Below, piece after piece: positions 1-64,000 of a stretch of 64,000 nt of DNA. Positions within the stretch are counted from its first letter, which is position 1; every line of letters starts with the position of its first letter. The position numbers and the translations under genes were made by a program. The stretch lies in contig VXRC01000049.1 in the NCBI GenBank assembly GCA_009838645.1, forward strand, positions 496,001-560,000, in the 5' to 3' direction. Under the pieces are notes generated by a model. That model saw only the letters and a list, made by a program, of their open reading frames with translations, was not told where the DNA came from and searched no databases. This stretch comes from Gemmatimonadota bacterium. Its GTDB lineage: Bacteria > JAAXHH01.

Positions 1-1
1 G

Positions 2-574
2 GTCTGCGACGGCTTCGTCATCTGCGCCGGGAAGTCCGAGGTGATGCGGCAGGGCCAGCTGAGCGCCGAGGCCAACATGCCCTTCTGGCTGCAGCTCGTG
101 GGCAACGGGCTCACCACGACCTGGGCCGCCCATCTCGGTGCGGTGCTGACCCATGCCACCTGGCCGGCCATCACGTGCATCAACCTCTACAGCCACCACC
201 TACTGACGCAACCCATAGAGGTCGTGGGCGGCTTTCACCGGGTTCCCGAGGAACCGGGTCTGGGCGTGACCGTGGACGAGAAAGCCGTGGAGAGGTGGAG
301 AGTACCGGAGGATACGGTGCAGGACTTGAAGGAAAAGGGCGAACTGTTCGACAAGCCCAAACCGCGGATCATCAATTCCGTGGTCTATCCCGACGGCACC
401 CGCATTCAAATCGCGCCCATGAACCGGGCCTACGGCTATTTCATCCAGGGCAACGGACCGGCCCACGCGGACGGCGTCCACCTCGAGATCCTGCGCGACG
501 ACGGGTCGAAGGAATGGCAGGAACTCTACGAAAGGGTACTCGAACATCCGGTGCGCAGCCGGGGCGAGGCCTGA
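2..574 (+). CDS. Enolase-superfamily (mandelate racemase/muconate lactonizing-type) enzyme, 5' truncated
   Basis: The frame is open from the first base of the window, so the N-terminus lies outside; about 190 C-terminal residues remain. The piece resembles the C-terminal part of the mandelate racemase/sugar-acid dehydratase branch: a conserved stretch around SAEANMPFWLQ, a late segment with the H-A-T-W-P barrel end, and the tail signature PGLGVTVDE near the C-terminus. Family members abstract a proton next to a carboxylate using Mg2+, commonly dehydrating sugar acids. The mannonate dehydratase 50 bp downstream on the same strand suggests a shared hexuronate or sugar-acid pathway. Substrate cannot be assigned because the metal ligands lie in the missing part. 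The last codons are duplicated just after the stop. Confidence 0.8.
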   Translation, partial: VCDGFVICAGKSEVMRQGQLSAEANMPFWLQLVGNGLTTTWAAHLGAVLTHATWPAITCINLYSHHLLTQPIEVVGGFHRVPEEPGLGVTVDEKAVERWRVPEDTVQDLKEKGELFDKPKPRIINSVVYPDGTRIQIAPMNRAYGYFIQGNGPAHADGVHLEILRDDGSKEWQELYERVLEHPVRSRGEA

Positions 575-604
575 TATCGAACATCCGGTGCGCAGCCGGG
601 GCGA
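540..604 (+). repeat. 28-bp direct repeat duplicating the 3' end of the preceding gene
   Basis: Positions 540-567 are repeated exactly at 577-604 (period 37). The first copy encodes the last residues of the enolase-superfamily protein and the second lies between its stop and the ribosome binding site of the next gene. Confidence 0.95.
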
Positions 605-625
605 ATCTACAGGAGACGGAATTTC

Positions 626-1597
626 ATGATTAAGATCGCGGAGATTCTCAGCACGGGCCGTAATACGCTCTGGGACCAGGTCAAGCAGATCGGCGTGGAC
701 CACGTGGTCACCAGCATGCCGCCCGCGGTGGGCAACGAGAAGGGCTGGGAGTACATGCCCATGCTGCGGATGAAGAACAACTTCAACGACGCCGGTTTCG
801 ACGTGGCCGTCATCGAAAGCGCACCGCCCATGCACCGCATCAAGCTGGGGGTGGAAGGCCGGGAGGAGGAGCTGGACGACGTCTGCACCTTCATCGAGAG
901 CATGGGCCGCGTCGGCATCAAGACCTGGTGCTACAACTGGATGGCCATCCTGAACTGGACCCGCACGTCTTCCACGGTTCCCTCGCGGGGTGGCGCCGTT
1001 GTCACCGGCTACGACCACGCCATGATGAAGAACGCGCCTTTGACCGAAGCGGGCGAAGTATCCGAAGACCAGTTGTGGGAGACGCTGCACGCATTCCTCG
1101 AGCGGGTGACGCCCGTCGCGGAACAGTACGGCGTGGAAATGGCCATGCATCCCGACGATCCACCGCTCTCTCCGCTGCGGGGCATCGGGCGGATCATGCG
1201 GTCGGTGGACAACTTCCAGAAGCTACTGGACCTGGTGCCGAGTCCCATGAACGGGGTCACCTTCTGCCAGGGGAACTTCGCCCTCATGACCGACGATCAG
1301 CCCGCGGCCATCCGCCACTTCGGCGCGCAGCGCAAGATCTTCTTCGTCCATTTCCGGGATGTGCGCGGGGACGTGGAGAACTACGTGGAGACCTTCCACG
1401 ACGACGGTCCGACCGACATGATGGAATGCCTGCGCGCGTACCGCGATATCGGGTTTGAAGGCGTGCTGCGCCCGGACCACGTGCCGACCCTCTCCGGCGA
1501 AGACAACGACCACCCGGGGTACTCGGCCCTTTGCCGGCTCTACGCGGTCGGATATATCAGGGGGTTGAGAGAAGCGGTCTACCGGGAGGACGCGTAG
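626..1597 (+). CDS. uxuA: Mannonate dehydratase (UxuA-like)
   Basis: The 323-residue protein matches the UxuA family, TIM-barrel enzymes that dehydrate D-mannonate to 2-keto-3-deoxygluconate in hexuronate breakdown. Visible signatures are MHPDDPP (about residue 172), the F-C-Q-G-N segment near 213, HFRDVRG near 241 and RPDHVPT near 287; the His, Cys and Asp residues in them correspond to the metal-binding set of the family. It is shorter than the about 390 residues of the enterobacterial enzyme, closer to short bacterial variants. The start is supported by AGGAGACGG a few bases upstream. It follows an enolase-superfamily gene, so a small sugar-acid operon is likely. Confidence 0.88.
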   Translation: MIKIAEILSTGRNTLWDQVKQIGVDHVVTSMPPAVGNEKGWEYMPMLRMKNNFNDAGFDVAVIESAPPMHRIKLGVEGREEELDDVCTFIESMGRVGIKTWCYNWMAILNWTRTSSTVPSRGGAVVTGYDHAMMKNAPLTEAGEVSEDQLWETLHAFLERVTPVAEQYGVEMAMHPDDPPLSPLRGIGRIMRSVDNFQKLLDLVPSPMNGVTFCQGNFALMTDDQPAAIRHFGAQRKIFFVHFRDVRGDVENYVETFHDDGPTDMMECLRAYRDIGFEGVLRPDHVPTLSGEDNDHPGYSALCRLYAVGYIRGLREAVYREDA

Positions 1598-1752
1598 CGG
1601 CTGCGGTGTAATAGGAATCGGTTTACGCCGTATTGCAATATCAGTCCAGTCTTGTATCCTAGGCGTGATCAGGTTATTCAGTCGACCGTGTATTTGTCAC
1701 AGATCTACTCTATTTGATGCCGCCTTTCTCCGAGTAACTTGGTACAACTCAC

Positions 1753-3591
1753 TCAGATTTCAGTAGACCAAATTGTCTCAGCAACTTTGCGATAGAGACT
1801 CTGGCGCAGTACAAGGTCGCTCTTACGAAATTCGTCGTGTGGGCGAAAGTCCAGTGCTAAACGATTGTACATATTAGTGAAGTTGGGATTGTTCTTATAT
1901 GTAATGCTACAGAGTGATTTAGCCAGTAGGTTCTCTGTAGCATAGTGCAAGCGCTTCTCTTCATACCCCATCGATCCCAAACTCTGGTTCCTTCCTTGCT
2001 GGATCAGAAGAAGACCACCTACCATGTTTCGGACATTTTGGAATTCATCTCGTTGATCAAATTCCTCAAGGTGATCTGCGAAACTGTCAGCCCAAATGTG
2101 TTCAATTTCAAACGGTTTTCCGTCTATTTCATCGTAGTATGTAGCAAAGGAGGTGCTGAAACCTGACTCCGTTTCGATAAATGCTGTGATACGCGCTAAG
2201 AGAAACTTAACAAAGCGCTTGTTTTGTCCATGCATACCGAAGGTGTCCATTCCACACCACTCCTCGCTCATGTCTTGCAGACGATCTCGAAGTATGGTCT
2301 GTAGTTTGGAAACAGGCTTGCCTCGAATGTCCTTCACCAACGTGTACATGGTGTAGCGAATAGAACTCGCGGCAAACCTGTGGTAGTTGACGGAACGACG
2401 TACGGCAAACGTCTCTATGTAGCGGGCAACAAGATTGAGTTTCACGTTCACCGTTTTCTCATCGTCGTCAACGGTCAGAGGTGCCATCATTAGTGGGAAA
2501 CTCAACGAACTAGCAATACCCCATCTATGGATGTAGTAGATGTGCTCCAATCCACTGGTCAACGAATTCTGCGCTTCCAAGATCTTGAAGTACGCGTTTA
2601 AAAAGAAACTGAAGTCGTCGTCGAGAAACTGCTTGAGGTCCTGAGACAAACCATTGTCCAGCCGCAATTTGTCCAAGTTATCCGGAACCCACGTATGGAA
2701 ACGCGTACCAATTTTTTCGAAGTCCTCGTTTTGCGAACCGGCAAGTCCTGATCGTATCGTGTCAGCGTACTGGCTTCTAAGCCATGACTGAAAAAAACTC
2801 TGATCTTCGTCCTTGCTCCATTTATGCAATTTTTGAACGGCTTCTTTCCATTTAACGTTGGTTTCGTGACGGAGAATTGGGTCATGGATATTTGAAAGGA
2901 TATACCCCTTAAGCATTTCGGTTGACGTCAAATTCAAACCACGGTCATTCATGGTCTCAAATATGGTGTAGGCATTCTCTTCGCTGTAGGCGATAATTTC
3001 GACGAGAACGACGTTGTGCCGAAGCCAATCGAGAAAGTATGGCAATGTTTCGTTTCTCAATTCCTCTGGAAACGCCTGGCCAATATCCTCATATCGCCGT
3101 GCCATGTTTACCGTGGACTCGTCATCAGCGTCCATTGGCTCGTATGACCCCGAGTTGAAGAGTTGCTCCAAACAACGCTCCCTTTCCGGGACGTCGAGAT
3201 TGAAGGACTTAACGCCCCTGTGATCTGAATAAATCATAGGCTCGAGACGTTCATCAAACTTGAGTTCGCGTTGCAAGTGGTTAAGATAAATGAGAAACAA
3301 TGTGAGTGAGGTCAAACGCTGCTGACCATCGATTACGCTTCGACCCCCATCACGCTCAATAAAAACCAACGGGCCTAAGTAGTAGCTATTGTAGTCCTTG
3401 CCCTCGGCCCGAGTGTCGCCTTCGGAATATTCATCTAAGAACGCCGAAGTGAGATCTGTAATAAGCTGCTCGATATGCGGCTGTTCCCAACTGAATTCGC
3501 GCTGGAAATAGTCTACCGCGTATTTCTTGCCGTCGAGGATGTCTGCAATTGTGCGATCGTTGGCGTCTATCTTGTTTGTGAGGTGTGTCAT
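1753..3591 (-). CDS. DUF262/DUF1524 protein (GmrSD-type restriction family)
   Basis: This 612-residue protein has an N-terminal DUF262 (GmrS-like) domain with the diagnostic D-G-Q-Q-R motif near residue 88 and the preceding Y-F-Q-R-E-F-S-W segment. The C-terminal DUF1524 (GmrD-like, His-Me finger nuclease) domain carries IEHIWADSF, an N-x-x-G-G-L-L-L segment and LGSMGYEEKRLHYA. In the characterised Type IV enzyme GmrSD these halves cut glucosylated hydroxymethylcytosine DNA; many relatives are uncharacterised anti-phage genes. It stands alone, with no methylase or other defence gene beside it. Its DNA is clearly richer in A+T than both flanks, which points to horizontal acquisition. The exact target is unknown. 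Confidence 0.85.
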   Translation of the reverse strand: MTHLTNKIDANDRTIADILDGKKYAVDYFQREFSWEQPHIEQLITDLTSAFLDEYSEGDTRAEGKDYNSYYLGPLVFIERDGGRSVIDGQQRLTSLTLFLIYLNHLQRELKFDERLEPMIYSDHRGVKSFNLDVPERERCLEQLFNSGSYEPMDADDESTVNMARRYEDIGQAFPEELRNETLPYFLDWLRHNVVLVEIIAYSEENAYTIFETMNDRGLNLTSTEMLKGYILSNIHDPILRHETNVKWKEAVQKLHKWSKDEDQSFFQSWLRSQYADTIRSGLAGSQNEDFEKIGTRFHTWVPDNLDKLRLDNGLSQDLKQFLDDDFSFFLNAYFKILEAQNSLTSGLEHIYYIHRWGIASSLSFPLMMAPLTVDDDEKTVNVKLNLVARYIETFAVRRSVNYHRFAASSIRYTMYTLVKDIRGKPVSKLQTILRDRLQDMSEEWCGMDTFGMHGQNKRFVKFLLARITAFIETESGFSTSFATYYDEIDGKPFEIEHIWADSFADHLEEFDQRDEFQNVRNMVGGLLLIQQGRNQSLGSMGYEEKRLHYATENLLAKSLCSITYKNNPNFTNMYNRLALDFRPHDEFRKSDLVLRQSLYRKVAETIWSTEI

Positions 3592-3921
3592 GTATTCCTA
3601 TCCTAGTTGAGAACCGTAATCTGTACACTATACTGATCCTTGAATTTCCTACCACTCGCTGCGTACGGCCCTCCCTAGTCTGTCATCCACTCATCCACCT
3701 GGCAAGAAAGTCTTCCGACGGCATCACTGCCAGCACAATTCTACGAGGGGTTGGTGCATCGCTTTGGGTATTCCGACAGGTTCACCTTAACTTTCGTGTT
3801 CCTTAGTCTCATCCCGATTTATAGGCGATGGTATGGGCTTAGTGTCGTTAAACACGCGAACGAAAGGTAGGTTGTCGCTCGCCTGCTTCGTACTGGGGTT
3901 GGCTAAGTCGGCATCAACAGG
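3592..3921. other. Intergenic region, no gene recognised
   Basis: These 330 bases separate the defence gene from the cupin gene. Base composition shifts back toward the G+C-rich background near 3900. Short open frames exist but none looks like a protein family or has a convincing ribosome binding site. The promoter of the leftward defence gene should lie in its first part; I cannot pick it out securely. Confidence 0.5.
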
Positions 3922-4395
3922 TCATAAATCGTCAGGCTCCGGGTGGATCGAATCGACCCAGTACACGTTCTCCGGCTTCTCCACCGGTTCGATGTCCAGG
4001 TTGACCACGACCGGATCCATGCCGCTTCTGCACAGCACGCATTCCAGGGGTTCGTCGGTCCGGGCGTTTATTTCCTGGTGGGGCACGAAAGGCGGCACGT
4101 AGATGAAGTCGCCCGGTCCCGCTTCCGCCACGAATTCCAGGCGCTCGCCCCAGCGCATCCTCGCCCGTCCCTTCACCACGTAGATCACGCTTTCCAGTTC
4201 GCCGTGATGGTGCGCGCCGGTCTTCGCGTTCGGGTGGATCGTCACCGTGCCTGCCCAGATCTTGCTCGCCCCGGTCCGGGCGTGATTTATCGCCGCGGCC
4301 CGTGACATGCCCGGCGTCTGCGGCGTGTTCGAATCGAGGCGGTCGCCGGGGATGACCTTCACCCCGTCATCGCGCCATTTCGAATCGTCATTCAT
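3922..4395 (-). CDS. Cupin-domain protein
   Basis: The protein (about 157 residues from the ATG at 4395, MNDDSKW) is a single-domain beta-barrel cupin. Motif 1 appears as G-A-H-H-H-G-E-L-E-S-V-I-Y-V-V-K-G and motif 2 as G-D-F-I-Y-V-P-P-F-V-P-H-Q, giving the expected three His and one Glu for a divalent metal. Such small cupins are isomerases, dioxygenases or sugar/oxalate binders; the substrate is not evident. The longer frame to 4440 would overlap the lipoprotein gene, so the internal ATG was chosen. Confidence 0.8.
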   Translation of the reverse strand: MNDDSKWRDDGVKVIPGDRLDSNTPQTPGMSRAAAINHARTGASKIWAGTVTIHPNAKTGAHHHGELESVIYVVKGRARMRWGERLEFVAEAGPGDFIYVPPFVPHQEINARTDEPLECVLCRSGMDPVVVNLDIEPVEKPENVYWVDSIHPEPDDL

Positions 4396-4423
4396 AGCTT
4401 GATCTCGCGGATGCGCCTGTATG

Positions 4424-5371
4424 CTAGTCGTCCAGCCCAAGCTCCGCGCGCAGTCCCACGTCCACCACGCTGTTCTTGGTCCAGTAGTCCAGCATGATCC
4501 GCTTGTTGCGCACCGCCGTCGTGACGAGTTCCTTCGTCGTTCCGTCCGCCGCGATCTCGACCTCCTCCCAGGATTCGATCTCGTGGGGGAAATCCCGCTT
4601 GAACCGAATGGTCAGGGTCCGGTTGAGATCCGGGTAGTAGACCAGGTTGTAGACCATGATCCCGGGCTCCCGGGCATCCGGCATCAGGATGGCCGTGGCG
4701 TTGACGGTCCGCCAGGCCGTATGGTCGAATCGCTGGTACAGGGTACCCGGAATCATGGACACCTCGCCGGTCGGCAGGGCGTCCGGATTCAGGCGGATGG
4801 TCGTCCAGATCTCATCCTCGGGGATGGCGTTTTCGAGTTCGGCAACCCGATCGCCTTCGCTTTCGAAATAGGAGTACTGGTGCACGCGGTACCGGTCGTC
4901 CTGCAGGTTCAGCTGGACGAAGGCGTGGCCGCACCATTCCTGCACGGACGTCGTGATCTTCAGCGTCTTCGGATGGAGGTCCCGGTACACCGGGGTGAAA
5001 GCCGACGTCATGACCGTGTAGGGATACACCCCCGTATTGAACTCGCGCAGGGCGTTCAACTTGAGGACCTTTACGGCGTCGTCCCCGGCCTCCTCCGGCC
5101 GGTCCAGCTTGACCTGCTTCTGCGCCGAGAAATCCTCCGTGACGAAGATGAGCACCGCGTCTCCGTCGTGAAGCTCGCCGTACCGGGCCTGCTTGAGCGT
5201 ATAGCTCGTGATCTCCGCCTTGCCCTGGTACCAGTAGTCGCCGAACGTGATCGGTTCGTCCCGGTCGGCGTCCGTGCCGTCCCCGACCAGTCCGCATCCT
5301 CCGGTCAGCCCGATAAATACGCACAGCGCGGCCATCACGCCAACCAGCAGTCTCAACAGGTTTCGTTTCAT
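4424..5371 (-). CDS. Conserved exported lipoprotein-like protein
   Basis: The 315-residue product begins with a typical signal sequence (KRN followed by a hydrophobic stretch) ending in L-T-G-G-C near residue 27, a lipobox-like site that departs slightly from consensus. The mature part starts with a Y-W-Y-Q-G-K-A-E-I-x-S-Y-x-L-x-Q-A-R-Y-G-E motif, known to me from a conserved family of Bacteroidetes and relatives whose members are sometimes annotated, probably wrongly, as septum formation inhibitor Maf. No catalytic motif is obvious. Its ATG overlaps the stop of the upstream membrane-protein gene in an ATGA junction, so the two are translationally coupled. Function unknown; likely periplasmic face of a membrane. 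Confidence 0.65.
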   Translation of the reverse strand: MKRNLLRLLVGVMAALCVFIGLTGGCGLVGDGTDADRDEPITFGDYWYQGKAEITSYTLKQARYGELHDGDAVLIFVTEDFSAQKQVKLDRPEEAGDDAVKVLKLNALREFNTGVYPYTVMTSAFTPVYRDLHPKTLKITTSVQEWCGHAFVQLNLQDDRYRVHQYSYFESEGDRVAELENAIPEDEIWTTIRLNPDALPTGEVSMIPGTLYQRFDHTAWRTVNATAILMPDAREPGIMVYNLVYYPDLNRTLTIRFKRDFPHEIESWEEVEIAADGTTKELVTTAVRNKRIMLDYWTKNSVVDVGLRAELGLDD

Positions 5372-5925
5372 TGTGTCACCTCGCTTTCCCCCGGGATTTC
5401 GGGAGAGTAGGCGAAGGGGCGCGATCCCAGCATCCGGATGCCGTAGACGGCCATGGAGACCAGCCCCCAGGTGAGTCCCACGACTACGCCCGCGTCGACG
5501 ATGCCGCGCCAGGGCTGGGGCAGGTACCGGATCAGGAAGATCAGGATCACGATCCCGATGGTCAGTGCCAGGATGTTTTTCCGGCGGCCCGGGTTAATGT
5601 GTATGTAGCCGGCGAGGAACAGCGGCGCCAGCCCGATCAGCACGGGACGCGGATGATGATAGAGGTACCAGGCCCGGGCGACGACACGCGGAGAAAAGTT
5701 TCGTTGAAAACCCTGGTACCCCTCCGAATGGGCCATGAACACCACCACGGCGGCCAACGCCACCCAGTGGTACCAGTAGAACGGGAAATTGCTGTACGCG
5801 TCGACCGAGACGGAAAACAGCCTGACGATGGCGTAAAGCAGGACCGCACAGATGAAGGAAAAGCCCCAGGCCAGACCGATGATGGAGAGGAGTCTGCCTG
5901 GTGTCTTCCGCGTTCGCTCCGTCAT
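5368..5925 (-). CDS. Integral membrane protein of unknown function
   Basis: The 185-residue protein has about five hydrophobic helices (around residues 13-37, 48-64, 94-107, 117-131 and 143-163) and no recognised domain. It is coupled by ATGA overlaps both to SmpB upstream (5922-5925) and to the lipoprotein downstream (5368-5371), giving a tight three-gene unit. A role together with the lipoprotein is plausible but not shown. Confidence 0.6.
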
Positions 5926-6419
5926 GGACGCCCCTTCAACGTACGTTCCATGTCCCGCTGGGCGTCCCGTTCCATGATGGTCCGTCTGCGATCGTAGTCT
6001 CTCTTCCCCTTGGCCAGGGCGATCTCCACCTTGGCCCGTCCCCGTTTGAAATAGACCCTTGTAGGGATCAGGGTGAGTCCCTTCTCCACGACCCGGCCGA
6101 TCAACTTGCGGATTTCCGAGCGATGCAGGAGCAGCTTGCGCCGGCGGTTCGGTTCGTGGTTGAAGGTGCTTCCCTGTTCGTACCGCGAGACGTGGACGTT
6201 GTACAGGTAGATTTCGCCGTTATCGACCGCGGCGTAGCTGTCGGTCAGGTTGATCTTTCCTGCCCGCAGCGACTTCACTTCCGTGCCGGTCAGGACGATC
6301 CCCGCCTCCCAGATCTCCAGGAAATGGTAGTCGTGGCGCGCCTTCCGGTTGGTTACGATGACCTTGATGCCATCGGCCCCGTTGGGCTCGGCGATGTGAC
6401 GATCTGATGGGCTGGCCAT
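5922..6419 (-). CDS. smpB: SsrA-binding protein SmpB
   Basis: The 165-residue protein is SmpB, which binds tmRNA and brings it to stalled ribosomes for trans-translation. Family signatures are visible: N-R-K-A-R-H-D-Y near residue 25, [13 protein letters not shown] near 40, L-I-P-T-R-V-Y-F near 116, [16 protein letters not shown] near 131 and the basic C-terminal tail. Length fits the family. No tmRNA gene is visible nearby. The gene leads an overlapping operon with a membrane protein and a lipoprotein. Confidence 0.96.
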
Positions 6420-6468
6420 ATCTGCCTCGAATCGGCATAGTTTATCCGGCTTTCGCTGCCCGCCTTCC

Positions 6469-6497
6469 TTGACAATCGGCGGCTACCGGAATATATT
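6469..6497 (+). promoter_or_regulatory. Sigma-70-type promoter of tRNA-Leu
   Basis: A perfect TTGACA at 6469-6474 is followed after 17 bases by TATATT at 6492-6497. Transcription would start near 6504, about 27 bases before the tRNA. Confidence 0.8.
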
Positions 6498-6530
6498 ACG
6501 TGTGTGGTTTTATGACAAATGGTATGTGAT

Positions 6531-6614
6531 GCCGAAGTGGTGGAACTGGTAGACACGCTGTGTTCAGGGCGCAGTGGGCTTTCGCCCGTGAGAGTTCGAA
6601 TCTCTCCTTCGGCA
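6531..6614 (+). tRNA. tRNA-Leu (anticodon CAG)
   Basis: The 84-nt sequence folds as a type II (long variable arm) tRNA. The acceptor stem pairs GCCGAAG with CTTCGGC, and the anticodon arm pairs CTGTG with CGCAG around loop TTCAGGG, giving anticodon CAG. The variable arm is closed by GGGC/GCCC, and the T arm is GAGAG-TTCGAAT-CTCTC. The discriminator base is A and CCA is not encoded. It reads CUG leucine codons. Confidence 0.96.
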
Positions 6615-6627
6615 TTCAGGTCTGTGG

Positions 6628-6653
6628 ACCCGCATGATTCATGTGGGTTTTTT
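6628..6653 (+). terminator. Rho-independent terminator of tRNA-Leu
   Basis: CCCGCATG (6629-6636), loop ATT, CATGTGGG (6640-6647) and six T residues form a classical intrinsic terminator 14 bases after the tRNA; one G-T pair lies in the stem. Confidence 0.88.
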
Positions 6654-6679
6654 GTTGGGATACGGTTATGGCGACGCCT

Positions 6680-7120
6680 TTATGGAGACGCGGTATCCGG
6701 CCGTCTCCTGTCGCGAATCCAGTGGGCGTAGCGTTTCGGATCGATCTCGATTACGTCGACAGGCTCGACCGGTTCACTGGAAGCCCATTGCCACGGATCG
6801 ACCGGTTCGAAGGTATCTGACGGAAGGACATATACGTAACCGGGTCGGTCCAGGTCGATCGAACCGGCTTCGAGGTCGATGCGAGGCTCAATGTCGTCGT
6901 TCAGGTCTTCAGGGTGCTCAATCCCGAGATCTATGCCGAAGCTGAAGCCGCCATCTCCGATCGGCCGGATGGGCAGCGAAAAGGCAATGGCGATATTCTT
7001 CAGGTGGGTGGCATAGACCGCGTTCAGTTGATCTTCGTCCGGCCCCACACCACCGGCGGGTCTGGGTTCAAGGCGATCGGTTTTGTCCTGGCTGCCGTGG
7101 TAAAGTACGGGTGGTTTCAT
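6680..7120 (-). CDS. Small conserved hypothetical protein, possibly ADP-ribosyltransferase-like
   Basis: The 146-residue acidic protein opens with L-Y-H-G-S, continues with L-E-P-R and then V-Y-A-T before a hydrophobic A-I-A-F-S-L-P segment. This order resembles the first strand and following segments of small ART-fold proteins (HGS/HGT motif), but the later catalytic residues are not clear. It is transcribed away from the exchanger gene. I regard the ART relation as a weak inference; it could be an orphan toxin-like or nucleotide-binding domain. Confidence 0.5.
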   Translation of the reverse strand: MKPPVLYHGSQDKTDRLEPRPAGGVGPDEDQLNAVYATHLKNIAIAFSLPIRPIGDGGFSFGIDLGIEHPEDLNDDIEPRIDLEAGSIDLDRPGYVYVLPSDTFEPVDPWQWASSEPVEPVDVIEIDPKRYAHWIRDRRRPDTASP

Positions 7121-7190
7121 TACGATGCTCCTCCCACAGCATAGACTTCGGTGGGATTGGTAGCGACGCTACTTAGATTCCTGAGTCTTC

Positions 7191-8228
7191 ATGGAACAAT
7201 GGATTGAACATCTTCTGGTCGGATTTCCGAGCTTAGGGCTTTTGCTGGTCATTGCCGTAATGCTCTTTACACTCGGCAAGGGCGCGGACCGGCTCGTACA
7301 AGAAGCGGTACTTCTATCGAGTCGATGGGGCCTGAGCAAAGCGGTTATCGGTGCAACGATCGTCAGCATCGGCACGACGACCCCCGAGGCCGCGGTCTCC
7401 GTACTCTCGGCGCAACAGGGGGAGCCGGGACTTGCGCTCGGAAACGCGGTCGGATCGATTATCTGCGATACCGGCCTGATTCTCGGATTGGCGGCCCTGA
7501 TTGCCCCGCTCCCATTCGACCGTTTGCTGGCCTCGCGGTTATGCAACGTGCAGCTGGGGGCCGGGATTCTCCTGGTAGCTGTTTGTCTGCCGTGGTCCTC
7601 TCCGGCGAGCGCTTTCAGCGCTGGCGGCGTCCTGCCTCAACTGGCCGGTGTCGTCTTCGTTGTGCTACTCGCGTTGTATATCTGGCAGTCCATCCGATGG
7701 GCGGGCTCGACACCGCCAGATGCAGAAAACACCGTAGAAACAGTTAAAGCGGGAACAGGCACATTCGGAACGCTCCTCAAACTCATCGGAGCGATCGCGA
7801 TCATCGTAATCTCCGCGCAGATCCTGATCCCGGCCGTGAGTATCATGGCAGAACGCATTGGCGTACCGAAACACATCATCTCGGCGACCCTTGTCGCCTT
7901 CGGCACGTCGGTCCCGGAACTGGTGACGGCCATCGCGGCGGTGCGACGCGGGCACGGCGAGCTGGTCGTAGGAAATGTCATCGGCGCAGATATCCTGAAT
8001 GTGCTATTCGTTGCGGGTGTCTCCGCTTCCGTAACGCCGGGCGGTTTGCAGGCGGATGGTCAATTCTTCCAATTCCTGTTCCCCGCGATGCTGTTTGTGC
8101 TCATCGTCTTCCGGTTCGGCATCCACCTGTCTGTAGGTTTTTTGAAACGTCCCCTGGGGGTCGTGCTGGTCTCCGCGTGGCTTTTTGTAACGATTCTGAG
8201 TTACGTGCTTTCCATTGAAATGCACTAA
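7191..8228 (+). CDS. Sodium/calcium exchanger family membrane protein (CaCA)
   Basis: The 345-residue protein has about ten transmembrane helices and the two inverted alpha-repeats of the cation/Ca2+ antiporter superfamily. Repeat 1 reads GATIVSIGTTTPEAAVSV with the partner segment GNAVGSIICDTG. Repeat 2 reads SATLVAFGTSVPELVTAI with GNVIGADILNVLF. The acidic residue in each T-x-P-E motif is the expected cation ligand. It probably exchanges Na+ or H+ for Ca2+ across the inner membrane. The stop overlaps the convergent pyrophosphatase stop by 4 bases. Confidence 0.92.
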   Translation: MEQWIEHLLVGFPSLGLLLVIAVMLFTLGKGADRLVQEAVLLSSRWGLSKAVIGATIVSIGTTTPEAAVSVLSAQQGEPGLALGNAVGSIICDTGLILGLAALIAPLPFDRLLASRLCNVQLGAGILLVAVCLPWSSPASAFSAGGVLPQLAGVVFVVLLALYIWQSIRWAGSTPPDAENTVETVKAGTGTFGTLLKLIGAIAIIVISAQILIPAVSIMAERIGVPKHIISATLVAFGTSVPELVTAIAAVRRGHGELVVGNVIGADILNVLFVAGVSASVTPGGLQADGQFFQFLFPAMLFVLIVFRFGIHLSVGFLKRPLGVVLVSAWLFVTILSYVLSIEMH

Positions 8229-8605
8229 CTGTGCCCTCCTCGCAAAATGGAGGACTCAAAGTATCGTTCCTGAAACACCGTAAGATCCCGGATTTGCTCA
8301 TCGGTGTAGTGTTCGCCATCGGGAACCACCACGAGCTTGTCGTCTGCATCATCCGATCTTCGGATCACCGCGATGCATCGGCCCTTGAAACATTTCACCG
8401 GTCTGTCCACGCCCAACAGGTAGGCATCCAGTTCCTCACCGTCCAGCCCCGATACGCCCGGAACCAATCCGTAATTCACCGGGTAGATGAGATCATGTTC
8501 GGGATGGCGGGAACCCATCGGCCGATCGATTTCGATATCGACGATTTTGCCGATGAATACCCCGGGATCCATGTACTGAGAACGCGTTGTCCGGTGTCTG
8601 TCCAT
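8225..8605 (-). CDS. Inorganic pyrophosphatase-like protein
   Basis: The 126-residue protein belongs to a short group of the family I pyrophosphatase fold: IGKIVDIEIDRPMGSRHPEH, then I-Y-P-V-N-Y-G and the metal-binding segment D-G-E-E-L-D-A-Y, followed by K-L-V-V-V-P-D-G. It would hydrolyse pyrophosphate or a related phosphoanhydride. It is shorter than classical Ppa (about 175 residues). The start may be the ATG at 8605 or the internal ATG at 8572 (MDPGVF); neither has a strong Shine-Dalgarno. Confidence 0.82.
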   Translation of the reverse strand: MDRHRTTRSQYMDPGVFIGKIVDIEIDRPMGSRHPEHDLIYPVNYGLVPGVSGLDGEELDAYLLGVDRPVKCFKGRCIAVIRRSDDADDKLVVVPDGEHYTDEQIRDLTVFQERYFESSILRGGHS

Positions 8606-8699
8606 GATAGCAAGGTTTTACTTCGACTGGCGGCATCATGCCGCTACGGTAACCGCCCGGATTCATCTTAACCCCTTCTGCGAAACGGGTCAATGACCG

Positions 8700-9896
8700 A
8701 TGCGACCGAGTACTTTCGCCGACCTGAGCATACTGCTGGCGCTATGGTTCATGATGTTCGCCGCGAGCAGCCAGACGATCATCATGACGCCGATACTGCC
8801 CATCGTGGAGGAGCAGTTCAGCGTGCCCCGGGAATACCTGGGCGCCCTGGTTTCGGCCTACTCGGTCATGCTCGGTCTGTGCGCGCTGGTCACCGGTCCG
8901 CTGTCGGACGCGATGGGCAGGAGACGTATCCTCATGATCGGCACCGGGGCCATGTGCGTGACCCTTTTCTTGCACAGCTTAGTTACGGACTTTGCCTCCC
9001 TGTTGCTTATCCGGTCACTGTCCGGCATGGCCGCCGGCATACTCAGCGGCGTCGCGCCGGCCTATATCGGGGATCATTTTCCGCCGGAGCGGCGGGGCTG
9101 GGCCAACGGCGTGGTCATGACCGCCGTTGCCGTGGGACAGATCGTGGGCATTCCGGGCGGAACCATCCTGGCCGACCGATTCGGCTTTGCCGCGCCTTTC
9201 GTTAGTTTCGCGGCGCCGATGGTGATTTCCTTCGTCCTGGTCTGCACCCTGGCACGGCAGCCGGCCGTAGCCCGGGCGCATCTGTCCTCGATCGGATCGG
9301 TCGTCAAGCGCTACGCGTCCATGTTCACGACGCCGGCGACCGCGGCGGCCATCGGCGCCTACAGCGTGATGTTCTCGGGGATCGCCTTCTACGTGATCTA
9401 CCTGGTCGTGTGGATCAAGGAGACCTTCGGGGTGACCAACGACGAGGTCGCGTCCCTGTTCGTGATCGCCGGTATTGCCAGTGTCATCGTGGGACCCTGG
9501 GCCGGACGCCTATCGGACCGGATCGGCCGGAAGGTCCTGGTCGTGGGCGGCTGCCTGGGACTCTTCGTCCTCATGACCCTGACGACGGCCATCATGACGG
9601 ATTTCTGGATCGCCTACCCGCTCTTTTTCCTCATCATGGTGCTCGTGTCGGCCCGTATGGGACCCTTTCAGGCGCTGCTGTCCGAGATCGTGCCGGCGCA
9701 GCGGCGCGGTTCGCTGATGAGCCTGAGTATCGCGACCGGCCAGCTCGCCATGGGACTGTGCAGCGCGGCGGCGGGCGTCGTCTATACAGAGGTCGGTTAC
9801 GTATTCAGTTCCTTGATCGGAGGCACGGGCATGCTCGCTATGGGGTTCATCATTTGGCGGTTCATCCCCGAAACGCGGAGGGCATCGAGGGGGTAA
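8700..9896 (+). CDS. MFS transporter
   Basis: The 398-residue protein shows twelve hydrophobic segments and the major facilitator motif A twice: G-P-L-S-D-A-M-G-R-R-R between helices 2 and 3, and G-R-L-S-D-R-I-G-R-K in the second half. Helix 4 R-S-L-S-G-M-A-A-G and the helix 5 G-x-x-x-G-x-P-G-G segment look like a drug/proton antiporter-type member. Substrate is unknown. It is a single gene followed by a convergent hydrolase gene. Confidence 0.9.
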   Translation: MRPSTFADLSILLALWFMMFAASSQTIIMTPILPIVEEQFSVPREYLGALVSAYSVMLGLCALVTGPLSDAMGRRRILMIGTGAMCVTLFLHSLVTDFASLLLIRSLSGMAAGILSGVAPAYIGDHFPPERRGWANGVVMTAVAVGQIVGIPGGTILADRFGFAAPFVSFAAPMVISFVLVCTLARQPAVARAHLSSIGSVVKRYASMFTTPATAAAIGAYSVMFSGIAFYVIYLVVWIKETFGVTNDEVASLFVIAGIASVIVGPWAGRLSDRIGRKVLVVGGCLGLFVLMTLTTAIMTDFWIAYPLFFLIMVLVSARMGPFQALLSEIVPAQRRGSLMSLSIATGQLAMGLCSAAAGVVYTEVGYVFSSLIGGTGMLAMGFIIWRFIPETRRASRG

Positions 9897-9956
9897 CAGG
9901 CAGTGGGCGAATTTACGATCGCCGGTTTCTCCATTGGCCGGGTCGACCTGTAAGAC

Positions 9957-10772
9957 TCAGGGCGACACCGCATGCAGCCCGTCGATGAACTCGGTTACGA
10001 CGGCGTTGAACCGATCGGGCTCCTCGTAGAACAACGCGTGGCCGCTGTCCTCGAAGACTTCCATGCGCGCACCCGGGATGTGTTCGTACATGTACTTGCA
10101 GCCCGGGTAAGCGCCGCTCTTGCCGCCCGTCGCAATCAGGACCGGAAGGTCGATGGATGGCAGCATGGGACGCCAGTCCTGCGCCTGGTAGTCGGGGCCG
10201 AGGGTGACGCCCTGGGCCGGCGTGTTTTCCCTGCTTTCCTCCAGCAGCAAGTCCAGTTCGGCGTCCGGGACATCGAGGGAGACGAACATCTTCCTCAGTT
10301 CCCATCGCTTTCGTTCGATATCGTCCACAGTTGGGGATTCGGCATCGGGCTCGGGCGGATCAGGCGGACCATGGACTTCGATGCTGGGCACTTCGTCCAC
10401 CAGCACCACCCCTTTGAGCCGGTAATTTCGGAAGAGTTCGATGTAGGAAAGGACGGTACGGGCGCCGATGGACCAGCCGACCAGCGTGGCGTCGTGGAGA
10501 TCGAGCGTTTTGATGATCTGGCGCACGTCCATGGCGTACCGGGCCGTGCGATGTCCCCACGGGGTCTTGTCCGACCGGCCGTTGCCCCGGGTCTCGGCGG
10601 CAATGACCCGGAATCGCTGGCTCAGGGCCGGAACCTGCTTGCGCCACCAACCCAGGCTCAACCCGCCGCCGTGGATCAGGAAGACGGGTATACCGGATCC
10701 TGTGTCTTCATAGTAGAGACGAACGCCGTCGTTTGCTTCGACGTAACCGGTGCGTTTCTCCAATACCAGCAA
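9957..10772 (-). CDS. Alpha/beta-fold hydrolase
   Basis: The approximately 270-residue protein has the oxyanion strand FLIHGGG near residue 32, the nucleophile elbow G-W-S-I-G near 101 and the C-terminal D-S-G-H-A near 245. The usual acid after strand 7 is replaced by A-T-G-G-K-S-G, so the catalytic acid may instead follow strand 6 (V-L-V-D-E). It starts at a TTG (10772 or 10763); the latter has GAGGG about 10 bases upstream. Only 15 bases separate it from the adaptor gene upstream, so it may belong to the export operon. Substrate unknown. Confidence 0.82.
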   Translation of the reverse strand: MLVLEKRTGYVEANDGVRLYYEDTGSGIPVFLIHGGGLSLGWWRKQVPALSQRFRVIAAETRGNGRSDKTPWGHRTARYAMDVRQIIKTLDLHDATLVGWSIGARTVLSYIELFRNYRLKGVVLVDEVPSIEVHGPPDPPEPDAESPTVDDIERKRWELRKMFVSLDVPDAELDLLLEESRENTPAQGVTLGPDYQAQDWRPMLPSIDLPVLIATGGKSGAYPGCKYMYEHIPGARMEVFEDSGHALFYEEPDRFNAVVTEFIDGLHAVSP

Positions 10773-10787
10773 GCCCTCTATGTGCTC

Positions 10788-11969
10788 TCAGTTCGTCTGG
10801 GTTTCGACGCCGACCCCATCGGTAATGCGGGGGTTTGGATGCAGGATGACGGGGTCGCCGGCCGCAAGGCCTTCGAGGATTTCGGCCTCGATCCCGTTTC
10901 GCTGTCCCACCGATACTTCCCGAGACCTGGCCATGCCTTCCTCGACGATGAAGACCCCCCAGCTTTCGCCTATTCTGAACAAGGCGCTGGACGGGATCTT
11001 GAGCACGTCCTCCTTCTCCCAGACGACGATCCGTCCCGTGACGCGGTAACCATCGCCCAATTCCGCCGGCGTCTCGTCAAGGTCCACGATGACGTTGACC
11101 CGCTGTTCGTCCACGCCCAGCGCGGACACGCGCGTGAACGCGGCCGGCTCTACGCGGCTCACTTTGCCGGACAACGGATCGGGTCCGCCCCACTCTTCGA
11201 TCCATACCGTTTGACCGACGTCGACCCTTACGGCATCGGTGGACAGAACGTCGATCGTCACCTCCATGTCTCCCGGATCGCCCACTTCCATCAGGGGCGT
11301 GCCCGCGGCGACGACCCGCTCGCTTTCTTCGAACAGACGCAGCACCCGGCCGCCTACCGGCGCCGTCACGGAGAGCACGGCCCTGGCATCGCCGCGCTCC
11401 TCCCGGAGGGCCAGGAGCGCGGCCTGGGCGACCTCGTGTTCGGAGACGGCCGCGCGGTGGCGGAAGAGGGAGGATTCCAGGGTCCGTTCCGCGACGGTTG
11501 CCGCGTGCACGGCGCGCTCCAGGCGCTCCCTCGAGATGCTGCCGCTCGCGGCGAGTTGTTCCGCCCTGTCCCTGCCGCGGGCCGCCTCTTCCTGTTCCAC
11601 CCGCGCGCGGGCGACGTTCGCCTCGGCCTCGCGGACCAGTGCTTCGGCCGTCTCGATCCGGGCGCGGGCCTCCGCGGACTCGCGGGAGCCGAGGGGCGAA
11701 GGCGTGATGCGCGCCAGTTCATCGCCTTGGCCGACCCGGTCCCCTTCATTCAACGCCGGTCTCGCCAGCCGGCCGGACGCCGGGGCCGTGATCAGGTAGC
11801 GCTGCCTTACACGGGTCCTGCCTTCCTCGCTGATCGTCACCCGCAGGGGACCTAACTCCGCCGTAGCCGCGTCGATCAGGACCGGCGCCGGCATAAACGC
11901 GCGGACGACGAGGACCAGGACGGCAGCGAGGACCACGAAGGAGATGATGTGCTTGCGACGTATTTTCAT
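10788..11969 (-). CDS. HlyD/RND-type periplasmic adaptor (membrane fusion) protein
   Basis: The 393-residue protein starts at MKIRRKH with an N-terminal membrane anchor, then a lipoyl/barrel-sandwich half (S-A-P-A-S-G-R type segment and D-E-L-A-R-I), a long alpha-helical hairpin rich in Ala, Arg and Glu (about residues 85-185), a second lipoyl half (V-T-A-P-V-G-G-R-V) and beta-barrel domains. Such adaptors bridge an inner-membrane ABC permease and an outer-membrane channel. It is 13 bases downstream of the FtsX-type permease, in the order ATPase-permease-adaptor. No TolC-like gene is visible here. Confidence 0.9.
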   Translation of the reverse strand: MKIRRKHIISFVVLAAVLVLVVRAFMPAPVLIDAATAELGPLRVTISEEGRTRVRQRYLITAPASGRLARPALNEGDRVGQGDELARITPSPLGSRESAEARARIETAEALVREAEANVARARVEQEEAARGRDRAEQLAASGSISRERLERAVHAATVAERTLESSLFRHRAAVSEHEVAQAALLALREERGDARAVLSVTAPVGGRVLRLFEESERVVAAGTPLMEVGDPGDMEVTIDVLSTDAVRVDVGQTVWIEEWGGPDPLSGKVSRVEPAAFTRVSALGVDEQRVNVIVDLDETPAELGDGYRVTGRIVVWEKEDVLKIPSSALFRIGESWGVFIVEEGMARSREVSVGQRNGIEAEILEGLAAGDPVILHPNPRITDGVGVETQTN

Positions 11970-11982
11970 GACGGTCTCACGG

Positions 11983-14349
11983 TTATTCCTGGGTCTTGAG
12001 CACGCCCACCAGGTCCAGGTAGCGCAGTTTCCGGTGGACGATGTACGCGGACGCCACGGCCGCCGCGGTAACGACCAGGAAGGCGAACGCATAGGTCTTT
12101 CCGGTGATGACCAGCGGCATCCGGTAGAGTTCCTGGGCGGTGGCGTCCACGGCAAGATAACATAATGCCCATCCGATCAGAAATCCAATCGGTATCGAAC
12201 AAAGGGTAATGATGGCCTGCTCGCCCAGGAGGACGACCGATATCTCCCGCTCGGTGAACCCGAGCACCCGCAGGCTGGCCATTTCGCGGTTTCTTTCCGC
12301 CAGGGCGATGCGGGCGCCGTTGTAGACCATACCGCAGGCGATGATGCAAGCGAAGACGGTCAGCGTGAACGTGGTGGCGTTCGTGCTTTCGGCAATGGTT
12401 TCTTCGAAGCCCTGGATCACGGCCTCGCGGACGGCGACACCCGCCACGGCCGGCGTCTCTTTCAGCGTGCTGTACAACTCGGCCGCCCGAAGCGGGTCCA
12501 CTGAGAGATACGCGCCGGAGATCGTCCGGCCTTCGCCCAGGAACCGGTTCAAAGCGCGTGTATCCATGTACGCGGTGGTGCCGATCAACTCGTCGACGAT
12601 CAGGGTTACCGCCAGGCTGCCCTGCATTCTAGACCCTTCCTGTACTTCGACGGCGAGCATATCGCCCTCCCGGACCGCCAGGAGGTCGGCCAGCGTCTTG
12701 TTCAGCACGATGCCCTCCGGCGGCAGGGCCTGAACCCGGCCTTCCCGGTCGATCAACTGCCGCAGCTCTCCAGCCGGATCGAGTCCCGTTATGGCGGTCT
12801 GCTTCACGATATGACCGGAACGAAGCCGGACGGGCACGGCGCGGTACGGCTCGGAGCGGACGACGCCGGGAAGATGGGCCAGTTCGAACCGGGCGCGCGC
12901 GGGACGGGGACCCGCGAAGACCACGGCCGCGTCATCGCGCTGCACGGTACGAAACTGGTAGTCGATCAAATAATCGATGGAGTCGAAGGTAAAACGTCCC
13001 ATGACCAGGATCGCCACCGACATGGCGATGCCGAAGGCGGAAAGCATCGTTCGGGCCGGCCTCCGTTCCATGTTGCGGAAGATCATCCGCCAGACCGGCG
13101 AGAGCATCCGGTGCACGCCCATGCGTTCCATCGCGAGCGGCCTAAAGTGGGGCGGCGACTCCGGCCGCATCGCTTCCGCGGGAGGCAGGGCCATGGCCGC
13201 GCGAAGGGCGTGCAGGGTACCCAGCAACGCTGCGGAAACGCTGATTACCGCGGACAAGGTGATGACGTCGACGTGCAGCTCGTAGACCAGGTCGGGGAAT
13301 CGGTAATAGGCCTGGTACATGCCGGTGAGCGGCCGGCCGATCCAGAATCCGCCCACGATGCCGAGGAGGGTCCCGCCGGACACGGCCAGGAAGGCGAATT
13401 TCAGGTAGTGCCAACCGATCGACAGGTTTCGGTAGCCGAAGGCTTTCATGATGGCGATCTGGTCCCGCTGGGCCCGCACCATGCGGGAAAACACGATGTG
13501 CAGCAGAATCGCCGCGATCCCAAGGAAGATGGCCGGCGTAACGTTGCTGGAAACACTCAGGCCCAGGATTTCATCCGAAAGGAACTTATGGGAGATCTGG
13601 CTGTCCCGACCGTAGGCGCCCGCACTCCCGTAGGGTTCGAGGATGAGGTCCATGCGGTCGATCACGTCCCGCTCGCGCGCTTCCGGCGACAAGGCGACCG
13701 ACAGGTCGTTGAACCCGCCCTCCATGTCGAAGGCCGCGCCGAGGGCGTCCCGGCTCATCCAGATCACGCCGAAGCGCAGGTTGTCGGGGAAGATGGATCC
13801 GGATCCCTGCACTTCGTAGACGTATTCGGGCGACAGGCCGATGCCCACGACGCGCAGGGCCTTCCTCCGTCCGTTGATGACCGCCCCGATCCAGTCGTCC
13901 GGCGCCAGTCCGTTGGCCAGCGCGAAGGCTTCGCTGATGATGACCTCCTCGGGCCGCCCGACCGCCGGGTAGCGGCCTTCCTGGATCGCGAGGTCGTTGA
14001 GCACGGGCCTGCGTGTCTCGGGTATGGAGACCAGCCGCCCGGTAGCGGGCTCATCCAGCCCGGGCACGTCCAGGTTCACGTCCATTACGATCCGGGTGCG
14101 GACGCCGGAGACGCCCTGAATCCGGGCAATGCGCTCCGCGACCTGCGCCGGCGCCCGCTTGATGCCGGCGAACACGTCGGCGAAACGGTAGCTGGTGTAG
14201 TAGGATTCCTGCGATTCCAGCAGGGCGATATAGGTGTGGCGCGAGGAGACGTAGACCATGATCCCGCAGGCCATCACCAGCGTGATGGCGATGACCTGGC
14301 CGCGCATGCGCGCCAGTTCGCGGAACACCTTGCGGTTCAGGATGGTCAT
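11983..14349 (-). CDS. ABC transporter permease, two FtsX domains
   Basis: The 788-residue protein carries an N-terminal helix followed by a large periplasmic (MacB-PCD-like) domain and two FtsX-type three-helix permease units, one near residues 275-395 and one at the C-terminus (about 665-785). A further membrane helix near 440 starts a second periplasmic domain. R-D-Q-I-A-I-M-K-A-F-G-Y and N-R-E-M-A-S-L-R-V-L-G-F are the coupling segments that contact the ATPase. It resembles exporters of the DevC/MacB/LolE type and forms an operon with the ATPase and the adaptor. Confidence 0.9.
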   Translation of the reverse strand: MTILNRKVFRELARMRGQVIAITLVMACGIMVYVSSRHTYIALLESQESYYTSYRFADVFAGIKRAPAQVAERIARIQGVSGVRTRIVMDVNLDVPGLDEPATGRLVSIPETRRPVLNDLAIQEGRYPAVGRPEEVIISEAFALANGLAPDDWIGAVINGRRKALRVVGIGLSPEYVYEVQGSGSIFPDNLRFGVIWMSRDALGAAFDMEGGFNDLSVALSPEARERDVIDRMDLILEPYGSAGAYGRDSQISHKFLSDEILGLSVSSNVTPAIFLGIAAILLHIVFSRMVRAQRDQIAIMKAFGYRNLSIGWHYLKFAFLAVSGGTLLGIVGGFWIGRPLTGMYQAYYRFPDLVYELHVDVITLSAVISVSAALLGTLHALRAAMALPPAEAMRPESPPHFRPLAMERMGVHRMLSPVWRMIFRNMERRPARTMLSAFGIAMSVAILVMGRFTFDSIDYLIDYQFRTVQRDDAAVVFAGPRPARARFELAHLPGVVRSEPYRAVPVRLRSGHIVKQTAITGLDPAGELRQLIDREGRVQALPPEGIVLNKTLADLLAVREGDMLAVEVQEGSRMQGSLAVTLIVDELIGTTAYMDTRALNRFLGEGRTISGAYLSVDPLRAAELYSTLKETPAVAGVAVREAVIQGFEETIAESTNATTFTLTVFACIIACGMVYNGARIALAERNREMASLRVLGFTEREISVVLLGEQAIITLCSIPIGFLIGWALCYLAVDATAQELYRMPLVITGKTYAFAFLVVTAAAVASAYIVHRKLRYLDLVGVLKTQE

Positions 14350-14355
14350 GGCAGC

Positions 14356-15075
<720 letters not shown>

Positions 15076-15105
15076 GCCGGATTCTCCTTGTCCCCTGTCC
15101 TGGCT

Positions 15106-16854
15106 TTACCGGTCCCACGGAAACCGGGCCGTCGGCTGGTTGACATATCGTTGCAGGTCCAGCGTCAGGCGCGCGCCGCATCCGGGCGCCAGGCGTACGG
15201 TGAAATCGGTATCGTCGACTTTGATCCGGCGGCCGTCGTGTTGAACCGCGTCCACCCGGTGCTCCCCGTAGGCGCCGCCCTGGACGATCACGGTGCGTGC
15301 TTCGACCGGATTGGCGTTCACCAGGTGTACGTCGAGTCCGTCGGAGTCGATACGGTCGATCTTCACGGCCACGTCTTCCGGGACGCCGGGCCGTCCGCGT
15401 TCCGGGTCGAAGTAACAGAGCCGGCAGTGGAGCGGACGGGCGTAGGCCGGCCGGGGTCCCCCGGTCATGAGATTCACGAGGGTCTCGATCCGCGCCGGGT
15501 TGAACGGATTGGGGTTGTCCGACAGACGCGTGTCCGGCGTCGACGTATCGTTGCGGATCTTCTCCACCTGTCCCCGCAGATCCTCGAAATCCTGCTTCAA
15601 CGCGTCCAAGGGAAAACCGGGGTTCGAACCGTCCAGGAAATTCAGCCAGGGCTGGTCGCCGGCAAGCGCGCGGTCGTCCGGGTTCATGGACCAGTCGTAT
15701 ACCTCGACCGCGCCCCGGTCATAGGGTTCGGGGGCGTAATCGTACCACCCGTCGTCTCCGTGCATGTGTGGATACATGGTGACGCCGTCCACGGTCTTCT
15801 TGTTGACGTTGACCGATTCGAGGACGGTGCGCCAGACGTCCACGTATTTCCGGTCGCCGGTGAGCAGCAGGGCGTTGCCGAAGCCGTCCACCGCGTGGGC
15901 GACGGCATTCAGGGTGAAGTTGTCCAGCCGGCCGTGGCGATGGGCGAACACCTTGTGGTTCCATCCGTAGACACCACCCCACCACCGGCCTTCGCAGGCG
16001 CTGCCGATGACGCCGTCCGGCCCCACGTTCGAAGGGATCACGCCCCCGTTGGCATAGGTGCGCTCCACCCACGCGTCGGCGTATTCGAGGATCCAGTCCC
16101 GGTACTTCGTTTCGCCGGTGAGCGCGTAGGCGTTGAAGGCCAGGCCTGTGCTGGTGAGGTTCAGCGGATGGTCGCCGGCCACGTCGTTATAGGTCTCGAA
16201 CCGCTCGCACATCTCCGCGTAATCGCGCTGGCCGTGGAGCAGGTCGTACCGGCCGTCCTCCAGCGGATCGCCGACCCAGTCCAGGGCCGTGGTCTTGCGC
16301 ATCATCGGCCCCCGGCTGCCGTTGAACATGCTCCGGATCAACCGGCGTTCCGGGTCGTAGTTCTTCGCCTGTGGATCCTCGTCCATGTAGAAACCGGCGA
16401 ACCTCCTCGTCCGGCGGATATGGTTTTCGTCGTCCGGATCGCAGTTGCCCAGCAGGTTGAACACCACCAGGCCCTCGGCGTGATGGGCCCAGTCGCTGTG
16501 CACCGGGAATTCCTTGTAATACATGCCGTCCCGGGCAAAGGGCACGTCGACGGTCTTGGCCTCGGTGTACTGGCGGATATGGCCGTCCTGCGCCGTCTTG
16601 CACATGTCGAGGATGCGGTCGCCCCCGCCGAGCAGGTAGACGACAGGCCAGTTCGCCAGGTTTTCGATGGCATCGTCCGGGCCGTCGAGGGCGCCCCAAC
16701 GAGGCACGCATTTCAGGTAGCCTTGCTCGTCGAAGTACTTGTCGTAGAACAGTTCGAGTGCCTGGGACATGGAGCGGATGAGCGCGCGCTCCAGCAAGGC
16801 CCACTGCGGCGGGACCATGGGGGTGTCGATGTTGATCCTGGTGTGTGAAGACAT
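15106..16854 (-). CDS. Large protein with possible alpha/alpha-toroid (six-hairpin glycosidase-like) fold
   Basis: The 582-residue product has no signal peptide. Repeated helical-hairpin features with W-x-x-x-Y and H-x-A-E-G segments (around residues 115-135, 215-260, 285-330) recall carbohydrate-active alpha/alpha-toroid enzymes such as GH88/GH105 or GH127-like proteins. A beta-rich C-terminal part follows residue about 490. I cannot identify catalytic residues with confidence. It lies 30 bases upstream of the ABC export operon on the same strand, so co-transcription is possible but the link may be incidental. Confidence 0.5.
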   Translation of the reverse strand: MSSHTRINIDTPMVPPQWALLERALIRSMSQALELFYDKYFDEQGYLKCVPRWGALDGPDDAIENLANWPVVYLLGGGDRILDMCKTAQDGHIRQYTEAKTVDVPFARDGMYYKEFPVHSDWAHHAEGLVVFNLLGNCDPDDENHIRRTRRFAGFYMDEDPQAKNYDPERRLIRSMFNGSRGPMMRKTTALDWVGDPLEDGRYDLLHGQRDYAEMCERFETYNDVAGDHPLNLTSTGLAFNAYALTGETKYRDWILEYADAWVERTYANGGVIPSNVGPDGVIGSACEGRWWGGVYGWNHKVFAHRHGRLDNFTLNAVAHAVDGFGNALLLTGDRKYVDVWRTVLESVNVNKKTVDGVTMYPHMHGDDGWYDYAPEPYDRGAVEVYDWSMNPDDRALAGDQPWLNFLDGSNPGFPLDALKQDFEDLRGQVEKIRNDTSTPDTRLSDNPNPFNPARIETLVNLMTGGPRPAYARPLHCRLCYFDPERGRPGVPEDVAVKIDRIDSDGLDVHLVNANPVEARTVIVQGGAYGEHRVDAVQHDGRRIKVDDTDFTVRLAPGCGARLTLDLQRYVNQPTARFPWDR

Positions 16855-17253
16855 GAACGGAATCCTGAGCTTTCCTTTTAAGAATGAATACTTTGGGATG
16901 GACTGTTGTAAAAGTAGTGGATATAACCCGTTTCGCAGTTCACTTCCGGACCTGGATCCGGAACCAGACCTGCCGGTACGATCGGCAGGCTATTTTATTG
17001 AACGGACTGTATTTACGTTCCCGTACTGTTTAGTTGATCGACAGGAAGATATGGCTTCAAACCCCCATCGTCAAGCGGATCATGGACCGCTCCGGAGGCG
17101 CCTGGACAACACCGCTCGCGCCGCGTTTCCCTGTGCCGTGCATTTCCGTCCGTGTACCTAGAGTAATAGATTCGTGTCGCAATGTCGACACCCCGGAGAC
17201 TTCGGTTCTGGCCAGGTTGACTCTGGACTGGCCTGTATGAAAGGAATGGCTGT
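16855..17253. other. Divergent intergenic region with several inverted repeats
   Basis: These 399 bases separate the leftward toroid-like gene from the rightward LamG gene. No gene is visible. Four perfect short stems occur: 16944-16963 (TTCCGG/CCGGAA), 16969-16989 (CCTGCCG/CGGCAGG), 17174-17191 (GTGTCG/CGACAC) and one closing at GGCCAG/CTGGCC near 17213-17236. They may be operators or transcript hairpins; none carries a T-run like an intrinsic terminator except loosely the second. Confidence 0.5.
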
Positions 17254-18666
17254 ATGTTCAGTCGCGTCGTTTTGATGATGACCGCGTTGTTCCTTCTCCT
17301 CACGCATCCGGGCGTAACCGCGGCCCAGTCGCCGACGGTCGACCGATCCAACCTGGTCCTCGAACTGCTGTTCGACGGCGACGCTCGGGATACGAGCGGA
17401 AACGAGCATCACGGCGAGTTGTTCGGTCCGGTCTCCACCGAAGACCGGTTCGGGCAGCCGAATGCCGCCTTTTCCTTCGACGGAAAGAACGACTACATCC
17501 GCGTCGCGCCGCCGCCGGCACTGTCCAGCGAGGCCTTCACCCTGTCGGTCTGGGTGAAATACGACGACGACGCATTCTCCCGGTACTGGACCAACGGGGT
17601 CATCACCCAGGACAACGGCGGCTCCAGCGAACGACGCGTCTTCCAGCTCAGCGCATTCGGCCCCTTGCCCACGTGGCACATCATGGGCCGGGGCCGCGAT
17701 CCGCTGATTACCCGTCCTGTCGGGACCTCCGTATGGCGGCACCTGGCTGTTACCCACGACGGCGAGGAGCACCGGCTGTACATGGACGGTGAACTGCATG
17801 ATCAAGCCGAAGCGCCCTTCCCGCCGCATCCGCAGGAACCAGTCTACGTCGGGCGCAAGGGTTCAGGCGAACCGGATTTCTATTTCAAGGGCGTGATCGA
17901 CGACGTCCGTATCTACACGGAGACGCTCTCACCGGAGGCCATCCTGGCCCTGACCCGGGAGAACGGATGGCAGCCACCGGCCCTGGCGGGCATCGAAGTG
18001 CCGGATCCGCCGGAATCCTCGCTTGAAGACGCCCTCGTGGCCCACTGGCCCATGGAGACCGCCGCAATTCGCGACGTGTCGGCCAGTGGACTGAAGACTA
18101 TCGTGATGGGACAGCCGGAATCCATAGAAGGTCGAAGGGGAGGAGCGCTTCGATTCGATGGCAACGAGGACTGGGCGGTGGTCAAAAATCCGTCGCTAGA
18201 CCTCCTCCACTACCTGACGATTACTTGCTGGATCAGGGGATTCGATACCGATAGCGAGTACAGCCAGGTACTCTGGTACGGTGACGGCGCCTGGGGACAG
18301 GACCCTTATTCCATGTCGATACAGGAAGGGAAGGTCGGATTCCGCGTGGACGACGTGGCGACCCAATGGGAAGTGATGACCGAATCGACGCCCTCGCCCG
18401 GTGCCTGGACGTTCGTGGCGGCGACGTTGAATACCCGGTCTGACGGTCTTATGGACCAGAAGATCTACGTCAATGGAGAACTCTCCATGGAACAGGTGAC
18501 GCCGAATCCCTACCGGTACATCGAACTGGGCCGCATGTGGCTGACCTTTGCAACCTTCGGGAGCGGATGGGACCTGTCGCGCCTGGACCTGGACGACGTC
18601 AGACTGTATAACCGCTCGCTGAGCCACCGGGAGATCGAATCCCTTTTCGAAGAGGCACAGGAGTAA
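17254..18666 (+). CDS. Exported protein with two LamG (concanavalin A-like) domains
   Basis: The 470-residue protein has a cleavable signal peptide (hydrophobic 5-22, cleavage near A-A-Q-S). Two laminin-G/ConA-like jelly-roll domains follow: one from about residue 30 to 225 (F-D-G-K-N-D-Y-I-R-V, then W-R-H-L-A-V-T-H-D and D-D-V-R-I-Y), the other from about 255 to 465 (L-R-F-D-G-N-E-D, then W-T-F-V-A-A-T-L and D-D-V-R-L-Y-N-R-S-L). Such domains bind glycans or proteins outside the cell. Only 4 bases separate it from the Tat-exported PLP enzyme, so both are probably one transcript. Confidence 0.85.
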   Translation: MFSRVVLMMTALFLLLTHPGVTAAQSPTVDRSNLVLELLFDGDARDTSGNEHHGELFGPVSTEDRFGQPNAAFSFDGKNDYIRVAPPPALSSEAFTLSVWVKYDDDAFSRYWTNGVITQDNGGSSERRVFQLSAFGPLPTWHIMGRGRDPLITRPVGTSVWRHLAVTHDGEEHRLYMDGELHDQAEAPFPPHPQEPVYVGRKGSGEPDFYFKGVIDDVRIYTETLSPEAILALTRENGWQPPALAGIEVPDPPESSLEDALVAHWPMETAAIRDVSASGLKTIVMGQPESIEGRRGGALRFDGNEDWAVVKNPSLDLLHYLTITCWIRGFDTDSEYSQVLWYGDGAWGQDPYSMSIQEGKVGFRVDDVATQWEVMTESTPSPGAWTFVAATLNTRSDGLMDQKIYVNGELSMEQVTPNPYRYIELGRMWLTFATFGSGWDLSRLDLDDVRLYNRSLSHREIESLFEEAQE

Positions 18667-18670
18667 TCGC

Positions 18671-20029
18671 ATGAATCGCAATGAAGGCCCTGCTGACGAA
18701 GCGTCGATCGGCCGGATTGAATCGGACGGCACTGCAATGGGCGACACGGGAAGCCGGCGGCGGTTTCTCAAGGGCGGTCTCGCGGCGGCGGCCGGTGTGG
18801 CGGCGACCTCCATGTGGGACGCGACGGCGGCGTTGGCACAGGAAAACGAAGCGGCTGCTCCCGGTCCGCCCGACAGGATCGACGACGAAGCCTACTGGGA
18901 GAAGGTCCGCGCGCAGTTCCACCTGAATCCCGATACCATCTATCTGAACAACGGGACCCTCGGGCTGTGTCCGAAACCGGTCACGCAGGCGGTCTACGAC
19001 GGGTACGTATATCTCGCGGAAGCGGGCAGCGAGGGAAGGTCCCAACTGTGGGACGAAGTGGAGGCAAGCCGGAAGACGGCCGCCCGGTTTCTGGGGGCGG
19101 ACGAGCGTGAAATGGTGCTTACCCGGAACGCTACACAAGGACTGAGCGTCATCGCGAACGGGATTCGGATGGAACCGGGGGACGAAGTGCTCATGACTTC
19201 GGATGAGCACATCGCGGGCATCCAGCCGTGGACGCGCCGAGCCCGGCGATTCGGCATACACGTCAACCAAGTTCAGATCCCCAGTCCGCCGAAGAGCAAA
19301 CAGGAAGTGGTGGACCTGTTCGAACAGGCGCTGACCCCGAGGACGAAAGTGGTTTTCTTCTGCCACGTCACCCGCGGCCCCGGCCTGCTCTACCCGGTCA
19401 GGAATCTGTGTGACATGGCCCGCGAGAGGGGAATCGTGTCGGCCGTAGACGGCGCCCAGACACCCGGAATGACCCCCGTCAACCTGCATGAGATGGGGTG
19501 CGATCTCTTCGCCACGAGCCTCCACAAGTGGGCGCTGACCCCCTCCGGCACCGGTTGTCTGTACGTTCGGGAGGGATTCCAGGAGACCTTCTGGCCCACG
19601 TCCGACGGCAACGGCCCGTGGGACGACCGGGAACAGCAACTCTGGCGCATTGGCCCACACGGCACGTACGAGAGACCCATCCGGGCCGCGATAAAACCCG
19701 CGTTGGATTTTCTCGATTCCATTGGAATGGACGCGATTTACGCCCGCGACCGCATGTTGTCCGACTATCTGAAGGAACAACTCATGGAGATGCCCGGAAT
19801 CAGCCTGGGGACCTCCACGGACCATGCGCTGTCGAGTCCCGGAATCACTTCCTTCGGCGTCGAGGGATGGGACACCTCGCTTCTTCGAGGCATCCTCCGA
19901 GGAAAGGCCGGCATCGTCGTGAGCCGGGACCAGAGACGGTCACACGATATGATCCGGGTATCCACGCACTTCTACAACACGCCGGCGGAAATCGATCGAC
20001 TGATCGAGGTGATGAAGGAAATATTGTAG
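18671..20029 (+). CDS. Tat-exported class V aminotransferase-fold PLP enzyme
   Basis: The 452-residue protein has a twin-arginine signal: S-R-R-R-F-L-K-G-G followed by an Ala-rich hydrophobic stretch (about residues 23-55). The catalytic part is a class V PLP fold (cysteine desulfurase/isopenicillin N epimerase-like) with the Schiff-base Lys in T-S-L-H-K-W near 280 and the phosphate-binding T-R-N-A-T-Q-G near 152. Export by Tat fits a cofactor-containing enzyme folded before export. AGGAG precedes the ATG. The reaction is unknown. Confidence 0.85.
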   Translation: MNRNEGPADEASIGRIESDGTAMGDTGSRRRFLKGGLAAAAGVAATSMWDATAALAQENEAAAPGPPDRIDDEAYWEKVRAQFHLNPDTIYLNNGTLGLCPKPVTQAVYDGYVYLAEAGSEGRSQLWDEVEASRKTAARFLGADEREMVLTRNATQGLSVIANGIRMEPGDEVLMTSDEHIAGIQPWTRRARRFGIHVNQVQIPSPPKSKQEVVDLFEQALTPRTKVVFFCHVTRGPGLLYPVRNLCDMARERGIVSAVDGAQTPGMTPVNLHEMGCDLFATSLHKWALTPSGTGCLYVREGFQETFWPTSDGNGPWDDREQQLWRIGPHGTYERPIRAAIKPALDFLDSIGMDAIYARDRMLSDYLKEQLMEMPGISLGTSTDHALSSPGITSFGVEGWDTSLLRGILRGKAGIVVSRDQRRSHDMIRVSTHFYNTPAEIDRLIEVMKEIL

Positions 20030-20033
20030 TCGA

Positions 20034-20079
20034 CGGCCGGTGTTGCTGCCGGCCGGAACCTCGTGGGATCAGATCCCGC
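20034..20079. terminator. Two G+C-rich hairpins between convergent genes
   Basis: CGGCCGG (20034-20040) pairs with CCGGCCG (20049-20055), and a second stem around GGGAT/ATCCC spans 20063-20079. They sit between the convergent PLP-enzyme and kinase genes and may stop transcription from both sides, though neither has a T-tract. Confidence 0.4.
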
Positions 20080-20090
20080 CGTCTCCGCGG

Positions 20091-21020
20091 CTAGTCTCTG
20101 TCGTTGAAGTGCTCCGACCTACGATCTCGCAAGAAATCCAACGCACTGCGTAAATCCGGAATCCCGGTTCGTCCCCCGAGCCGGGTGCAGTTCAGGGCGG
20201 CGACGGCCGATGAGAACACCGACGTCTTCTCAAGACTCCATCCCTGCAGCAGACCGAATGTGTATGCGCCGTGGAATACGTCGCCCGCGCCGGTCGTATC
20301 GACGACCTCCACGGAGAACGCCGGCGTGTGGAAAGACCGGTCTCCTGCCAGCGTGTAACTGCCTTCTTCTCCAAGCGTTACGACCGTGACGGACGATCCG
20401 TAACCGGCCAAGGACTTCGTGGCCGTTGCAGGATCTGCCCTGCCGGTCAGCGCTTCGGCGAACACCCGCGAAGCAATCAGGTAATCCGTCGCCCGCAGCA
20501 GATCCTCGATGTCTTGCGGGCGGGACAGGCTGTCCGCGTCCAGCACCACGGGCACGCCGGCGTCATGCGCAATACGGGCGGCGGCCAGTGCGGCCTGCCG
20601 GTCCGTAGTGTCGAGATGAAGGTACCTGGCGGCGGTGATCATTCCGGTGGGTATTTCAGAAGGGGACATTTCAACAGTCGTCCCGCCGGCCATAATGGTT
20701 CGCTGCCCGGTCGATTCATCGACGAGAATCATGCTGACGGGGGTCGTTGCACCGGCCTCCACGATTAAATGGGCCGAGTCGACCCCGTACTCGTCGAATT
20801 CCTCCTTCACGGCGCGGCCCGCCATGTCGTTTCCGACTTTACCCACGAAGGCGGTGGACACCCCCAGTTTGGAAAGCGTGACCAGTGCGGTGGAGACCAT
20901 CCCGCCGCCTTGCTGGGTCGAGTCGCTCATCCAGATCTGGTCGTCCTGGTCCGGCAGGTGAGGCACGATACCCAGGAAGTCCAGGCAGGCGCATCCCAGG
21001 CCGACGACGTCATGGGTCAT
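20091..21020 (-). CDS. PfkB-family carbohydrate kinase
   Basis: The 309-residue protein is a ribokinase-like sugar kinase. The N-terminal G-G-G-x-x-x-T-A-L substrate segment (signature 1 region) lies near residue 38. The C-terminal signature D-T-T-G-A-G-D-V-F-H-G-A-Y has the catalytic Asp and anion hole near 245. Length matches ribokinase, fructokinase or KDG kinase. It is followed on the same strand, 45 bases upstream, by a GH32/43-like gene, so a fructoside or related sugar is possible but unproven. Confidence 0.9.
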   Translation of the reverse strand: MTHDVVGLGCACLDFLGIVPHLPDQDDQIWMSDSTQQGGGMVSTALVTLSKLGVSTAFVGKVGNDMAGRAVKEEFDEYGVDSAHLIVEAGATTPVSMILVDESTGQRTIMAGGTTVEMSPSEIPTGMITAARYLHLDTTDRQAALAAARIAHDAGVPVVLDADSLSRPQDIEDLLRATDYLIASRVFAEALTGRADPATATKSLAGYGSSVTVVTLGEEGSYTLAGDRSFHTPAFSVEVVDTTGAGDVFHGAYTFGLLQGWSLEKTSVFSSAVAALNCTRLGGRTGIPDLRSALDFLRDRRSEHFNDRD

Positions 21021-21034
21021 CTTCTGCTCCCTGC

Positions 21035-21079
21035 ATCAACTTCTCGTCAATCAACCTCTGGTCAATCATTCCCTCGACA
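21035..21079 (-). repeat. Three 15-bp tandem units covering the 3' end of the GH-like gene
   Basis: Units at 21035-21049, 21050-21064 and 21065-21079 are degenerate copies. The last contains the final codons and stop of the GH32/43-like gene; the other two run into the spacer before the kinase gene. Confidence 0.8.
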
Positions 21080-21992
21080 CGTGAATGCCCGTTTCATCCG
21101 CGAAGGCCGGTAGTGGGTCCGAAATGCCGCTCTCTGCTTCCAGGCCCTCGGTACCCAGCAGAAACCAACTTCCGCCGTGCTCGACGAGCTGGCTGGCATA
21201 GAAGCGGCCGGGCGGCGCTTCGGGCATGATCTCCCCCGTGCCATGAATCCTGAACGGACCCAGCGGCGAATCGCCCACCATGGCATAGTCGGTGCTTCTG
21301 AAGGCATGACCGGGGAACCGGTCCTTGAAGGAAGGCGACAGCCAGAAATCGTGGGTACAGAAGACGAGATACCAGCGGCCTTCGATGAAATAAACCTGGG
21401 GCACTTCCATTTCCTCGGTCATCTGGTCGTGTTCCGGCGGCGGGAGGCATTCCCAGTGGACCATGTCAGTCGACCGGGCGATGCCGACGCTGCCCCGTTC
21501 GGCCACGTCCCCGTCGGTGCGCCGCGCGCAGACATACTGGAGGACACTGTCGCCCGTGTCCAGGAGGAAGGGGTCCCGCCAGTGGGTGAGCTGCCGCTGG
21601 CCGGTCGATTCGATCTCGTAGTGGGCGGGGTCGGCCACCGAGGTGGGGTTTTCGGGGAGTTTGCGCCAGGTAACCAGGTCATCGGAAACGGCCATGCCCA
21701 CGCGCTGGACAAAGGCGGTCTCGTGCTTGTGGCCGGTATAGGCCATCCAGTACTGCCCGTCGCGCCGGATGACGCTGCCGGTCGCCAGGGACTTGCCGTC
21801 CCACGCGTCCGGTGGACCCGGTTCGAGCGCCGTGCCCCGGTATTCCCAGTGCGCCAGGTCATCTGAAACGCAGTGGTCGATTCTCCAGCCGGCTTTCCGA
21901 TCCAGGGGCATGGCGAGAAACCAGGCATGAACGGTTGCATCGTCGGCAAAATACCATGCATCGCCGATGCGGTGGCCCTCGAGTCTGAACAC
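21066..21992 (-). CDS. Five-bladed beta-propeller glycoside hydrolase-like protein (GH32/GH43 type)
   Basis: The 308-residue cytosolic-looking protein shows repeated strand motifs of the GH32/43/68 clan: S-D-D-L-x-H-W, S-D-D-L-V-T-W and S-T-D-M-V-H-W blades. H-W-R-D-P near residue 158 corresponds to the R-D-P motif of GH32, and E-V-P-Q near 217 occupies the place of the E-C-P acid/base motif. It could act on beta-fructosides or other glycosides, or be a non-catalytic relative. It may be co-transcribed with the PfkB kinase. Confidence 0.75.
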   Translation of the reverse strand: MFRLEGHRIGDAWYFADDATVHAWFLAMPLDRKAGWRIDHCVSDDLAHWEYRGTALEPGPPDAWDGKSLATGSVIRRDGQYWMAYTGHKHETAFVQRVGMAVSDDLVTWRKLPENPTSVADPAHYEIESTGQRQLTHWRDPFLLDTGDSVLQYVCARRTDGDVAERGSVGIARSTDMVHWECLPPPEHDQMTEEMEVPQVYFIEGRWYLVFCTHDFWLSPSFKDRFPGHAFRSTDYAMVGDSPLGPFRIHGTGEIMPEAPPGRFYASQLVEHGGSWFLLGTEGLEAESGISDPLPAFADETGIHVSRE

Positions 21993-22094
21993 GTCAGGTA
22001 CTCCGTGGCATGGATTATCCGGTCCTGGATCGCGATGGAGCGAGGGAGTGCGAGCAAATTAACCCAACGGACGCCGGCGTCAAGCCCAATTCAA

Positions 22095-22123
22095 TTGACA
22101 GGTTCCGTAGGCAGCCCTACCAT
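22095..22123 (+). promoter_or_regulatory. Candidate sigma-70 promoter
   Basis: TTGACA at 22095-22100 and TACCAT at 22118-22123 are separated by 17 bases, about 100 bases before the class V aminotransferase start. The -35 is perfect and the -10 matches four of six positions. Confidence 0.5.
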
Positions 22124-22225
22124 TTCTCGACGATCAGGGATGGATGCTGCAATGTCCATCCATTATACCGGCCAGAATGAGGCCGGACCACGAAATGCCA
22201 CCCGAAGCCACAAGGAACTCATTCC

Positions 22226-23398
22226 ATGTCACTGACCGCAGACGTACGGGCCATGCTGCCCGACCTGGATGGATACGCGTATTTCCAGACCAGCGGGTTT
22301 TCTCCCAAACTGAACCCCGTCGTCGATGAAGTCGTCCACTGGCTGAAGTTCCAGAGCCGGGGTCCCGCCCTGCCCTTCGTCGCCGGGCGGATCGAGGAAC
22401 TGAAGCGGGATATCAGGGGCAAGGTCGCCCGTACCGTCAACGCCACGCCGGAAGAGATCGTCATGACGGAGAATACCACGATCGGCATCAATATCGTGGC
22501 CAACGGCATCGACTGGAAACCGGGCGACAACGTACTGCTCACCAACCACGAGCATCCGGGCAACCGGCTGACCTGGTACAACCTGACCGGGCGGTACGAC
22601 GTGGAACTGCGGTTCGCGCCGATGTACAACGACCTCGGCAGAACGCTCGAAGAAATGGACCGCCTGATCGACGGCCGCACGCGGCTCGTCAGCGTCAGCC
22701 ACGTCTCGAGACGCACCGGACTGCGCCTGCCGGGCCGGGCAGTCTGCGACCTGGCTCACGAAAAAGACACGCCCGTCCTTTTCGACGGCGCGCAGTCCTT
22801 CGGGGCCATACCGATCGACGTGCGCGCGATGGACTGCGACTTCTACAGCTTCTGCGGACACAAATACACCATGGCGCCGCAGGGCACCGGGGGCCTGTTC
22901 ATCCGCCGGGACCGCATCGACTGGCTCAAGCCGAGCTGGATCGGGTCACACTCGCAGAAGTCCTTCGACCAGGAAGGCCACATGGACCTGCACGACGAGG
23001 CCCGGCGATTCGAGTTTGCCACGCGGAGCGTGCCGGACCAGGCCGGATTCGGCAAGGCCCTGGACATCTGGGACGGGCTGGGGTGGGAAGCGATTTTCGC
23101 GGGCATCGCGGCGTACACCGACCGGATGAAGGCCGCCTTGCTCGAGGTCCCGGGACTGGTGCTGGAAACGCCGGCGTCCTACGACGATTCATCGGGCATC
23201 GTTACTTTCCACGTGCCGGGCCTGGAGGCGGGTCCCCTGTCGGAGAGCCTGCAGCAGCATGAGAAAGTGCTGGTCTCCCCGCTCGAATTCGCGGCGGAAA
23301 GCACCCGTGTATCGACCCACGTATTCAATTCGGACGAGGACCTGGAGCGGCTGACGACGGGGATCCGGAGGGTACAGCGAGAGGGGCTGGACGCCTGA
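22226..23398 (+). CDS. Class V aminotransferase-fold PLP enzyme (cysteine desulfurase-like)
   Basis: The 390-residue protein has T-E-N-T-T-I-G-I-N near residue 75, the PLP-contacting F-D-G-A-Q-S-F-G near 190, and the Schiff-base Lys in F-C-G-H-K-Y near 213. The active-site Cys loop typical of housekeeping IscS is not evident, so it may be a lyase, epimerase or specialised desulfurase. It is a cytosolic relative of the Tat-exported enzyme at 18671. No Fe-S assembly genes are adjacent. Confidence 0.88.
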   Translation: MSLTADVRAMLPDLDGYAYFQTSGFSPKLNPVVDEVVHWLKFQSRGPALPFVAGRIEELKRDIRGKVARTVNATPEEIVMTENTTIGINIVANGIDWKPGDNVLLTNHEHPGNRLTWYNLTGRYDVELRFAPMYNDLGRTLEEMDRLIDGRTRLVSVSHVSRRTGLRLPGRAVCDLAHEKDTPVLFDGAQSFGAIPIDVRAMDCDFYSFCGHKYTMAPQGTGGLFIRRDRIDWLKPSWIGSHSQKSFDQEGHMDLHDEARRFEFATRSVPDQAGFGKALDIWDGLGWEAIFAGIAAYTDRMKAALLEVPGLVLETPASYDDSSGIVTFHVPGLEAGPLSESLQQHEKVLVSPLEFAAESTRVSTHVFNSDEDLERLTTGIRRVQREGLDA

Positions 23399-23407
23399 AG
23401 AACCCGC

Positions 23408-24502
23408 CTACCGGAACCAGTCGTAGTTGAGCCCCAGCGAACGGTCTTCAAGGGGCAAATCGACGCGCACGCCGCCCCGCGCGGAGGAGCGTTTCAGGGC
23501 GATCTCCACTTCCAGCGCCATGACGACCCTGCGGCCCGAGTTCTTGGGCTCGTCCAGCTTCCCTGCCAGGCAGTCCATCACGTCGTTCAGCGAATACACA
23601 CCGCCATAGGGAGGCACGAACTGGGGACCCGGCCAGGGTACCTCCACCCGGTAGGGCCGGCCTTCCACCTCCATCTCCTCCCATCGCTGCCAGCCCGTTG
23701 GGAAATCGTAGGCCAGGTCGCCTTTGCTACCGTGCAGGCGCACGCCCGGCGCGCCCTTTCGAAAATGCACCACGAGGCCGCTTTCGGTCACCAACATGCC
23801 CTGACCCATGAATTCGTCGCTTCCCGATTCCCGCCGCGGTACATCGCCGGTTCCGATTACCCAGGCCGGTTCGCTGTCCACGAAATAGGACCAGTTCTGA
23901 TGCTGGGCGAAGGGCCCCGGGGCCTCGATCGACAGCAACTCTCCGATGCCGCCGTCGCGCACCAGGGCGCCGGCACGGGCGAAAGATGGATGGGTGGTGG
24001 CGATCGCGCCGCAGCTCAACGGCACGCCCGCTTCCGCGCAGGTCCGTACCATCCGGTCCGCTTCCTCCAGCGTATGGGCCATAGGTTTCTCGGTGAAGAT
24101 CCCCTTCGCGCCATGGTGAACGGCGAGGCAGGTGAAATCGGCGCGATGCTTGGTATTCGTCGCTACAGCTACGATGTCCGGTCGTTCGATGGCCAGCATG
24201 TCCCCGGCGTCGTCATAGAGGGATACGACGCCGTACCGTTCCCGGAAGGCGCGCAACCGTTTCACGTCCCGCTCCGCCGCCGCGACCAGTTCGACGTCCG
24301 GGCGGTCCCACAGCGCTTCGGCGTAGGAGGAAGGCAGCCCCTCCGTGCCCGGGTTTTCGTGGTAGTGGAAGCGCCGGTGGATGTTCAAATCGGGCGTCGG
24401 ACGATCGATGTCGTCCACATCCCACACGCCGGTCCTCTGCGCGAGATCGTACAGCATGCCCATCCACCCGAGACCGATGAGTCCTGCCCGGTACTTTGCC
24501 AC
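23408..24502 (-). CDS. Gfo/Idh/MocA-family oxidoreductase
   Basis: The 364-residue protein has an N-terminal Rossmann fold (G-L-I-G-L-G-W-M-G) and the E-K-P-M-A motif carrying the catalytic Lys, then the alpha/beta C-terminal domain. These NAD(P)-dependent enzymes oxidise or reduce sugars, inositols and related polyols. I place the start at the GTG at 24502, because AAGGAG (24509-24514) precedes it by six bases; an upstream ATG at 24535 lacks such a site and would overlap the Ldh2 gene. It is the last gene of an aldolase-dehydrogenase-oxidoreductase run. Confidence 0.9.
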   Translation of the reverse strand: MAKYRAGLIGLGWMGMLYDLAQRTGVWDVDDIDRPTPDLNIHRRFHYHENPGTEGLPSSYAEALWDRPDVELVAAAERDVKRLRAFRERYGVVSLYDDAGDMLAIERPDIVAVATNTKHRADFTCLAVHHGAKGIFTEKPMAHTLEEADRMVRTCAEAGVPLSCGAIATTHPSFARAGALVRDGGIGELLSIEAPGPFAQHQNWSYFVDSEPAWVIGTGDVPRRESGSDEFMGQGMLVTESGLVVHFRKGAPGVRLHGSKGDLAYDFPTGWQRWEEMEVEGRPYRVEVPWPGPQFVPPYGGVYSLNDVMDCLAGKLDEPKNSGRRVVMALEVEIALKRSSARGGVRVDLPLEDRSLGLNYDWFR

Positions 24503-24531
24503 GGAATGCTCCTTCGTGATAAGCGGATTCG

Positions 24532-25533
24532 TCAAAACGGCAACGGAACGTCCAGTCGCTCGCCCATCTCCCGTACGGTACGCTGTTCGATCTCGCCGAA
24601 CCGGATGCCCTGCTCCCGGTGGAGTGCCATACGTTCCTCTTCAATCGCACCGGGTAACAAGGCCTCGTCATATCCCGGCATGGGCTCGTAGGTTTCTCTC
24701 ACATCCCTTACGAAACGATCCACTTCCTTTTTGAAATCCGCCGTGGGAATCACCGTTTCGGTGTGAATGGCCAGAACCATGCCGCCGTGACCCGCGCCCG
24801 GCCACCGGACCTGTACCTCATCGGCCTCCGGCAGCGCGGCGCCGGCCAGCGCGCATCCCAGGACCGTGGCGACCGCCCCGTAACCGATGCTCTTGAAGAA
24901 GGCGGCCGGTATGCGGGACAGGAGATCGTCGAATTCGGGCGAATGCTGGTAATCGGCCAGGATGCGCGTGGCCACGTCCTGCACGATCGGAGGCTCGTCG
25001 CCGGCCGGAATCCCGAAGCAGAGCGGCGGATTGCCGAAGTAACCGATCTGGGGCTTCGGGTCCTGGCCGCGGGCATCCCCCATGTTGCGGTAACCCTGGA
25101 CCGAGAATCCGATGCAGCCCGACTCCATGCACATGCGGGTGTAGTGGCCCGCCGATCCATAGTGCCCGATATGCCGGGCCAATCCCATGCCCAGTCCGGT
25201 TTCACGGGCCTTTGCGATGGCGCCTTCCGTCGCATCCACCATGGGCCAGTACCCGAGCGTGCCGTCGCCATCCACGATGACGGAAGTAGGCGATTCGGCG
25301 ATGACCCGCACACTGGGCCGTGGATTGTGATGCCCCTCGGCGAAGGATCGCGTATAGCCGGATGCCGCGCGGACCCCGTGGCTGCGAACGCCTCTGAGGT
25401 CGGAGTTAACCAGCAGCCGGCTGATGATCGAGGCATGGTGGCCCGACAAACCCACCTTCTCGAAACAGGCCGTCGTGAAAGCCAGCAGGGATGTTTCATC
25501 GACATGGATGTATGCTTCCGGCGGACGGTTCAT
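24532..25533 (-). CDS. Malate/L-lactate dehydrogenase family (Ldh2) oxidoreductase
   Basis: The 333-residue protein belongs to the Ldh2/YlbC/AllD family of NAD(P)-dependent 2-hydroxyacid dehydrogenases, which do not use the classical Rossmann fold. Typical segments are D-L-R-G-V-R-S-H-G-V near residue 45 (containing the catalytic His) and a glycine-rich G-H-Y-G-S-A-G-H-Y near 122. AAAGGAAC lies seven bases before the ATG. Between an HpcH-type aldolase and a Gfo/Idh/MocA gene, it probably handles a sugar-derived 2-keto/2-hydroxy acid. Confidence 0.88.
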   Translation of the reverse strand: MNRPPEAYIHVDETSLLAFTTACFEKVGLSGHHASIISRLLVNSDLRGVRSHGVRAASGYTRSFAEGHHNPRPSVRVIAESPTSVIVDGDGTLGYWPMVDATEGAIAKARETGLGMGLARHIGHYGSAGHYTRMCMESGCIGFSVQGYRNMGDARGQDPKPQIGYFGNPPLCFGIPAGDEPPIVQDVATRILADYQHSPEFDDLLSRIPAAFFKSIGYGAVATVLGCALAGAALPEADEVQVRWPGAGHGGMVLAIHTETVIPTADFKKEVDRFVRDVRETYEPMPGYDEALLPGAIEEERMALHREQGIRFGEIEQRTVREMGERLDVPLPF

Positions 25534-25588
25534 CGATGGTTCCTTTGGATTTGCTGCGGTTGTATTTTCTGCAGTGTACAGGGCCGGA

Positions 25589-26314
25589 TCAGACCACCAT
25601 GGGCGTCTGGAGCACGGTCAGTCCCATGTCGATATACTTCTGCCGGTCCGATGGGTCCAGGAGCGCCAGGCTGACGGCGACGGACGTTCCCTCCATTTCC
25701 CGGGCGACGTGGCGGACGCAATCGTCCAAAGTCCGAAATGGCGGGTTCCGGTACCGTTCGATGTCGTACATGAGATCGTTGGGCCCGAAGGTGAGGACGT
25801 CTACGCCCTCCAGCGCCAGTTTCCGGCAATTGATGACCGCGTCGACCGATTCGAGCTGAAGCCATAGCACGCCCGTGTCGTTCCACCAGGCCGCATACTC
25901 GAGGCGGTCGTCACGACCGGTAATGCCGTGGCGCGCGCTGCCTCCCCAGCTTCTACCGCCGAACTGCGGATAGTAGAAGAAATGGACCGCTTCGCGCACC
26001 GTGGATTCCTCCCTGACTTCGGGAACGAGGATGCCCGCGGGCCCCAGGTCCAGATAGTTCCCGATCAGGTAGGTGTGCCGGGTATGCTTGATGCGCAGGA
26101 TCACCGGCACGTCCAACGCCTCGGCGGAGGCGCAGAAGGAAACGATCCGGTCCTCGCTCTGGGGGCCGTGCTGGCAGTCCACGTTGAAGAAATCGATCTC
26201 GCCCTGCTGCAGATACCGTTCCAGGTCCTCCCGGCCGGAATCCATGGATACCCCCAGGCCGGTCACGATTTCGCCGCTGCGGATGCGGTGTTTCAACGAG
26301 ATGGGCTGGACCAT
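25589..26314 (-). CDS. HpcH/HpaI-type aldolase family protein
   Basis: The 241-residue protein is a TIM-barrel class II aldolase relative that cleaves or forms 2-keto-3-deoxy acids. Visible are V-D-C-Q-H-G-P-Q-S-E with the base His, the R-I-K-H-T region, G-P-A-G-I-L-V-P-E-V with the metal-binding Glu, and Q-L-E-S near the barrel end. The start is the ATG at 26314 with AAGGGAG 10 bases upstream. It leads the run with Ldh2 and Gfo/Idh/MocA genes downstream. Confidence 0.86.
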   Translation of the reverse strand: MVQPISLKHRIRSGEIVTGLGVSMDSGREDLERYLQQGEIDFFNVDCQHGPQSEDRIVSFCASAEALDVPVILRIKHTRHTYLIGNYLDLGPAGILVPEVREESTVREAVHFFYYPQFGGRSWGGSARHGITGRDDRLEYAAWWNDTGVLWLQLESVDAVINCRKLALEGVDVLTFGPNDLMYDIERYRNPPFRTLDDCVRHVAREMEGTSVAVSLALLDPSDRQKYIDMGLTVLQTPMVV

Positions 26315-26337
26315 GGCGTAATGCTCCCTTCTTATCT

Positions 26338-26361
26338 TTACATCTTCGTCTATACCTTCGT
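26338..26361 (-). repeat. 12-bp tandem repeat at the methyltransferase stop
   Basis: The last codons and stop of the methyltransferase (ACGAAGGTATAG) are followed immediately by a 9-of-12 copy (ACGAAGATGTAA), which itself contains a second in-frame stop. Confidence 0.6.
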
Positions 26362-27093
26362 CAGTACCTGAAGTTGTACTGGTGTATCTACACGTATTAC
26401 AGCCGAGGGATGACGCCTCAGGGTTCGTTCGAGGCGGCGCCGGTCCGCGACGGGTATGTGCGCCTTGTCCCACCACCGGGCCCTGCACCGGTCGAACAGT
26501 TCCAGGCTGTCGAAGTAGTGCCGAAATACGAAATCGATGCGTGCACTTGACGCGAGCATTCGGCCGGCGACCGCCTCGGCCACCACCCGGTCCGCGAAAT
26601 GAAAGTCGACGTATTCGCGGGCCAGCGTGGCCACCAGGTTCACTTCATGGGCGACCTGGCAGTATACCTGCTGCCTCGCGTGCCGGCGTTTGCCAAGGCT
26701 TGCTGGGAAATACGGACGGATGTCGACGACCCGGCCACCGGGCTTCAGTACGCGAATCGATTCGTGAAGGGCATGCCCCATGCCCTCTTGTTGCACTCAT
26801 CACAAAGACCACGAGTACAGGGCCAGGTCGAAACTCCGGTCCTGAAAGGGCAGGCGGGACGCATCGGCCACGCCGAAGCGCGCGATGCCGTCCAACCGCT
26901 TCCGGGCATGAGCGCGCCCGACGTCCTCCCCGGCCTGGTCGACTCCGACGATTGATTCGATCCATCCCCTGATCCGGTTCGACAACCGGCCGTCACCGCA
27001 ACCGATGTCGAGGACGCGCGCGCCGGCAAACGGTACGTGCCGCTTGAGTATCCGCGTTTCCCGCCGTTCCGGATCTACTCGAACGCCTTTCAT
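26350..27093 (-). CDS. Class I SAM-dependent methyltransferase with two consecutive in-frame TGA codons (candidate selenoprotein)
   Basis: One reading frame of 247 codons runs from the ATG at 27093 to a TAG at 26350. Codons 98 and 99 (26802-26797) are both TGA. Before them lie methyltransferase motif I (VLDIGCGDGRL), an acidic motif II (VGVDQ) and motif IV (F-D-L-A-L-Y-S-W-S-L). Directly after them lies the canonical continuation (E-S-I-R-V-L-K-P-G-G-R-V-V-D-I-R-P), still in frame and intact to the end. A strong hairpin follows the TGA pair with SECIS-like geometry. Either both TGA codons encode selenocysteine at a site where relatives would carry Cys or His, or this is a young pseudogene. 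TGA is an ordinary stop elsewhere in the window. Substrate unknown. Confidence 0.7.
26767..26787 (-). promoter_or_regulatory. Candidate bacterial SECIS hairpin
   Basis: On the minus strand, AGGGCATG pairs with CATGCCCT around a GGG loop, with an extra G-T pair at the base. The loop begins 18 nt after the second TGA and 21 nt after the first. Known bacterial SECIS elements have a short apical loop with a G in the first two positions, about 16-37 nt after the UGA; this hairpin meets those rules. Confidence 0.55.
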
Positions 27094-27129
27094 GCCTCAC
27101 TCCTGCCTATCATGCCTCACTACCGCCTC
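27090..27129 (-). repeat. 20-bp direct repeat over the methyltransferase start
   Basis: Positions 27090-27109 and 27110-27129 match at 17 of 20 bases. The repeat duplicates the ribosome-binding and start-codon region (G-T-G-A-G-G-C-A-T-G-A), creating a decoy ATG upstream of the real one. Confidence 0.75.
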
Positions 27130-27145
27130 TACTGGTAACAGGCCG

Positions 27146-27230
27146 GACCGGAATTCGAGCCGGGCCGGGTTTTGCGCTGGTCTGGACATCATACCAGTCC
27201 GGATATCAGGTCGGTCCGGAAATCAGCCCA
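27146..27230 (-). repeat. Five degenerate 17-bp tandem units at a gene 3' end
   Basis: Units begin at 27146, 27163, 27180, 27197 and 27214, sharing a G-N-C-Y-G-G opening. The unit at 27214-27230 contains the last codons and TGA stop of the Gfo/Idh/MocA gene. Units 3 to 5 are clearest (GTCYGGANATCA core); the first two are more diverged. Confidence 0.7.
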
Positions 27231-28227
27231 GACCGGCCACCTCTTCGATCCCGACCCAACCGCTGGTTTCCTTCGACTGCTCTATGGCCAGTCCCGTGAG
27301 GTAGAGCCCCGCGGCCATCCTGGCGTCGGTGCGGTTCGGCGTGCCCTTTTCCACGGCGTCCAGGAAATCGGAGACGCACTCCGCCTCGCCGGGCCACCCG
27401 CCGACCACCGGCATCGCGGGCTTTATGCGCATCGTTTCGCCATCAGGACCGGACTTGCTGCGCAACTGTATCGTATTGCGAAAATAGTCGACGACCAGGT
27501 CTCCGTCGTCGCCGGTCACCTCGATCTTGGTCTCCAGCGTATCGACCGAGTCTATGTTCAGGTGGATCGTGCCCCAGAGGCCGCCGTAGTCGAAATGGAC
27601 CAGGCTGTGGAACTGTCGCCGGCCCGGCTGCCCGTGGCCGTCCATGACGAGCACCTTGTCCGGCGAACGGCCGATGATGCTGTTCAACCCGTCCACGTAC
27701 CAGGGTCCCAGGTGGTGAGCGAGGCACAGGTCCGGGCCGCCGAATTGCGCCCAGTTGCTTCGCAGTTTCAGGTGGACGGTCTGCGGCACGCCGACCGCGC
27801 CCTGCCGCAACAGTTCCGCGGCGCGGCGAATAACCGAAGCGTAGCCGATTTCAAGATCGCCGTGGGTGACCTGGTCGGCCGTGACCAGCCGCTTCAGCAT
27901 CCTGCGTATGCCGTCGGGATCGTCCGCGAGCGGAGGTTCGTAGTAGGCGGCGATCCCCGCGTCGAGGACGGCGTTCATGGCCGCTTCGTGGATGGCGTCG
28001 GGTATGGCCATCATGACGGCATCGAGCTCGGGACCGTCCAGCAATTCCTCGAAACCGCCATAGACCTGCACATCCGGATCCAGTTCCTCACGGATGCGAT
28101 CCTGGGACGCTTCGCTGAACGCCGCGGCGGAAACGATCACCACCCGGTCGTGCTGCCGCAGGGCGGGTACGAAGGCTATTCTGGACCAACCTCCATATCC
28201 AATCAGGCCGACGCGAACGCTGGTCAT
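27223..28227 (-). CDS. Gfo/Idh/MocA-family oxidoreductase
   Basis: The approximately 334-residue protein begins at the ATG at 28227 (a GTG at 28242 is an alternative) with the Rossmann motif V-G-L-I-G-Y-G-G. The E-K-P motif of the family is altered to Y-Y-E-P-P-L, so the usual catalytic Lys is missing at that place. That makes it either a diverged dehydrogenase or a non-catalytic relative. The C-terminal domain has D-G-H-G-Q-P and H-F-D-Y-G-G-L-W-G-T segments typical of the fold. It is 129 bases upstream of the methyltransferase on the same strand. Confidence 0.82.
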   Translation of the reverse strand: MTSVRVGLIGYGGWSRIAFVPALRQHDRVVIVSAAAFSEASQDRIREELDPDVQVYGGFEELLDGPELDAVMMAIPDAIHEAAMNAVLDAGIAAYYEPPLADDPDGIRRMLKRLVTADQVTHGDLEIGYASVIRRAAELLRQGAVGVPQTVHLKLRSNWAQFGGPDLCLAHHLGPWYVDGLNSIIGRSPDKVLVMDGHGQPGRRQFHSLVHFDYGGLWGTIHLNIDSVDTLETKIEVTGDDGDLVVDYFRNTIQLRSKSGPDGETMRIKPAMPVVGGWPGEAECVSDFLDAVEKGTPNRTDARMAAGLYLTGLAIEQSKETSGWVGIEEVAGLG

Positions 28228-28347
28228 TAATAGGTCTTTCACAGGATTACTTATCGTTTCACTACAGACGGGAATCGAAGTATATTACGACAATGAAAAT
28301 CGCCATGGATCGGTATGGCAAGCACTAAGTAATATGGAGACTCCGGC

Positions 28348-29118
28348 TTGAGATACCTTTACCTGCTCGTTCTCCTGCCCCTGGCTTTGGCTTCAGGCCA
28401 TTCGGCGGCCCAGGTGAACATCGAAGCGCTGCGTGGAGACACGGGCGACACCGGTTTCTCAGGCGCCTTGGCCCTGAGCCTGGAGATGCATACGGGGAAT
28501 ACGGACCTGAAGGAAATCGGACTGGAAGGGCGATTGGACTTCGATCATCCCAAGGTGCATACGTTTTTGCTTGCCCGTAACGACTTCGGATGGGAACAGG
28601 GCGAGCGTTTCGCCGATGAAGGACTGATCCACCTTCGCCAGCACTACCCCCTGCCTGGACGGTTCGGCATCGAGGCGTTCACCCAGTACAACTATGATAC
28701 GACCTATCGGCTCGATGCCCGCGCACTGGCCGGCGGAGGGCTTCGATTCCACCTGGTCGAGTCCGAGGCTTTCCAGCTGTGGGAAGGCGCTTCCGCCTTC
28801 GTGGAACACGAGCGGCTGAGCGAATTGATGCCGGCGGATGACCACCCTGACAACGCGACCGTCGTCCGCTGGAGCCACTATCTGTCATCGAGAATCGCCG
28901 TTAATGACCGCGTCGTGTCCACGTGCACGGTCTATTTCCAGCCGCTGTGGAACGAGATCGGCGACACCCGCGTCCTCGGCGAACTCAATCTGGAGATCGA
29001 CTTGGCCGGACCGCTCGTGCTGTCCCTGAATTTCGTCACGCGCTACGACAGCCGACCTCACGAAGGCGTCAGCAAGTTGGACACGGTGCTGGAAAACGGT
29101 TTGGCCGTGACTTTTTAG
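28348..29118 (+). CDS. DUF481-like outer-membrane beta-barrel protein
   Basis: The 256-residue protein has a signal peptide (hydrophobic 4-18, cleavage after A-A-Q) and then alternating strands ending in an aromatic residue (V-T-F), the pattern of outer-membrane barrels. The run A-L-S-L-E-M-H-T-G-N-T-D-L-K is close to the opening of the DUF481 family (salt-induced outer-membrane protein YdiY type). It starts at a TTG with GGAG 10 bases upstream. Function unknown. Confidence 0.72.
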   Translation: MRYLYLLVLLPLALASGHSAAQVNIEALRGDTGDTGFSGALALSLEMHTGNTDLKEIGLEGRLDFDHPKVHTFLLARNDFGWEQGERFADEGLIHLRQHYPLPGRFGIEAFTQYNYDTTYRLDARALAGGGLRFHLVESEAFQLWEGASAFVEHERLSELMPADDHPDNATVVRWSHYLSSRIAVNDRVVSTCTVYFQPLWNEIGDTRVLGELNLEIDLAGPLVLSLNFVTRYDSRPHEGVSKLDTVLENGLAVTF

Positions 29119-29188
29119 GATGGCAAAAGGTGGAAGAGAATCATAAGTTTAAGCCAGGGGCCACGGCCTAAACACAGGAGACCAGGAA

Positions 29189-29941
29189 ATGGAGTTCAAC
29201 GACCAGGTAAAGCAGGATTTCGACCGCGACGGCTTCGTGCTGCTCAAGGGGTATCTGTCTCCGGCGGAAGCGGCCGAGATCAACAGCAACATCGACCGGT
29301 TCATCGAAGAGGTGCTACCTGGTGCGCCGGATACGACGGCCTTCTACGAAGACAAAGCGGATCCGTCGTCCATCAAGCGGCTGCAGAACATGGCTGAACT
29401 GGACCCGTACTTCGACGGGCTGTTCGGTTCCTACGGTTTTGCGGAACTGGCGGGATTCCTGCTCGCGGACGACGTGCTTCCCAAGAATCCCCAGTGGTTC
29501 AACAAGCCGGCCAGGGTGGGCGACGTCACCCCGCCCCACCAGGACGGCTTCTATTTCATGCTGGAACCCAACGAGGCCGTGACCCTGTGGATCGCCTTGG
29601 ACGAAATCGACGAAGAAAACGGATGCATGCGTTACGTGCGGGGGTCGCACCGGCGGGGCATGCGTCCCCACCGGACGTCCAACATACTCGGGTTTTCGCA
29701 GGGGATACCCGATTTTTCCGACGAGGACAGGGAACGGGAAGTGGCCATGCGCGCCAGTCCCGGCGACGTCTTCGCCCACCACAGCATGATCATTCACCGG
29801 GCGGACGCGAACCGGTCCGACCGCCGCCGCGCCGCCCTTGGGCTGGTGTATTTCGCGGCCAGGGCAAGGAAGGACGAAGAAAAGGCCGAACGCTATCGCC
29901 AGGAACTCTTTGCCCGGTGGGAAAAGGAAGGCAAACTCTAA
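29189..29941 (+). CDS. Phytanoyl-CoA dioxygenase family (PhyH) enzyme
   Basis: The 250-residue protein is a non-haem Fe(II)/2-oxoglutarate oxygenase. The metal triad is visible as H-x-D in P-H-Q-D-G-F near residue 115 and the distal His in I-I-H-R-A-D-A-N-R-S near 206, with the 2-oxoglutarate Arg about ten residues later. The family hydroxylates lipids, small metabolites or halogenated substrates; the substrate here is unknown. A G-G-A-G-A ribosome binding site precedes the ATG. Confidence 0.93.
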   Translation: MEFNDQVKQDFDRDGFVLLKGYLSPAEAAEINSNIDRFIEEVLPGAPDTTAFYEDKADPSSIKRLQNMAELDPYFDGLFGSYGFAELAGFLLADDVLPKNPQWFNKPARVGDVTPPHQDGFYFMLEPNEAVTLWIALDEIDEENGCMRYVRGSHRRGMRPHRTSNILGFSQGIPDFSDEDREREVAMRASPGDVFAHHSMIIHRADANRSDRRRAALGLVYFAARARKDEEKAERYRQELFARWEKEGKL

Positions 29942-29980
29942 CGGGTGGCGCGCGGCGACAGCCGGACCGCTATACCGGGC

Positions 29981-30010
29981 TGTTCCTCGCTACTCCTCGC
30001 TATTCCTTGC
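29981..30010 (-). repeat. Three 10-bp units at the 3' end of the DinB-family gene
   Basis: Units at 29981, 29991 and 30001 share T-N-Y-T-C-C-T-Y-G-C. The last carries the final codons and TAG stop of the DinB-fold gene; the others extend into the spacer. Confidence 0.65.
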
Positions 30011-30560
30011 GTTCCGCGTCGCGGTCTTCGGCGAGTTGCGCGCCCCACAGGTGCATGGTGTTGACCGGCTTGCCCTGTAGTTTCAGGTAGTAGAACAACT
30101 GCCCCTTGTGCTGAACCAGGTGTTGCACCATCTCGAGCATGCGATGGCCAAGCACGGGCGTGGATGGGTCCCACGGCGCGGGGGCGGGTTCGTTCTGCAT
30201 CCTTTCCTCGCCGGCAAGCTTGAGCATTTCGAAGGCCAGGTCCCGATCCGCCGCGAGTTTTTCCTTTGCTTCCGCCACCGAGGCGACGGTGGCCATTGCT
30301 TCGGCCGGGGGCAGCATATCCCCAGATCCCATGTCGTCCGCGCTGACGCCTTCGGGCAAACCGAAGTCGCCGGTTACGAATCCCTTGATCGCCATGCCGC
30401 AAGCTTCGCCCACGTGAAAAAGCAACTGGCCCGTCGTCATCCAGTTGTCACCCGACGACGGTTTCCAGTCGAGATCCTTATCCTCGACGAGGTCCATCAA
30501 TCCGTCTGCCGCCTGGTAGGAGTAATGCAGTTCACGAGTCAGTATTTCGGTCCAGTTCAT
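30000..30560 (-). CDS. DinB-family (four-helix metalloenzyme) protein
   Basis: The 186-residue helical protein carries the three-His pattern of the DinB/YfiT fold: L-F-H-V-G-E-A near residue 47 and H-L-V-Q-H-K-G-Q near 146. Members include bacillithiol- and mycothiol-dependent transferases and proteins of unknown role; this is not DNA polymerase IV. AAAGGAT lies six bases before the ATG. It is 11 bases downstream of a VOC gene, so they form an operon, which fits thiol or electrophile detoxification. Confidence 0.82.
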   Translation of the reverse strand: MNWTEILTRELHYSYQAADGLMDLVEDKDLDWKPSSGDNWMTTGQLLFHVGEACGMAIKGFVTGDFGLPEGVSADDMGSGDMLPPAEAMATVASVAEAKEKLAADRDLAFEMLKLAGEERMQNEPAPAPWDPSTPVLGHRMLEMVQHLVQHKGQLFYYLKLQGKPVNTMHLWGAQLAEDRDAERKE

Positions 30561-30571
30561 GTTTTATCCTT

Positions 30572-30976
30572 TCAGGGTGTGGTCTGCCACGCGCCTTCAT
30601 TCAGTTCCACAAGCGCAATATAGTTGCCGCAGGAATCGTCGAAAATGGCCTGGATGCCGAAGTCCTGTTTCGTCGGGTCCACGCTGAACCGGACACCCAG
30701 CTTCTTCAATCGTTCGTACTCGGAAGCGATATCGTCCACGGAAAACACGATGGACGGCATCCCCGAATCATATAACTCCTTGTGGTAAACCTGGGACCAC
30801 TCGGTACCCTTCGGTTCCAGCAGGAGGGTCGTGCCTTCGGGTTCCTCGGGAGAAGCTACGATGGCGAGACTGGCCTCGGGCACGAACATGATCTCCTTGA
30901 AGCCCAATATCTTCGTGTAGAACTCGTGCGCCTCGATGGGATCGTTCACGAACACGCCCGTCATTTCGATTCGCAT
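30572..30976 (-). CDS. VOC (glyoxalase/dioxygenase superfamily) protein
   Basis: The 134-residue protein has two beta-alpha-beta-beta-beta modules: F-V-N-D-P-I-E-A-H-E-F-Y-T-K-I-L-G-F at the start and F-S-V-D-D-I-A-S-E-Y-E-R-L-K-K-L-G-V in the second half, ending with I-F-D-D-S-C-G-N-Y-I-A-L-V-E. Metal-binding positions are only partly retained. A strong GGAGGT site precedes the ATG. It pairs with the DinB-fold gene downstream. Confidence 0.85.
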   Translation of the reverse strand: MRIEMTGVFVNDPIEAHEFYTKILGFKEIMFVPEASLAIVASPEEPEGTTLLLEPKGTEWSQVYHKELYDSGMPSIVFSVDDIASEYERLKKLGVRFSVDPTKQDFGIQAIFDDSCGNYIALVELNEGAWQTTP

Positions 30977-31068
30977 TTTCTACCTCCATGGATCCGAATC
31001 GTTTTATGATGGTTTAATTGCGGGCACCGCAAACCGCGTTTCAAGCGGACAGTCGACGTAAGACCGAT

Positions 31069-31947
31069 TCAGCCACCGGACCGCCTTAGTACGTCCGCAA
31101 TGCGCGTTCTACCCCCTGCATCGGCATGATCCAGTGCGGTATTACCGGCACCGTCCTTCGCGTGGATATCGGCCCCCGCTTCGATCAGCAATTCCGTCAC
31201 TTCGTGGCAGTCGTCGTCTTGCGACGCGTTCATGATCAGCGGCGTTCTGCCGAAGAAGTCACCCGGCTGCAGGTTGCGCGAATTGACGTCCGCGCCGTGA
31301 TCGAGCAGCACGCGCACCGATTCCGGCTGATGCTCCGAGGCCCAGTGCAGCGGCTTGCCGCCGTACAGGCCGGTTTCGTCCGCTTCCACGTCCGCGCCGG
31401 CTGCCAGCAGGACACGGACCACCTCGATCGCATCATTGTGTGCCGCCCAGTGGAGAGCGGTCTCGAATATCGGCCCCCTTTGAAAAACCGCCAGGGCATC
31501 CCGCTTCGTATGCTCCTTCACGATCTCCACCCAGCCGCAGCGCGCCGCCATTACGATCCCGATGCCGAGCCCGTTCGTACCCGCCGCCCGATGCGGGATC
31601 TCCTCCAGGAAATAGCGCCTGACTTCCTCCTGCTTTTCCCAGTGCGCCACGATCACCGGAGGATAGTGGTACGGCGTGTAGGGATGTATCTCGGCATCCC
31701 GCGCCACGAGCTCCTTCACGATGTCCAGCCGTCCGTGACCCGCGGCGCAGTGAAGCGGCTGGCGTTCGTTGATGCCGCGGTCGGGATTGACCACGTCAAC
31801 CAGCCAGGGATGCGCATCCAGGTTTCGGACTACTTCGTCCAGGTTTCCGGTTCGAATGGTTTCGAAGAAACCCGCCACGTCCACCTGTCCGTTCCGACGA
31901 TGATCTTCAGGCACTATATTCGACCCCGCGTGTTGGATAGGATGCAT
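31069..31947 (-). CDS. Ankyrin-repeat protein
   Basis: The 292-residue soluble protein is made almost entirely of about seven ankyrin repeats. Typical copies read Q-P-L-H-C-A-A-G-H-G-R-L-D-I-V-K-E-L-V, T-A-L-H-W-A-A-H-N-D-A-I-E-V-V-R-V-L-L and K-P-L-H-W-A-S-E-H-Q-P. No enzymatic domain or signal is present. It probably binds another protein. It is the first of eight ankyrin genes in the window. Confidence 0.9.
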   Translation of the reverse strand: MHPIQHAGSNIVPEDHRRNGQVDVAGFFETIRTGNLDEVVRNLDAHPWLVDVVNPDRGINERQPLHCAAGHGRLDIVKELVARDAEIHPYTPYHYPPVIVAHWEKQEEVRRYFLEEIPHRAAGTNGLGIGIVMAARCGWVEIVKEHTKRDALAVFQRGPIFETALHWAAHNDAIEVVRVLLAAGADVEADETGLYGGKPLHWASEHQPESVRVLLDHGADVNSRNLQPGDFFGRTPLIMNASQDDDCHEVTELLIEAGADIHAKDGAGNTALDHADAGGRTRIADVLRRSGG

Positions 31948-32160
31948 GTTTCTTAAACCAGTTCAATGTACGAATGGCCCGGGTATGACGCCACAGGTTT
32001 TGGCTGATTCCGGCCAACAGAACCGATGGGCGAGATGTTGACACATACCGGGCCCATACCTACATTATCATACTATATACCGGTGCTGGGTATTCAAGCG
32101 TATTGCGAGCATGGGAAGCCAGGAATCCAGGTGGATTGCGGGCACGGAACAGGAGCGATT

Positions 32161-33272
<1,112 letters not shown>

Positions 33273-33276
<4 letters not shown>

Positions 33277-33575
33277 TACGCGTCGTCCTGCCCTATCACC
33301 TGCGTAACCTGGCGGGTTGCCGGGACAAGGAAGTCATCCTGCGGGTCGCCGGCAGGGTCGTGACCCAGCGCAAGATCCTGGACGCACTGGAAGCACGCTT
33401 TCCACAGCTCGGCGGCACGGTCCGTGACTACGGATCGGGATGCCGCCGGCCCCTCGTCAGGTTCTTTGGTTGCGGGCGGGACCTTTCCCTCGAATCGCCC
33501 GACGCGCCGGTACCGGAAGCCATCGCGCAAGGCGAGGAGCCCTACCGAATCGTGGGTTCGGTGGCCGGCGGGTAG
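33273..33575 (+). CDS. MoaD/ThiS-like ubiquitin-fold sulfur carrier
   Basis: The 100-residue protein has the beta-grasp pattern: a first strand V-V-L-P-Y-H-L, then [11 protein letters not shown], and a final strand ending in the diglycine S-V-A-G-G needed for adenylation and thiocarboxylation. No MoeB/ThiF activator or MoaE is adjacent. Instead it is coupled (4-bp overlap) to a cytosolic Asp-box propeller, an arrangement I recall from other bacteria. Its partner may be the propeller or a distant sulfur-transfer pathway. Confidence 0.8.
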
Positions 33576-33580
33576 CGGAA

Positions 33581-34555
33581 TCAAGGCGCACCGAGCTCCT
33601 TCAATACCGCCAGCTCCCGGCTGGTTTCTCTCCATTCCGGACCGGCGGCGAACCGCTCCGCGTATCCCAGCGGTGTCAGCTCCAGCACTTCCTTGAAGAA
33701 ATGGTCTTTCCTCTTGTGGATGCAGTCCATGACCAGGCCGTTGTCGCCCGGATTCGACTGGATAGACGCCGCCACAGCCAGGTCGGGCTGCAGGTCCAGC
33801 AGGTGTACGAATACGTGAAAGCCCGTCCCCTGGTTCGTGCCGATGGCATGAAACAGGGGCGTCTGGCCTCCCACGCCGTTCCTGCCCACCGCAACTCGCG
33901 CGTCGAGATCGGCCCCGTGTTCCAGCAGCATGGCCATCGCATCCAGTTCGTGAAACTCCACGGCCACGTGGAGCAGCGTACTTCCCCGCAGGGTCAAATG
34001 ATTGCCGTAGTCGAGCGAAAAACGCGCCGTGACGAGTTGTTCGTTCGTTTCGAGGCGGGCTGCCAGGGAATCCAGATCTCCACGGTGGATGTCCATGACC
34101 GGACCGTCTTCAAAAGTGGCGCCATGGTCGATCAACAGGTTAATACAGGCGTGGAGATGGACCGGGCTCGACCGGGTATAGGTCTGCAGGAAACCGTACA
34201 GCACGTCGCAGTCCCACCCTTCGTTCCGCGCGTCGTTCGGGTCGACGCCGACGGCCAGCAACCGCCGCAGGTGTGCCAGGTCATGGCCCTCGCAGCAGCC
34301 GAAGAGCGAAGCAGCCAGGTCATGGATGTCGGCGCCGGCCTGCAGCAGTCGCGTCGTCATGCCGACCCGCGCCAGCATGTCGGCGAGCACCAGGGGCTTG
34401 ACCGGCCGCTCCCTGCCTCGACGATCGATCCAAATGCAGGGCGTCTCCACCAGTTCGGGCCTGGAGGTGATCACCGTTTCGAAGGCGGGCAGGTCATTGC
34501 GCACGATGGCCTCGCCCAGTGCGTGATCTTCGGCCAGGCATTCGGTTTGTGGCAT
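33581..34555 (-). CDS. Ankyrin-repeat protein
   Basis: The 324-residue protein contains about seven degenerate ankyrin repeats, with clear copies T-L-L-H-V-A-V-E-F-H-E-L-D-A-M-A-M-L-L-E-H-G-A-D and V-G-M-T-T-R-L-L-Q-A-G-A-D-I. No other domain is visible. It lies 29 bases downstream of the sigma factor-ankyrin gene on the same strand and is probably co-transcribed with it. Binding partner unknown. Confidence 0.88.
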   Translation of the reverse strand: MPQTECLAEDHALGEAIVRNDLPAFETVITSRPELVETPCIWIDRRGRERPVKPLVLADMLARVGMTTRLLQAGADIHDLAASLFGCCEGHDLAHLRRLLAVGVDPNDARNEGWDCDVLYGFLQTYTRSSPVHLHACINLLIDHGATFEDGPVMDIHRGDLDSLAARLETNEQLVTARFSLDYGNHLTLRGSTLLHVAVEFHELDAMAMLLEHGADLDARVAVGRNGVGGQTPLFHAIGTNQGTGFHVFVHLLDLQPDLAVAASIQSNPGDNGLVMDCIHKRKDHFFKEVLELTPLGYAERFAAGPEWRETSRELAVLKELGAP

Positions 34556-34584
34556 GATCGATTACGCTTCGTTGGTAATCCGTT

Positions 34585-36903
34585 CTATTTCAACATTTCG
34601 ACGATTTCCTGGTGCCCGGCTTTCTCCGCCCGCGCCAGCGGGGTCGCCCACTCCGCACTGCCGCCCCGGGGATCCGCACCCCGGTCCAACAGGAACGCCG
34701 CCAGGTCCCGGCGTCCCCAGCGCGCGGCCCATCCCAGCGGGGTGGAGCACCATTCGTCGTCCACGGCCTCGATGGTTGCGCCCCGGTCCAGAAGCAGGGC
34801 GGATTTCTCCACGTCGCCGATTACCGCCAGTTTGTGCAGGTAGGTGACGCCGTGCCAGTTCGCATTGTTGGGATCGGCGCCATGGTCGAAGAACAGGTTC
34901 AGCATATCGAGGATATCGTCATTGGGGGTCAGGGCGCGCCCGTCCAGGTGCCATCCCTTGCGCCGGCGGAACGCGTACCCCATGTAGTTGTTGGCGTACC
35001 AGGGCCGGTTCAGTTCCGCCCCCGCCCGGATCAACATTTCGATGATCTCCCTGCGCGCGAAGCCCGCCGCCATGCAGAGCACCCCGTAATCGCCGCCATA
35101 GTTGGCCAGGCCGGGGTCCGCGCCGAGGAGTTCGCCGACCACGGGAATGTTGTCCAGCAGCACGTACATGCTGATGTCGGCCGTCGCCCCGTGCCGGTAG
35201 AGCAGGTTGATCATCTCCTGTTTCTTCCCCTGGCCCAGGGCCTGTGATAGGGGCACGCCGCTGGACTCCACCGGGGCGTTGGGATCGGCGCCGTGATCAA
35301 GCAGCAGTTTCGCCGTTTCCAGGTGATTGCCGGCCACGGCTTCGTACAGCGCGTGTCCCCTGGGCGCGTTGTGTTCCGGGGCGTTGGGATCGGCGCCGTG
35401 GTCCAGCAGCAGTTGCACGATGTCGGTGTATCCCTGTGCTGCAGCACTGAACAGCGGGGAGTGTCCGCAGGTATCCTGGTCGTTGGCCAGGTTTCGATCC
35501 TGGGCAAGGAGTGTCCGCACGCGCCGGTCGTCACCCAGGGCGCACGCGACCGTCATGCTGTAGTTCGCTCCTCTTGCTATCAGGTATCCGGTGAGCAGCG
35601 GATCCAGGCCTCCCCTGGACTTGCGCGCACGGAACACGGCCACGTGCAGCGGTTTGCATCCATCCCACCTGACCGGATCCGGTTCGGCCCCCTTGTCCAG
35701 CAGCAGGGCCGTCATTTCCAGGTTGTGTGCTGCCACGGCCTCGTGGAGGGGTCGGTTGCCCCGTTCATCCGAGGCGTTGATCAACTCGGGAGAAGCCTCG
35801 AACAACGCGCGGGTTTCCTCCAGGTCGCCTTGACGGACTACTTCGCAGGCCCGTTCGCCCACGGGCGGCGCACTGTACCTGGACGCGATGGCGTCCGTCA
35901 GAAGACCGGCGATCTCGTCGTACCCACGGTCCCTGGCCCGTTCGAGCGGCGGCACGTGATAGTCGAGTCCCGATGCCGACGAAGGGTCCGCGCCGTGGTC
36001 GAGCAACAGGCGGACCGCCTCCGTGTGCCCTTCCCGTACGGCGAAGTGCAGGGGCTGGTAGTACGCCCAGTTGCCGTTGGCCAGGCCGGGGTCTTCCCGC
36101 AACAGCGACCTGACCCTGTCGAGATCGCCTTCCACCGCGGCCAGCAGCATGTCCCATACCTTGTTCGGATTGCCATCCATGAAATGACCTTGCTCGCTCT
36201 TGAAATCGGGTCGTATCCAATCCATAACTCGGTCTCCGAATGTATCGTTTGCAGACGGCGCGTAACCGTTCAGTTCACTTGACAATGTGCGGAGCAGACT
36301 CGGCTTCAACTTGCCCCTTGCTTCGTACAGCCTTTTGCGCACCGTGCCCGCTTTCAATCCCATGAATCTGGCGATTTCAGGTGCTGAGTAGTCCCCAATA
36401 TACCGAAGCACCGTTACTTCTCTCAGTGTTTCCGGCAATGCTTCCACCGCGCCGCGGACTTTATCGCTTATGTCCCTGCGCACGGCCCGGTCCAGGGGAC
36501 TTTCCACCGCCGCCTCGATGTCCCCCTCCATGGGTACGAGTCGGTGGTTATCACGTCTCCTGAACCGGAAACACTGCCACTGTATGATCCGCCGCAGCCA
36601 GGACGGAAACGAAACCGGGTCGCGAAGCGACTCGATGTGCTGCCAGGCGGCGATGAATCCCTCCTGCGCGGCATCTTCCGCCAGGTGCCTTTCACGCAAA
36701 AGGCCCAGCGCGTAGCCGAAGGCCATGTCCTGATAGTTGGCCACCACCTTGCCGAAAGCGGCACTGCGATCCTCATGGGGTAAGGATTGGTCGGCTGATA
36801 CCCGTATGTTGTGCTTTAGATCGTCTGTCATCTTCCGTGATTGTGACGATGCGGTGTTGGTTATCCTGCTGTCCACTCGTGTTACTTCAGTGTCATTTTC
36901 CAC
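34585..36903 (-). CDS. ECF-type sigma factor fused to a long ankyrin-repeat domain
   Basis: The 772-residue protein starts with an RNA polymerase sigma-70-like part: region 2 near residues 50-115 (Y-A-L-G-L-L-R-E-R-H-L-A-E-D-A-A-Q-E-G-F) and region 4 near 145-200, whose helix-turn-helix is Y-S-A-P-E-I-A-R-F-M-G-L-K-A-G-T-V-R-K-R-L. From about 245 to the end come 12 or more ankyrin repeats. A single chain thus joins promoter recognition to a protein-binding solenoid, which may act as built-in control in place of a separate anti-sigma factor. The start is GTG at 36903 or ATG at 36831; neither has a well-spaced ribosome binding site. Confidence 0.88.
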   Translation of the reverse strand: MENDTEVTRVDSRITNTASSQSRKMTDDLKHNIRVSADQSLPHEDRSAAFGKVVANYQDMAFGYALGLLRERHLAEDAAQEGFIAAWQHIESLRDPVSFPSWLRRIIQWQCFRFRRRDNHRLVPMEGDIEAAVESPLDRAVRRDISDKVRGAVEALPETLREVTVLRYIGDYSAPEIARFMGLKAGTVRKRLYEARGKLKPSLLRTLSSELNGYAPSANDTFGDRVMDWIRPDFKSEQGHFMDGNPNKVWDMLLAAVEGDLDRVRSLLREDPGLANGNWAYYQPLHFAVREGHTEAVRLLLDHGADPSSASGLDYHVPPLERARDRGYDEIAGLLTDAIASRYSAPPVGERACEVVRQGDLEETRALFEASPELINASDERGNRPLHEAVAAHNLEMTALLLDKGAEPDPVRWDGCKPLHVAVFRARKSRGGLDPLLTGYLIARGANYSMTVACALGDDRRVRTLLAQDRNLANDQDTCGHSPLFSAAAQGYTDIVQLLLDHGADPNAPEHNAPRGHALYEAVAGNHLETAKLLLDHGADPNAPVESSGVPLSQALGQGKKQEMINLLYRHGATADISMYVLLDNIPVVGELLGADPGLANYGGDYGVLCMAAGFARREIIEMLIRAGAELNRPWYANNYMGYAFRRRKGWHLDGRALTPNDDILDMLNLFFDHGADPNNANWHGVTYLHKLAVIGDVEKSALLLDRGATIEAVDDEWCSTPLGWAARWGRRDLAAFLLDRGADPRGGSAEWATPLARAEKAGHQEIVEMLK

Positions 36904-36910
36904 GCCAGGT

Positions 36911-36941
36911 GTTACAATATCGTTGAAGTATCCCGTGTAAC
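36911..36941. promoter_or_regulatory. Inverted repeat upstream of the sigma factor-ankyrin gene
   Basis: GTTACA (36911-36916) and TGTAAC (36936-36941) form a perfect inverted repeat with a 19-base gap, eight bases from the GTG start of the sigma factor-ankyrin gene. It could be an operator or part of a promoter. Confidence 0.4.
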
Positions 36942-37057
36942 GGACGCGAAGCGGGCTGGCCGTTCGGGAGACCTGTCACGCGCGGGGGCGCGGCGAGAGG
37001 CCGGCTTCAACAAGAGTGACGGTATCTGTTCAGATAAAAAACCGGAGGGACCGCACG

Positions 37058-37429
37058 ATGCAGAACCTTAAAGTGAACGCGCTCCGGGTCTTCGTCCCGT
37101 CAAAAGACTACGAAAATTCAACCCGGTTCTACGAGGACCTCGGATTCGAAGTGGCCTGGGCCGCGGACGAAGTGAAGGAGATGCGCATCGAGGGATTCAG
37201 CTTCTTCCTTCAGAACTACTATCAGAAGGAGTGGGCGGACAACTTCATGATGCAGCTGAAAGTGGCGGACCTGGACGCCTGGTGGGCGCACATCGTGGAA
37301 AAGGACCTCGCGGCACGCTACGAAGGCGTCCGCGCCGCGGAGCCGAAAGTCTTCCCCTGGGGACTTCGAGAGATCAATCTGATCGATCCGGCCGGCGTGC
37401 TCTGGCACATCGCCCAGGATGCGGATTGA
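37058..37429 (+). CDS. VOC-family protein
   Basis: The 123-residue protein begins at MQNLKVNALRVF, with GGAGGG nine bases upstream. It shows the VOC fold: F-V-P-S-K-D-Y-E-N-S-T-R-F-Y-E-D-L-G-F at the start and V-A-D-L-D-A-W-W, then G-L-R-E-I-N-L-I-D-P-A-G-V-L-W-H-I in the second half. The closing strand resembles fosfomycin/bleomycin-resistance-type members, but function is unassigned. The gene is divergent from the sigma factor-ankyrin gene. Confidence 0.85.
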   Translation: MQNLKVNALRVFVPSKDYENSTRFYEDLGFEVAWAADEVKEMRIEGFSFFLQNYYQKEWADNFMMQLKVADLDAWWAHIVEKDLAARYEGVRAAEPKVFPWGLREINLIDPAGVLWHIAQDAD

Positions 37430-37448
37430 CCTTTCTTATCGCGAATGA

Positions 37449-38411
37449 TCATGTCCCGCCGGAACCGTAATCGGCCAGAAGGTACTGTACGGCCAGGTTC
37501 GTGTAATCTCCCCACCGGTCCGCGAAATCCCGGATCTGATCCTCGGAAATGCGTTCTCCGTTGAAGTAGTGCCGCTCGATGGACCGTTTGACCGCGAGAT
37601 CGCCGGCGGCGATGACGTTGCCCCGTCCCAGGTAACGCGCGAGAAACCAGTCCGCCGTCCACCGTCCGATCCCCACAAGGGCCGTCAATTCCCGTTCAAC
37701 CGACGCGTCGTCCTTCTCCGCGAGTCCGGCCAGGTCGATTTCGCCCTCACGAATGGAACGCGCCAGGTTCAGGATGTACCGTTCCTTCTGTCTCGAGAAC
37801 TGCAACGGCAGCAGATCGCCGGGCACCGCTTCCGCCATTCGGTCGGGCGTCGGAAAGGCATAATGGGTTTCGCCGCTGAACACGTGAGGTTCGCCGTATT
37901 CGGCCACGAGCCTGCTCCGCACGGTATAGGCGAATCCCAGGTTGATCTGCTGGGCCGTGATCGAGGACACGATCATCTCGAAGGGGTCGACCTGCAGATT
38001 GGGACGCAGGCCGTGGTGGTTTTCCACCGCGGCGGAAAGGACCGGGTCCCCGGACGCGAACGCGTAGAAGGCCTGCAGCGGGAAGGACAGGCCAAGGATC
38101 TTCCCGGCTGCCTTGATCGCCTCGTCGAGCACTTCGCAGGACACCTCGTCGATCGCCGGGGAACCCGATCTGGCAGCCCCGTCCGGGGGCGTCAGGCGCA
38201 ATTCGATCCGGTCTTCGACGCCGTACAGGGACAAGAGACACGGTCCCCCGGCTGTACGGACCACCTTGCTGAAGACGCCCGCTTCGAACCGGTTGGCGAG
38301 GTCGGTGCCATACCGCCGGTACCGGTCGAGCGTGGCCTCGAAGTCGATGATCGTACCGCTGTCCGCTACGGTATGTACCACGTTTCTGATGGTCTGGTTA
38401 ACCCCTTGCAT
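37449..38411 (-). CDS. DNA-3-methyladenine glycosylase (AlkA-like, HhH-GPD family)
   Basis: The 320-residue protein has an N-terminal AlkA-like beta domain and a helix-hairpin-helix glycosylase core. The hairpin and catalytic region reads L-V-G-I-G-R-W-T-A-D-W-F near residue 246, followed by A-A-G-D-L-A-V with the catalytic Asp near 270. It would remove alkylated purines from DNA. It ends a minus-strand run that includes a family-B DNA polymerase and UvrA. The N-terminus may start slightly later. Confidence 0.9.
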   Translation of the reverse strand: MQGVNQTIRNVVHTVADSGTIIDFEATLDRYRRYGTDLANRFEAGVFSKVVRTAGGPCLLSLYGVEDRIELRLTPPDGAARSGSPAIDEVSCEVLDEAIKAAGKILGLSFPLQAFYAFASGDPVLSAAVENHHGLRPNLQVDPFEMIVSSITAQQINLGFAYTVRSRLVAEYGEPHVFSGETHYAFPTPDRMAEAVPGDLLPLQFSRQKERYILNLARSIREGEIDLAGLAEKDDASVERELTALVGIGRWTADWFLARYLGRGNVIAAGDLAVKRSIERHYFNGERISEDQIRDFADRWGDYTNLAVQYLLADYGSGGT

Positions 38412-38468
38412 ACGTCAGCGTTACGGTCTTTCAGAATGACGCATTCATGCCGGAAACCGAAGAAGCAA

Positions 38469-38822
38469 TTACGATTCCAGGGGCTTCCACAGTCCGACAA
38501 ACGTTCCCTCGTTGTCCGCGATCCACGCGAAGTGGCCCATGCCCGGGACTTCGGTTGGAGGTACGATGGACGCTCCACCCAGTTCCACGGCCTTCGCGAC
38601 GTATGCGTCCAGATCGTCAACCTGCACATAGACCAGCGTGTAGTTGTGCGGCTCGTGACCGAGGGCGGAAATATGCCCTGTGATCCCTTCATCGTCCCCG
38701 GTGTCGATCATGGACGCATGTTCATGCGACTCCATGTTCCACCCGAACAGGTCGGCGTAGAAGGCCTGGGTTTCCTCTCGATTCTTGCATCCGATCTCGA
38801 AATGCACGACGGGATTCGACAT
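38469..38822 (-). CDS. VOC-family protein
   Basis: The 117-residue protein opens with V-V-H-F-E-I-G-C-K-N-R-E-E-T-Q-A-F-Y-A-D-L-F-G-W and carries V-Y-V-Q-V-D-D-L-D-A-Y-V-A-K-A-V-E-L-G-G in the middle, ending with G-L-W-K-P. This matches the common small VOC group often labelled glyoxalase. GAGGAG precedes the ATG by six bases. Function unknown. Confidence 0.86.
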   Translation of the reverse strand: MSNPVVHFEIGCKNREETQAFYADLFGWNMESHEHASMIDTGDDEGITGHISALGHEPHNYTLVYVQVDDLDAYVAKAVELGGASIVPPTEVPGMGHFAWIADNEGTFVGLWKPLES

Positions 38823-38866
38823 TGCGCGCTCCTCTCTGGTTGTGGTGCGTGTTGCTGCGGTTCTTT

Positions 38867-39460
38867 CTACGTCTTGTACTTGTCATTGAGTCCGTGGCTG
38901 GCCCGGATCATGGGCAGGATTTTCTCCAGGCGCCTGGCCCTGGTTTCCGCCCGTTTGGCCTGGGAGATATACTCGGTGTACTCGCGCTGCTTGCCCGGTG
39001 TAAGGGCGTTGAACCGCTCGCCGGCGTCACGGTCTACCGCAAGGGCGCCGGCCAGTTCATCCGGTATCTCAACCGGCTTCTTCCTTTCAGCCTTGATCGC
39101 TTTTCCCTGCCGCTGGTTATTGATGGACTCGGCCACGTAGGCGCGCAACTGCGGTTCGTCGATCTCTTCGACCGCCTGAAACCGCCATTGTCGCATGGCC
39201 CGGGTCCTGCCTTCCTGCGCATTGACCAGGACGCCTTGTTCGTCGCGCAGCAACGCGCCCTGGAAGAACCAGACGCTCACGAACTCCTTGAACGCCCCGA
39301 TGCCCGCCACATTCTTGCCTTCATGGGTATAGCAGGGCTGACCCCACTTGACGGTCTCTTCGACCTCGCATTCGTTCATGATGGCGCGCAGTCTTCCCAG
39401 CAGGGAGCGCCATTCCACGTGGCCATCCAGGTAGTCTTCAACCGATTTAAAACGTTGCAC
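38867..39460 (-). CDS. YdeI/OmpD-associated family protein (DUF1801 domain)
   Basis: The 197-residue protein has an N-terminal DUF1801 part (E-E-T-V-K-W-G-Q-P-C-Y-T-H-E-G-K-N-V) and the C-terminal YdeI-type segment I-P-D-E-L-A-G-A-L followed by F-N-A-L-T-P-G-K-Q-R-E-Y-T-E-Y-I-S-Q-A-K-R-A-E-T-R-A-R-R. It starts at GTG with AAAGGA seven bases upstream. Family members are linked to stress or bacteriocin protection, but the molecular role is unclear. Confidence 0.85.
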   Translation of the reverse strand: MQRFKSVEDYLDGHVEWRSLLGRLRAIMNECEVEETVKWGQPCYTHEGKNVAGIGAFKEFVSVWFFQGALLRDEQGVLVNAQEGRTRAMRQWRFQAVEEIDEPQLRAYVAESINNQRQGKAIKAERKKPVEIPDELAGALAVDRDAGERFNALTPGKQREYTEYISQAKRAETRARRLEKILPMIRASHGLNDKYKT

Positions 39461-39485
39461 AGTTTGTCCTTTCAGGGAACAAGAA

Positions 39486-42092
39486 CTAGGGCGAGACTTC
39501 AGACGTTCCCGATGGGTATTGCTGAGTGCTCAGCGTGTTTCCGAATAGACTGAGCCGTCCGGACATGGCGGCCTCCACGTCAAGTTCGTATGCGTGAGCG
39601 ACGGTCGTGACGATGGGCCGGATCTGCTTCTCGACGTAGTGCCCGTAGTCTATGGGGGCCATGATCCGGTCCTCCGGTTGCGGTCCGTCAAGGGTAATCA
39701 CGTACCGGATGACACCCGTAGGATTTTCCATGAGCCGGGCCGCCTTGACGTGGGGAGGCACCGAACGGGTGTAGGATTCGACGGGCTTGCGCAAATTCTT
39801 CCGGTAGACGAGCAACTCGTCCCGGCGGCCTGAGCGGACCTCCTGGACCCAGTGGTAGATTTCTTCTTCGATCTCGTTGCCGGGCACGTCGTGAAATACC
39901 CGGTCGAGCAGCACGCCCTGCAGCCGGTGGGCCAGGTCGGTCCAGTCCCGTCGTACGGCTTCCATGCCCACGATTTCCACGCGGTCGCCATCGGTTCCGC
40001 GCCGCAGGCCCGCGTAACCCTTGGCCCTGCCGCGCTCGACGTCGCCCCGCATGGAAGGCAGCAGGAACCGGTGGTAGCACTTTTCGAGTTCCAGTTCGAG
40101 GAAAGACGCCACTCCGTATCGTTCCCTCACGTGCGCGGCTAACCGGGCATTGATCCGGTCGCATACCTTCCTTCCCATATCCGTGGCCTGGTCCGATTCC
40201 GGACTATCAGCAGGATCGAGATCCACGAACACCGAATCCGTGTCCCCGTAAAGTACTTTATAGCCGTCCTTCTCCAACTCATCCCGGCACCACTTCAGGA
40301 TGTAGTGTCCGAATTCGGTGATCGCACCGGCCAGTTGAGGCGCGGCGAAGCGGCAGGAAGCGGAGGCCAGTACGCCGTAGAAGGAATTCATGACGATCTT
40401 GTAGGTATAGGAGGCGAGTTCGTCCCCGGTAGTCCTGGCCTCCTCGCGGCGCTTGAAAAACTGTTCCAGCATGGAAGGCAGAATGCCCGGGGTACGGGAG
40501 AACCGTGCGCCATTGGGGGCTTCGATAATGCTCCCGGGCTGGTCGCCGTCGGACACGCGGCCAGGTTCCGCACCGGACACGCGGCCGGGTACCCCATCGG
40601 ACACGCGGCCGGGCACCGTGCCCGTCTCGTCCGATGCCGCTTGCTGGCCCTGGATATGCGCCAGGGGATCGATGTTGTAGGTGCGGATGATGGATGGGTA
40701 GAGACTCTTGAAGTCGAAGACGAAGACGTTTCGGTAGAGCCCTGCTTTCGCGGGGATGATCAACCCGCCCGGCGCGCCGGCGCCCGGGGTGCGGTCCACG
40801 CCGGTCGTCGGCGCCACCATGCCCCGTTGATGTAGGGCGTTGATGTAGATGTTGTCGAAAGCGGCCACGCTGACCCACGCCCGTTCCAGTGGCAGGCCCG
40901 TCAGCAGCCCCCTGCGCAGGGTCAGGTTGATCAGTCCTTCCGCCTCCAGGATGTCGAGTACCAGCCTCGCGTCCTCGAGACAGTAGGCGCAGAAGGTCGC
41001 CCGGTCCTCGCGATAGACCTCCGTGATCTTCTCCGCCCTGGAGCTCCCCTCGTCGTCCTCCAGCAGCTTGCCCCGGCCCAGGATGGCGTTGGCCACGGTG
41101 TCCAGCCGGTAGTCCTCGAACCGCTGCAGCGTGCCGCGCAGCAGATGCAGGGCGTCCAGGATCTGCCGGCCATGGATCACCATGGTGCTTCCGCCCCAGA
41201 TTTCCCCGGACCGGTACCAGGACTGGTCATCGGTCCGCCCGAGTTGAAACGGCACGTTCAGATCCCTGAAGCGTCGCTGCAGGACCTGCAGGTCGAAGTC
41301 GACCAGGTTCCATCCCGTGATCAGGTCCGGATCCATTTCGAGTACACGGGACGAAAGGCCGCGCAGCATCGATGCCTCGTCGGCCCAGCAGACCAGGTGC
41401 GGGGGGTCCCCGTCGGCCGGTTCGCCGACCATGTGTATTTCTACCGCTTCTATCCCGCCGTCCGAACCCGACAGCACCAGGCCCACGGCGTAGATGGTGG
41501 TCGCTTCGGGGTCCGTTTCGATATCCAGGGCTAGCACGCTGAAGGCGGGTTCCCAGTATTCCGGTTGAAGTTCGGGGTTGGCATAGACCCGGTCGACCCG
41601 GTCGCCGGATATCCAGGCGCCGCTGATCTTCACCCCGCCCCGTAGGCCTCGTCCGATCAGGTACTGCCTGGCGAAGGGGATATCGCCTTCGTAAGTCCGC
41701 GTCTGTTGGACCTCCAGGCTCTTGACCAGGTTGCGCTGGTCGCGCACGCGCTCGAACTGGATGCCTGCCACGGGTTCGCCGTCCATGGTGGTGTATTCCG
41801 ATGGGACCACCCGGGCGGAAATCCCGTCGGAACGGATCCGGGCGTCGAGCTCACGTTGTTCCGACACCCGGACGTAGAGTGTGGGCGAAACCCGGTCGTC
41901 CGTGAACTGAAAAGTCTGGCCGTTTTGGAGTTTTCCGACTCCGCAGATCACGTCCCGGCCGTTCTCCGCCCGATGGAACACGTGGAGCAGGTAGCCCACG
42001 TCTTCGGGCGCGGCCGCCCCGCCGGGCGCGGATTCGTTGCCTGGAGCGGATGCTTCACCCGCGGCGTTTTTATGCGGTAGCGCGTTGGACAT
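39486..42092 (-). CDS. polB: Family-B DNA polymerase (DNA polymerase II-like)
   Basis: The 868-residue protein has a complete proofreading exonuclease (D-I-E-T at 190, G-W-N-L-V-D-F-D at 260, Y-C-L-E-D near 370). The polymerase motifs are also complete: A ([10 protein letters not shown] at 460), B (K-I-V-M-N-S-F-Y-G at 565) and C (Y-G-D-T-D-S at 615). It corresponds to enterobacterial Pol II, used in repair and lesion bypass. Unusually, a tandem 8-residue repeat (V-P-G-R-V-S-D-G type) sits between motifs A and B. The start overlaps the end of uvrA by 23 bases, indicating a repair operon. Confidence 0.93.
40550..40621 (-). repeat. Three 24-bp tandem repeats inside the polymerase gene
   Basis: Units begin at 40550, 40574 and 40598, each with C-G-G-A-C-A-C-G-C-G-G-C-C. 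The period is a multiple of three, so copy number can change without breaking the frame; each unit encodes eight residues in the palm-fingers linker. Confidence 0.9.
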
Positions 42093-45069
42093 GGCTCAAG
42101 TGGTCTCGGAGAAACCGGCCGGTGTAGGACGCGTCGATCCCCGCCACTTCCTCGGGCGTGCCGGTGGCGATGACTTCACCGCCGCTGTGGCCGCCTTCGG
42201 GACCCAGGTCGATGATGTGGTCGGCCGTTTTGATTACGTCGAGATGGTGCTCGATCACCACGACGCTGTGACCGGCTTCGATCAGCCGGTTCAGGCTGGA
42301 CAGCAGGTGGACGATGTCGGCCAGGTGCAGCCCGGTGGTGGGTTCGTCCAGGATGTACAGGATATGGCTGCCCCGGCGCAGCTTGCCCAGTTCGCTCGCC
42401 AGCTTGATGCGCTGGGCTTCGCCACCGGAGAGGGTGGTGGCGGACTGGCCCAGCGTGAGGTAACCCAGACCCAGCTGGTCCAGCGTCCCGATCTTCTTCG
42501 CGATGGAGGGCCTTTCTTCGAAGAAGGTGACCCCCTCTTCGACGGACATGTTCAACACGTCGGCGATGGTCTTGCCCCGGTAGGTCACTTCCAGTGTTTC
42601 CGGGTTGTACCGGGCCCCCTTGCAGGCCTCGCAAGGCACCTCCACGTCCGGCATGAAGTAGAGTTGGGTGGTGATCGTGCCCTCCCCGTTGCATTCGGCG
42701 CAGCGTCCTTCGGCCACGTTGAAGCTGAACCGGCCGGGCCGGTATCCGCGGGATACCGCTTCGTCCGTTTTCGAAAAGAGCGTCCTGATCTGGTCGTAGA
42801 ACCCGATGTAGGTGGCCGGGTTCGAACGGGCGTTACGGCCGATGGGCGACTGGTCTATGTTGATGACATGCTTGATGTGCTCGACGCCTTCGAGCCGGTC
42901 GTGGTCTCCCGCGAGCACACGGCTGTCGTACAGCTGGTTGTACAGCTTTTTGAACAGCACTTCGTTGATCAGCGTACTTTTCCCGGATCCGGATGCACCG
43001 GTCACGCAGACGAACTTTCCCAGGGGAATCTCGACGTCGATGTCGTTGAGGTTGTTCTCCCGAGCACCCAGGATGCGCAACGATTTTCCGGTGGACCCGC
43101 GCCGTATCTGCGGGGTCTCGATGGTCCGTGCGCCCGAGAGATACTGGCCGGTTGGCGACGCGGCACAGTGCAGGATATCGTCGAGCTCGCCCTGCACCAC
43201 CACCTCTCCGCCGTGCACGCCCGGTCCCGGTCCCATTTCCACGATGTGATCGGCCGCCCGGATGGTCTCCTCGTCGTGCTCCACCACGATGACCGTATTG
43301 CCGAGATCGCGCAGTTGCCTGAGCGTGCGGATCATCTTCACGTTGTCGCGGGGATGCAGACCGATGCTCGGTTCGTCCAGCACGTACAGCATGCCCATCA
43401 GGCCCGATCCGATCTGCGTGGAGAGCCGGATGCGCTGCGCTTCGCCGCCCGAGAGGGTGCCGGCGCGACGGTTGAAGTTGAGGTAGTCCAGGCCGATGCC
43501 CAGCAGCAGGTCGAGCCGGCCGATAATCTCCCGGATCACCTGACGGCCGGCCAACTCCTGGCGCCTCGCGGGTTCGATGGCTTCCAGCTCGGCGCGGAGT
43601 TCGTCGAAATTGATCTCCCCGAAATCGTGGACGGTGCGGCCGTTGATCCGGAACAGGTGCCGGGACTCCTTGAGCCGGGATCCCTCGCAGTCGGGGCACA
43701 CCCGCTCCACCATGACCTTTTCGAGCCAGGCTTCCATGCCCGAACTGGCCACCTGCTTCTGCCGATACCGCTTGTAGTTCCGCTCGATCCCCTTGCCGAT
43801 TCCGCCGAAGCCCCATGGCTTACCGAGCAGCTTGTGGTCGGGTTCCTTCGCATCGGGCGGCGCCAACAGGGGGAATTTGTCCGGCGTGCCGTCGAACAGC
43901 ACGTCCTGGATATGTGGAGGTAACGCACGGAAAGGCGTATCGAGGCTGAACCCCATGTGCACCGAAAGGCTGTACATGACCCGCCCGGACCAGGTATCCG
44001 GCTTGTAGTTGAAGGCGTCCTTGACGAAGCAGCCGTCCCGGATGCTCAGCGACTTGTCCGGTACCAGCAGGTCCCGGTGCACGACCATGTACGTGCCGAG
44101 TCCGAGACAGGTCCGGCACGCGCTGGACGGATTGTTGAACTGGAAGTAGTCCGGCGCCAGGTCGCCCACCGCGAGATGGTGTTCCGGGCAGCCGAAGGAC
44201 GCGTAGAACCGTTCGACGGCGGTTTTTTTGCGGCAGGCCGCCACGTGGATCCTGATGAACTGGTCCCCGGCGATCAGTGCGTTCTGAATCCCCTTGACCA
44301 GTTGTTTCTCGACACCTGGTTTCAGCACGAACCGGTCTACGATCACCTCCATGCGAAGGTCACCGGATTCGTCGACATCGACCTCGCCGCTGATGTCCAC
44401 GGGCGTTTCGTTGATCACCAAGCGGCGGTACCCCTTCTTCCGGATCTCCGCGAAGAGAAAGTCGAGGTCCTCGCCATAGATCCGGGTAACCGGCGCGCGC
44501 AGTTCCACTTCGGTGCCTTTGGGCAGCGACAGCAGTTCATCGAGGATCTGCACCGCGGTCTTAATCGGAAGGTCGCGTCCGCAACAGGGACAGCCGGCGC
44601 GGCTGATCGTGGCGAACAGCAGGTTCAGGTAACTGCTGACATCGGTCATGGTGCCCACGGTGGAGCGTGGATTGCGCGCGACGGTCTTCTGCTCGATGGA
44701 GATGACGGGAGAAAGCCCGAAGAGATAGTCCACGTCCGGCTTGCCCACTTGCTGGATGAACCGGCGGGCATAGGAGGAGAGCGACTCCATGTATCGCCGC
44801 TGGCCTTCCGCGTAGATGGTATCGAAGGCCAGGGAAGATTTCCCCGAACCGGAAAGCCCCGTTACCACGATCAACCGGTTGCGCGGCAGTTCTACCGTGA
44901 TGTCCCTGAGGTTATGCTCCCGGGCGCCCTGTACCAAGATCGTCGTGCGGGGACCGTTACCGTCGCCGCTTTCGATGGCGTGCGGGCCGGCCGATTCGGG
45001 ATCGACTGATGCGGTACCGGTCGAGGCGGGATCGGCGGATGTACGCGGCCGGACCGGGATTTCGGACAT
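42070..45069 (-). CDS. uvrA: Excinuclease ABC subunit A (UvrA)
   Basis: The 999-residue protein is the damage-recognition ATPase of nucleotide excision repair. Two ABC modules are present: Walker [10 protein letters not shown] and G-A-S-G-S-G-K-S-T, each paired with L-S-G-G-E-A-Q-R-I signatures and V-L-D-E-P-S / I-L-D-E-P-T Walker B segments. The zinc module C-A-E-C ... C-E-A-C is intact. Of two ATG codons the one at 45069 is preferred, because AAGGAG lies seven bases before it. A low-complexity N-terminal extension of about 40 residues (A-D-P-A-S-T-G type) precedes the conserved start. Confidence 0.97.
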
Positions 45070-45101
45070 GCCCATGCTCCTTAATCACCGTGCGACTGTT
45101 C

Positions 45102-45164
45102 GCCCACGGCAGCCGTAGTATCGCCCACGGCAGCAGCAGAATCACCCGCGGTAGTAATAGAACC
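45102..45164 (-). repeat. Three 21-bp tandem units at the 3' end of the nucleotidyltransferase gene
   Basis: Units 45102-45122 and 45123-45143 share the core GCCCACGGCAG; the third (45144-45164) is a diverged copy that encodes the last residues of the nucleotidyltransferase. The TGA stop spans the border of units 2 and 3. The array fills most of the spacer before uvrA. Confidence 0.8.
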
Positions 45165-46098
45165 CGAGTTCCTCGTACTCCACGTTGCTCTTCAACGTGA
45201 GACGCAGCGGGCTGGAAACCCGGGAAATGACGTCCTTGTCCGCGAGCCATTCGCACACGGTGGTAACGCCTCTGAGATTCATCTGGTTATCGAACCAGGT
45301 CTCGATCTCCGTGACCGACCTGGCCGATCCTTCTTCTTCGAGGTAGTCTAGAATGGGCTGGAACAGGTCCGGCAGGCGTTCCTCGAGATAGGTATCGATC
45401 AGCCCGAGTGCTTCACCTACCAGCGCTTCGGTCTTCGGCCGGTCGATCAGGTCCGTATACACTTTATTGAAAAACTCCGGATTGAGTTCCAGCGCCTGCT
45501 GGATGACTTCGCGACCGGCTAGCTGGCCGTGCATGAACACCTCGATCTTCGCGAGACTGCTCGCGCACAACATGATGTAGAGAAACGCGTAGTGAAGGTC
45601 GCGCCGGTCGTGAAACCACTTCTCTGCCTTGTACAGGGTGGGTATCACGTGCGATGCCGCGAGCATGAGCTGGACCTGGCGGTCTCTCGAATGCAACGCC
45701 TGGATGCCGTCGTACAGTTCCCGGATCGTCTCGTCGTGGGTGAAGAGCAGGCGGCTCCGGGCCAGGGCCGAATGCATAAACGAGCTTTGCAGTCCGCCTT
45801 CGATCATCTTCCTGAACGCGGAGCGCGGCTGCATGAAGACGTGGATGTACACGTCGTTCTCCAGGAGCGCGGCGCCTTCGGATACCTCGTCGTCATCCCT
45901 GCTGTCCCGGCGGAACAGGTCCTTGTCGTCCCGGGTGACAACGATCAGGTCGATATCGGATTTCTCCCATACCCGGTCGGCGGAGAGGCTGCCGAAGAGA
46001 ATCGCCGCCAGGATGTGCCGGTCCTCCCGCGCCTTGCTCACGAAAGACGCGAGGGCCGACTCGAATTTCTGTTCAACGGTAGAGGTCGTGGTTTCCAT
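45142..46098 (-). CDS. Nucleotidyltransferase-domain protein
   Basis: The approximately 318-residue protein (start METTTSTVEQ at 46098) has a polymerase-beta-like nucleotidyltransferase motif: L-F-G-S-L-S-A-D-R-V-W-E-K-S-D-I-D-L-I-V-V near residue 38, with both metal Asp residues. An all-helical domain follows (about 140-260), then a possible winged-helix part at the C-terminus. It resembles aminoglycoside-type or regulatory nucleotidyltransferases; target unknown. It lies just upstream of uvrA on the same strand. Confidence 0.82.
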   Translation of the reverse strand: METTTSTVEQKFESALASFVSKAREDRHILAAILFGSLSADRVWEKSDIDLIVVTRDDKDLFRRDSRDDDEVSEGAALLENDVYIHVFMQPRSAFRKMIEGGLQSSFMHSALARSRLLFTHDETIRELYDGIQALHSRDRQVQLMLAASHVIPTLYKAEKWFHDRRDLHYAFLYIMLCASSLAKIEVFMHGQLAGREVIQQALELNPEFFNKVYTDLIDRPKTEALVGEALGLIDTYLEERLPDLFQPILDYLEEEGSARSVTEIETWFDNQMNLRGVTTVCEWLADKDVISRVSSPLRLTLKSNVEYEELGFYYYRG

Positions 46099-46275
46099 CG
46101 GGGGATCCCCGGAAAGGCATCCAAAAGGATAAAGCGCATACCGCAAAACCGCGACCGGTCCGTGGATGCGCCCGTTTCTATATAACACGCGCCCGCGGCG
46201 GCGTCAACGCACAATTACGGGCGGCAAGGCGATGAAACCCCTTGATTACAACGCCCGCCGGCGGCTACTTTGCAC

Positions 46276-46310
46276 CAGGTTACAGGTTACAGGTTACAGG
46301 TTACAGGTTA
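46276..46310 (+). repeat. Five perfect copies of a heptanucleotide (CAGGTTA)
   Basis: The 7-bp unit is repeated exactly five times and then breaks into CAGTTCC. It lies about 75 bases before the start of the globin-ankyrin gene, in the probable promoter or leader region. Confidence 0.95.
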
Positions 46311-46383
46311 CAGTTCCCGCATTCCGACCTTGCGGGAATCTCCGAATCTGTATCATCAGACTCCACAACCCGAGGATCGTGCA

Positions 46384-47952
46384 ATGCCGGCATCACCAGC
46401 ATCCGGCGATTCGTCCCGAATTCGGGACCTGCTGGCCCACCGCGGCGGGCTCGCTACCGTGTTGCGACCGGACCCGACCTTGTTCGAGCGGATCGGCGGC
46501 CGGTCCGTGGTCGCGGGCATCATCGACGGCCTGTATGACCGGATCGAAAAGGACGCCGAACTGCGTCCCATGTTCACCCGTACGCTGGCTCCCGAACGCA
46601 TGAAGCAGAAGGCGTTCATGGAGGAGTGGATGGGCGGCGAACCGGGCTACACGCGGCACCACGCCTACGGCGGAATAAAAAACCGGCACGGTCACATACA
46701 CATCACCAGGGCATCCGCCGACCGGTGGCTGTCCCACATGACCGCTTCGCTGCGGGATCACATCGGTGACGAACCGCTCGTTGCCGAAGCGCTGCACGTG
46801 CTCCGGCCCCTTGCCCACGGCCTCGTCAACGAGCGGAAACCCGCCCGGCAGGGATGGGAGATGAGATGTCACCGGGAGAAGCGATGGAGAGCGCCTGCCA
46901 GAATGGCGGCCAGGGGTCAGGCGGAAGCCCTCGAGCGCTGCCTGGACGAGGATCCGGCGGTGCTGGAGGATCCCCGTCACGGCGCGATCATCCTCGCGGA
47001 AGCGGCGTTGCGGGGTCACACGGGGGTAGCGGCCCTGCTGCTCGGCCGGGGTGTGGACGTAAATCTTCCGTCGGCCCATTCGAGCGACATCATGATGACC
47101 GCCCACTGTGCCGCACGGAGCAAGAAGAAAGACGAAACGGCCGCGTTCCTGCTGGAGCGGGGTGCCGTGTATGATGTCTTCAGCGCCTGTTTTCTGGGTG
47201 ACCGGCACCGGGTAGGCGAGCTCCTGGATACAGCGCCCGGCCTGGTCGAGGTGCACGACCCCGCCTGCGACCTGCTGCCCGTCACCCCGTTGCATCATGC
47301 CGTGTACGGCGGACACGTAGAGGTCGCGAGGATGCTGTTCGACCGGGGTGCCAAAGTCGGCGTAAACAGCACGGCCCTGGTCCGTTACGCCGCCGGCAGA
47401 CGGCGGACCGATCTACTTCGGCTGGTGCTGGAGCACGGCGCGGACGCCAGCCGGATCGGCTGTGGAAGATGGGTACTCGACGAGGAAGATTCGGCCCTGC
47501 TTATCGCCCGCGGCGCCGACGTCAACTATCCCGAAGGGAAATGGATCTGGACGGCCTGTACGGGGAACAACAGCCAGCGGGACGATCCACGGTACGTGCA
47601 GGCCCTGCTGGACAAGGGGGCCCGGATCGACACGGTTCTGCGCGGCGCCGGCGCCCTGCACTTTGCCGCCAAGGCCGGATTCACCGGGGTAATGGAGGTG
47701 CTGCTGGACAACGGTGCTCCGGTCGACGGGCGGAGCGAGAAGGGCGAGACCCCCCTGTTTTACGCGCTGAAGGCGGGTCCCCGGGCGGACATGGTGAAAT
47801 CGGTGGCCCTGCTGTTGGCCCGCGGCGCGGACCCGGCCCGTGAAGACAGGCTGGGCAAGTCGCCCCTGGGCATCGCCCGTCGGATGAAGCGTCCGGACAA
47901 GGAACGCATCGTCTCGATGTTCGAAGCCGCTAGTCCTCCCGTACCGGCGTAA
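46384..47952 (+). CDS. Truncated haemoglobin fused to ankyrin repeats
   Basis: The 522-residue protein starts at MPASPASG (46384). Residues about 31-125 form a group II-like truncated globin: L-F-E-R-I-G-G-R at the A/B helices, Tyr in G-L-Y-D-R-I at the B10 position, E-W-M-G-G-E-P-G-Y-T, and the likely haem-ligand His102 in N-R-H-G-H-I-H-I. From about 165 to the end run nine or so ankyrin repeats (T-P-L-H-H-A-V-Y-G-G-H-V-E-V-A-R-M-L-F, A-L-H-F-A-A-K-A-G-F-T-G-V-M-E-V-L-L). A haem-based oxygen or NO sensor acting through protein contacts is a reasonable inference. The 3' end overlaps the convergent ankyrin gene by 23 bases. Confidence 0.87.
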   Translation: MPASPASGDSSRIRDLLAHRGGLATVLRPDPTLFERIGGRSVVAGIIDGLYDRIEKDAELRPMFTRTLAPERMKQKAFMEEWMGGEPGYTRHHAYGGIKNRHGHIHITRASADRWLSHMTASLRDHIGDEPLVAEALHVLRPLAHGLVNERKPARQGWEMRCHREKRWRAPARMAARGQAEALERCLDEDPAVLEDPRHGAIILAEAALRGHTGVAALLLGRGVDVNLPSAHSSDIMMTAHCAARSKKKDETAAFLLERGAVYDVFSACFLGDRHRVGELLDTAPGLVEVHDPACDLLPVTPLHHAVYGGHVEVARMLFDRGAKVGVNSTALVRYAAGRRRTDLLRLVLEHGADASRIGCGRWVLDEEDSALLIARGADVNYPEGKWIWTACTGNNSQRDDPRYVQALLDKGARIDTVLRGAGALHFAAKAGFTGVMEVLLDNGAPVDGRSEKGETPLFYALKAGPRADMVKSVALLLARGADPAREDRLGKSPLGIARRMKRPDKERIVSMFEAASPPVPA

Positions 47953-49141
47953 TGTCCTTCAAATACGAAACCAGGGTCTCACGCTCCGGCGTCGAACCGT
48001 GGATTTCAATCCCCACTTCCGCCCATACCAGCGGCGTCGTGCCGTGTTCATCGTCTGTCGCACCCGGATCGGCGCCGGCATCGACGAGCATCTTCGCGAT
48101 CCCGGTTTCTCCGCACAGATGCAGGGGCGTCTGCCCGGAATCCGCCCGGGCGTTCGCATCCGCGCCACAACCCAGCAGCACCCGGACCGTTTCCGGCCGT
48201 CCATGCTGCACCGCGGCGTGCAGGGGCGTCCCCACCACCGCGTGAACGCCGATCTTCCCTTCGTAGGCCACCGCGCCTGGATCGGTCCGGCAAAGCTGGC
48301 CGAGCTGGTCTGTCCTTCCGAGAACGGCGAGCTGGCAGGGATCCGCCGGCGCGCCCCGGTCGATCAGGTACTCCGCGAGACGGCGACAACGTTCGCCGCG
48401 GGACAGCGCCGCGCCCAGCGGCGTGTTGCCATCGCCGTCGGCCGTATCCAGCCGCGCTCCGTGGTCCAGCAGGATCCCGGCCGTTTCCGAGGACACAACC
48501 ACGTGGAGAGGCGGTTCTCCTCCCAGACCCGGACGGGATGCCGCGCCGGGATCTTCCGCCAGCATCGCCCGGACGGCGGTGACATCATCAAGCAGGCACG
48601 CGGCGTGGAGGTCGACCTTCCCCCCGCCTTCTTGCAACAGCCGGGCCGCATCCATGTGCCCCCAGTGGGCAGCGAGGTGGAGAGCGGTCCAGCCGCCATA
48701 GGAATCGGTGCCGTGGTTCGGATCCGCCCCGTTGCGCAACAAAATTTCGATGACCTTCGTGTTCCCTCGTTCAGCCGACAGTTGAATCGGCACGGGACGG
48801 CCTCCCCAGCGCGGGTGGTCCATGGCATCGTTGACTATACTCTTGTCCTGCTCGAGGACGGCTTCGACGGACGTCGCGTCGCCACTCCATATGGCGGCAC
48901 GCAACCGGCGCCGGCACACTTCCCGGCGAAGGACCGGCCAACTTGAAAACCCGTAACGCCGTGCAATGACCAACTGGGCATCGGCGAGTTTCGCCGCAGT
49001 GGGATCCATCGCGCGCGGATGCGCAGTGAACGATTCGATCGCCTCGGCGTCACCCGAGCGAAATGCCGTAAGGAGTTCCCGCGCCTGGGTTTTAAGCTGA
49101 TCCAGGTCGGGATGCTGGGGAAGGGATAGAGAGGTATTCAT
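47930..49141 (-). CDS. Ankyrin-repeat protein with a conserved N-terminal helical domain
   Basis: The 403-residue protein starts at MNTSLSLPQHP (49141) with AAGGAA upstream. Residues 1-75 match a domain seen at the head of many bacterial ankyrin proteins: D-L-D-Q-L-K-T-Q-A-R-E-L-L-T-A-F-R-S-G-D-A-E-A, then L-A-D-A-Q-L-V-I-A-R-R-Y-G-F-S-S-W-P-V-L. About nine ankyrin repeats follow (T-A-L-H-L-A-A-H-W-G-H-M-D-A-A-R-L-L, T-P-L-H-A-A-V-Q-H-G-R-P-E-T-V-R-V-L-L). It is convergent with the globin-ankyrin gene and overlaps its end. Confidence 0.9.
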   Translation of the reverse strand: MNTSLSLPQHPDLDQLKTQARELLTAFRSGDAEAIESFTAHPRAMDPTAAKLADAQLVIARRYGFSSWPVLRREVCRRRLRAAIWSGDATSVEAVLEQDKSIVNDAMDHPRWGGRPVPIQLSAERGNTKVIEILLRNGADPNHGTDSYGGWTALHLAAHWGHMDAARLLQEGGGKVDLHAACLLDDVTAVRAMLAEDPGAASRPGLGGEPPLHVVVSSETAGILLDHGARLDTADGDGNTPLGAALSRGERCRRLAEYLIDRGAPADPCQLAVLGRTDQLGQLCRTDPGAVAYEGKIGVHAVVGTPLHAAVQHGRPETVRVLLGCGADANARADSGQTPLHLCGETGIAKMLVDAGADPGATDDEHGTTPLVWAEVGIEIHGSTPERETLVSYLKDITPVRED

Positions 49142-49329
49142 CGGCGAATTCCTTTCCGTGGCGCTCCGATTCCGCATATTCGGAGAAGAAAGAGATTCGC
49201 GCAATCTATAGGTTGGATCAGGATTGGGTAGGCTCGGCCTTTTCCGCGGAATGGAGGCGCCCCTGTGCGCAACGGATAGTAAGCTAATGCCCGCTCCGAT
49301 ACGCGTCAAGCCCATCATCCCAATACGAT

Positions 49330-50025
49330 TTATGCAGCGTTTTTCTCGAGGATCCGGGATAACAGCCCGTATCTGCGAACGCCAAACGGGGGATTTCGCC
49401 GTATGGACTTCAGGCGGCGCGCGCACTCCGGCAAGGCGTACAGCACGGCGCGGCGGGCATTCGGCGTATCTACCTCGGACAGGGCAAGCAGGGTGTAGTA
49501 GAAGGGGAACCGGCGCCACGCCCCCGCCCCGTCTTCGTGGCTTGCCAGTACGCCGATGCCTTCATCCAGGTGACGGGCGTAGTCGCCGAGACCGCCTACG
49601 GCCATATGACGCCAGAGCGCGACGGTGCAGGGACCGCAGCAGAACGTACCACGCGGTTTGCCCTTCGAGTGCGCCGCCTCGAAACACCCCAGTAGTAGGG
49701 TCGTTGCCGCCTCGAGTTCGGGCAGCCGGTCACGGCCGACGCGGCGATTCAGCAGGATGATCGCCCGGCAGGTTTCTTCGGCGTGGATATGTCGCAGCGA
49801 CGCCGATTGAAGCCGCTCACCCGTGAAGGTATAGAGTTTGGATTGGCTGTCCTGTTCGGTAACGCCGAATGTCCCGGCATAGGCGGACTCGGCGCCGAAA
49901 CGACCGGTGAGCCAGTCCAGGGCGCGTTCCGCTACGGTCCGGTCGAACGATTCACCGAGGAAGTGACGTTCGTTGATACGGTCCAGCGTTTCGGAGAGAC
50001 TGTGGGGATGGGGTATGCTGTCCAT
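49330..50025 (-). CDS. Hypothetical protein with a C-C-G-P-C segment
   Basis: The approximately 231-residue protein begins at MDSIPHPHSL with AAGGAAG upstream. It appears mostly helical. A notable stretch is G-T-F-C-C-G-P-C-T-V-A-L-W-R-H-M near residue 130, which could bind a metal or cofactor, and there are basic C-terminal residues. I do not recognise the family. It is flanked by an ankyrin gene and a divergent sialidase-like gene with no evident link. Confidence 0.6.
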   Translation of the reverse strand: MDSIPHPHSLSETLDRINERHFLGESFDRTVAERALDWLTGRFGAESAYAGTFGVTEQDSQSKLYTFTGERLQSASLRHIHAEETCRAIILLNRRVGRDRLPELEAATTLLLGCFEAAHSKGKPRGTFCCGPCTVALWRHMAVGGLGDYARHLDEGIGVLASHEDGAGAWRRFPFYYTLLALSEVDTPNARRAVLYALPECARRLKSIRRNPPFGVRRYGLLSRILEKNAA

Positions 50026-50165
50026 GGTCTTCCTTGATGCCCGCCAGGTGTCAGCACAGTGGGCCGTTCCACCCGAATTATATTGACACAATGGGCCTTG
50101 CGCCAGTAAATCATCCTCGCTTCATCTTCATTTCCCGCAGGATCTTAGCACCATCAAGGTTAACC

Positions 50166-51338
50166 ATGCAACACCGTATTGTAGTTAAAGAAAAGGGACG
50201 CTACAACGCGTTCCCCGTATTGAATCAACTTCCGGACGGGCGGCTGACGATCGGCTGTATCTCTTCGCCTTTCGGGGACCACTACGGTCTGGCCGGCTGG
50301 CTCACGTTTGAGTCCCGCGACCACGGACGAACCTGGACGCCGTCGGAAGATCCAATGCTGCCGCCTAACTGGCCGGGTACATCGCCGCGGGAACGGTACG
50401 ACAGGCTTTCCGGCGTTTTACCCGACGGAACCCTGATGGCGGTGGGTTCGGTGGGACAGGAAATATGGCCACTGGACCGCCGGGAGGAAGCCGAGGCCCG
50501 CAGCCTGCGTTTCGTAGATGATGAGACGTACACCTCCCGTTTTCCGGGAAAGTTGATCATATCGGGGTATAGACTGTCGGTGATACGATCCCGGGATGGA
50601 GGACATACCTGGGATCGGCGCACCTGGACCGTATCAGGTTATGAATCCGCGGTCGGTTTTCCTCGCGGGACCGTACTCGAAGACGGAACGTGGCTGTTTC
50701 CCGTTTACACGACGCGCGCCGGGGGTGAGAGCGATTGCCTCCTGTTCCGGTCCAGCGACGACGGAGAGACCTGGCATCTCCATGAGGCGGTGCCGCGTAT
50801 CGGCAGCGAATGGGCCCTGGTGGAGACGGAGCCGAACCGTGTCCTGGGCCATATCCGCTCGACGTGTTACTGGGATCCGGCTGCCGTTGAGCGTACCTAT
50901 CACAGGGACCGGTTCTACACCATGGAAGTCTGGTCCGAAGACGGCGGCAGCACTTGGACCAGCCCGATCGAGGCGTCCTTCGAGGGCTATCCGAACCACC
51001 TGCTCAAACTGCGTGACGGACGGATTCTGTGTACCTACGGCTACCGCCGCGCCCCGATGGGTATACGGGCTCTGATCAGTGAGGACGGTGGTCGAACCTG
51101 GGACACGGACCACGAATACGTGCTTCGGGATGACGGTGGTGGGGTTTCGAGTGCATGGCCGCCGGAGAAGCGTCCCCGGATGGGCGGCGCGGACGTGGGC
51201 TATCCGATTTCGGCGGAATTGGATGATGGTACCATGCTGACCGTCTATTACATCACGACGGAAGACGAAACCACCCATGTCGCTGCCACCCTTTGGCATC
51301 CTGACCGGGACAGACCACCAGGTCCTCGAGGAGGGTGA
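50166..51338 (+). CDS. Sialidase-like (Asp-box) beta-propeller protein
   Basis: The 390-residue protein starts at MQHRIVVKEKG with AAGG seven bases upstream. It has five Asp-box motifs (S-R-D-H-G-R-T-W, S-R-D-G-G-H-T-W, S-S-D-D-G-E-T-W, S-E-D-G-G-S-T-W, S-E-D-G-G-R-T-W) and a G-x-x-x-F-P-V-L-x-x-L-P-D-G-R-L start, as in the sialidase/neuraminidase superfamily. No signal peptide is present, so it acts in the cytosol or its role is not glycan cleavage. A perfect TTGACA at 50083-50088 is a possible -35 element. Confidence 0.83.
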   Translation: MQHRIVVKEKGRYNAFPVLNQLPDGRLTIGCISSPFGDHYGLAGWLTFESRDHGRTWTPSEDPMLPPNWPGTSPRERYDRLSGVLPDGTLMAVGSVGQEIWPLDRREEAEARSLRFVDDETYTSRFPGKLIISGYRLSVIRSRDGGHTWDRRTWTVSGYESAVGFPRGTVLEDGTWLFPVYTTRAGGESDCLLFRSSDDGETWHLHEAVPRIGSEWALVETEPNRVLGHIRSTCYWDPAAVERTYHRDRFYTMEVWSEDGGSTWTSPIEASFEGYPNHLLKLRDGRILCTYGYRRAPMGIRALISEDGGRTWDTDHEYVLRDDGGGVSSAWPPEKRPRMGGADVGYPISAELDDGTMLTVYYITTEDETTHVAATLWHPDRDRPPGPRGG

Positions 51339-51346
51339 GCAACCGG

Positions 51347-51410
51347 CGCTCAGGAAAGGGCGCCGGCTTGCCGCAGCACCCGCTCAGGCAACGGCGCCGG
51401 CTTGCCGCAG
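51347..51410 (-). repeat. 30-bp direct repeat duplicating an ankyrin gene 3' end
   Basis: Positions 51381-51410 (the final codons and TGA stop of the ankyrin gene) recur at 51347-51376 with 28 of 30 bases identical, period 34. The extra copy lies in the spacer after the stop. Confidence 0.93.
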
Positions 51411-53093
51411 ACGCTCCACGATGGCCGTGTGCCCGTACCGTTCGGCCCAGGCAATCGGCGTGGTCCAGGGTTCTCCGTCGGGTTGCGGATCGGCGCCGTG
51501 CTCGAGATAGAGATCGACCAGCGCATCGCGGTCCCAGCGGGCGGCCCAGGCCAGCGGTGTGGAATGGAGCAGCGTATCCCTGCCGTCGAGCGAGGCGCCG
51601 TATTCGAGGAGCAGGCGGGCGAACTCGATCCGTTCGTCCTCTTTCAAATTCGGTTCGCCCCAGACTTTTCCTGTAGCCGCGATGTAGTGCGGGAGTGAGG
51701 TATCGCGGCGGCCCTTCACGTTCGGGTCCACCCCGTGATCGAGGAACATGCGGAGGATCTCGGGAAACACGGATCGATCAAAATCCCGGTACTTGCGATG
51801 AGGACCGCAGGGCCAGATGCCGATGGGCTGGATGACGAGTCTGTACCACCGTGGATCGTCCAGGGCCCAGTCCAGTTTGCGCAGGCACACGCCCACCACG
51901 CTGGGATCGCCCCCGCAGGCGGCGCCCCACAGGATCTGCTCGACCAGGTCGGGCTGCAGGTTCAGCGCCATCACCGCGGCGGAAGTATCGCACTCCAGGG
52001 CCGCGCCGTCCGGCGTCATCGATCCTCCGTACCGGTACAGCAACTGCTTCATCCGCTCGTCCCGGTTATTGTAGGCACGGCTCATGGGATTGCCGGAGGC
52101 GTACACGGCGGCGTTGGCGTCGGCGCCCCGCTCGAGCAGCAACCGCGCGATATCGTGCTGGCCGTCGCCGGCGGCGATCCACAGCGGTTCTCCCCAGTTG
52201 TACGTCTCTTCCTCCAGGGACTGGATGCGGTACCGCTGGTTCGGGTCCATGCCGAGATCGAGCAGCAGCTTCACCATCTCGTACCGATTGTGGCGGACGG
52301 CGTCCCCCAGCAAGTGGGTTTCGGTATCAACATCCGGTTCGAACAGACCGGGGTGGCCTGCCGCGACCTGTCGCACGGCTTCCTCGTCCCCCAGCATCAC
52401 GTTCGTACGCAGGCTCCTGGGGGCGCCCGCGCTCATGAGGATGCCGGCGGCCATGAAACAGCCTTCCGCCCGCCGCCGATCCGTATCGGCCGTTTGATCT
52501 ACGGCCAGTTCGAGGGGGGTCCGATCTTCGAGATTGGTCTTGCCCGTGTCGGCCTTGACCGCCAGCAGCGCCTGAACGAGTCCTGGATGACCGTGGCTGG
52601 CCGCATGGTGCAGGACCGTATTCCCGTCTTCGTCGCAGGCCTCCGCGAGTTCGGGCGCGGCGTGGATTTCCCGCATCGCGCCGGCCACGTCGCCATCGGC
52701 GACTTTCTTGGCAAGCCGCACCACTTCCGGCGCTACGGTCAGATTCGGGCAGAGATTCGCTTCCCGCCGCCGCTCCATTTCCTCGTTGATCGTTTCTACG
52801 ACGTCTTCAAAACCGCGGTCGCGCGCCATGACCAGGGGCGTGGAGGCATCCCGGTGGGGATAGACGCCCTGGTGCGGGTCGGCCCCCGCGGCCATCAACG
52901 CGGAAACCGCTTCGATCCGGCGGTTCATCACCGCGTGATGCAGGGCGCGGTGCTCGTCGTAGGAAGCGGTGTCCACACCCACCAGGTGGGGTGCTACCGC
53001 CAGAATTGAGTTTATGCGCTTCAAGTCTCCATCGGCCGACGCTTCGCAAAGCTCGGCCACGGTGAATGCGCCGGTGGTCGTATCGTTCGTCAT
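51384..53093 (-). CDS. Large ankyrin-repeat protein
   Basis: The 569-residue soluble protein carries roughly twelve ankyrin repeats, including R-A-L-H-H-A-V-M-N-R-R-I-E-A-V-S-A-L-M, T-V-L-H-H-A-A-S-H-G-H-P-G-L-V-Q-A-L-L and E-P-L-W-I-A-A-G-D-G-Q-H-D-I-A-R-L-L-L. No catalytic domain is visible. Its ATG overlaps the stop of the SRPBCC gene upstream (ATGA at 53090-53093), so the two are translationally coupled and may act together. Confidence 0.92.
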   Translation of the reverse strand: MTNDTTTGAFTVAELCEASADGDLKRINSILAVAPHLVGVDTASYDEHRALHHAVMNRRIEAVSALMAAGADPHQGVYPHRDASTPLVMARDRGFEDVVETINEEMERRREANLCPNLTVAPEVVRLAKKVADGDVAGAMREIHAAPELAEACDEDGNTVLHHAASHGHPGLVQALLAVKADTGKTNLEDRTPLELAVDQTADTDRRRAEGCFMAAGILMSAGAPRSLRTNVMLGDEEAVRQVAAGHPGLFEPDVDTETHLLGDAVRHNRYEMVKLLLDLGMDPNQRYRIQSLEEETYNWGEPLWIAAGDGQHDIARLLLERGADANAAVYASGNPMSRAYNNRDERMKQLLYRYGGSMTPDGAALECDTSAAVMALNLQPDLVEQILWGAACGGDPSVVGVCLRKLDWALDDPRWYRLVIQPIGIWPCGPHRKYRDFDRSVFPEILRMFLDHGVDPNVKGRRDTSLPHYIAATGKVWGEPNLKEDERIEFARLLLEYGASLDGRDTLLHSTPLAWAARWDRDALVDLYLEHGADPQPDGEPWTTPIAWAERYGHTAIVERLRQAGAVA

Positions 53094-53587
53094 GTTTCTT
53101 TCTCCTCAGAGTCGTCGTTGCCCGCGACGAGGTGGCCGAATCGATCCGCATAGACCTCCATGAGATCGTCATACCGGTCTTCCACGGTGGTCCCGGCCAG
53201 GTACGGTCCCAGGTGGTCGATGAAGGCGTGCCAGCCGGCGGAAAATCCCATCAGGATTTCCGGGGTGACGTGGGAATTCGTGAAGCGCAGACGCGTGCCG
53301 CCCTCGCAGGGCTCGAGCACCCACCGGACCACGGAAAGTCCCCAGGTATAGGCAAACACCCGTTCCGGTACCCATTCGCAGACCGTGCCTTCCAGGTTTC
53401 CTTCCGACTTGAAGTCCACGAAGATCCTGCCACCAAGGCGGCGGTCCAACGTGGCTTCGTATTTCATCCAGGCCGAGATCCCCTCCGCCGTCGTAACGGC
53501 CGCCCAGACAAGGTCGACCGGGAAGGGGTACACCCGCTCGATTTCGATACAGTATTCCGGCGATATCCTGGCTAGAGGTTCTGCCAT
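53090..53587 (-). CDS. SRPBCC-family (AHSA1/START-like) protein
   Basis: The 165-residue protein (ATG at 53587) has the helix-grip fold pattern of AHSA1-type proteins: E-I-E-R-V-Y-P-F-P-V-D-L-V-W-A-A-V-T-T near the start, L-G-G-R-I-F-V-D-F mid-way, then L-E-P-C-E-G-G-T-R-L-R-F and a closing helix G-W-H-A-F-I-D-H-L-G-P-Y-L. Such proteins bind hydrophobic ligands or stimulate Hsp90. It is coupled to the ankyrin gene downstream by a 4-base overlap. Ligand unknown. Confidence 0.87.
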   Translation of the reverse strand: MAEPLARISPEYCIEIERVYPFPVDLVWAAVTTAEGISAWMKYEATLDRRLGGRIFVDFKSEGNLEGTVCEWVPERVFAYTWGLSVVRWVLEPCEGGTRLRFTNSHVTPEILMGFSAGWHAFIDHLGPYLAGTTVEDRYDDLMEVYADRFGHLVAGNDDSEEKET

Positions 53588-53611
53588 AGTAATCACAGTG
53601 CTATGTTGTTA

Positions 53612-53666
53612 GTGTCAATTAGAACGGTCGGCGTTACAAATATGGGTATTGAGGTTTGTATTGACA
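53612..53666. promoter_or_regulatory. Divergent -35-like TTGACA pair
   Basis: The intergenic region between the leftward SRPBCC gene and the rightward ankyrin gene contains TGTCAAT near 53615-53621 and ATTGACA at 53660-53666, an inverted pair that offers a perfect TTGACA to each side. No convincing -10 element is seen on either side. Confidence 0.4.
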
Positions 53667-53717
53667 GTGCAACCCGGCGGCACTAACCATGTTTTGTCGG
53701 TATTATGGGAGCGGTCA

Positions 53718-54512
53718 ATGCGATTTGACAAGGAAAAACAGTGGATCGGCGCCGTGTACGCCGAAGACCTCGTCCTCATGGCCGAAATGCTGGCTGAAGA
53801 TCCGTCTCTGGCAAATTTCAGCCACGAAGCTTTCGACGATCCTTACCGGGAGGGCCGCTTCCCGGTATATACCCTGTCTTTCGCCGTCGGCGGTCCTCCG
53901 CAACAGCAGATCGACTGGCGCCAGGTGGAACGAAAAACGAACTTCGACATGGTGAAGCTGCTCGTCGAAGCGGGCGCCGACCCCAATATCGAAAACGTGC
54001 ACGGCCGGCCGCTCTGTATATGCCGTGAAGAACGTATGGCGCGGTACCTGATCGATCATGGCGGCGATATCAACCGGTGGCACGATAACGGGGGCGCGCC
54101 GGTGTATTTCGCGGTCTGGCAGATCGATCCCAACCGGTTGAAGATGCAGATCCGGCTGGGTGCCGATCCCGGACAGATCAATCCCCACAACGGATCATCC
54201 GCCTTTCATTCCGCCGCGGAAGTCAGGCCGGGCGACGAACAGGTTGCCGATCACCTCGAGATCATTCACGTGCTCAAGGAAGCCGGCCTGGATCCGAACC
54301 ACCGCGCGGGAGTCGGCGTCCAGTCGGACTGGGGCCCCGTCTACCAGGGCGATGCACCGCTGCACATGGCCGCCCAGCTGAACAGGCCCGAAGTGATCGA
54401 GGCGCTGATTACCGCCGGCTGCAGCCGGTCCCAGACCAACGCCGCCGACGAAACGCCGCGAGAAACAGCCCGCAGGGTCGGGCGCGGCGAGGACATCGTC
54501 CGTATGCTCTAG
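53718..54512 (+). CDS. Ankyrin-repeat protein
   Basis: The 264-residue protein starts at MRFDKEKQWIG (53718) after GGGAG. It has about five ankyrin repeats, the clearest being N-F-D-M-V-K-L-L-V-E-A-G-A-D-P-N-I and A-P-L-H-M-A-A-Q-L-N-R-P-E-V-I-E-A-L-I. The N-terminal W-I-G-A-V-Y-A-E-D-L segment forms a capping helix. It lies 19 bases before an SDR gene and may be co-transcribed with it. Confidence 0.88.
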   Translation: MRFDKEKQWIGAVYAEDLVLMAEMLAEDPSLANFSHEAFDDPYREGRFPVYTLSFAVGGPPQQQIDWRQVERKTNFDMVKLLVEAGADPNIENVHGRPLCICREERMARYLIDHGGDINRWHDNGGAPVYFAVWQIDPNRLKMQIRLGADPGQINPHNGSSAFHSAAEVRPGDEQVADHLEIIHVLKEAGLDPNHRAGVGVQSDWGPVYQGDAPLHMAAQLNRPEVIEALITAGCSRSQTNAADETPRETARRVGRGEDIVRML

Positions 54513-54531
54513 GCTGGCGCGGAGACTGTCC

Positions 54532-55281
54532 ATGGCTTACGATTTTACCGGCAAAGCCGCCATGGTAACCGGTGCGTGCAATGGAATCGGGCGATTCACG
54601 ACGATTGCCATGCTGGAGGCCGGAGCCTCGGTGACCGCGGCAGACCTGACCCCCTGTCCACGCAGCCTGGAGCTTTTTCGGACACGCAGCGAGAAGGTGC
54701 ACTTCATTCGCGCCGATGTAACCGATGCCGCCCAGGTCAGGACAGCGGTACGGCAGACCAGAAAACGCTTCGGAAGCCTGGATTTCGCCGTCAACAACGC
54801 AGGTGTCTTCAGGTACCAGACACTGACGCACAAATGGAGAGAAGACCAGTGGGATGACATGATCGACGTCAACCTCAAGGGCGTCTGGCTCTCCATGAAA
54901 TACGAGATCCCCGTCATGCTCGATCAGGGCGGCGGGGCGATCGTAAACGTCTCGTCCGTCGCCGGCCTTGTGGGCATAGGCGGCATGTCCGGCTACGCCG
55001 CCAGCAAGCACGGCGTGATCGGCCTGACGAAATCCGCGGCGCTGGAATACGCCCGGGAAGGCATTCGAATCAACGCGGTATGCCCCGGCAGCCTGACCCG
55101 ACCGTCCCTTCGCTTCCCTCGCGTCTTCACCGAGGTCAAGGAGGACGACGGACGGCACCCCATGGGACGTTGGTGCAGGGGCGAGGAAGTGGCGGACGCT
55201 ATTCTCTGGCTGTGTTCGGACCGGTCCTCCTTCACGACGGGCCACGCCCTGTCGGTAGACGGCGGATGGGCAGCTCGCTGA
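54532..55281 (+). CDS. SDR-family oxidoreductase
   Basis: The 249-residue protein is a classical short-chain dehydrogenase: cofactor motif T-G-A-C-N-G-I-G near residue 14, N-N-A-G near 86, catalytic Ser in V-N-V-S-S near 140, and Y-A-A-S-K near 155. The C-terminal G-H-A-L-S-V-D-G-G-W is also typical. It reduces or oxidises an alcohol/ketone with NAD(P); substrate unknown. GGAG lies seven bases before the ATG. Confidence 0.94.
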   Translation: MAYDFTGKAAMVTGACNGIGRFTTIAMLEAGASVTAADLTPCPRSLELFRTRSEKVHFIRADVTDAAQVRTAVRQTRKRFGSLDFAVNNAGVFRYQTLTHKWREDQWDDMIDVNLKGVWLSMKYEIPVMLDQGGGAIVNVSSVAGLVGIGGMSGYAASKHGVIGLTKSAALEYAREGIRINAVCPGSLTRPSLRFPRVFTEVKEDDGRHPMGRWCRGEEVADAILWLCSDRSSFTTGHALSVDGGWAAR

Positions 55282-55356
55282 AAGACGTACTGCTTCAGGC
55301 CACAGAATCTCAGGCCCGACCGCTTTTCGATTTTCAACGACCGGAGTATCAAACTC

Positions 55357-56214
55357 ATGTCCCTCTTGACTTTCAAACTACTTTCCGCGGCCGCGATACT
55401 CGCCATCGCGGTGATCGGTGGGTTGATCCCCCTCTACGCCGCCAGACACGAAAACAGCCGGCGGTTTTTCTCGCTGGGAAACGCTTTCGCAGGCGGACTG
55501 TTTCTGGGTGTCGGTTTTATCCACCTGCTGCCGGAGGGCATGGAAAAGCTCGAGGGGGTCACGGACTACCCCCTGGCCGTATTGCTGGCCGCGATCGGCC
55601 TGGTGGGACTGCTGCTGATCGATCGCGTCGTTTACGGGGAGCACCACGACACCGGGCATACCGAGGACGGTGAACAGCACTGCATCTACCCGTACGTGCT
55701 GCTGGTGCTGCTGTCGGTGCATTCCGTCATCGCAGGCATATCCCTCGGCATCGAATCCCATTTTTCGGGACTGGCCATCATATTGCTCGGGATCCTCTGC
55801 CACAAGGGATCGGCCGCCTTCGCCCTGATGATCAGCGTCCTGCGGGCCGGCATCGAACAGCGGCGCCATCGGCCCATCCTGGCGGTTTTCGTATCGATGA
55901 CGCCGATGGGTATTCTGATCGGCATGGGGGCCGCCATGACCCTGCATGAGAGCGAGACCGTTACGACCGTGATCGAGGGGAGTTTCAACGCCCTTGCGGC
56001 GGGAACGTTCATCTACGTGGCCATCATCGACATCATCGACGCGGAGCTTTCGAGGCGCAATGTACGCGTAGCGAAATTCGTCATGAGCGTACTCGCCGGC
56101 GAAGACGACCAGCCCATGCCCACCCGGGACCACGACCGCTTGTATAAATTCGCCCTGGTCATCCTGGGTATCGGACTGATGGCGCTGCTGGTGGAATGGG
56201 CGCACGCCCACTGA
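55357..56214 (+). CDS. ZIP-family metal transporter
   Basis: The 285-residue protein has eight predicted helices and the ZIP signature positions. Helix 4 reads L-S-V-H-S-V-I-A-G-I-S-L-G and helix 5 reads H-K-G-S-A-A-F-A-L. The helix 4 H-S-V-I-A-G lacks the N-x-P-E-G form of standard bacterial ZIPs, so selectivity may differ. A His/Asp-rich loop (E-H-H-D-T-G-H-T-E-D-G-E-Q-H) between helices 3 and 4 is a likely metal-binding site. It would import or exchange Zn2+ or another divalent metal. Confidence 0.88.
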   Translation: MSLLTFKLLSAAAILAIAVIGGLIPLYAARHENSRRFFSLGNAFAGGLFLGVGFIHLLPEGMEKLEGVTDYPLAVLLAAIGLVGLLLIDRVVYGEHHDTGHTEDGEQHCIYPYVLLVLLSVHSVIAGISLGIESHFSGLAIILLGILCHKGSAAFALMISVLRAGIEQRRHRPILAVFVSMTPMGILIGMGAAMTLHESETVTTVIEGSFNALAAGTFIYVAIIDIIDAELSRRNVRVAKFVMSVLAGEDDQPMPTRDHDRLYKFALVILGIGLMALLVEWAHAH

Positions 56215-56237
56215 CCTGCGGCATACCTCCCGCCCAC

Positions 56238-57281
56238 TCAGCCGATGTGCACCTTTTCGCCGGTCTTCGCGCTGTCGTACATCGCATCGAGCAGTTGCAT
56301 GTACCGGTAGGCGTCGTTCGCATCGACATCGGGTGCTACGCGGCCGGCGACCGCCCGGGCGAAGTGTTCGACTTCGTGGAAGAAGGGCAGGCCGTCTTTC
56401 GGCGGATCGGAATGGGGCACGTCGGATTCGTCGTCGATCTCCCGGGAGGTGAAAACGCCGTCCTCCATGTTCCACAGTTGACCGTGGGAATAGGCGCCCT
56501 CGCTACCGTAGACCTCCACTACGGTGGGCGTATCGCAGTGCACCCATCGGGAACAGTCGATCTGGATCGTCTTTCCTCCTTCGAAACCGGCTATCCCCGA
56601 GAAATAGTCTTCGGCCGGTCCTTCCGGTCCGTCATACAGTGCCTCGACGACGTGCTTGGCGGCAAAGGCCCACTGGGGATCCGGACAGCCCATCCACCAC
56701 CAGGCCAGGTCCAGTTCGTGGGACGCGTGCTGGCCCAAAGCGCCGCCCTTCTGGCCGAAGACGTGGGTCCAGGCTTCGGGACTGTCCAACGGCGCCCTGT
56801 GGTTGTATTTCAGAAAGATGCGGGCGTGATACGGTTCGCCGATGCGCCCCCGGCTCAACGCGACGCGCGTCCTGCGGTTCACCGGGGCATGACGCATGAA
56901 GAAGCAGAACTGCATCGTTACGCCGGCGCGCTCGGCCGCTTCCTTGAACGTCAGGATGTGGTCGGCGCGGGTGGCGTGCGGTTTCTGCACCAGCACGTGC
57001 TTGCCCGCGGCAATCGCGTCGAGGACCATGGGATAGCGGGCGGGCGGATTCACCGCCAGGAGGACGGCTTCCACGTCCTTGTCGGCCAGCAGGTCCTGGT
57101 AGGGTCCGTACAGACGGGGGATGCCCTCCTCACGGCCCACCCGACCCAGTCGCTCCTCGATCAGGTCGCTTATCGCGACGACGTCGAGCAGCTTGCTCGC
57201 ACAGGCCGAACGAATGGCGGCATGGCCGGCCCCTCCGCAGCCCACTACACCGAACCGAATCGCTCTTTCCTTTTGTGTCAT
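56238..57281 (-). CDS. Gfo/Idh/MocA-family oxidoreductase
   Basis: The 347-residue protein has a Rossmann motif F-G-V-V-G-C-G-G-A-G-H and the catalytic segment V-L-V-Q-K-P-H-A (the E-K-P motif with Gln for Glu). The second domain includes G-G-A-L-G-Q-H-A-S-H-E-L-D-L-A-W-W-W-M-G, the usual substrate-site His and Asp of sugar dehydrogenases. It is one of three members of the family in the window and stands as a single gene next to pdxH. Confidence 0.92.
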   Translation of the reverse strand: MTQKERAIRFGVVGCGGAGHAAIRSACASKLLDVVAISDLIEERLGRVGREEGIPRLYGPYQDLLADKDVEAVLLAVNPPARYPMVLDAIAAGKHVLVQKPHATRADHILTFKEAAERAGVTMQFCFFMRHAPVNRRTRVALSRGRIGEPYHARIFLKYNHRAPLDSPEAWTHVFGQKGGALGQHASHELDLAWWWMGCPDPQWAFAAKHVVEALYDGPEGPAEDYFSGIAGFEGGKTIQIDCSRWVHCDTPTVVEVYGSEGAYSHGQLWNMEDGVFTSREIDDESDVPHSDPPKDGLPFFHEVEHFARAVAGRVAPDVDANDAYRYMQLLDAMYDSAKTGEKVHIG

Positions 57282-57312
57282 CGTTTGTTTCCCGTGTTGG
57301 GAACGGCGGGAT

Positions 57313-57951
57313 CTAGGGCGACAGCCGTTCGATCACCCAATGACCGTCTGCGCCGCGCCGGTAACGTATACGATCGTGCAGGCGTAGTTCCCGTCCCTGC
57401 CAGAATTCGAACTCATCGGGCGAAACGCGGTATCCGCCCCAGTCTTCGGGACAGGGAACGTCACCTGATGGGTGTTCCGCCTTTAGTGCCTCGTAGCGGT
57501 CTTCCAGCACCTTCCGATCGGAAATGACCTCGCTCTGACTCGAGGCCAGGGCCGCCAGGCGGCTTTCCAGGGGCCTGGACCGGAAGTAACGGGCGGATTC
57601 TTCTTCGGATACCCGGTGAACCGCGCCCGCAATCCGGATCTGGCGTCCGAGCTCGCGCCAGTAGAACACCAGCGCGGCCCTGGGATTCTCGTCCAGGTCC
57701 CGGCTCTTCGCGCTTCGGTAGTCCGTGTAGAATACGAACCCCCGCTCGTCGACCCCCCGCAGCACGACGATCCTGGCCGACGGCACGCCGGCCCGCGAAG
57801 CCGTGGCGACCGTCATTACGTCCGCCAGCTCGATTCCCGCGTCGACCGCGTTCCCGAACCAGATGTCGAACTGCTTGAACGGATCTGGATTCAGATCCTG
57901 TTCTTCCAGACTGCCGAATACGTATTCCCTGCGGAGTGCGTCCGGGTCCAT
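57313..57951 (-). CDS. pdxH: Pyridoxamine 5'-phosphate oxidase
   Basis: The 212-residue protein (start MDPDALRREY, 57951) matches PdxH, the FMN enzyme that makes pyridoxal 5'-phosphate. Visible are A-T-A-S-x-x-G-x-P-S-A-R-I-V-V-L-R-G near residue 48, F-Y-T-D-Y-R-S-A-K-S near 73, and the C-terminal signature E-F-W-Q-G-R-E-L-R-L-H-D-R with R-L-S-P at the end. Length is normal. Its product is the cofactor of the PLP enzymes encoded in the window. Confidence 0.95.
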   Translation of the reverse strand: MDPDALRREYVFGSLEEQDLNPDPFKQFDIWFGNAVDAGIELADVMTVATASRAGVPSARIVVLRGVDERGFVFYTDYRSAKSRDLDENPRAALVFYWRELGRQIRIAGAVHRVSEEESARYFRSRPLESRLAALASSQSEVISDRKVLEDRYEALKAEHPSGDVPCPEDWGGYRVSPDEFEFWQGRELRLHDRIRYRRGADGHWVIERLSP

Positions 57952-57954
57952 GAG

Positions 57955-58002
57955 GGTGCTTTCCGTGCTGTCCGTGCTGCCGTGTGGTCCGTACGGTCCG
58001 CC
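57955..58002 (-). repeat. Degenerate 9-bp tandem repeats between two genes
   Basis: The spacer between the DUF1761 gene stop and the pdxH start is built of about five imperfect 9-bp units of the G-G-A-C-N-G-C-A-C type on the minus strand. Confidence 0.6.
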
Positions 58003-58406
58003 TACCGCCATATGGCGAGAATCGCGCCCATCACCACGCTGTAGAGCACGCGGTATCCGGACTGGATCAACCACAGTTTCAGCCCCGTGTCGCCGAAGGC
58101 GGCGTCTGAAGCCATCGCCGTGGCGATAAAGCCGATGCCCACGAGGAGTCCGATCGTCACGCCTCCGCCCAGCGTCGATATGTTCAAGGCGCTGATTAAC
58201 ATCGCGAGTACGACCGCCGTAATCAGTGCGGTGAAGAAACTGATGACGAAGGGGGTGGCGGACGGCTGAATCTGGTCCGCCGTCTTGCCCAGCGCGGACA
58301 ACCACGCTTCGCCGAAAATCGGGCCGTACCAGATCGCGCCGAGTGCGAATCCAGCGACGGTTGCCACGAGAATGGCCAGCCAGTTCAGTCCGGTTAACTC
58401 AAGCAT
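58002..58406 (-). CDS. DUF1761 membrane protein
   Basis: The 134-residue protein (start MLELTGLNWLAI, AAGGAGG upstream) has four transmembrane helices and the conserved G-A-I-W-Y-G-P-x-F-G-x-A-W motif of the DUF1761 family. Function unknown. It sits between a GyrI-like gene and pdxH on the same strand. Confidence 0.85.
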   Translation of the reverse strand: MLELTGLNWLAILVATVAGFALGAIWYGPIFGEAWLSALGKTADQIQPSATPFVISFFTALITAVVLAMLISALNISTLGGGVTIGLLVGIGFIATAMASDAAFGDTGLKLWLIQSGYRVLYSVVMGAILAIWR

Positions 58407-58431
58407 GACGCCTCCTTGGTTCAGCAGGGGT

Positions 58432-59124
58432 TTATTGTGGTACGTCGGTCTCTTCCAATGGTTCGCTTTCGGTTTCACCGGTGGATTCCGAGATGGTTCC
58501 GTCATCCGGAGATTCCATCATCGGCTTGATCACGTACCGCAGGATGGTGACGTATTCCTCGGGGTTTCCCCTGAAAATCATGCCGGGTCCCTTCAGGTAC
58601 TCTTCTTCGTGAGGGCCGGCGAAGGTATATCCTCTTTCCGCCGCGAAGCTCCGCAGTCTTTCAATGGAGGGTGTTTCGTCTTCATAGGGACCGATGTAGA
58701 GCAGTTCCACGACTTCTCCGTAATCCCAGGTCGAAAGCGAAACCGTCATGCCGGGTATGTGGACGTACTCCGGCAGTTCCTCCACTGAATCGGGAACGGG
58801 TATGCCATAGATACCGACCCACTCTTCCCTGGGCTGATCGGGCGAGACCGGCCAGCGGGCCCTGGGCGCCGGCAGGGGCCAGTAATCCACGCCATCGACA
58901 CTGTAGTACAGATCGTACAGCAATTCGTAAGCTTCGGATGCAACGTGGTCCGGGTCGCCCCTGGCCTCGACCACGATCATCCGCTGGGGCTGCATGGTTG
59001 AAATCGCGGGTTCGACGAGATGGCCATAGGAGGAAAGGTCGGGGCCCTTCCACAGATAATACCCCATGACGGACACACCGGCCACGACCGCGACGACAAA
59101 GACCAGCAACAGTTTTTTTATCAT
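58432..59124 (-). CDS. Membrane-anchored GyrI-like effector-binding domain protein
   Basis: The 230-residue protein has an N-terminal membrane helix (about 4-25), then a GyrI/SOUL-type ligand-binding domain, recognisable in the C-terminal run V-E-L-L-Y-I-G-P-Y-E-D-E-T-P-S-I-E-R-L and F-A-A-E-R-G-Y-T-F-A-G-P-H-E-E-E-Y-L. A Ser/Glu/Thr-rich tail follows. GyrI-like domains bind small amphipathic molecules and usually occur in cytosolic regulators, so a membrane anchor with the domain probably outside is a notable variant. It is followed by the DUF1761 gene. Confidence 0.75.
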   Translation of the reverse strand: MIKKLLLVFVVAVVAGVSVMGYYLWKGPDLSSYGHLVEPAISTMQPQRMIVVEARGDPDHVASEAYELLYDLYYSVDGVDYWPLPAPRARWPVSPDQPREEWVGIYGIPVPDSVEELPEYVHIPGMTVSLSTWDYGEVVELLYIGPYEDETPSIERLRSFAAERGYTFAGPHEEEYLKGPGMIFRGNPEEYVTILRYVIKPMMESPDDGTISESTGETESEPLEETDVPQ

Positions 59125-59158
59125 AATCCTCCCATCCCCGTCATTCGCGGGTTCGAAC

Positions 59159-59201
59159 GCGGATCAGGCTTTCATCGCGGATCAGGCTTTCATCGCGGAT
59201 G
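59159..59201 (-). repeat. 18-bp tandem repeat at the 3' end of the DNA polymerase IV gene
   Basis: CGCGGATCAGGCTTTCAT occurs at 59159-59176 and 59177-59194, with a partial third copy to 59201. The copies repeat the last codons and TGA stop of the polymerase gene. Confidence 0.95.
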
Positions 59202-60351
59202 CGCCGTGCCGTATGGCGCGGCGGCCGTAGCGGTCCCTGATGGTGTCGAGGGCGCGCACGAGACGATCGGACTTCCCGTCGCCTTCCCTGAATAGATCCG
59301 TTTGCACCGGTTCCTCCGGCCTTACCAGATTGCCGACGGCCACGCCGAGCAGCCGAATGCCCGTCCTGCCGTCCCATACGCCGTCGAACAGTTCCACGGC
59401 CGTCTTGCCGATGACGAAATCGTTGTCTGTCGGCGCCACGGCCGCCTGCCGTGTGAGGGTCTTGAAGTCCCCGAACCGGACCTTGACCCGGACCGTCCTG
59501 CCCAGCCGCCCCGCTTTCCGCAGCCGGCGTCCCACCTTGTCGCTCTGGTCCACCAGCACGCCGTGGCATTCCTCCCGGTCCGACAGGTCCGTGCCGAACG
59601 TGTTCTCGTGGCCCACCGACTTCGCGGGATGCCCGGTCACCACGGGCCGGTCGTCCTGTCCCCGGGAGATCCGCGCGAAATGGGCGCCGGCGGCGTTACC
59701 GAGCAACCGTTGCAGTTCCTCCGATGATCGCTGCTGCACATCCCCGATCATCCGGAGTCCGTGACGGACCATGCGATCCTGCATGTCCCTGCCCGCGCCC
59801 CACAGGCAGGATACGGGCAGGGGCGCCAGGAAATCCATCACGCGGACCGGAGGGACGATCACCAGGCCGTCGGGCTTGTCCAGGTCGGAGGCCACTTTGG
59901 ACACGAATTTGCACGGCGACACGCCGACGGAAATGGTGAGGCGCGTTTCCTTCAGCACGTCCGCCTTGATCGACCGGGCGATCGCTTCGCCGTCGCCGAA
60001 CAGCTGCGACGAACCAGTGACGTCCAGGAACGCCTCGTCGAGCGACAACGGTTCGACGAGGGGCGTGTACCGGTGGAAGACCTCCTGTACCTGCCGTGAA
60101 ACCGCTCCGTAAGCCTCCGATCTGACGGGCAGGAAGATCCCATGGGGACACAGCTTCCTGGCCGTCGTGCCCGGCATGGCGGAATGGACACCGTATTCGC
60201 GCGCCTCGTAGGAACAGGTCGACACGACGGACCGCGGTCCATCGCCGCCGACGATGACCGGCTTGCCGCGCAGTTCGGGACGGTCCCGCTGCTCGACGGC
60301 CGCGAAGAAGGCATCCATATCCGCGTGCAGGATGGTGCGTGGGCTATTCAC
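59182..60351 (-). CDS. dinB: DNA polymerase IV (Y-family)
   Basis: The approximately 389-residue protein is a translesion polymerase. Catalytic motifs are D-M-D-A-F-F-A-A-V-E at the start, S-L-D-E-A-F-L-D-V near residue 104, and S-V-G-V-S-P-C-K-F-V-S-K-V-A-S near 140, with the little-finger domain C-terminal. The start is placed at the GTG at 60351, because the catalytic first strand begins ten residues later; upstream frame to 60435 has no supporting site. No LexA-type box was found upstream. Confidence 0.94.
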   Translation of the reverse strand: MNSPRTILHADMDAFFAAVEQRDRPELRGKPVIVGGDGPRSVVSTCSYEAREYGVHSAMPGTTARKLCPHGIFLPVRSEAYGAVSRQVQEVFHRYTPLVEPLSLDEAFLDVTGSSQLFGDGEAIARSIKADVLKETRLTISVGVSPCKFVSKVASDLDKPDGLVIVPPVRVMDFLAPLPVSCLWGAGRDMQDRMVRHGLRMIGDVQQRSSEELQRLLGNAAGAHFARISRGQDDRPVVTGHPAKSVGHENTFGTDLSDREECHGVLVDQSDKVGRRLRKAGRLGRTVRVKVRFGDFKTLTRQAAVAPTDNDFVIGKTAVELFDGVWDGRTGIRLLGVAVGNLVRPEEPVQTDLFREGDGKSDRLVRALDTIRDRYGRRAIRHGASAMKA

Positions 60352-60500
60352 GGCAGATGCAAAAACGCTGTGGATGTGTATGTGTTGACTGAATACTATA
60401 CATCCAATTAAACTAAACGCACGGCTGGCATACAAGGGCTTTGTTGATCGGCAGGCTCAGGGCGTCTTTTCACCGTACTACCGACGGAAGTGAGGCCATC

Positions 60501-61118
60501 GTGTCCGAACATGCAGACCTGAACGCGACCTTGATCGACGCCGTGGAGAACGGCGACCTGGCGAAGGTTCACAGGGCGATCGAGCAAGGTGCCGACGCGG
60601 CGATCATTACCCCCGCGCACATACCGCCTCAGCAGGAAACCGATGAACACTACGAGATCATGAGATACCTTTTTACCGTGGGCACCGACGTGAACTTTGC
60701 GGGATTCGACGAGGGCATCCTCATGACGTTTTCCGCCTACCGCGGCCAACTGCGGTACCTGCGCCTATACCTGGAAGTGGGTGCCGGGGCGGACATCAAT
60801 CTCGCCCAGCCCATGAACGGCGTCACGGGACTGCACGTGGCGGTCCAGCACAACCTCCCGGACGTCGTGCGTTTCTTCCTCGAGAACGGCGCCAACGTCG
60901 ACCAGGCCTGCCACGAAGACGCGCCGACGACCGACCCCGGACACGTATACGGTGAAACGGCCCTGCATTTCGCCGCCGCGGGGGCCGACCGGGAAATCGT
61001 CGAATTGCTCCTGGCCCACGGCGCGGACCGATCGGCGAAATCCTCCAGGGGAGAAACACCGCTGGACTACGCGGTCCGCAACCATCGGCCGCCGGACGTG
61101 CTGCAGTTGTTCGGTTAA
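60501..61118 (+). CDS. Ankyrin-repeat protein
   Basis: The 205-residue protein starts at a GTG (60501) preceded by G-T-G-A-G-G. About five ankyrin repeats are visible, with T-G-L-H-V-A-V-Q-H-N-L-P-D-V-V-R-F-F-L-E-N-G-A-N and T-A-L-H-F-A-A-A-G-A-D-R-E-I-V-E-L-L-L as clear copies. No other domain. It is divergent from the polymerase IV gene. Confidence 0.88.
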   Translation: MSEHADLNATLIDAVENGDLAKVHRAIEQGADAAIITPAHIPPQQETDEHYEIMRYLFTVGTDVNFAGFDEGILMTFSAYRGQLRYLRLYLEVGAGADINLAQPMNGVTGLHVAVQHNLPDVVRFFLENGANVDQACHEDAPTTDPGHVYGETALHFAAAGADREIVELLLAHGADRSAKSSRGETPLDYAVRNHRPPDVLQLFG

Positions 61119-61142
61119 GATGTTAATTCGATGAAATGCGTT

Positions 61143-62246
61143 TCAGTGCGAACCCGGCTGCAGCCGGCGCGGCATGCGGAAGTCCAGGAGCGCTTCTTGA
61201 AACTCGGGCGTAGGTACCGGGTCGGTTGCACACCTGAACGTCCAGCCGTCGGCTTCTACTGACGGGTTTCCATAAAGCCCTGACAGCACGCTCACCATAC
61301 ACTCCGAACAGTCGATGGAAGACCGGACGGGGTATACCGCACCTGTGCGGCCTGCGCCGGTTCCTGTGCCCGTGCCCGCGCCAGTGCTTGCGCCCGTCGC
61401 CGCGCCCTTCCCCGCCCTCCTGGACAACTCGTCCGAATAGCGTGTCAGCGAAATCCGGTATCCCGTCCCATCGCGCGCGACGCAGACCAGGTGGCCCCGG
61501 TCCACGCATTCTGTGCGGATGGTGTTCCACGGGATGATTACGCGCGGATTCGAGACGCGGTAGCGCAGGTCCGGCGTCCATTCCAGGGCAACGGCCAGGA
61601 CGGGCAGTCGGTCCTTCACGTCGCAGAATGCCCTGGCGAATGCTAAATCGGTGTGATAATCCGGCAGAAAAGCCCTGGCGTTTCCATGGTGAATCAGGAA
61701 CAGCAGGGCGCCCCGCTTTCCTTCCGCGTGCATCTGTGCCAGGGCGAGCAGATGCCTGCGCCCCCGGTCCGTGACCGCGTCGGGAAACATGGCGATACCG
61801 TTCGCGGACAGGGTACAGGACTTGACTTCCAGGTACAGGTCTGCCGCATTGTCCCGCAAGAGGAGGTCGAACCGGTGGACGCCGACGGTCACCTCCGTTC
61901 CCGCGACCTCGAAGTCCCTCAGTCCGGGGACCGCCCTGTCTTCGACCAGGTTGCGTGCCGCGAGGTTGTTCAGATGGGTGTGGAGGAACACGATGCGCTC
62001 CCGGTAGCGCACGGCCATCACCGTATACCGCGTCCTTCGGTCCGCCCGTCGGCCGTGATCGGCCAGGATCAGCCGTACCCCCGGCAGAAGCAGTTCTCTC
62101 ATCCTGCCGGGATTCGGCATGAAGACGTACTCCTCCATGCCGTCGATCAGGCACGTTACGCTGAATCGGTTGGCCCGGGACAGATACGTCCCCTCGACGA
62201 GGGAGAGGGAAGTAATGGGCGGGTAGAACGAAGGTTCAGATGGCAT
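61143..62246 (-). CDS. sfsA: SfsA-like protein with a Cys-containing C-terminal extension
   Basis: Residues 1 to about 250 match SfsA (sugar fermentation stimulation protein): an OB-like start with F-M-P-N-P-G-R-M-R-E-L, and the nuclease-like core R-F-D-L-L-L, L-Y-L-E-V-K-S-C-T-L and F-P-D-A-V-T-D-R-G-R-R-H-L. SfsA proteins are normally about 230-250 residues, so the remaining 110 are extra: a Gly/Thr/Ala-rich linker near 275-300 and a compact domain with D-C-S-E-C-M-V-S-V-L-S-G-L-Y-G and a further Cys. The role of this extension is unknown. Confidence 0.85.
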   Translation of the reverse strand: MPSEPSFYPPITSLSLVEGTYLSRANRFSVTCLIDGMEEYVFMPNPGRMRELLLPGVRLILADHGRRADRRTRYTVMAVRYRERIVFLHTHLNNLAARNLVEDRAVPGLRDFEVAGTEVTVGVHRFDLLLRDNAADLYLEVKSCTLSANGIAMFPDAVTDRGRRHLLALAQMHAEGKRGALLFLIHHGNARAFLPDYHTDLAFARAFCDVKDRLPVLAVALEWTPDLRYRVSNPRVIIPWNTIRTECVDRGHLVCVARDGTGYRISLTRYSDELSRRAGKGAATGASTGAGTGTGTGAGRTGAVYPVRSSIDCSECMVSVLSGLYGNPSVEADGWTFRCATDPVPTPEFQEALLDFRMPRRLQPGSH

Positions 62247-62261
62247 GCCGATCCTGCGCGC

Positions 62262-63344
62262 TCAGTCGCATAGTAGTTCCCGCAGCCGCCGGATCATCCG
62301 GTCCACCTCGCCCGGTTGAAGCGTACCGAGTTTCACCCGGAAGCGGCCGTTTCTGCACCAGGTAACGATCGAGGGCTCACCGTCGAGCAGCAGCCGTTCG
62401 AACTCCTGGTCCGACCACCCCCGCCGCGCGAGATCGATATCGATCGAGACCACGTCGCCGCTTCGCTTGACCGACTTCACCAGGGATGAGGAGGACAATC
62501 CCTTTCGGATTTCCAGCCCCATCCGGTTAACTTCCCGGCGGACCGCGTCCTCGTCCCTTTCCATGATGTGCTTCACCGCCGCATAGACGCCGGCCAGCTC
62601 TTCCTTTCCGACCTTCATGGTACGGCCGATGGCCCGGTTGGGATTGCCGTGGGCGGCACATGCTTCCACGAGGGACTTCTTCCCGATAACGAGCCCGGTG
62701 GTCTGGGGACCGCGGATCGCCTTGCCGCCGCTGGCGATGATGGCATCGACGCCTAGTTCGCGGGTGAAGTACCGGAAATTGGCCCTTGGCGGTATGCTGA
62801 ACGCCGCGTCCACGAGCACCGGCACACCGCGCGCGTGGGCGATATGGACGATCCGGTCGATGGGCAGCATGCGGCCCCAGGGCGACAGGGTCAGCACGGC
62901 GGCCGTGCGCTCGCTGATGCAGGCGGCGAGTTGTGCTTCAGTAGCGCCCCGTTCGTCGCCCATTTCCACGACCGTCGCGCCGGGGACCTGGATGGCGATG
63001 TCCTCGTAAAACCGCGCGCACCGGTGCACGATGACTTCGTTCTTCATGCCCGTCGTATCGGGCAGTTGTTCGATTCGGACCGGATCCTTGCCGGCCATGC
63101 AGGCCGCGACGGCCAGCGCGATTCCGCTCGCGGCGCCGCAGCTCACGTACGCGGCTTCGTTCCCTGTCAACCCGGCAATGGCCTCGCCGACCCGGGTCTG
63201 CATTTCGTACAGGTTGACGTACTGGCGGGACGCCTCGACCATGGCTTCCACCGCGCAGGGCCACATGATCGACCCGCCGTACCGCGTATAGTGGTCCGCG
63301 GCGTTGATGAACGGACGGACGCCCAGTTCCTCATAAACTCCCAT
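62262..63344 (-). CDS. SelA-like PLP-dependent enzyme
   Basis: The 360-residue protein starts at MGVYEELGVRPFINAADHYT (63344) with G-A-G-G-T upstream. It belongs to the SelA/DgaE group of fold-type I PLP enzymes: A-A-S-G-I-A-L-A-V-A near residue 85, D-A-A-F-S-I-P-P near 180, and the Schiff-base Lys in A-S-G-G-K-A-I-R-G-P-Q near 205, followed by M-K-V-G-K-E-E. True SelA is about 460 residues with an extra N-terminal domain; this shorter form is more likely a 2-amino sugar acid lyase or an aldolase-like enzyme. It does not by itself prove selenocysteine synthesis. Confidence 0.82.
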   Translation of the reverse strand: MGVYEELGVRPFINAADHYTRYGGSIMWPCAVEAMVEASRQYVNLYEMQTRVGEAIAGLTGNEAAYVSCGAASGIALAVAACMAGKDPVRIEQLPDTTGMKNEVIVHRCARFYEDIAIQVPGATVVEMGDERGATEAQLAACISERTAAVLTLSPWGRMLPIDRIVHIAHARGVPVLVDAAFSIPPRANFRYFTRELGVDAIIASGGKAIRGPQTTGLVIGKKSLVEACAAHGNPNRAIGRTMKVGKEELAGVYAAVKHIMERDEDAVRREVNRMGLEIRKGLSSSSLVKSVKRSGDVVSIDIDLARRGWSDQEFERLLLDGEPSIVTWCRNGRFRVKLGTLQPGEVDRMIRRLRELLCD

Positions 63345-63536
63345 GTCTGCTACCTCGCAAGCTTCTTCTGAGTGATGTTGATGAAATCCTGCGGTCCGAC
63401 TGGATTCGGACGACGAATACCAACGTACTTTCGGCACGAGAGCCGGACAAGTCCAATAACCGGTGTTGATTTGCTTTGCCAGCGGGCTAAGGGGAAAGTA
63501 GGTTTATAACGGCTGGTTGACCTGAAATGGTGGTAT

Positions 63537-64000
63537 ATGAAGAATGACGTTTTAAAGATAGCTGCGAAGACCGAAAATCGATGGAAGCTGCATCTGGACC
63601 GAAGTGGAGAGGAACTCTGTCGGGTCGAACTGGTCAGGGAGCGCCTGCGCATCGGACACGCGATGATAACAACTGGTGGAGTGGCCGGACTCCATACACC
63701 GCATGATCGACGTCGGGAAGGACATGCTCGCCGGTTGATGGAGGCGTCCCATCGTTTCCTGCGAGAACAAGGTTGCTCCATTGCCTTGATGAATGCTATT
63801 CCCGGCTTCTACCACCGTTTCGATTACGACGTGGTGTTTCCGGTATATCGACTCTTCGTAGAAACCGACAACCTGCTTCAGACCCGAAGGCAACACGGTG
63901 TACGCCGGGCGCGCGTCAATGAACAACCTGCGCTGGTAAGGCTTTACAACCAGTGCAATCGATATCGTACCGGTACCCTGGTCCGTCCTGCGGACTGGCG
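63537..64000 (+). CDS. GNAT-family N-acetyltransferase, 3' truncated
   Basis: An open frame from the ATG at 63537 runs off the window end (about 154 residues visible). It contains a clear acetyl-CoA-binding GNAT core: I-T-T-G-G-V-A-G-L-H-T, then H-D-R-R-R-E-G-H-A-R-R-L-M-E-A-S, and the following A-I-P-G-F-Y-H-R-F-D-Y-D segment. The order resembles Eis-like multi-domain acetyltransferases, whose C-terminal parts would lie outside the window. Substrate unknown. Confidence 0.82.
   Translation, partial: MKNDVLKIAAKTENRWKLHLDRSGEELCRVELVRERLRIGHAMITTGGVAGLHTPHDRRREGHARRLMEASHRFLREQGCSIALMNAIPGFYHRFDYDVVFPVYRLFVETDNLLQTRRQHGVRRARVNEQPALVRLYNQCNRYRTGTLVRPADW

Follow-up and report, generated by a model that had tools for sequence, protein, structure and literature searches.

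Can two consecutive in-frame UGA codons both be read as selenocysteine (Sec), and do they mark a functional gene at the locus considered here? The gene in question, predicted to encode a methyltransferase, lies on the minus strand of the 64,000-nucleotide stretch of Gemmatimonadota DNA that was analyzed (referred to here as the window), where it runs from an ATG at 27093 to a TAG at 26350 and spans 247 residues when both TGAs are counted. Codons 98 and 99, both TGA, are the only in-frame stops within it. An ordinary open reading frame (ORF) listing splits the gene into a 97-residue frame and a 148-residue frame, the latter with a GTG start, and automatic annotation would probably cut it in two as well, as the ATG-initiated frame in the window stops at residue 97. 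The features of the locus are collected in Table 1.

Table 1. Coordinates of the predicted tandem-Sec methyltransferase gene and its elements, as positions in the window
Feature	Position	Strand	Evidence
Predicted tandem-Sec class I SAM-dependent methyltransferase gene	26350..27093	minus	Open frame with TGA read as Sec; Pfam Methyltransf_11; orthologues
First in-frame UGA, codon 98 (putative Sec98)	26800..26802	minus	TGA in 14/14 orthologues and 49/51 Chloroflexota members; Cys codon in the other 2
Second in-frame UGA, codon 99 (putative Sec99)	26797..26799	minus	TGA in 14/14 orthologues and 37/51 Chloroflexota members; Cys codon in 14 of the 51
SECIS hairpin, 9 bp, GGG loop (26776-26778), within the coding sequence	26767..26787	minus	Fold; frozen synonymous sites; covariation; published bSECIS model

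The assignment to the class I SAM-dependent methyltransferases is based on a Pfam PF08241 (Methyltransf_11) match of 66.5 bits (cut-off, 21.2), together with the presence of motif I (DIGCGDG), an acidic residue (D52) after beta 2, motif IV, and a Rossmann-type fold; residues G31, G33, G35, D52, and D89 are invariant across 14 orthologues. A preliminary description of this DNA had claimed that the frame is continuous across tandem TGA codons at positions 98 and 99, after motif IV. Both claims hold, with exact coordinates: there is no further internal stop or frameshift, and the pair is placed directly after motif IV, within the consensus [AS]-W-[ST]-L-U-U.

While in-frame stops usually point to a pseudogene, the conservation of this gene argues against decay, as well as against an error in the assembly. 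The gene is present in 14 of the 16 genomes searched from the phylum, including all 9 of high quality, and each of the 14 orthologues (42 to 97% identical) carries TGA-TGA at the same place. Across this set, dN is much lower than dS on the upstream as well as the downstream side of the pair, indicative of purifying selection, and the sister species are free of frameshifts and decay, which bears out the doubt about a pseudogene already expressed in the preliminary description. With the pair and its register kept in 65 independent sequences from two phyla (see below), a pseudogene or assembly error is refuted and has almost no probability left.

A profile of the 14 orthologues was searched against 400 genomes of the Chloroflexota (the phylum of G384, the genome of L049), 46 of which turned out to be holders of the gene, with 51 family members among them, nearly all containing one or two in-frame TGAs. 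Read with TGA as Sec, the pair is Sec-Sec (TGATGA) in 35 members, Sec-Cys in 14 (8 TGATGC and 6 TGATGT), and Cys-Sec (TGTTGA) in 2. A tandem TGA shared by 14 of 14 orthologues and 35 of 51 Chloroflexota members lies well outside what chance would give. None of the 51 has Cys-Cys or any other residue at the pair; the search profile carried Cys at both positions, and a Cys-Cys member would therefore score equally. Three stop-free Chloroflexota matches with Glu-His at the pair were discarded as ordinary, other methyltransferases. Thus, where two ordinary residues had at first been expected in relatives, the family has Sec or Cys instead, at exactly these two positions. Sec giving way to Cys, and to no other residue, at each position is a classical indication that both are Sec sites, and since either position can be Sec in one member and Cys in another, the alignment shows both to be under selection as putative Sec/Cys sites. 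When the pair is masked for tree building, the two phyla separate into two sides with good support. Explaining the states at the pair then takes approximately 10 changes, so that Sec/Cys exchanges are recurrent, with the placement of some long branches being unsure.

Five Chloroflexota genomes contain two family members each, namely, G450 (L117 and L153), G593 (L112 and L154), G755 (L127 and L140), G473 (L120 and L141), and G773 (L107 and L138). In G773, one Sec-Sec member accompanies one Cys-Sec member, and in G473, one Sec-Cys member accompanies one Sec-Sec member, so that different forms coexist in one cell. The family distribution reported here is a sampled one: besides the 400 Chloroflexota genomes, it covers about 370 genomes sampled domain-wide from outside the phylum, in which only ordinary methyltransferases and no family members were found. 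Likewise, no full-length relative was present on the viral contigs or plasmids searched. Cys also occurs at the first position in some other class I methyltransferases (WTLCS in L036 and VFCSV in L089), which is not proof of kinship.

The same comparisons bear on a scenario of two cistrons, in which the tandem stop would terminate the first and translation would restart for the second at GUG codon 100 or AUG codon 105, as the two frames and the GTG start returned by the ORF listing might suggest. The internal stops of the 14 orthologues are, however, TGA in 28 of 28 cases, never TAA or TAG at either position; the terminal stops of these genes are 6 TAG, 6 TAA, and 2 TGA, and those in the Chloroflexota set are 19 TAA, 19 TAG, and 10 TGA. 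Moreover, the GTG at codon 100 is not constant (GTG in 12 orthologues and GTC in 2, with ATT or ATC predominating in Chloroflexota), a single methyltransferase domain would be split after motif IV, and in 16 relatives Cys codons replace TGA, leaving a continuous or single-TGA frame. We consider two cistrons very improbable on these grounds, and a continuous frame with Sec at the pair remains the preferred reading.

The genes needed for Sec insertion, selA, selB, selC (tRNA-Sec), and selD, are all found in the source genome. The tRNA-Sec (71.8 bits, TCA anticodon) is encoded directly behind selB (649 residues), while selA and selD score 492 bits (cut-off, 268) and 258 bits (cut-off, 125), respectively. 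The selD match (G000:C17:142344-143288, L069) is located inside an 881-residue open frame and may be fused to another domain. Some bacteria have reassigned UGA to an ordinary amino acid, but for this lineage such a reassignment is refuted by the normal use of UGA for termination in the window, where 6 of 12 neighboring genes terminate with TGA and all 12 are free of internal TGA; given also the Cys at these sites in relatives and the full Sec machinery, virtually no probability attaches to it. The Sec machinery and the gene tend to occur together. Across the phylum of the window, tRNA-Sec was detected in 13 of 16 genomes and selB in 14 of 16. The gene, selB, and tRNA-Sec were jointly not detected in G010 (87% complete), G012 has selB with no methyltransferase gene found, and G015 (85% complete, 1170 contigs) has the gene, with selB and tRNA-Sec not detected. 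Among the Chloroflexota, 42 of 46 holders had a tRNA-Sec match, versus 262 of 354 non-holders (p = 0.009). Incompleteness of the metagenome-assembled genomes can explain the holders without a detected tRNA-Sec, i.e., G015 and four Chloroflexota genomes.

Downstream of the pair, the stem of a 21-nucleotide hairpin, GAGGGCAUG-GGG-CAUGCCCUU, begins 9 nucleotides past the second TGA. It comprises 8 Watson-Crick pairs and 1 G-U pair, and its loop lies 18 nucleotides after the second TGA and 21 nucleotides after the first; pairs, start, and both spacings are exactly as the preliminary description had them. The published model of the bacterial SECIS (bSECIS) specifies a stem of 4 to 16 bp, a loop of 3 to 9 nucleotides with a G within the first two places, a UGA-to-loop distance of 16 to 37 nucleotides, and a minimum free energy of at most -7.5 kcal/mol (PMC13188914). 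The window hairpin, with its 9 bp, GGG loop, and spacings of 18 and 21 nucleotides, fits every one of these constraints and covaries, and in the family as a whole the energy limit is satisfied in 64 of 65 hairpins, the remaining one being weak (-3.4 kcal/mol).

The register of the hairpin is identical and gap-free in all 65 sequences (the 14 orthologues from the phylum and the 51 Chloroflexota members), and double compensatory changes were observed at 6 of the 8 core stem pairs. We counted 22 double-change cells, versus 4.1 +/- 1.7 after shuffling, with none of 500 shuffles as high; while this test is inflated by related sequences, slid control versions retain the relatedness and yet fail, with at most 60% of cells pairing, versus 93.4% in the true register. 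For the 14 orthologues alone, 48 of 500 shuffles were as high as the observed covariation, the stem scarcely varying there and the hairpin core being nucleotide-invariant in all 14. L022, a relative from another genus, shows a compensatory change from G-C to A-U in the stem. Synonymous sites are frozen as well: among the columns with an invariant residue, 4 of 6 inside the hairpin region have an invariant codon, versus 1 of 41 outside (Fisher p = 0.0004). The hairpin is, in short, a conserved, covarying RNA structure. Its loop reads GUC, GGG, GUU, GUG, or GGC across the 65 sequences. Like the SECIS of Escherichia coli fdhF, it is located just 3' of the UGA and within the coding region, and the apex of fdhF-type elements in E. 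coli, GGUC (PMC3834832), is also that of the commonest Chloroflexota hairpins. The fdhF element, however, serves one UGA, whereas the family hairpin stands behind two, and the loop in the phylum of the window is GGG.

Does this one hairpin serve both codons? Recoding of even a single UGA is only 30 to 40% efficient in E. coli (PMC4513850), so that tandem recoding should be costly, and SelB is not known to act twice on one hairpin. Both points would favor a reading in which only one UGA is translated as Sec, the other being read by a near-cognate tRNA or stopping most ribosomes. We regard this as improbable, since Sec and Cys alternate among the relatives at both positions, and since each spacing is found alone with the same hairpin, that of 21 nucleotides in the Sec-Cys members and that of 18 nucleotides in the Cys-Sec members. 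Because both spacings thus occur separately in nature, the simplest reading for the Sec-Sec members is that their two UGAs share this hairpin. We infer with high confidence that translation inserts two Sec residues and that one hairpin serves both codons. Mechanistically, a single SECIS hairpin would recruit SelB-GTP-Sec-tRNA(Sec) to the mRNA of a stand-alone class I methyltransferase, and this complex would decode both UGAs, first with the loop 21 nucleotides away and then with the loop 18 nucleotides away. Given that recoding of one UGA is already inefficient, the retention of two consecutive UGAs in both phyla implies that there is a strong reason for it in catalysis. With their shared hairpin, the Sec-Sec, Sec-Cys, and Cys-Sec forms amount to a natural experiment on how distant from its codon a SECIS may be and on whether SelB can act twice on one hairpin.

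Judging from these sequence comparisons, the methyltransferase very probably belongs to an undescribed selenoprotein family, the commonest form of which would have tandem Sec, with one SECIS for both UGAs. Haft and Tolstoy reportedly described double-selenoprotein methyltransferases in 2025; in the literature searched, which had neither that work nor subscription papers within its reach, no report of tandem Sec in bacteria was found. An inventory of prokaryotic selenoproteins from 2026, with 119 families and motifs including CU, UxxU, and UxxxxU, contains no adjacent Sec-Sec motif and no matching family (PMC13188914). Double-selenoprotein methyltransferases were compared through their entries in that inventory and through NCBIfam models. 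MduS (NF045649), MTase/UXPK-star (NF047649), ArsM/DUF2284 (NF041536), and ArsM/AhpD (NF041537) likewise combine a class I methyltransferase domain with more than one Sec per protein, but their Sec motifs stand apart (CxxU and UxxG, according to PMC13188914), and the proteins, at 283 to 459 model positions, are longer or are fusions. Against these models, the window protein scores 32.7 to 46.2 bits, with cut-offs of 380 to 575, and thus falls outside these families; scores of the Chloroflexota members are lower or similar. A vicinal chalcogen pair with at least one Sec also occurs in SaoL, SaoC, HgcA, KCU-star, and MbdU (CU), several of which are tied to metal or organometal chemistry (PMC13188914), but there it is Cys-Sec rather than Sec-Sec, and the folds are unrelated to that of the methyltransferase family.

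With seven close orthologues, AlphaFold gave no usable model (pLDDT 38.8). When distant methyltransferases were added, a class I methyltransferase fold was obtained (pLDDT 73.6, pTM 0.69), in which the core is good and residues 1-7, 134-138, and 160-167 are weak. The best PDB matches of this model are TleD, YcgJ, AtmM, and RebM, and small-molecule methyltransferases of these types, which have the same fold, are the closest PDB matches by both sequence and structure. In the model, the pair lies just past the strand bearing motif IV. In the sequence alignment, columns 98 and 99 match two histidines of RebM (3bus, chain residues 140 and 141), which are presumably catalytic, and Cys-His in TleD. 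While RebM-type O-methyltransferases have His-His after motif IV (Cys-His in TleD) and no selenium, the family described here has Sec-Sec, Sec-Cys, or Cys-Sec. Based on this alignment, the pair is probably located at the methyl-acceptor site, with the selenols facing the acceptor, and such an active site, probably with two selenols, would probably have an unusual chemistry.

Because selenols bind soft metals and metalloids strongly and are also strong nucleophiles, a metalloid, selenol, or thiol acceptor is the best guess. General chemistry and the alignment allow the tentative suggestion that the pair may bind or activate a soft acceptor of this kind, a role that we consider possible but rather doubtful. 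The main alternative is a redox-sensitive diselenide, and a regulatory or structural diselenide or a general base would also be possible. Taken as a whole, a widespread family with a vicinal selenol pair at the acceptor site and one SECIS decoding two consecutive UGAs seems likely. If true, this would mean natural protein diselenol chemistry and a SelB cycle run in tandem on one hairpin; neither is found in the inventory (PMC13188914) or in the papers searched.

Finally, the methyltransferase gene is part of a run of minus-strand genes (positions 23408-28242) that also encodes two Gfo/Idh/MocA oxidoreductases, an HpcH/HpaI aldolase, and an Ldh_2 dehydrogenase. The gene order around the methyltransferase is conserved in the genus only. 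In L054, a heavy-metal P-type ATPase-like protein is encoded downstream; it was given no weight, as it is absent near other relatives. Neighboring genes indicate no function for the methyltransferase, either in the window or in one Chloroflexota clade (L155-L159, L161-L163, and L165). In this clade, the gene is located close behind upp (uracil phosphoribosyltransferase), often with an MDR-type zinc dehydrogenase gene or a DUF1801 gene between the two.
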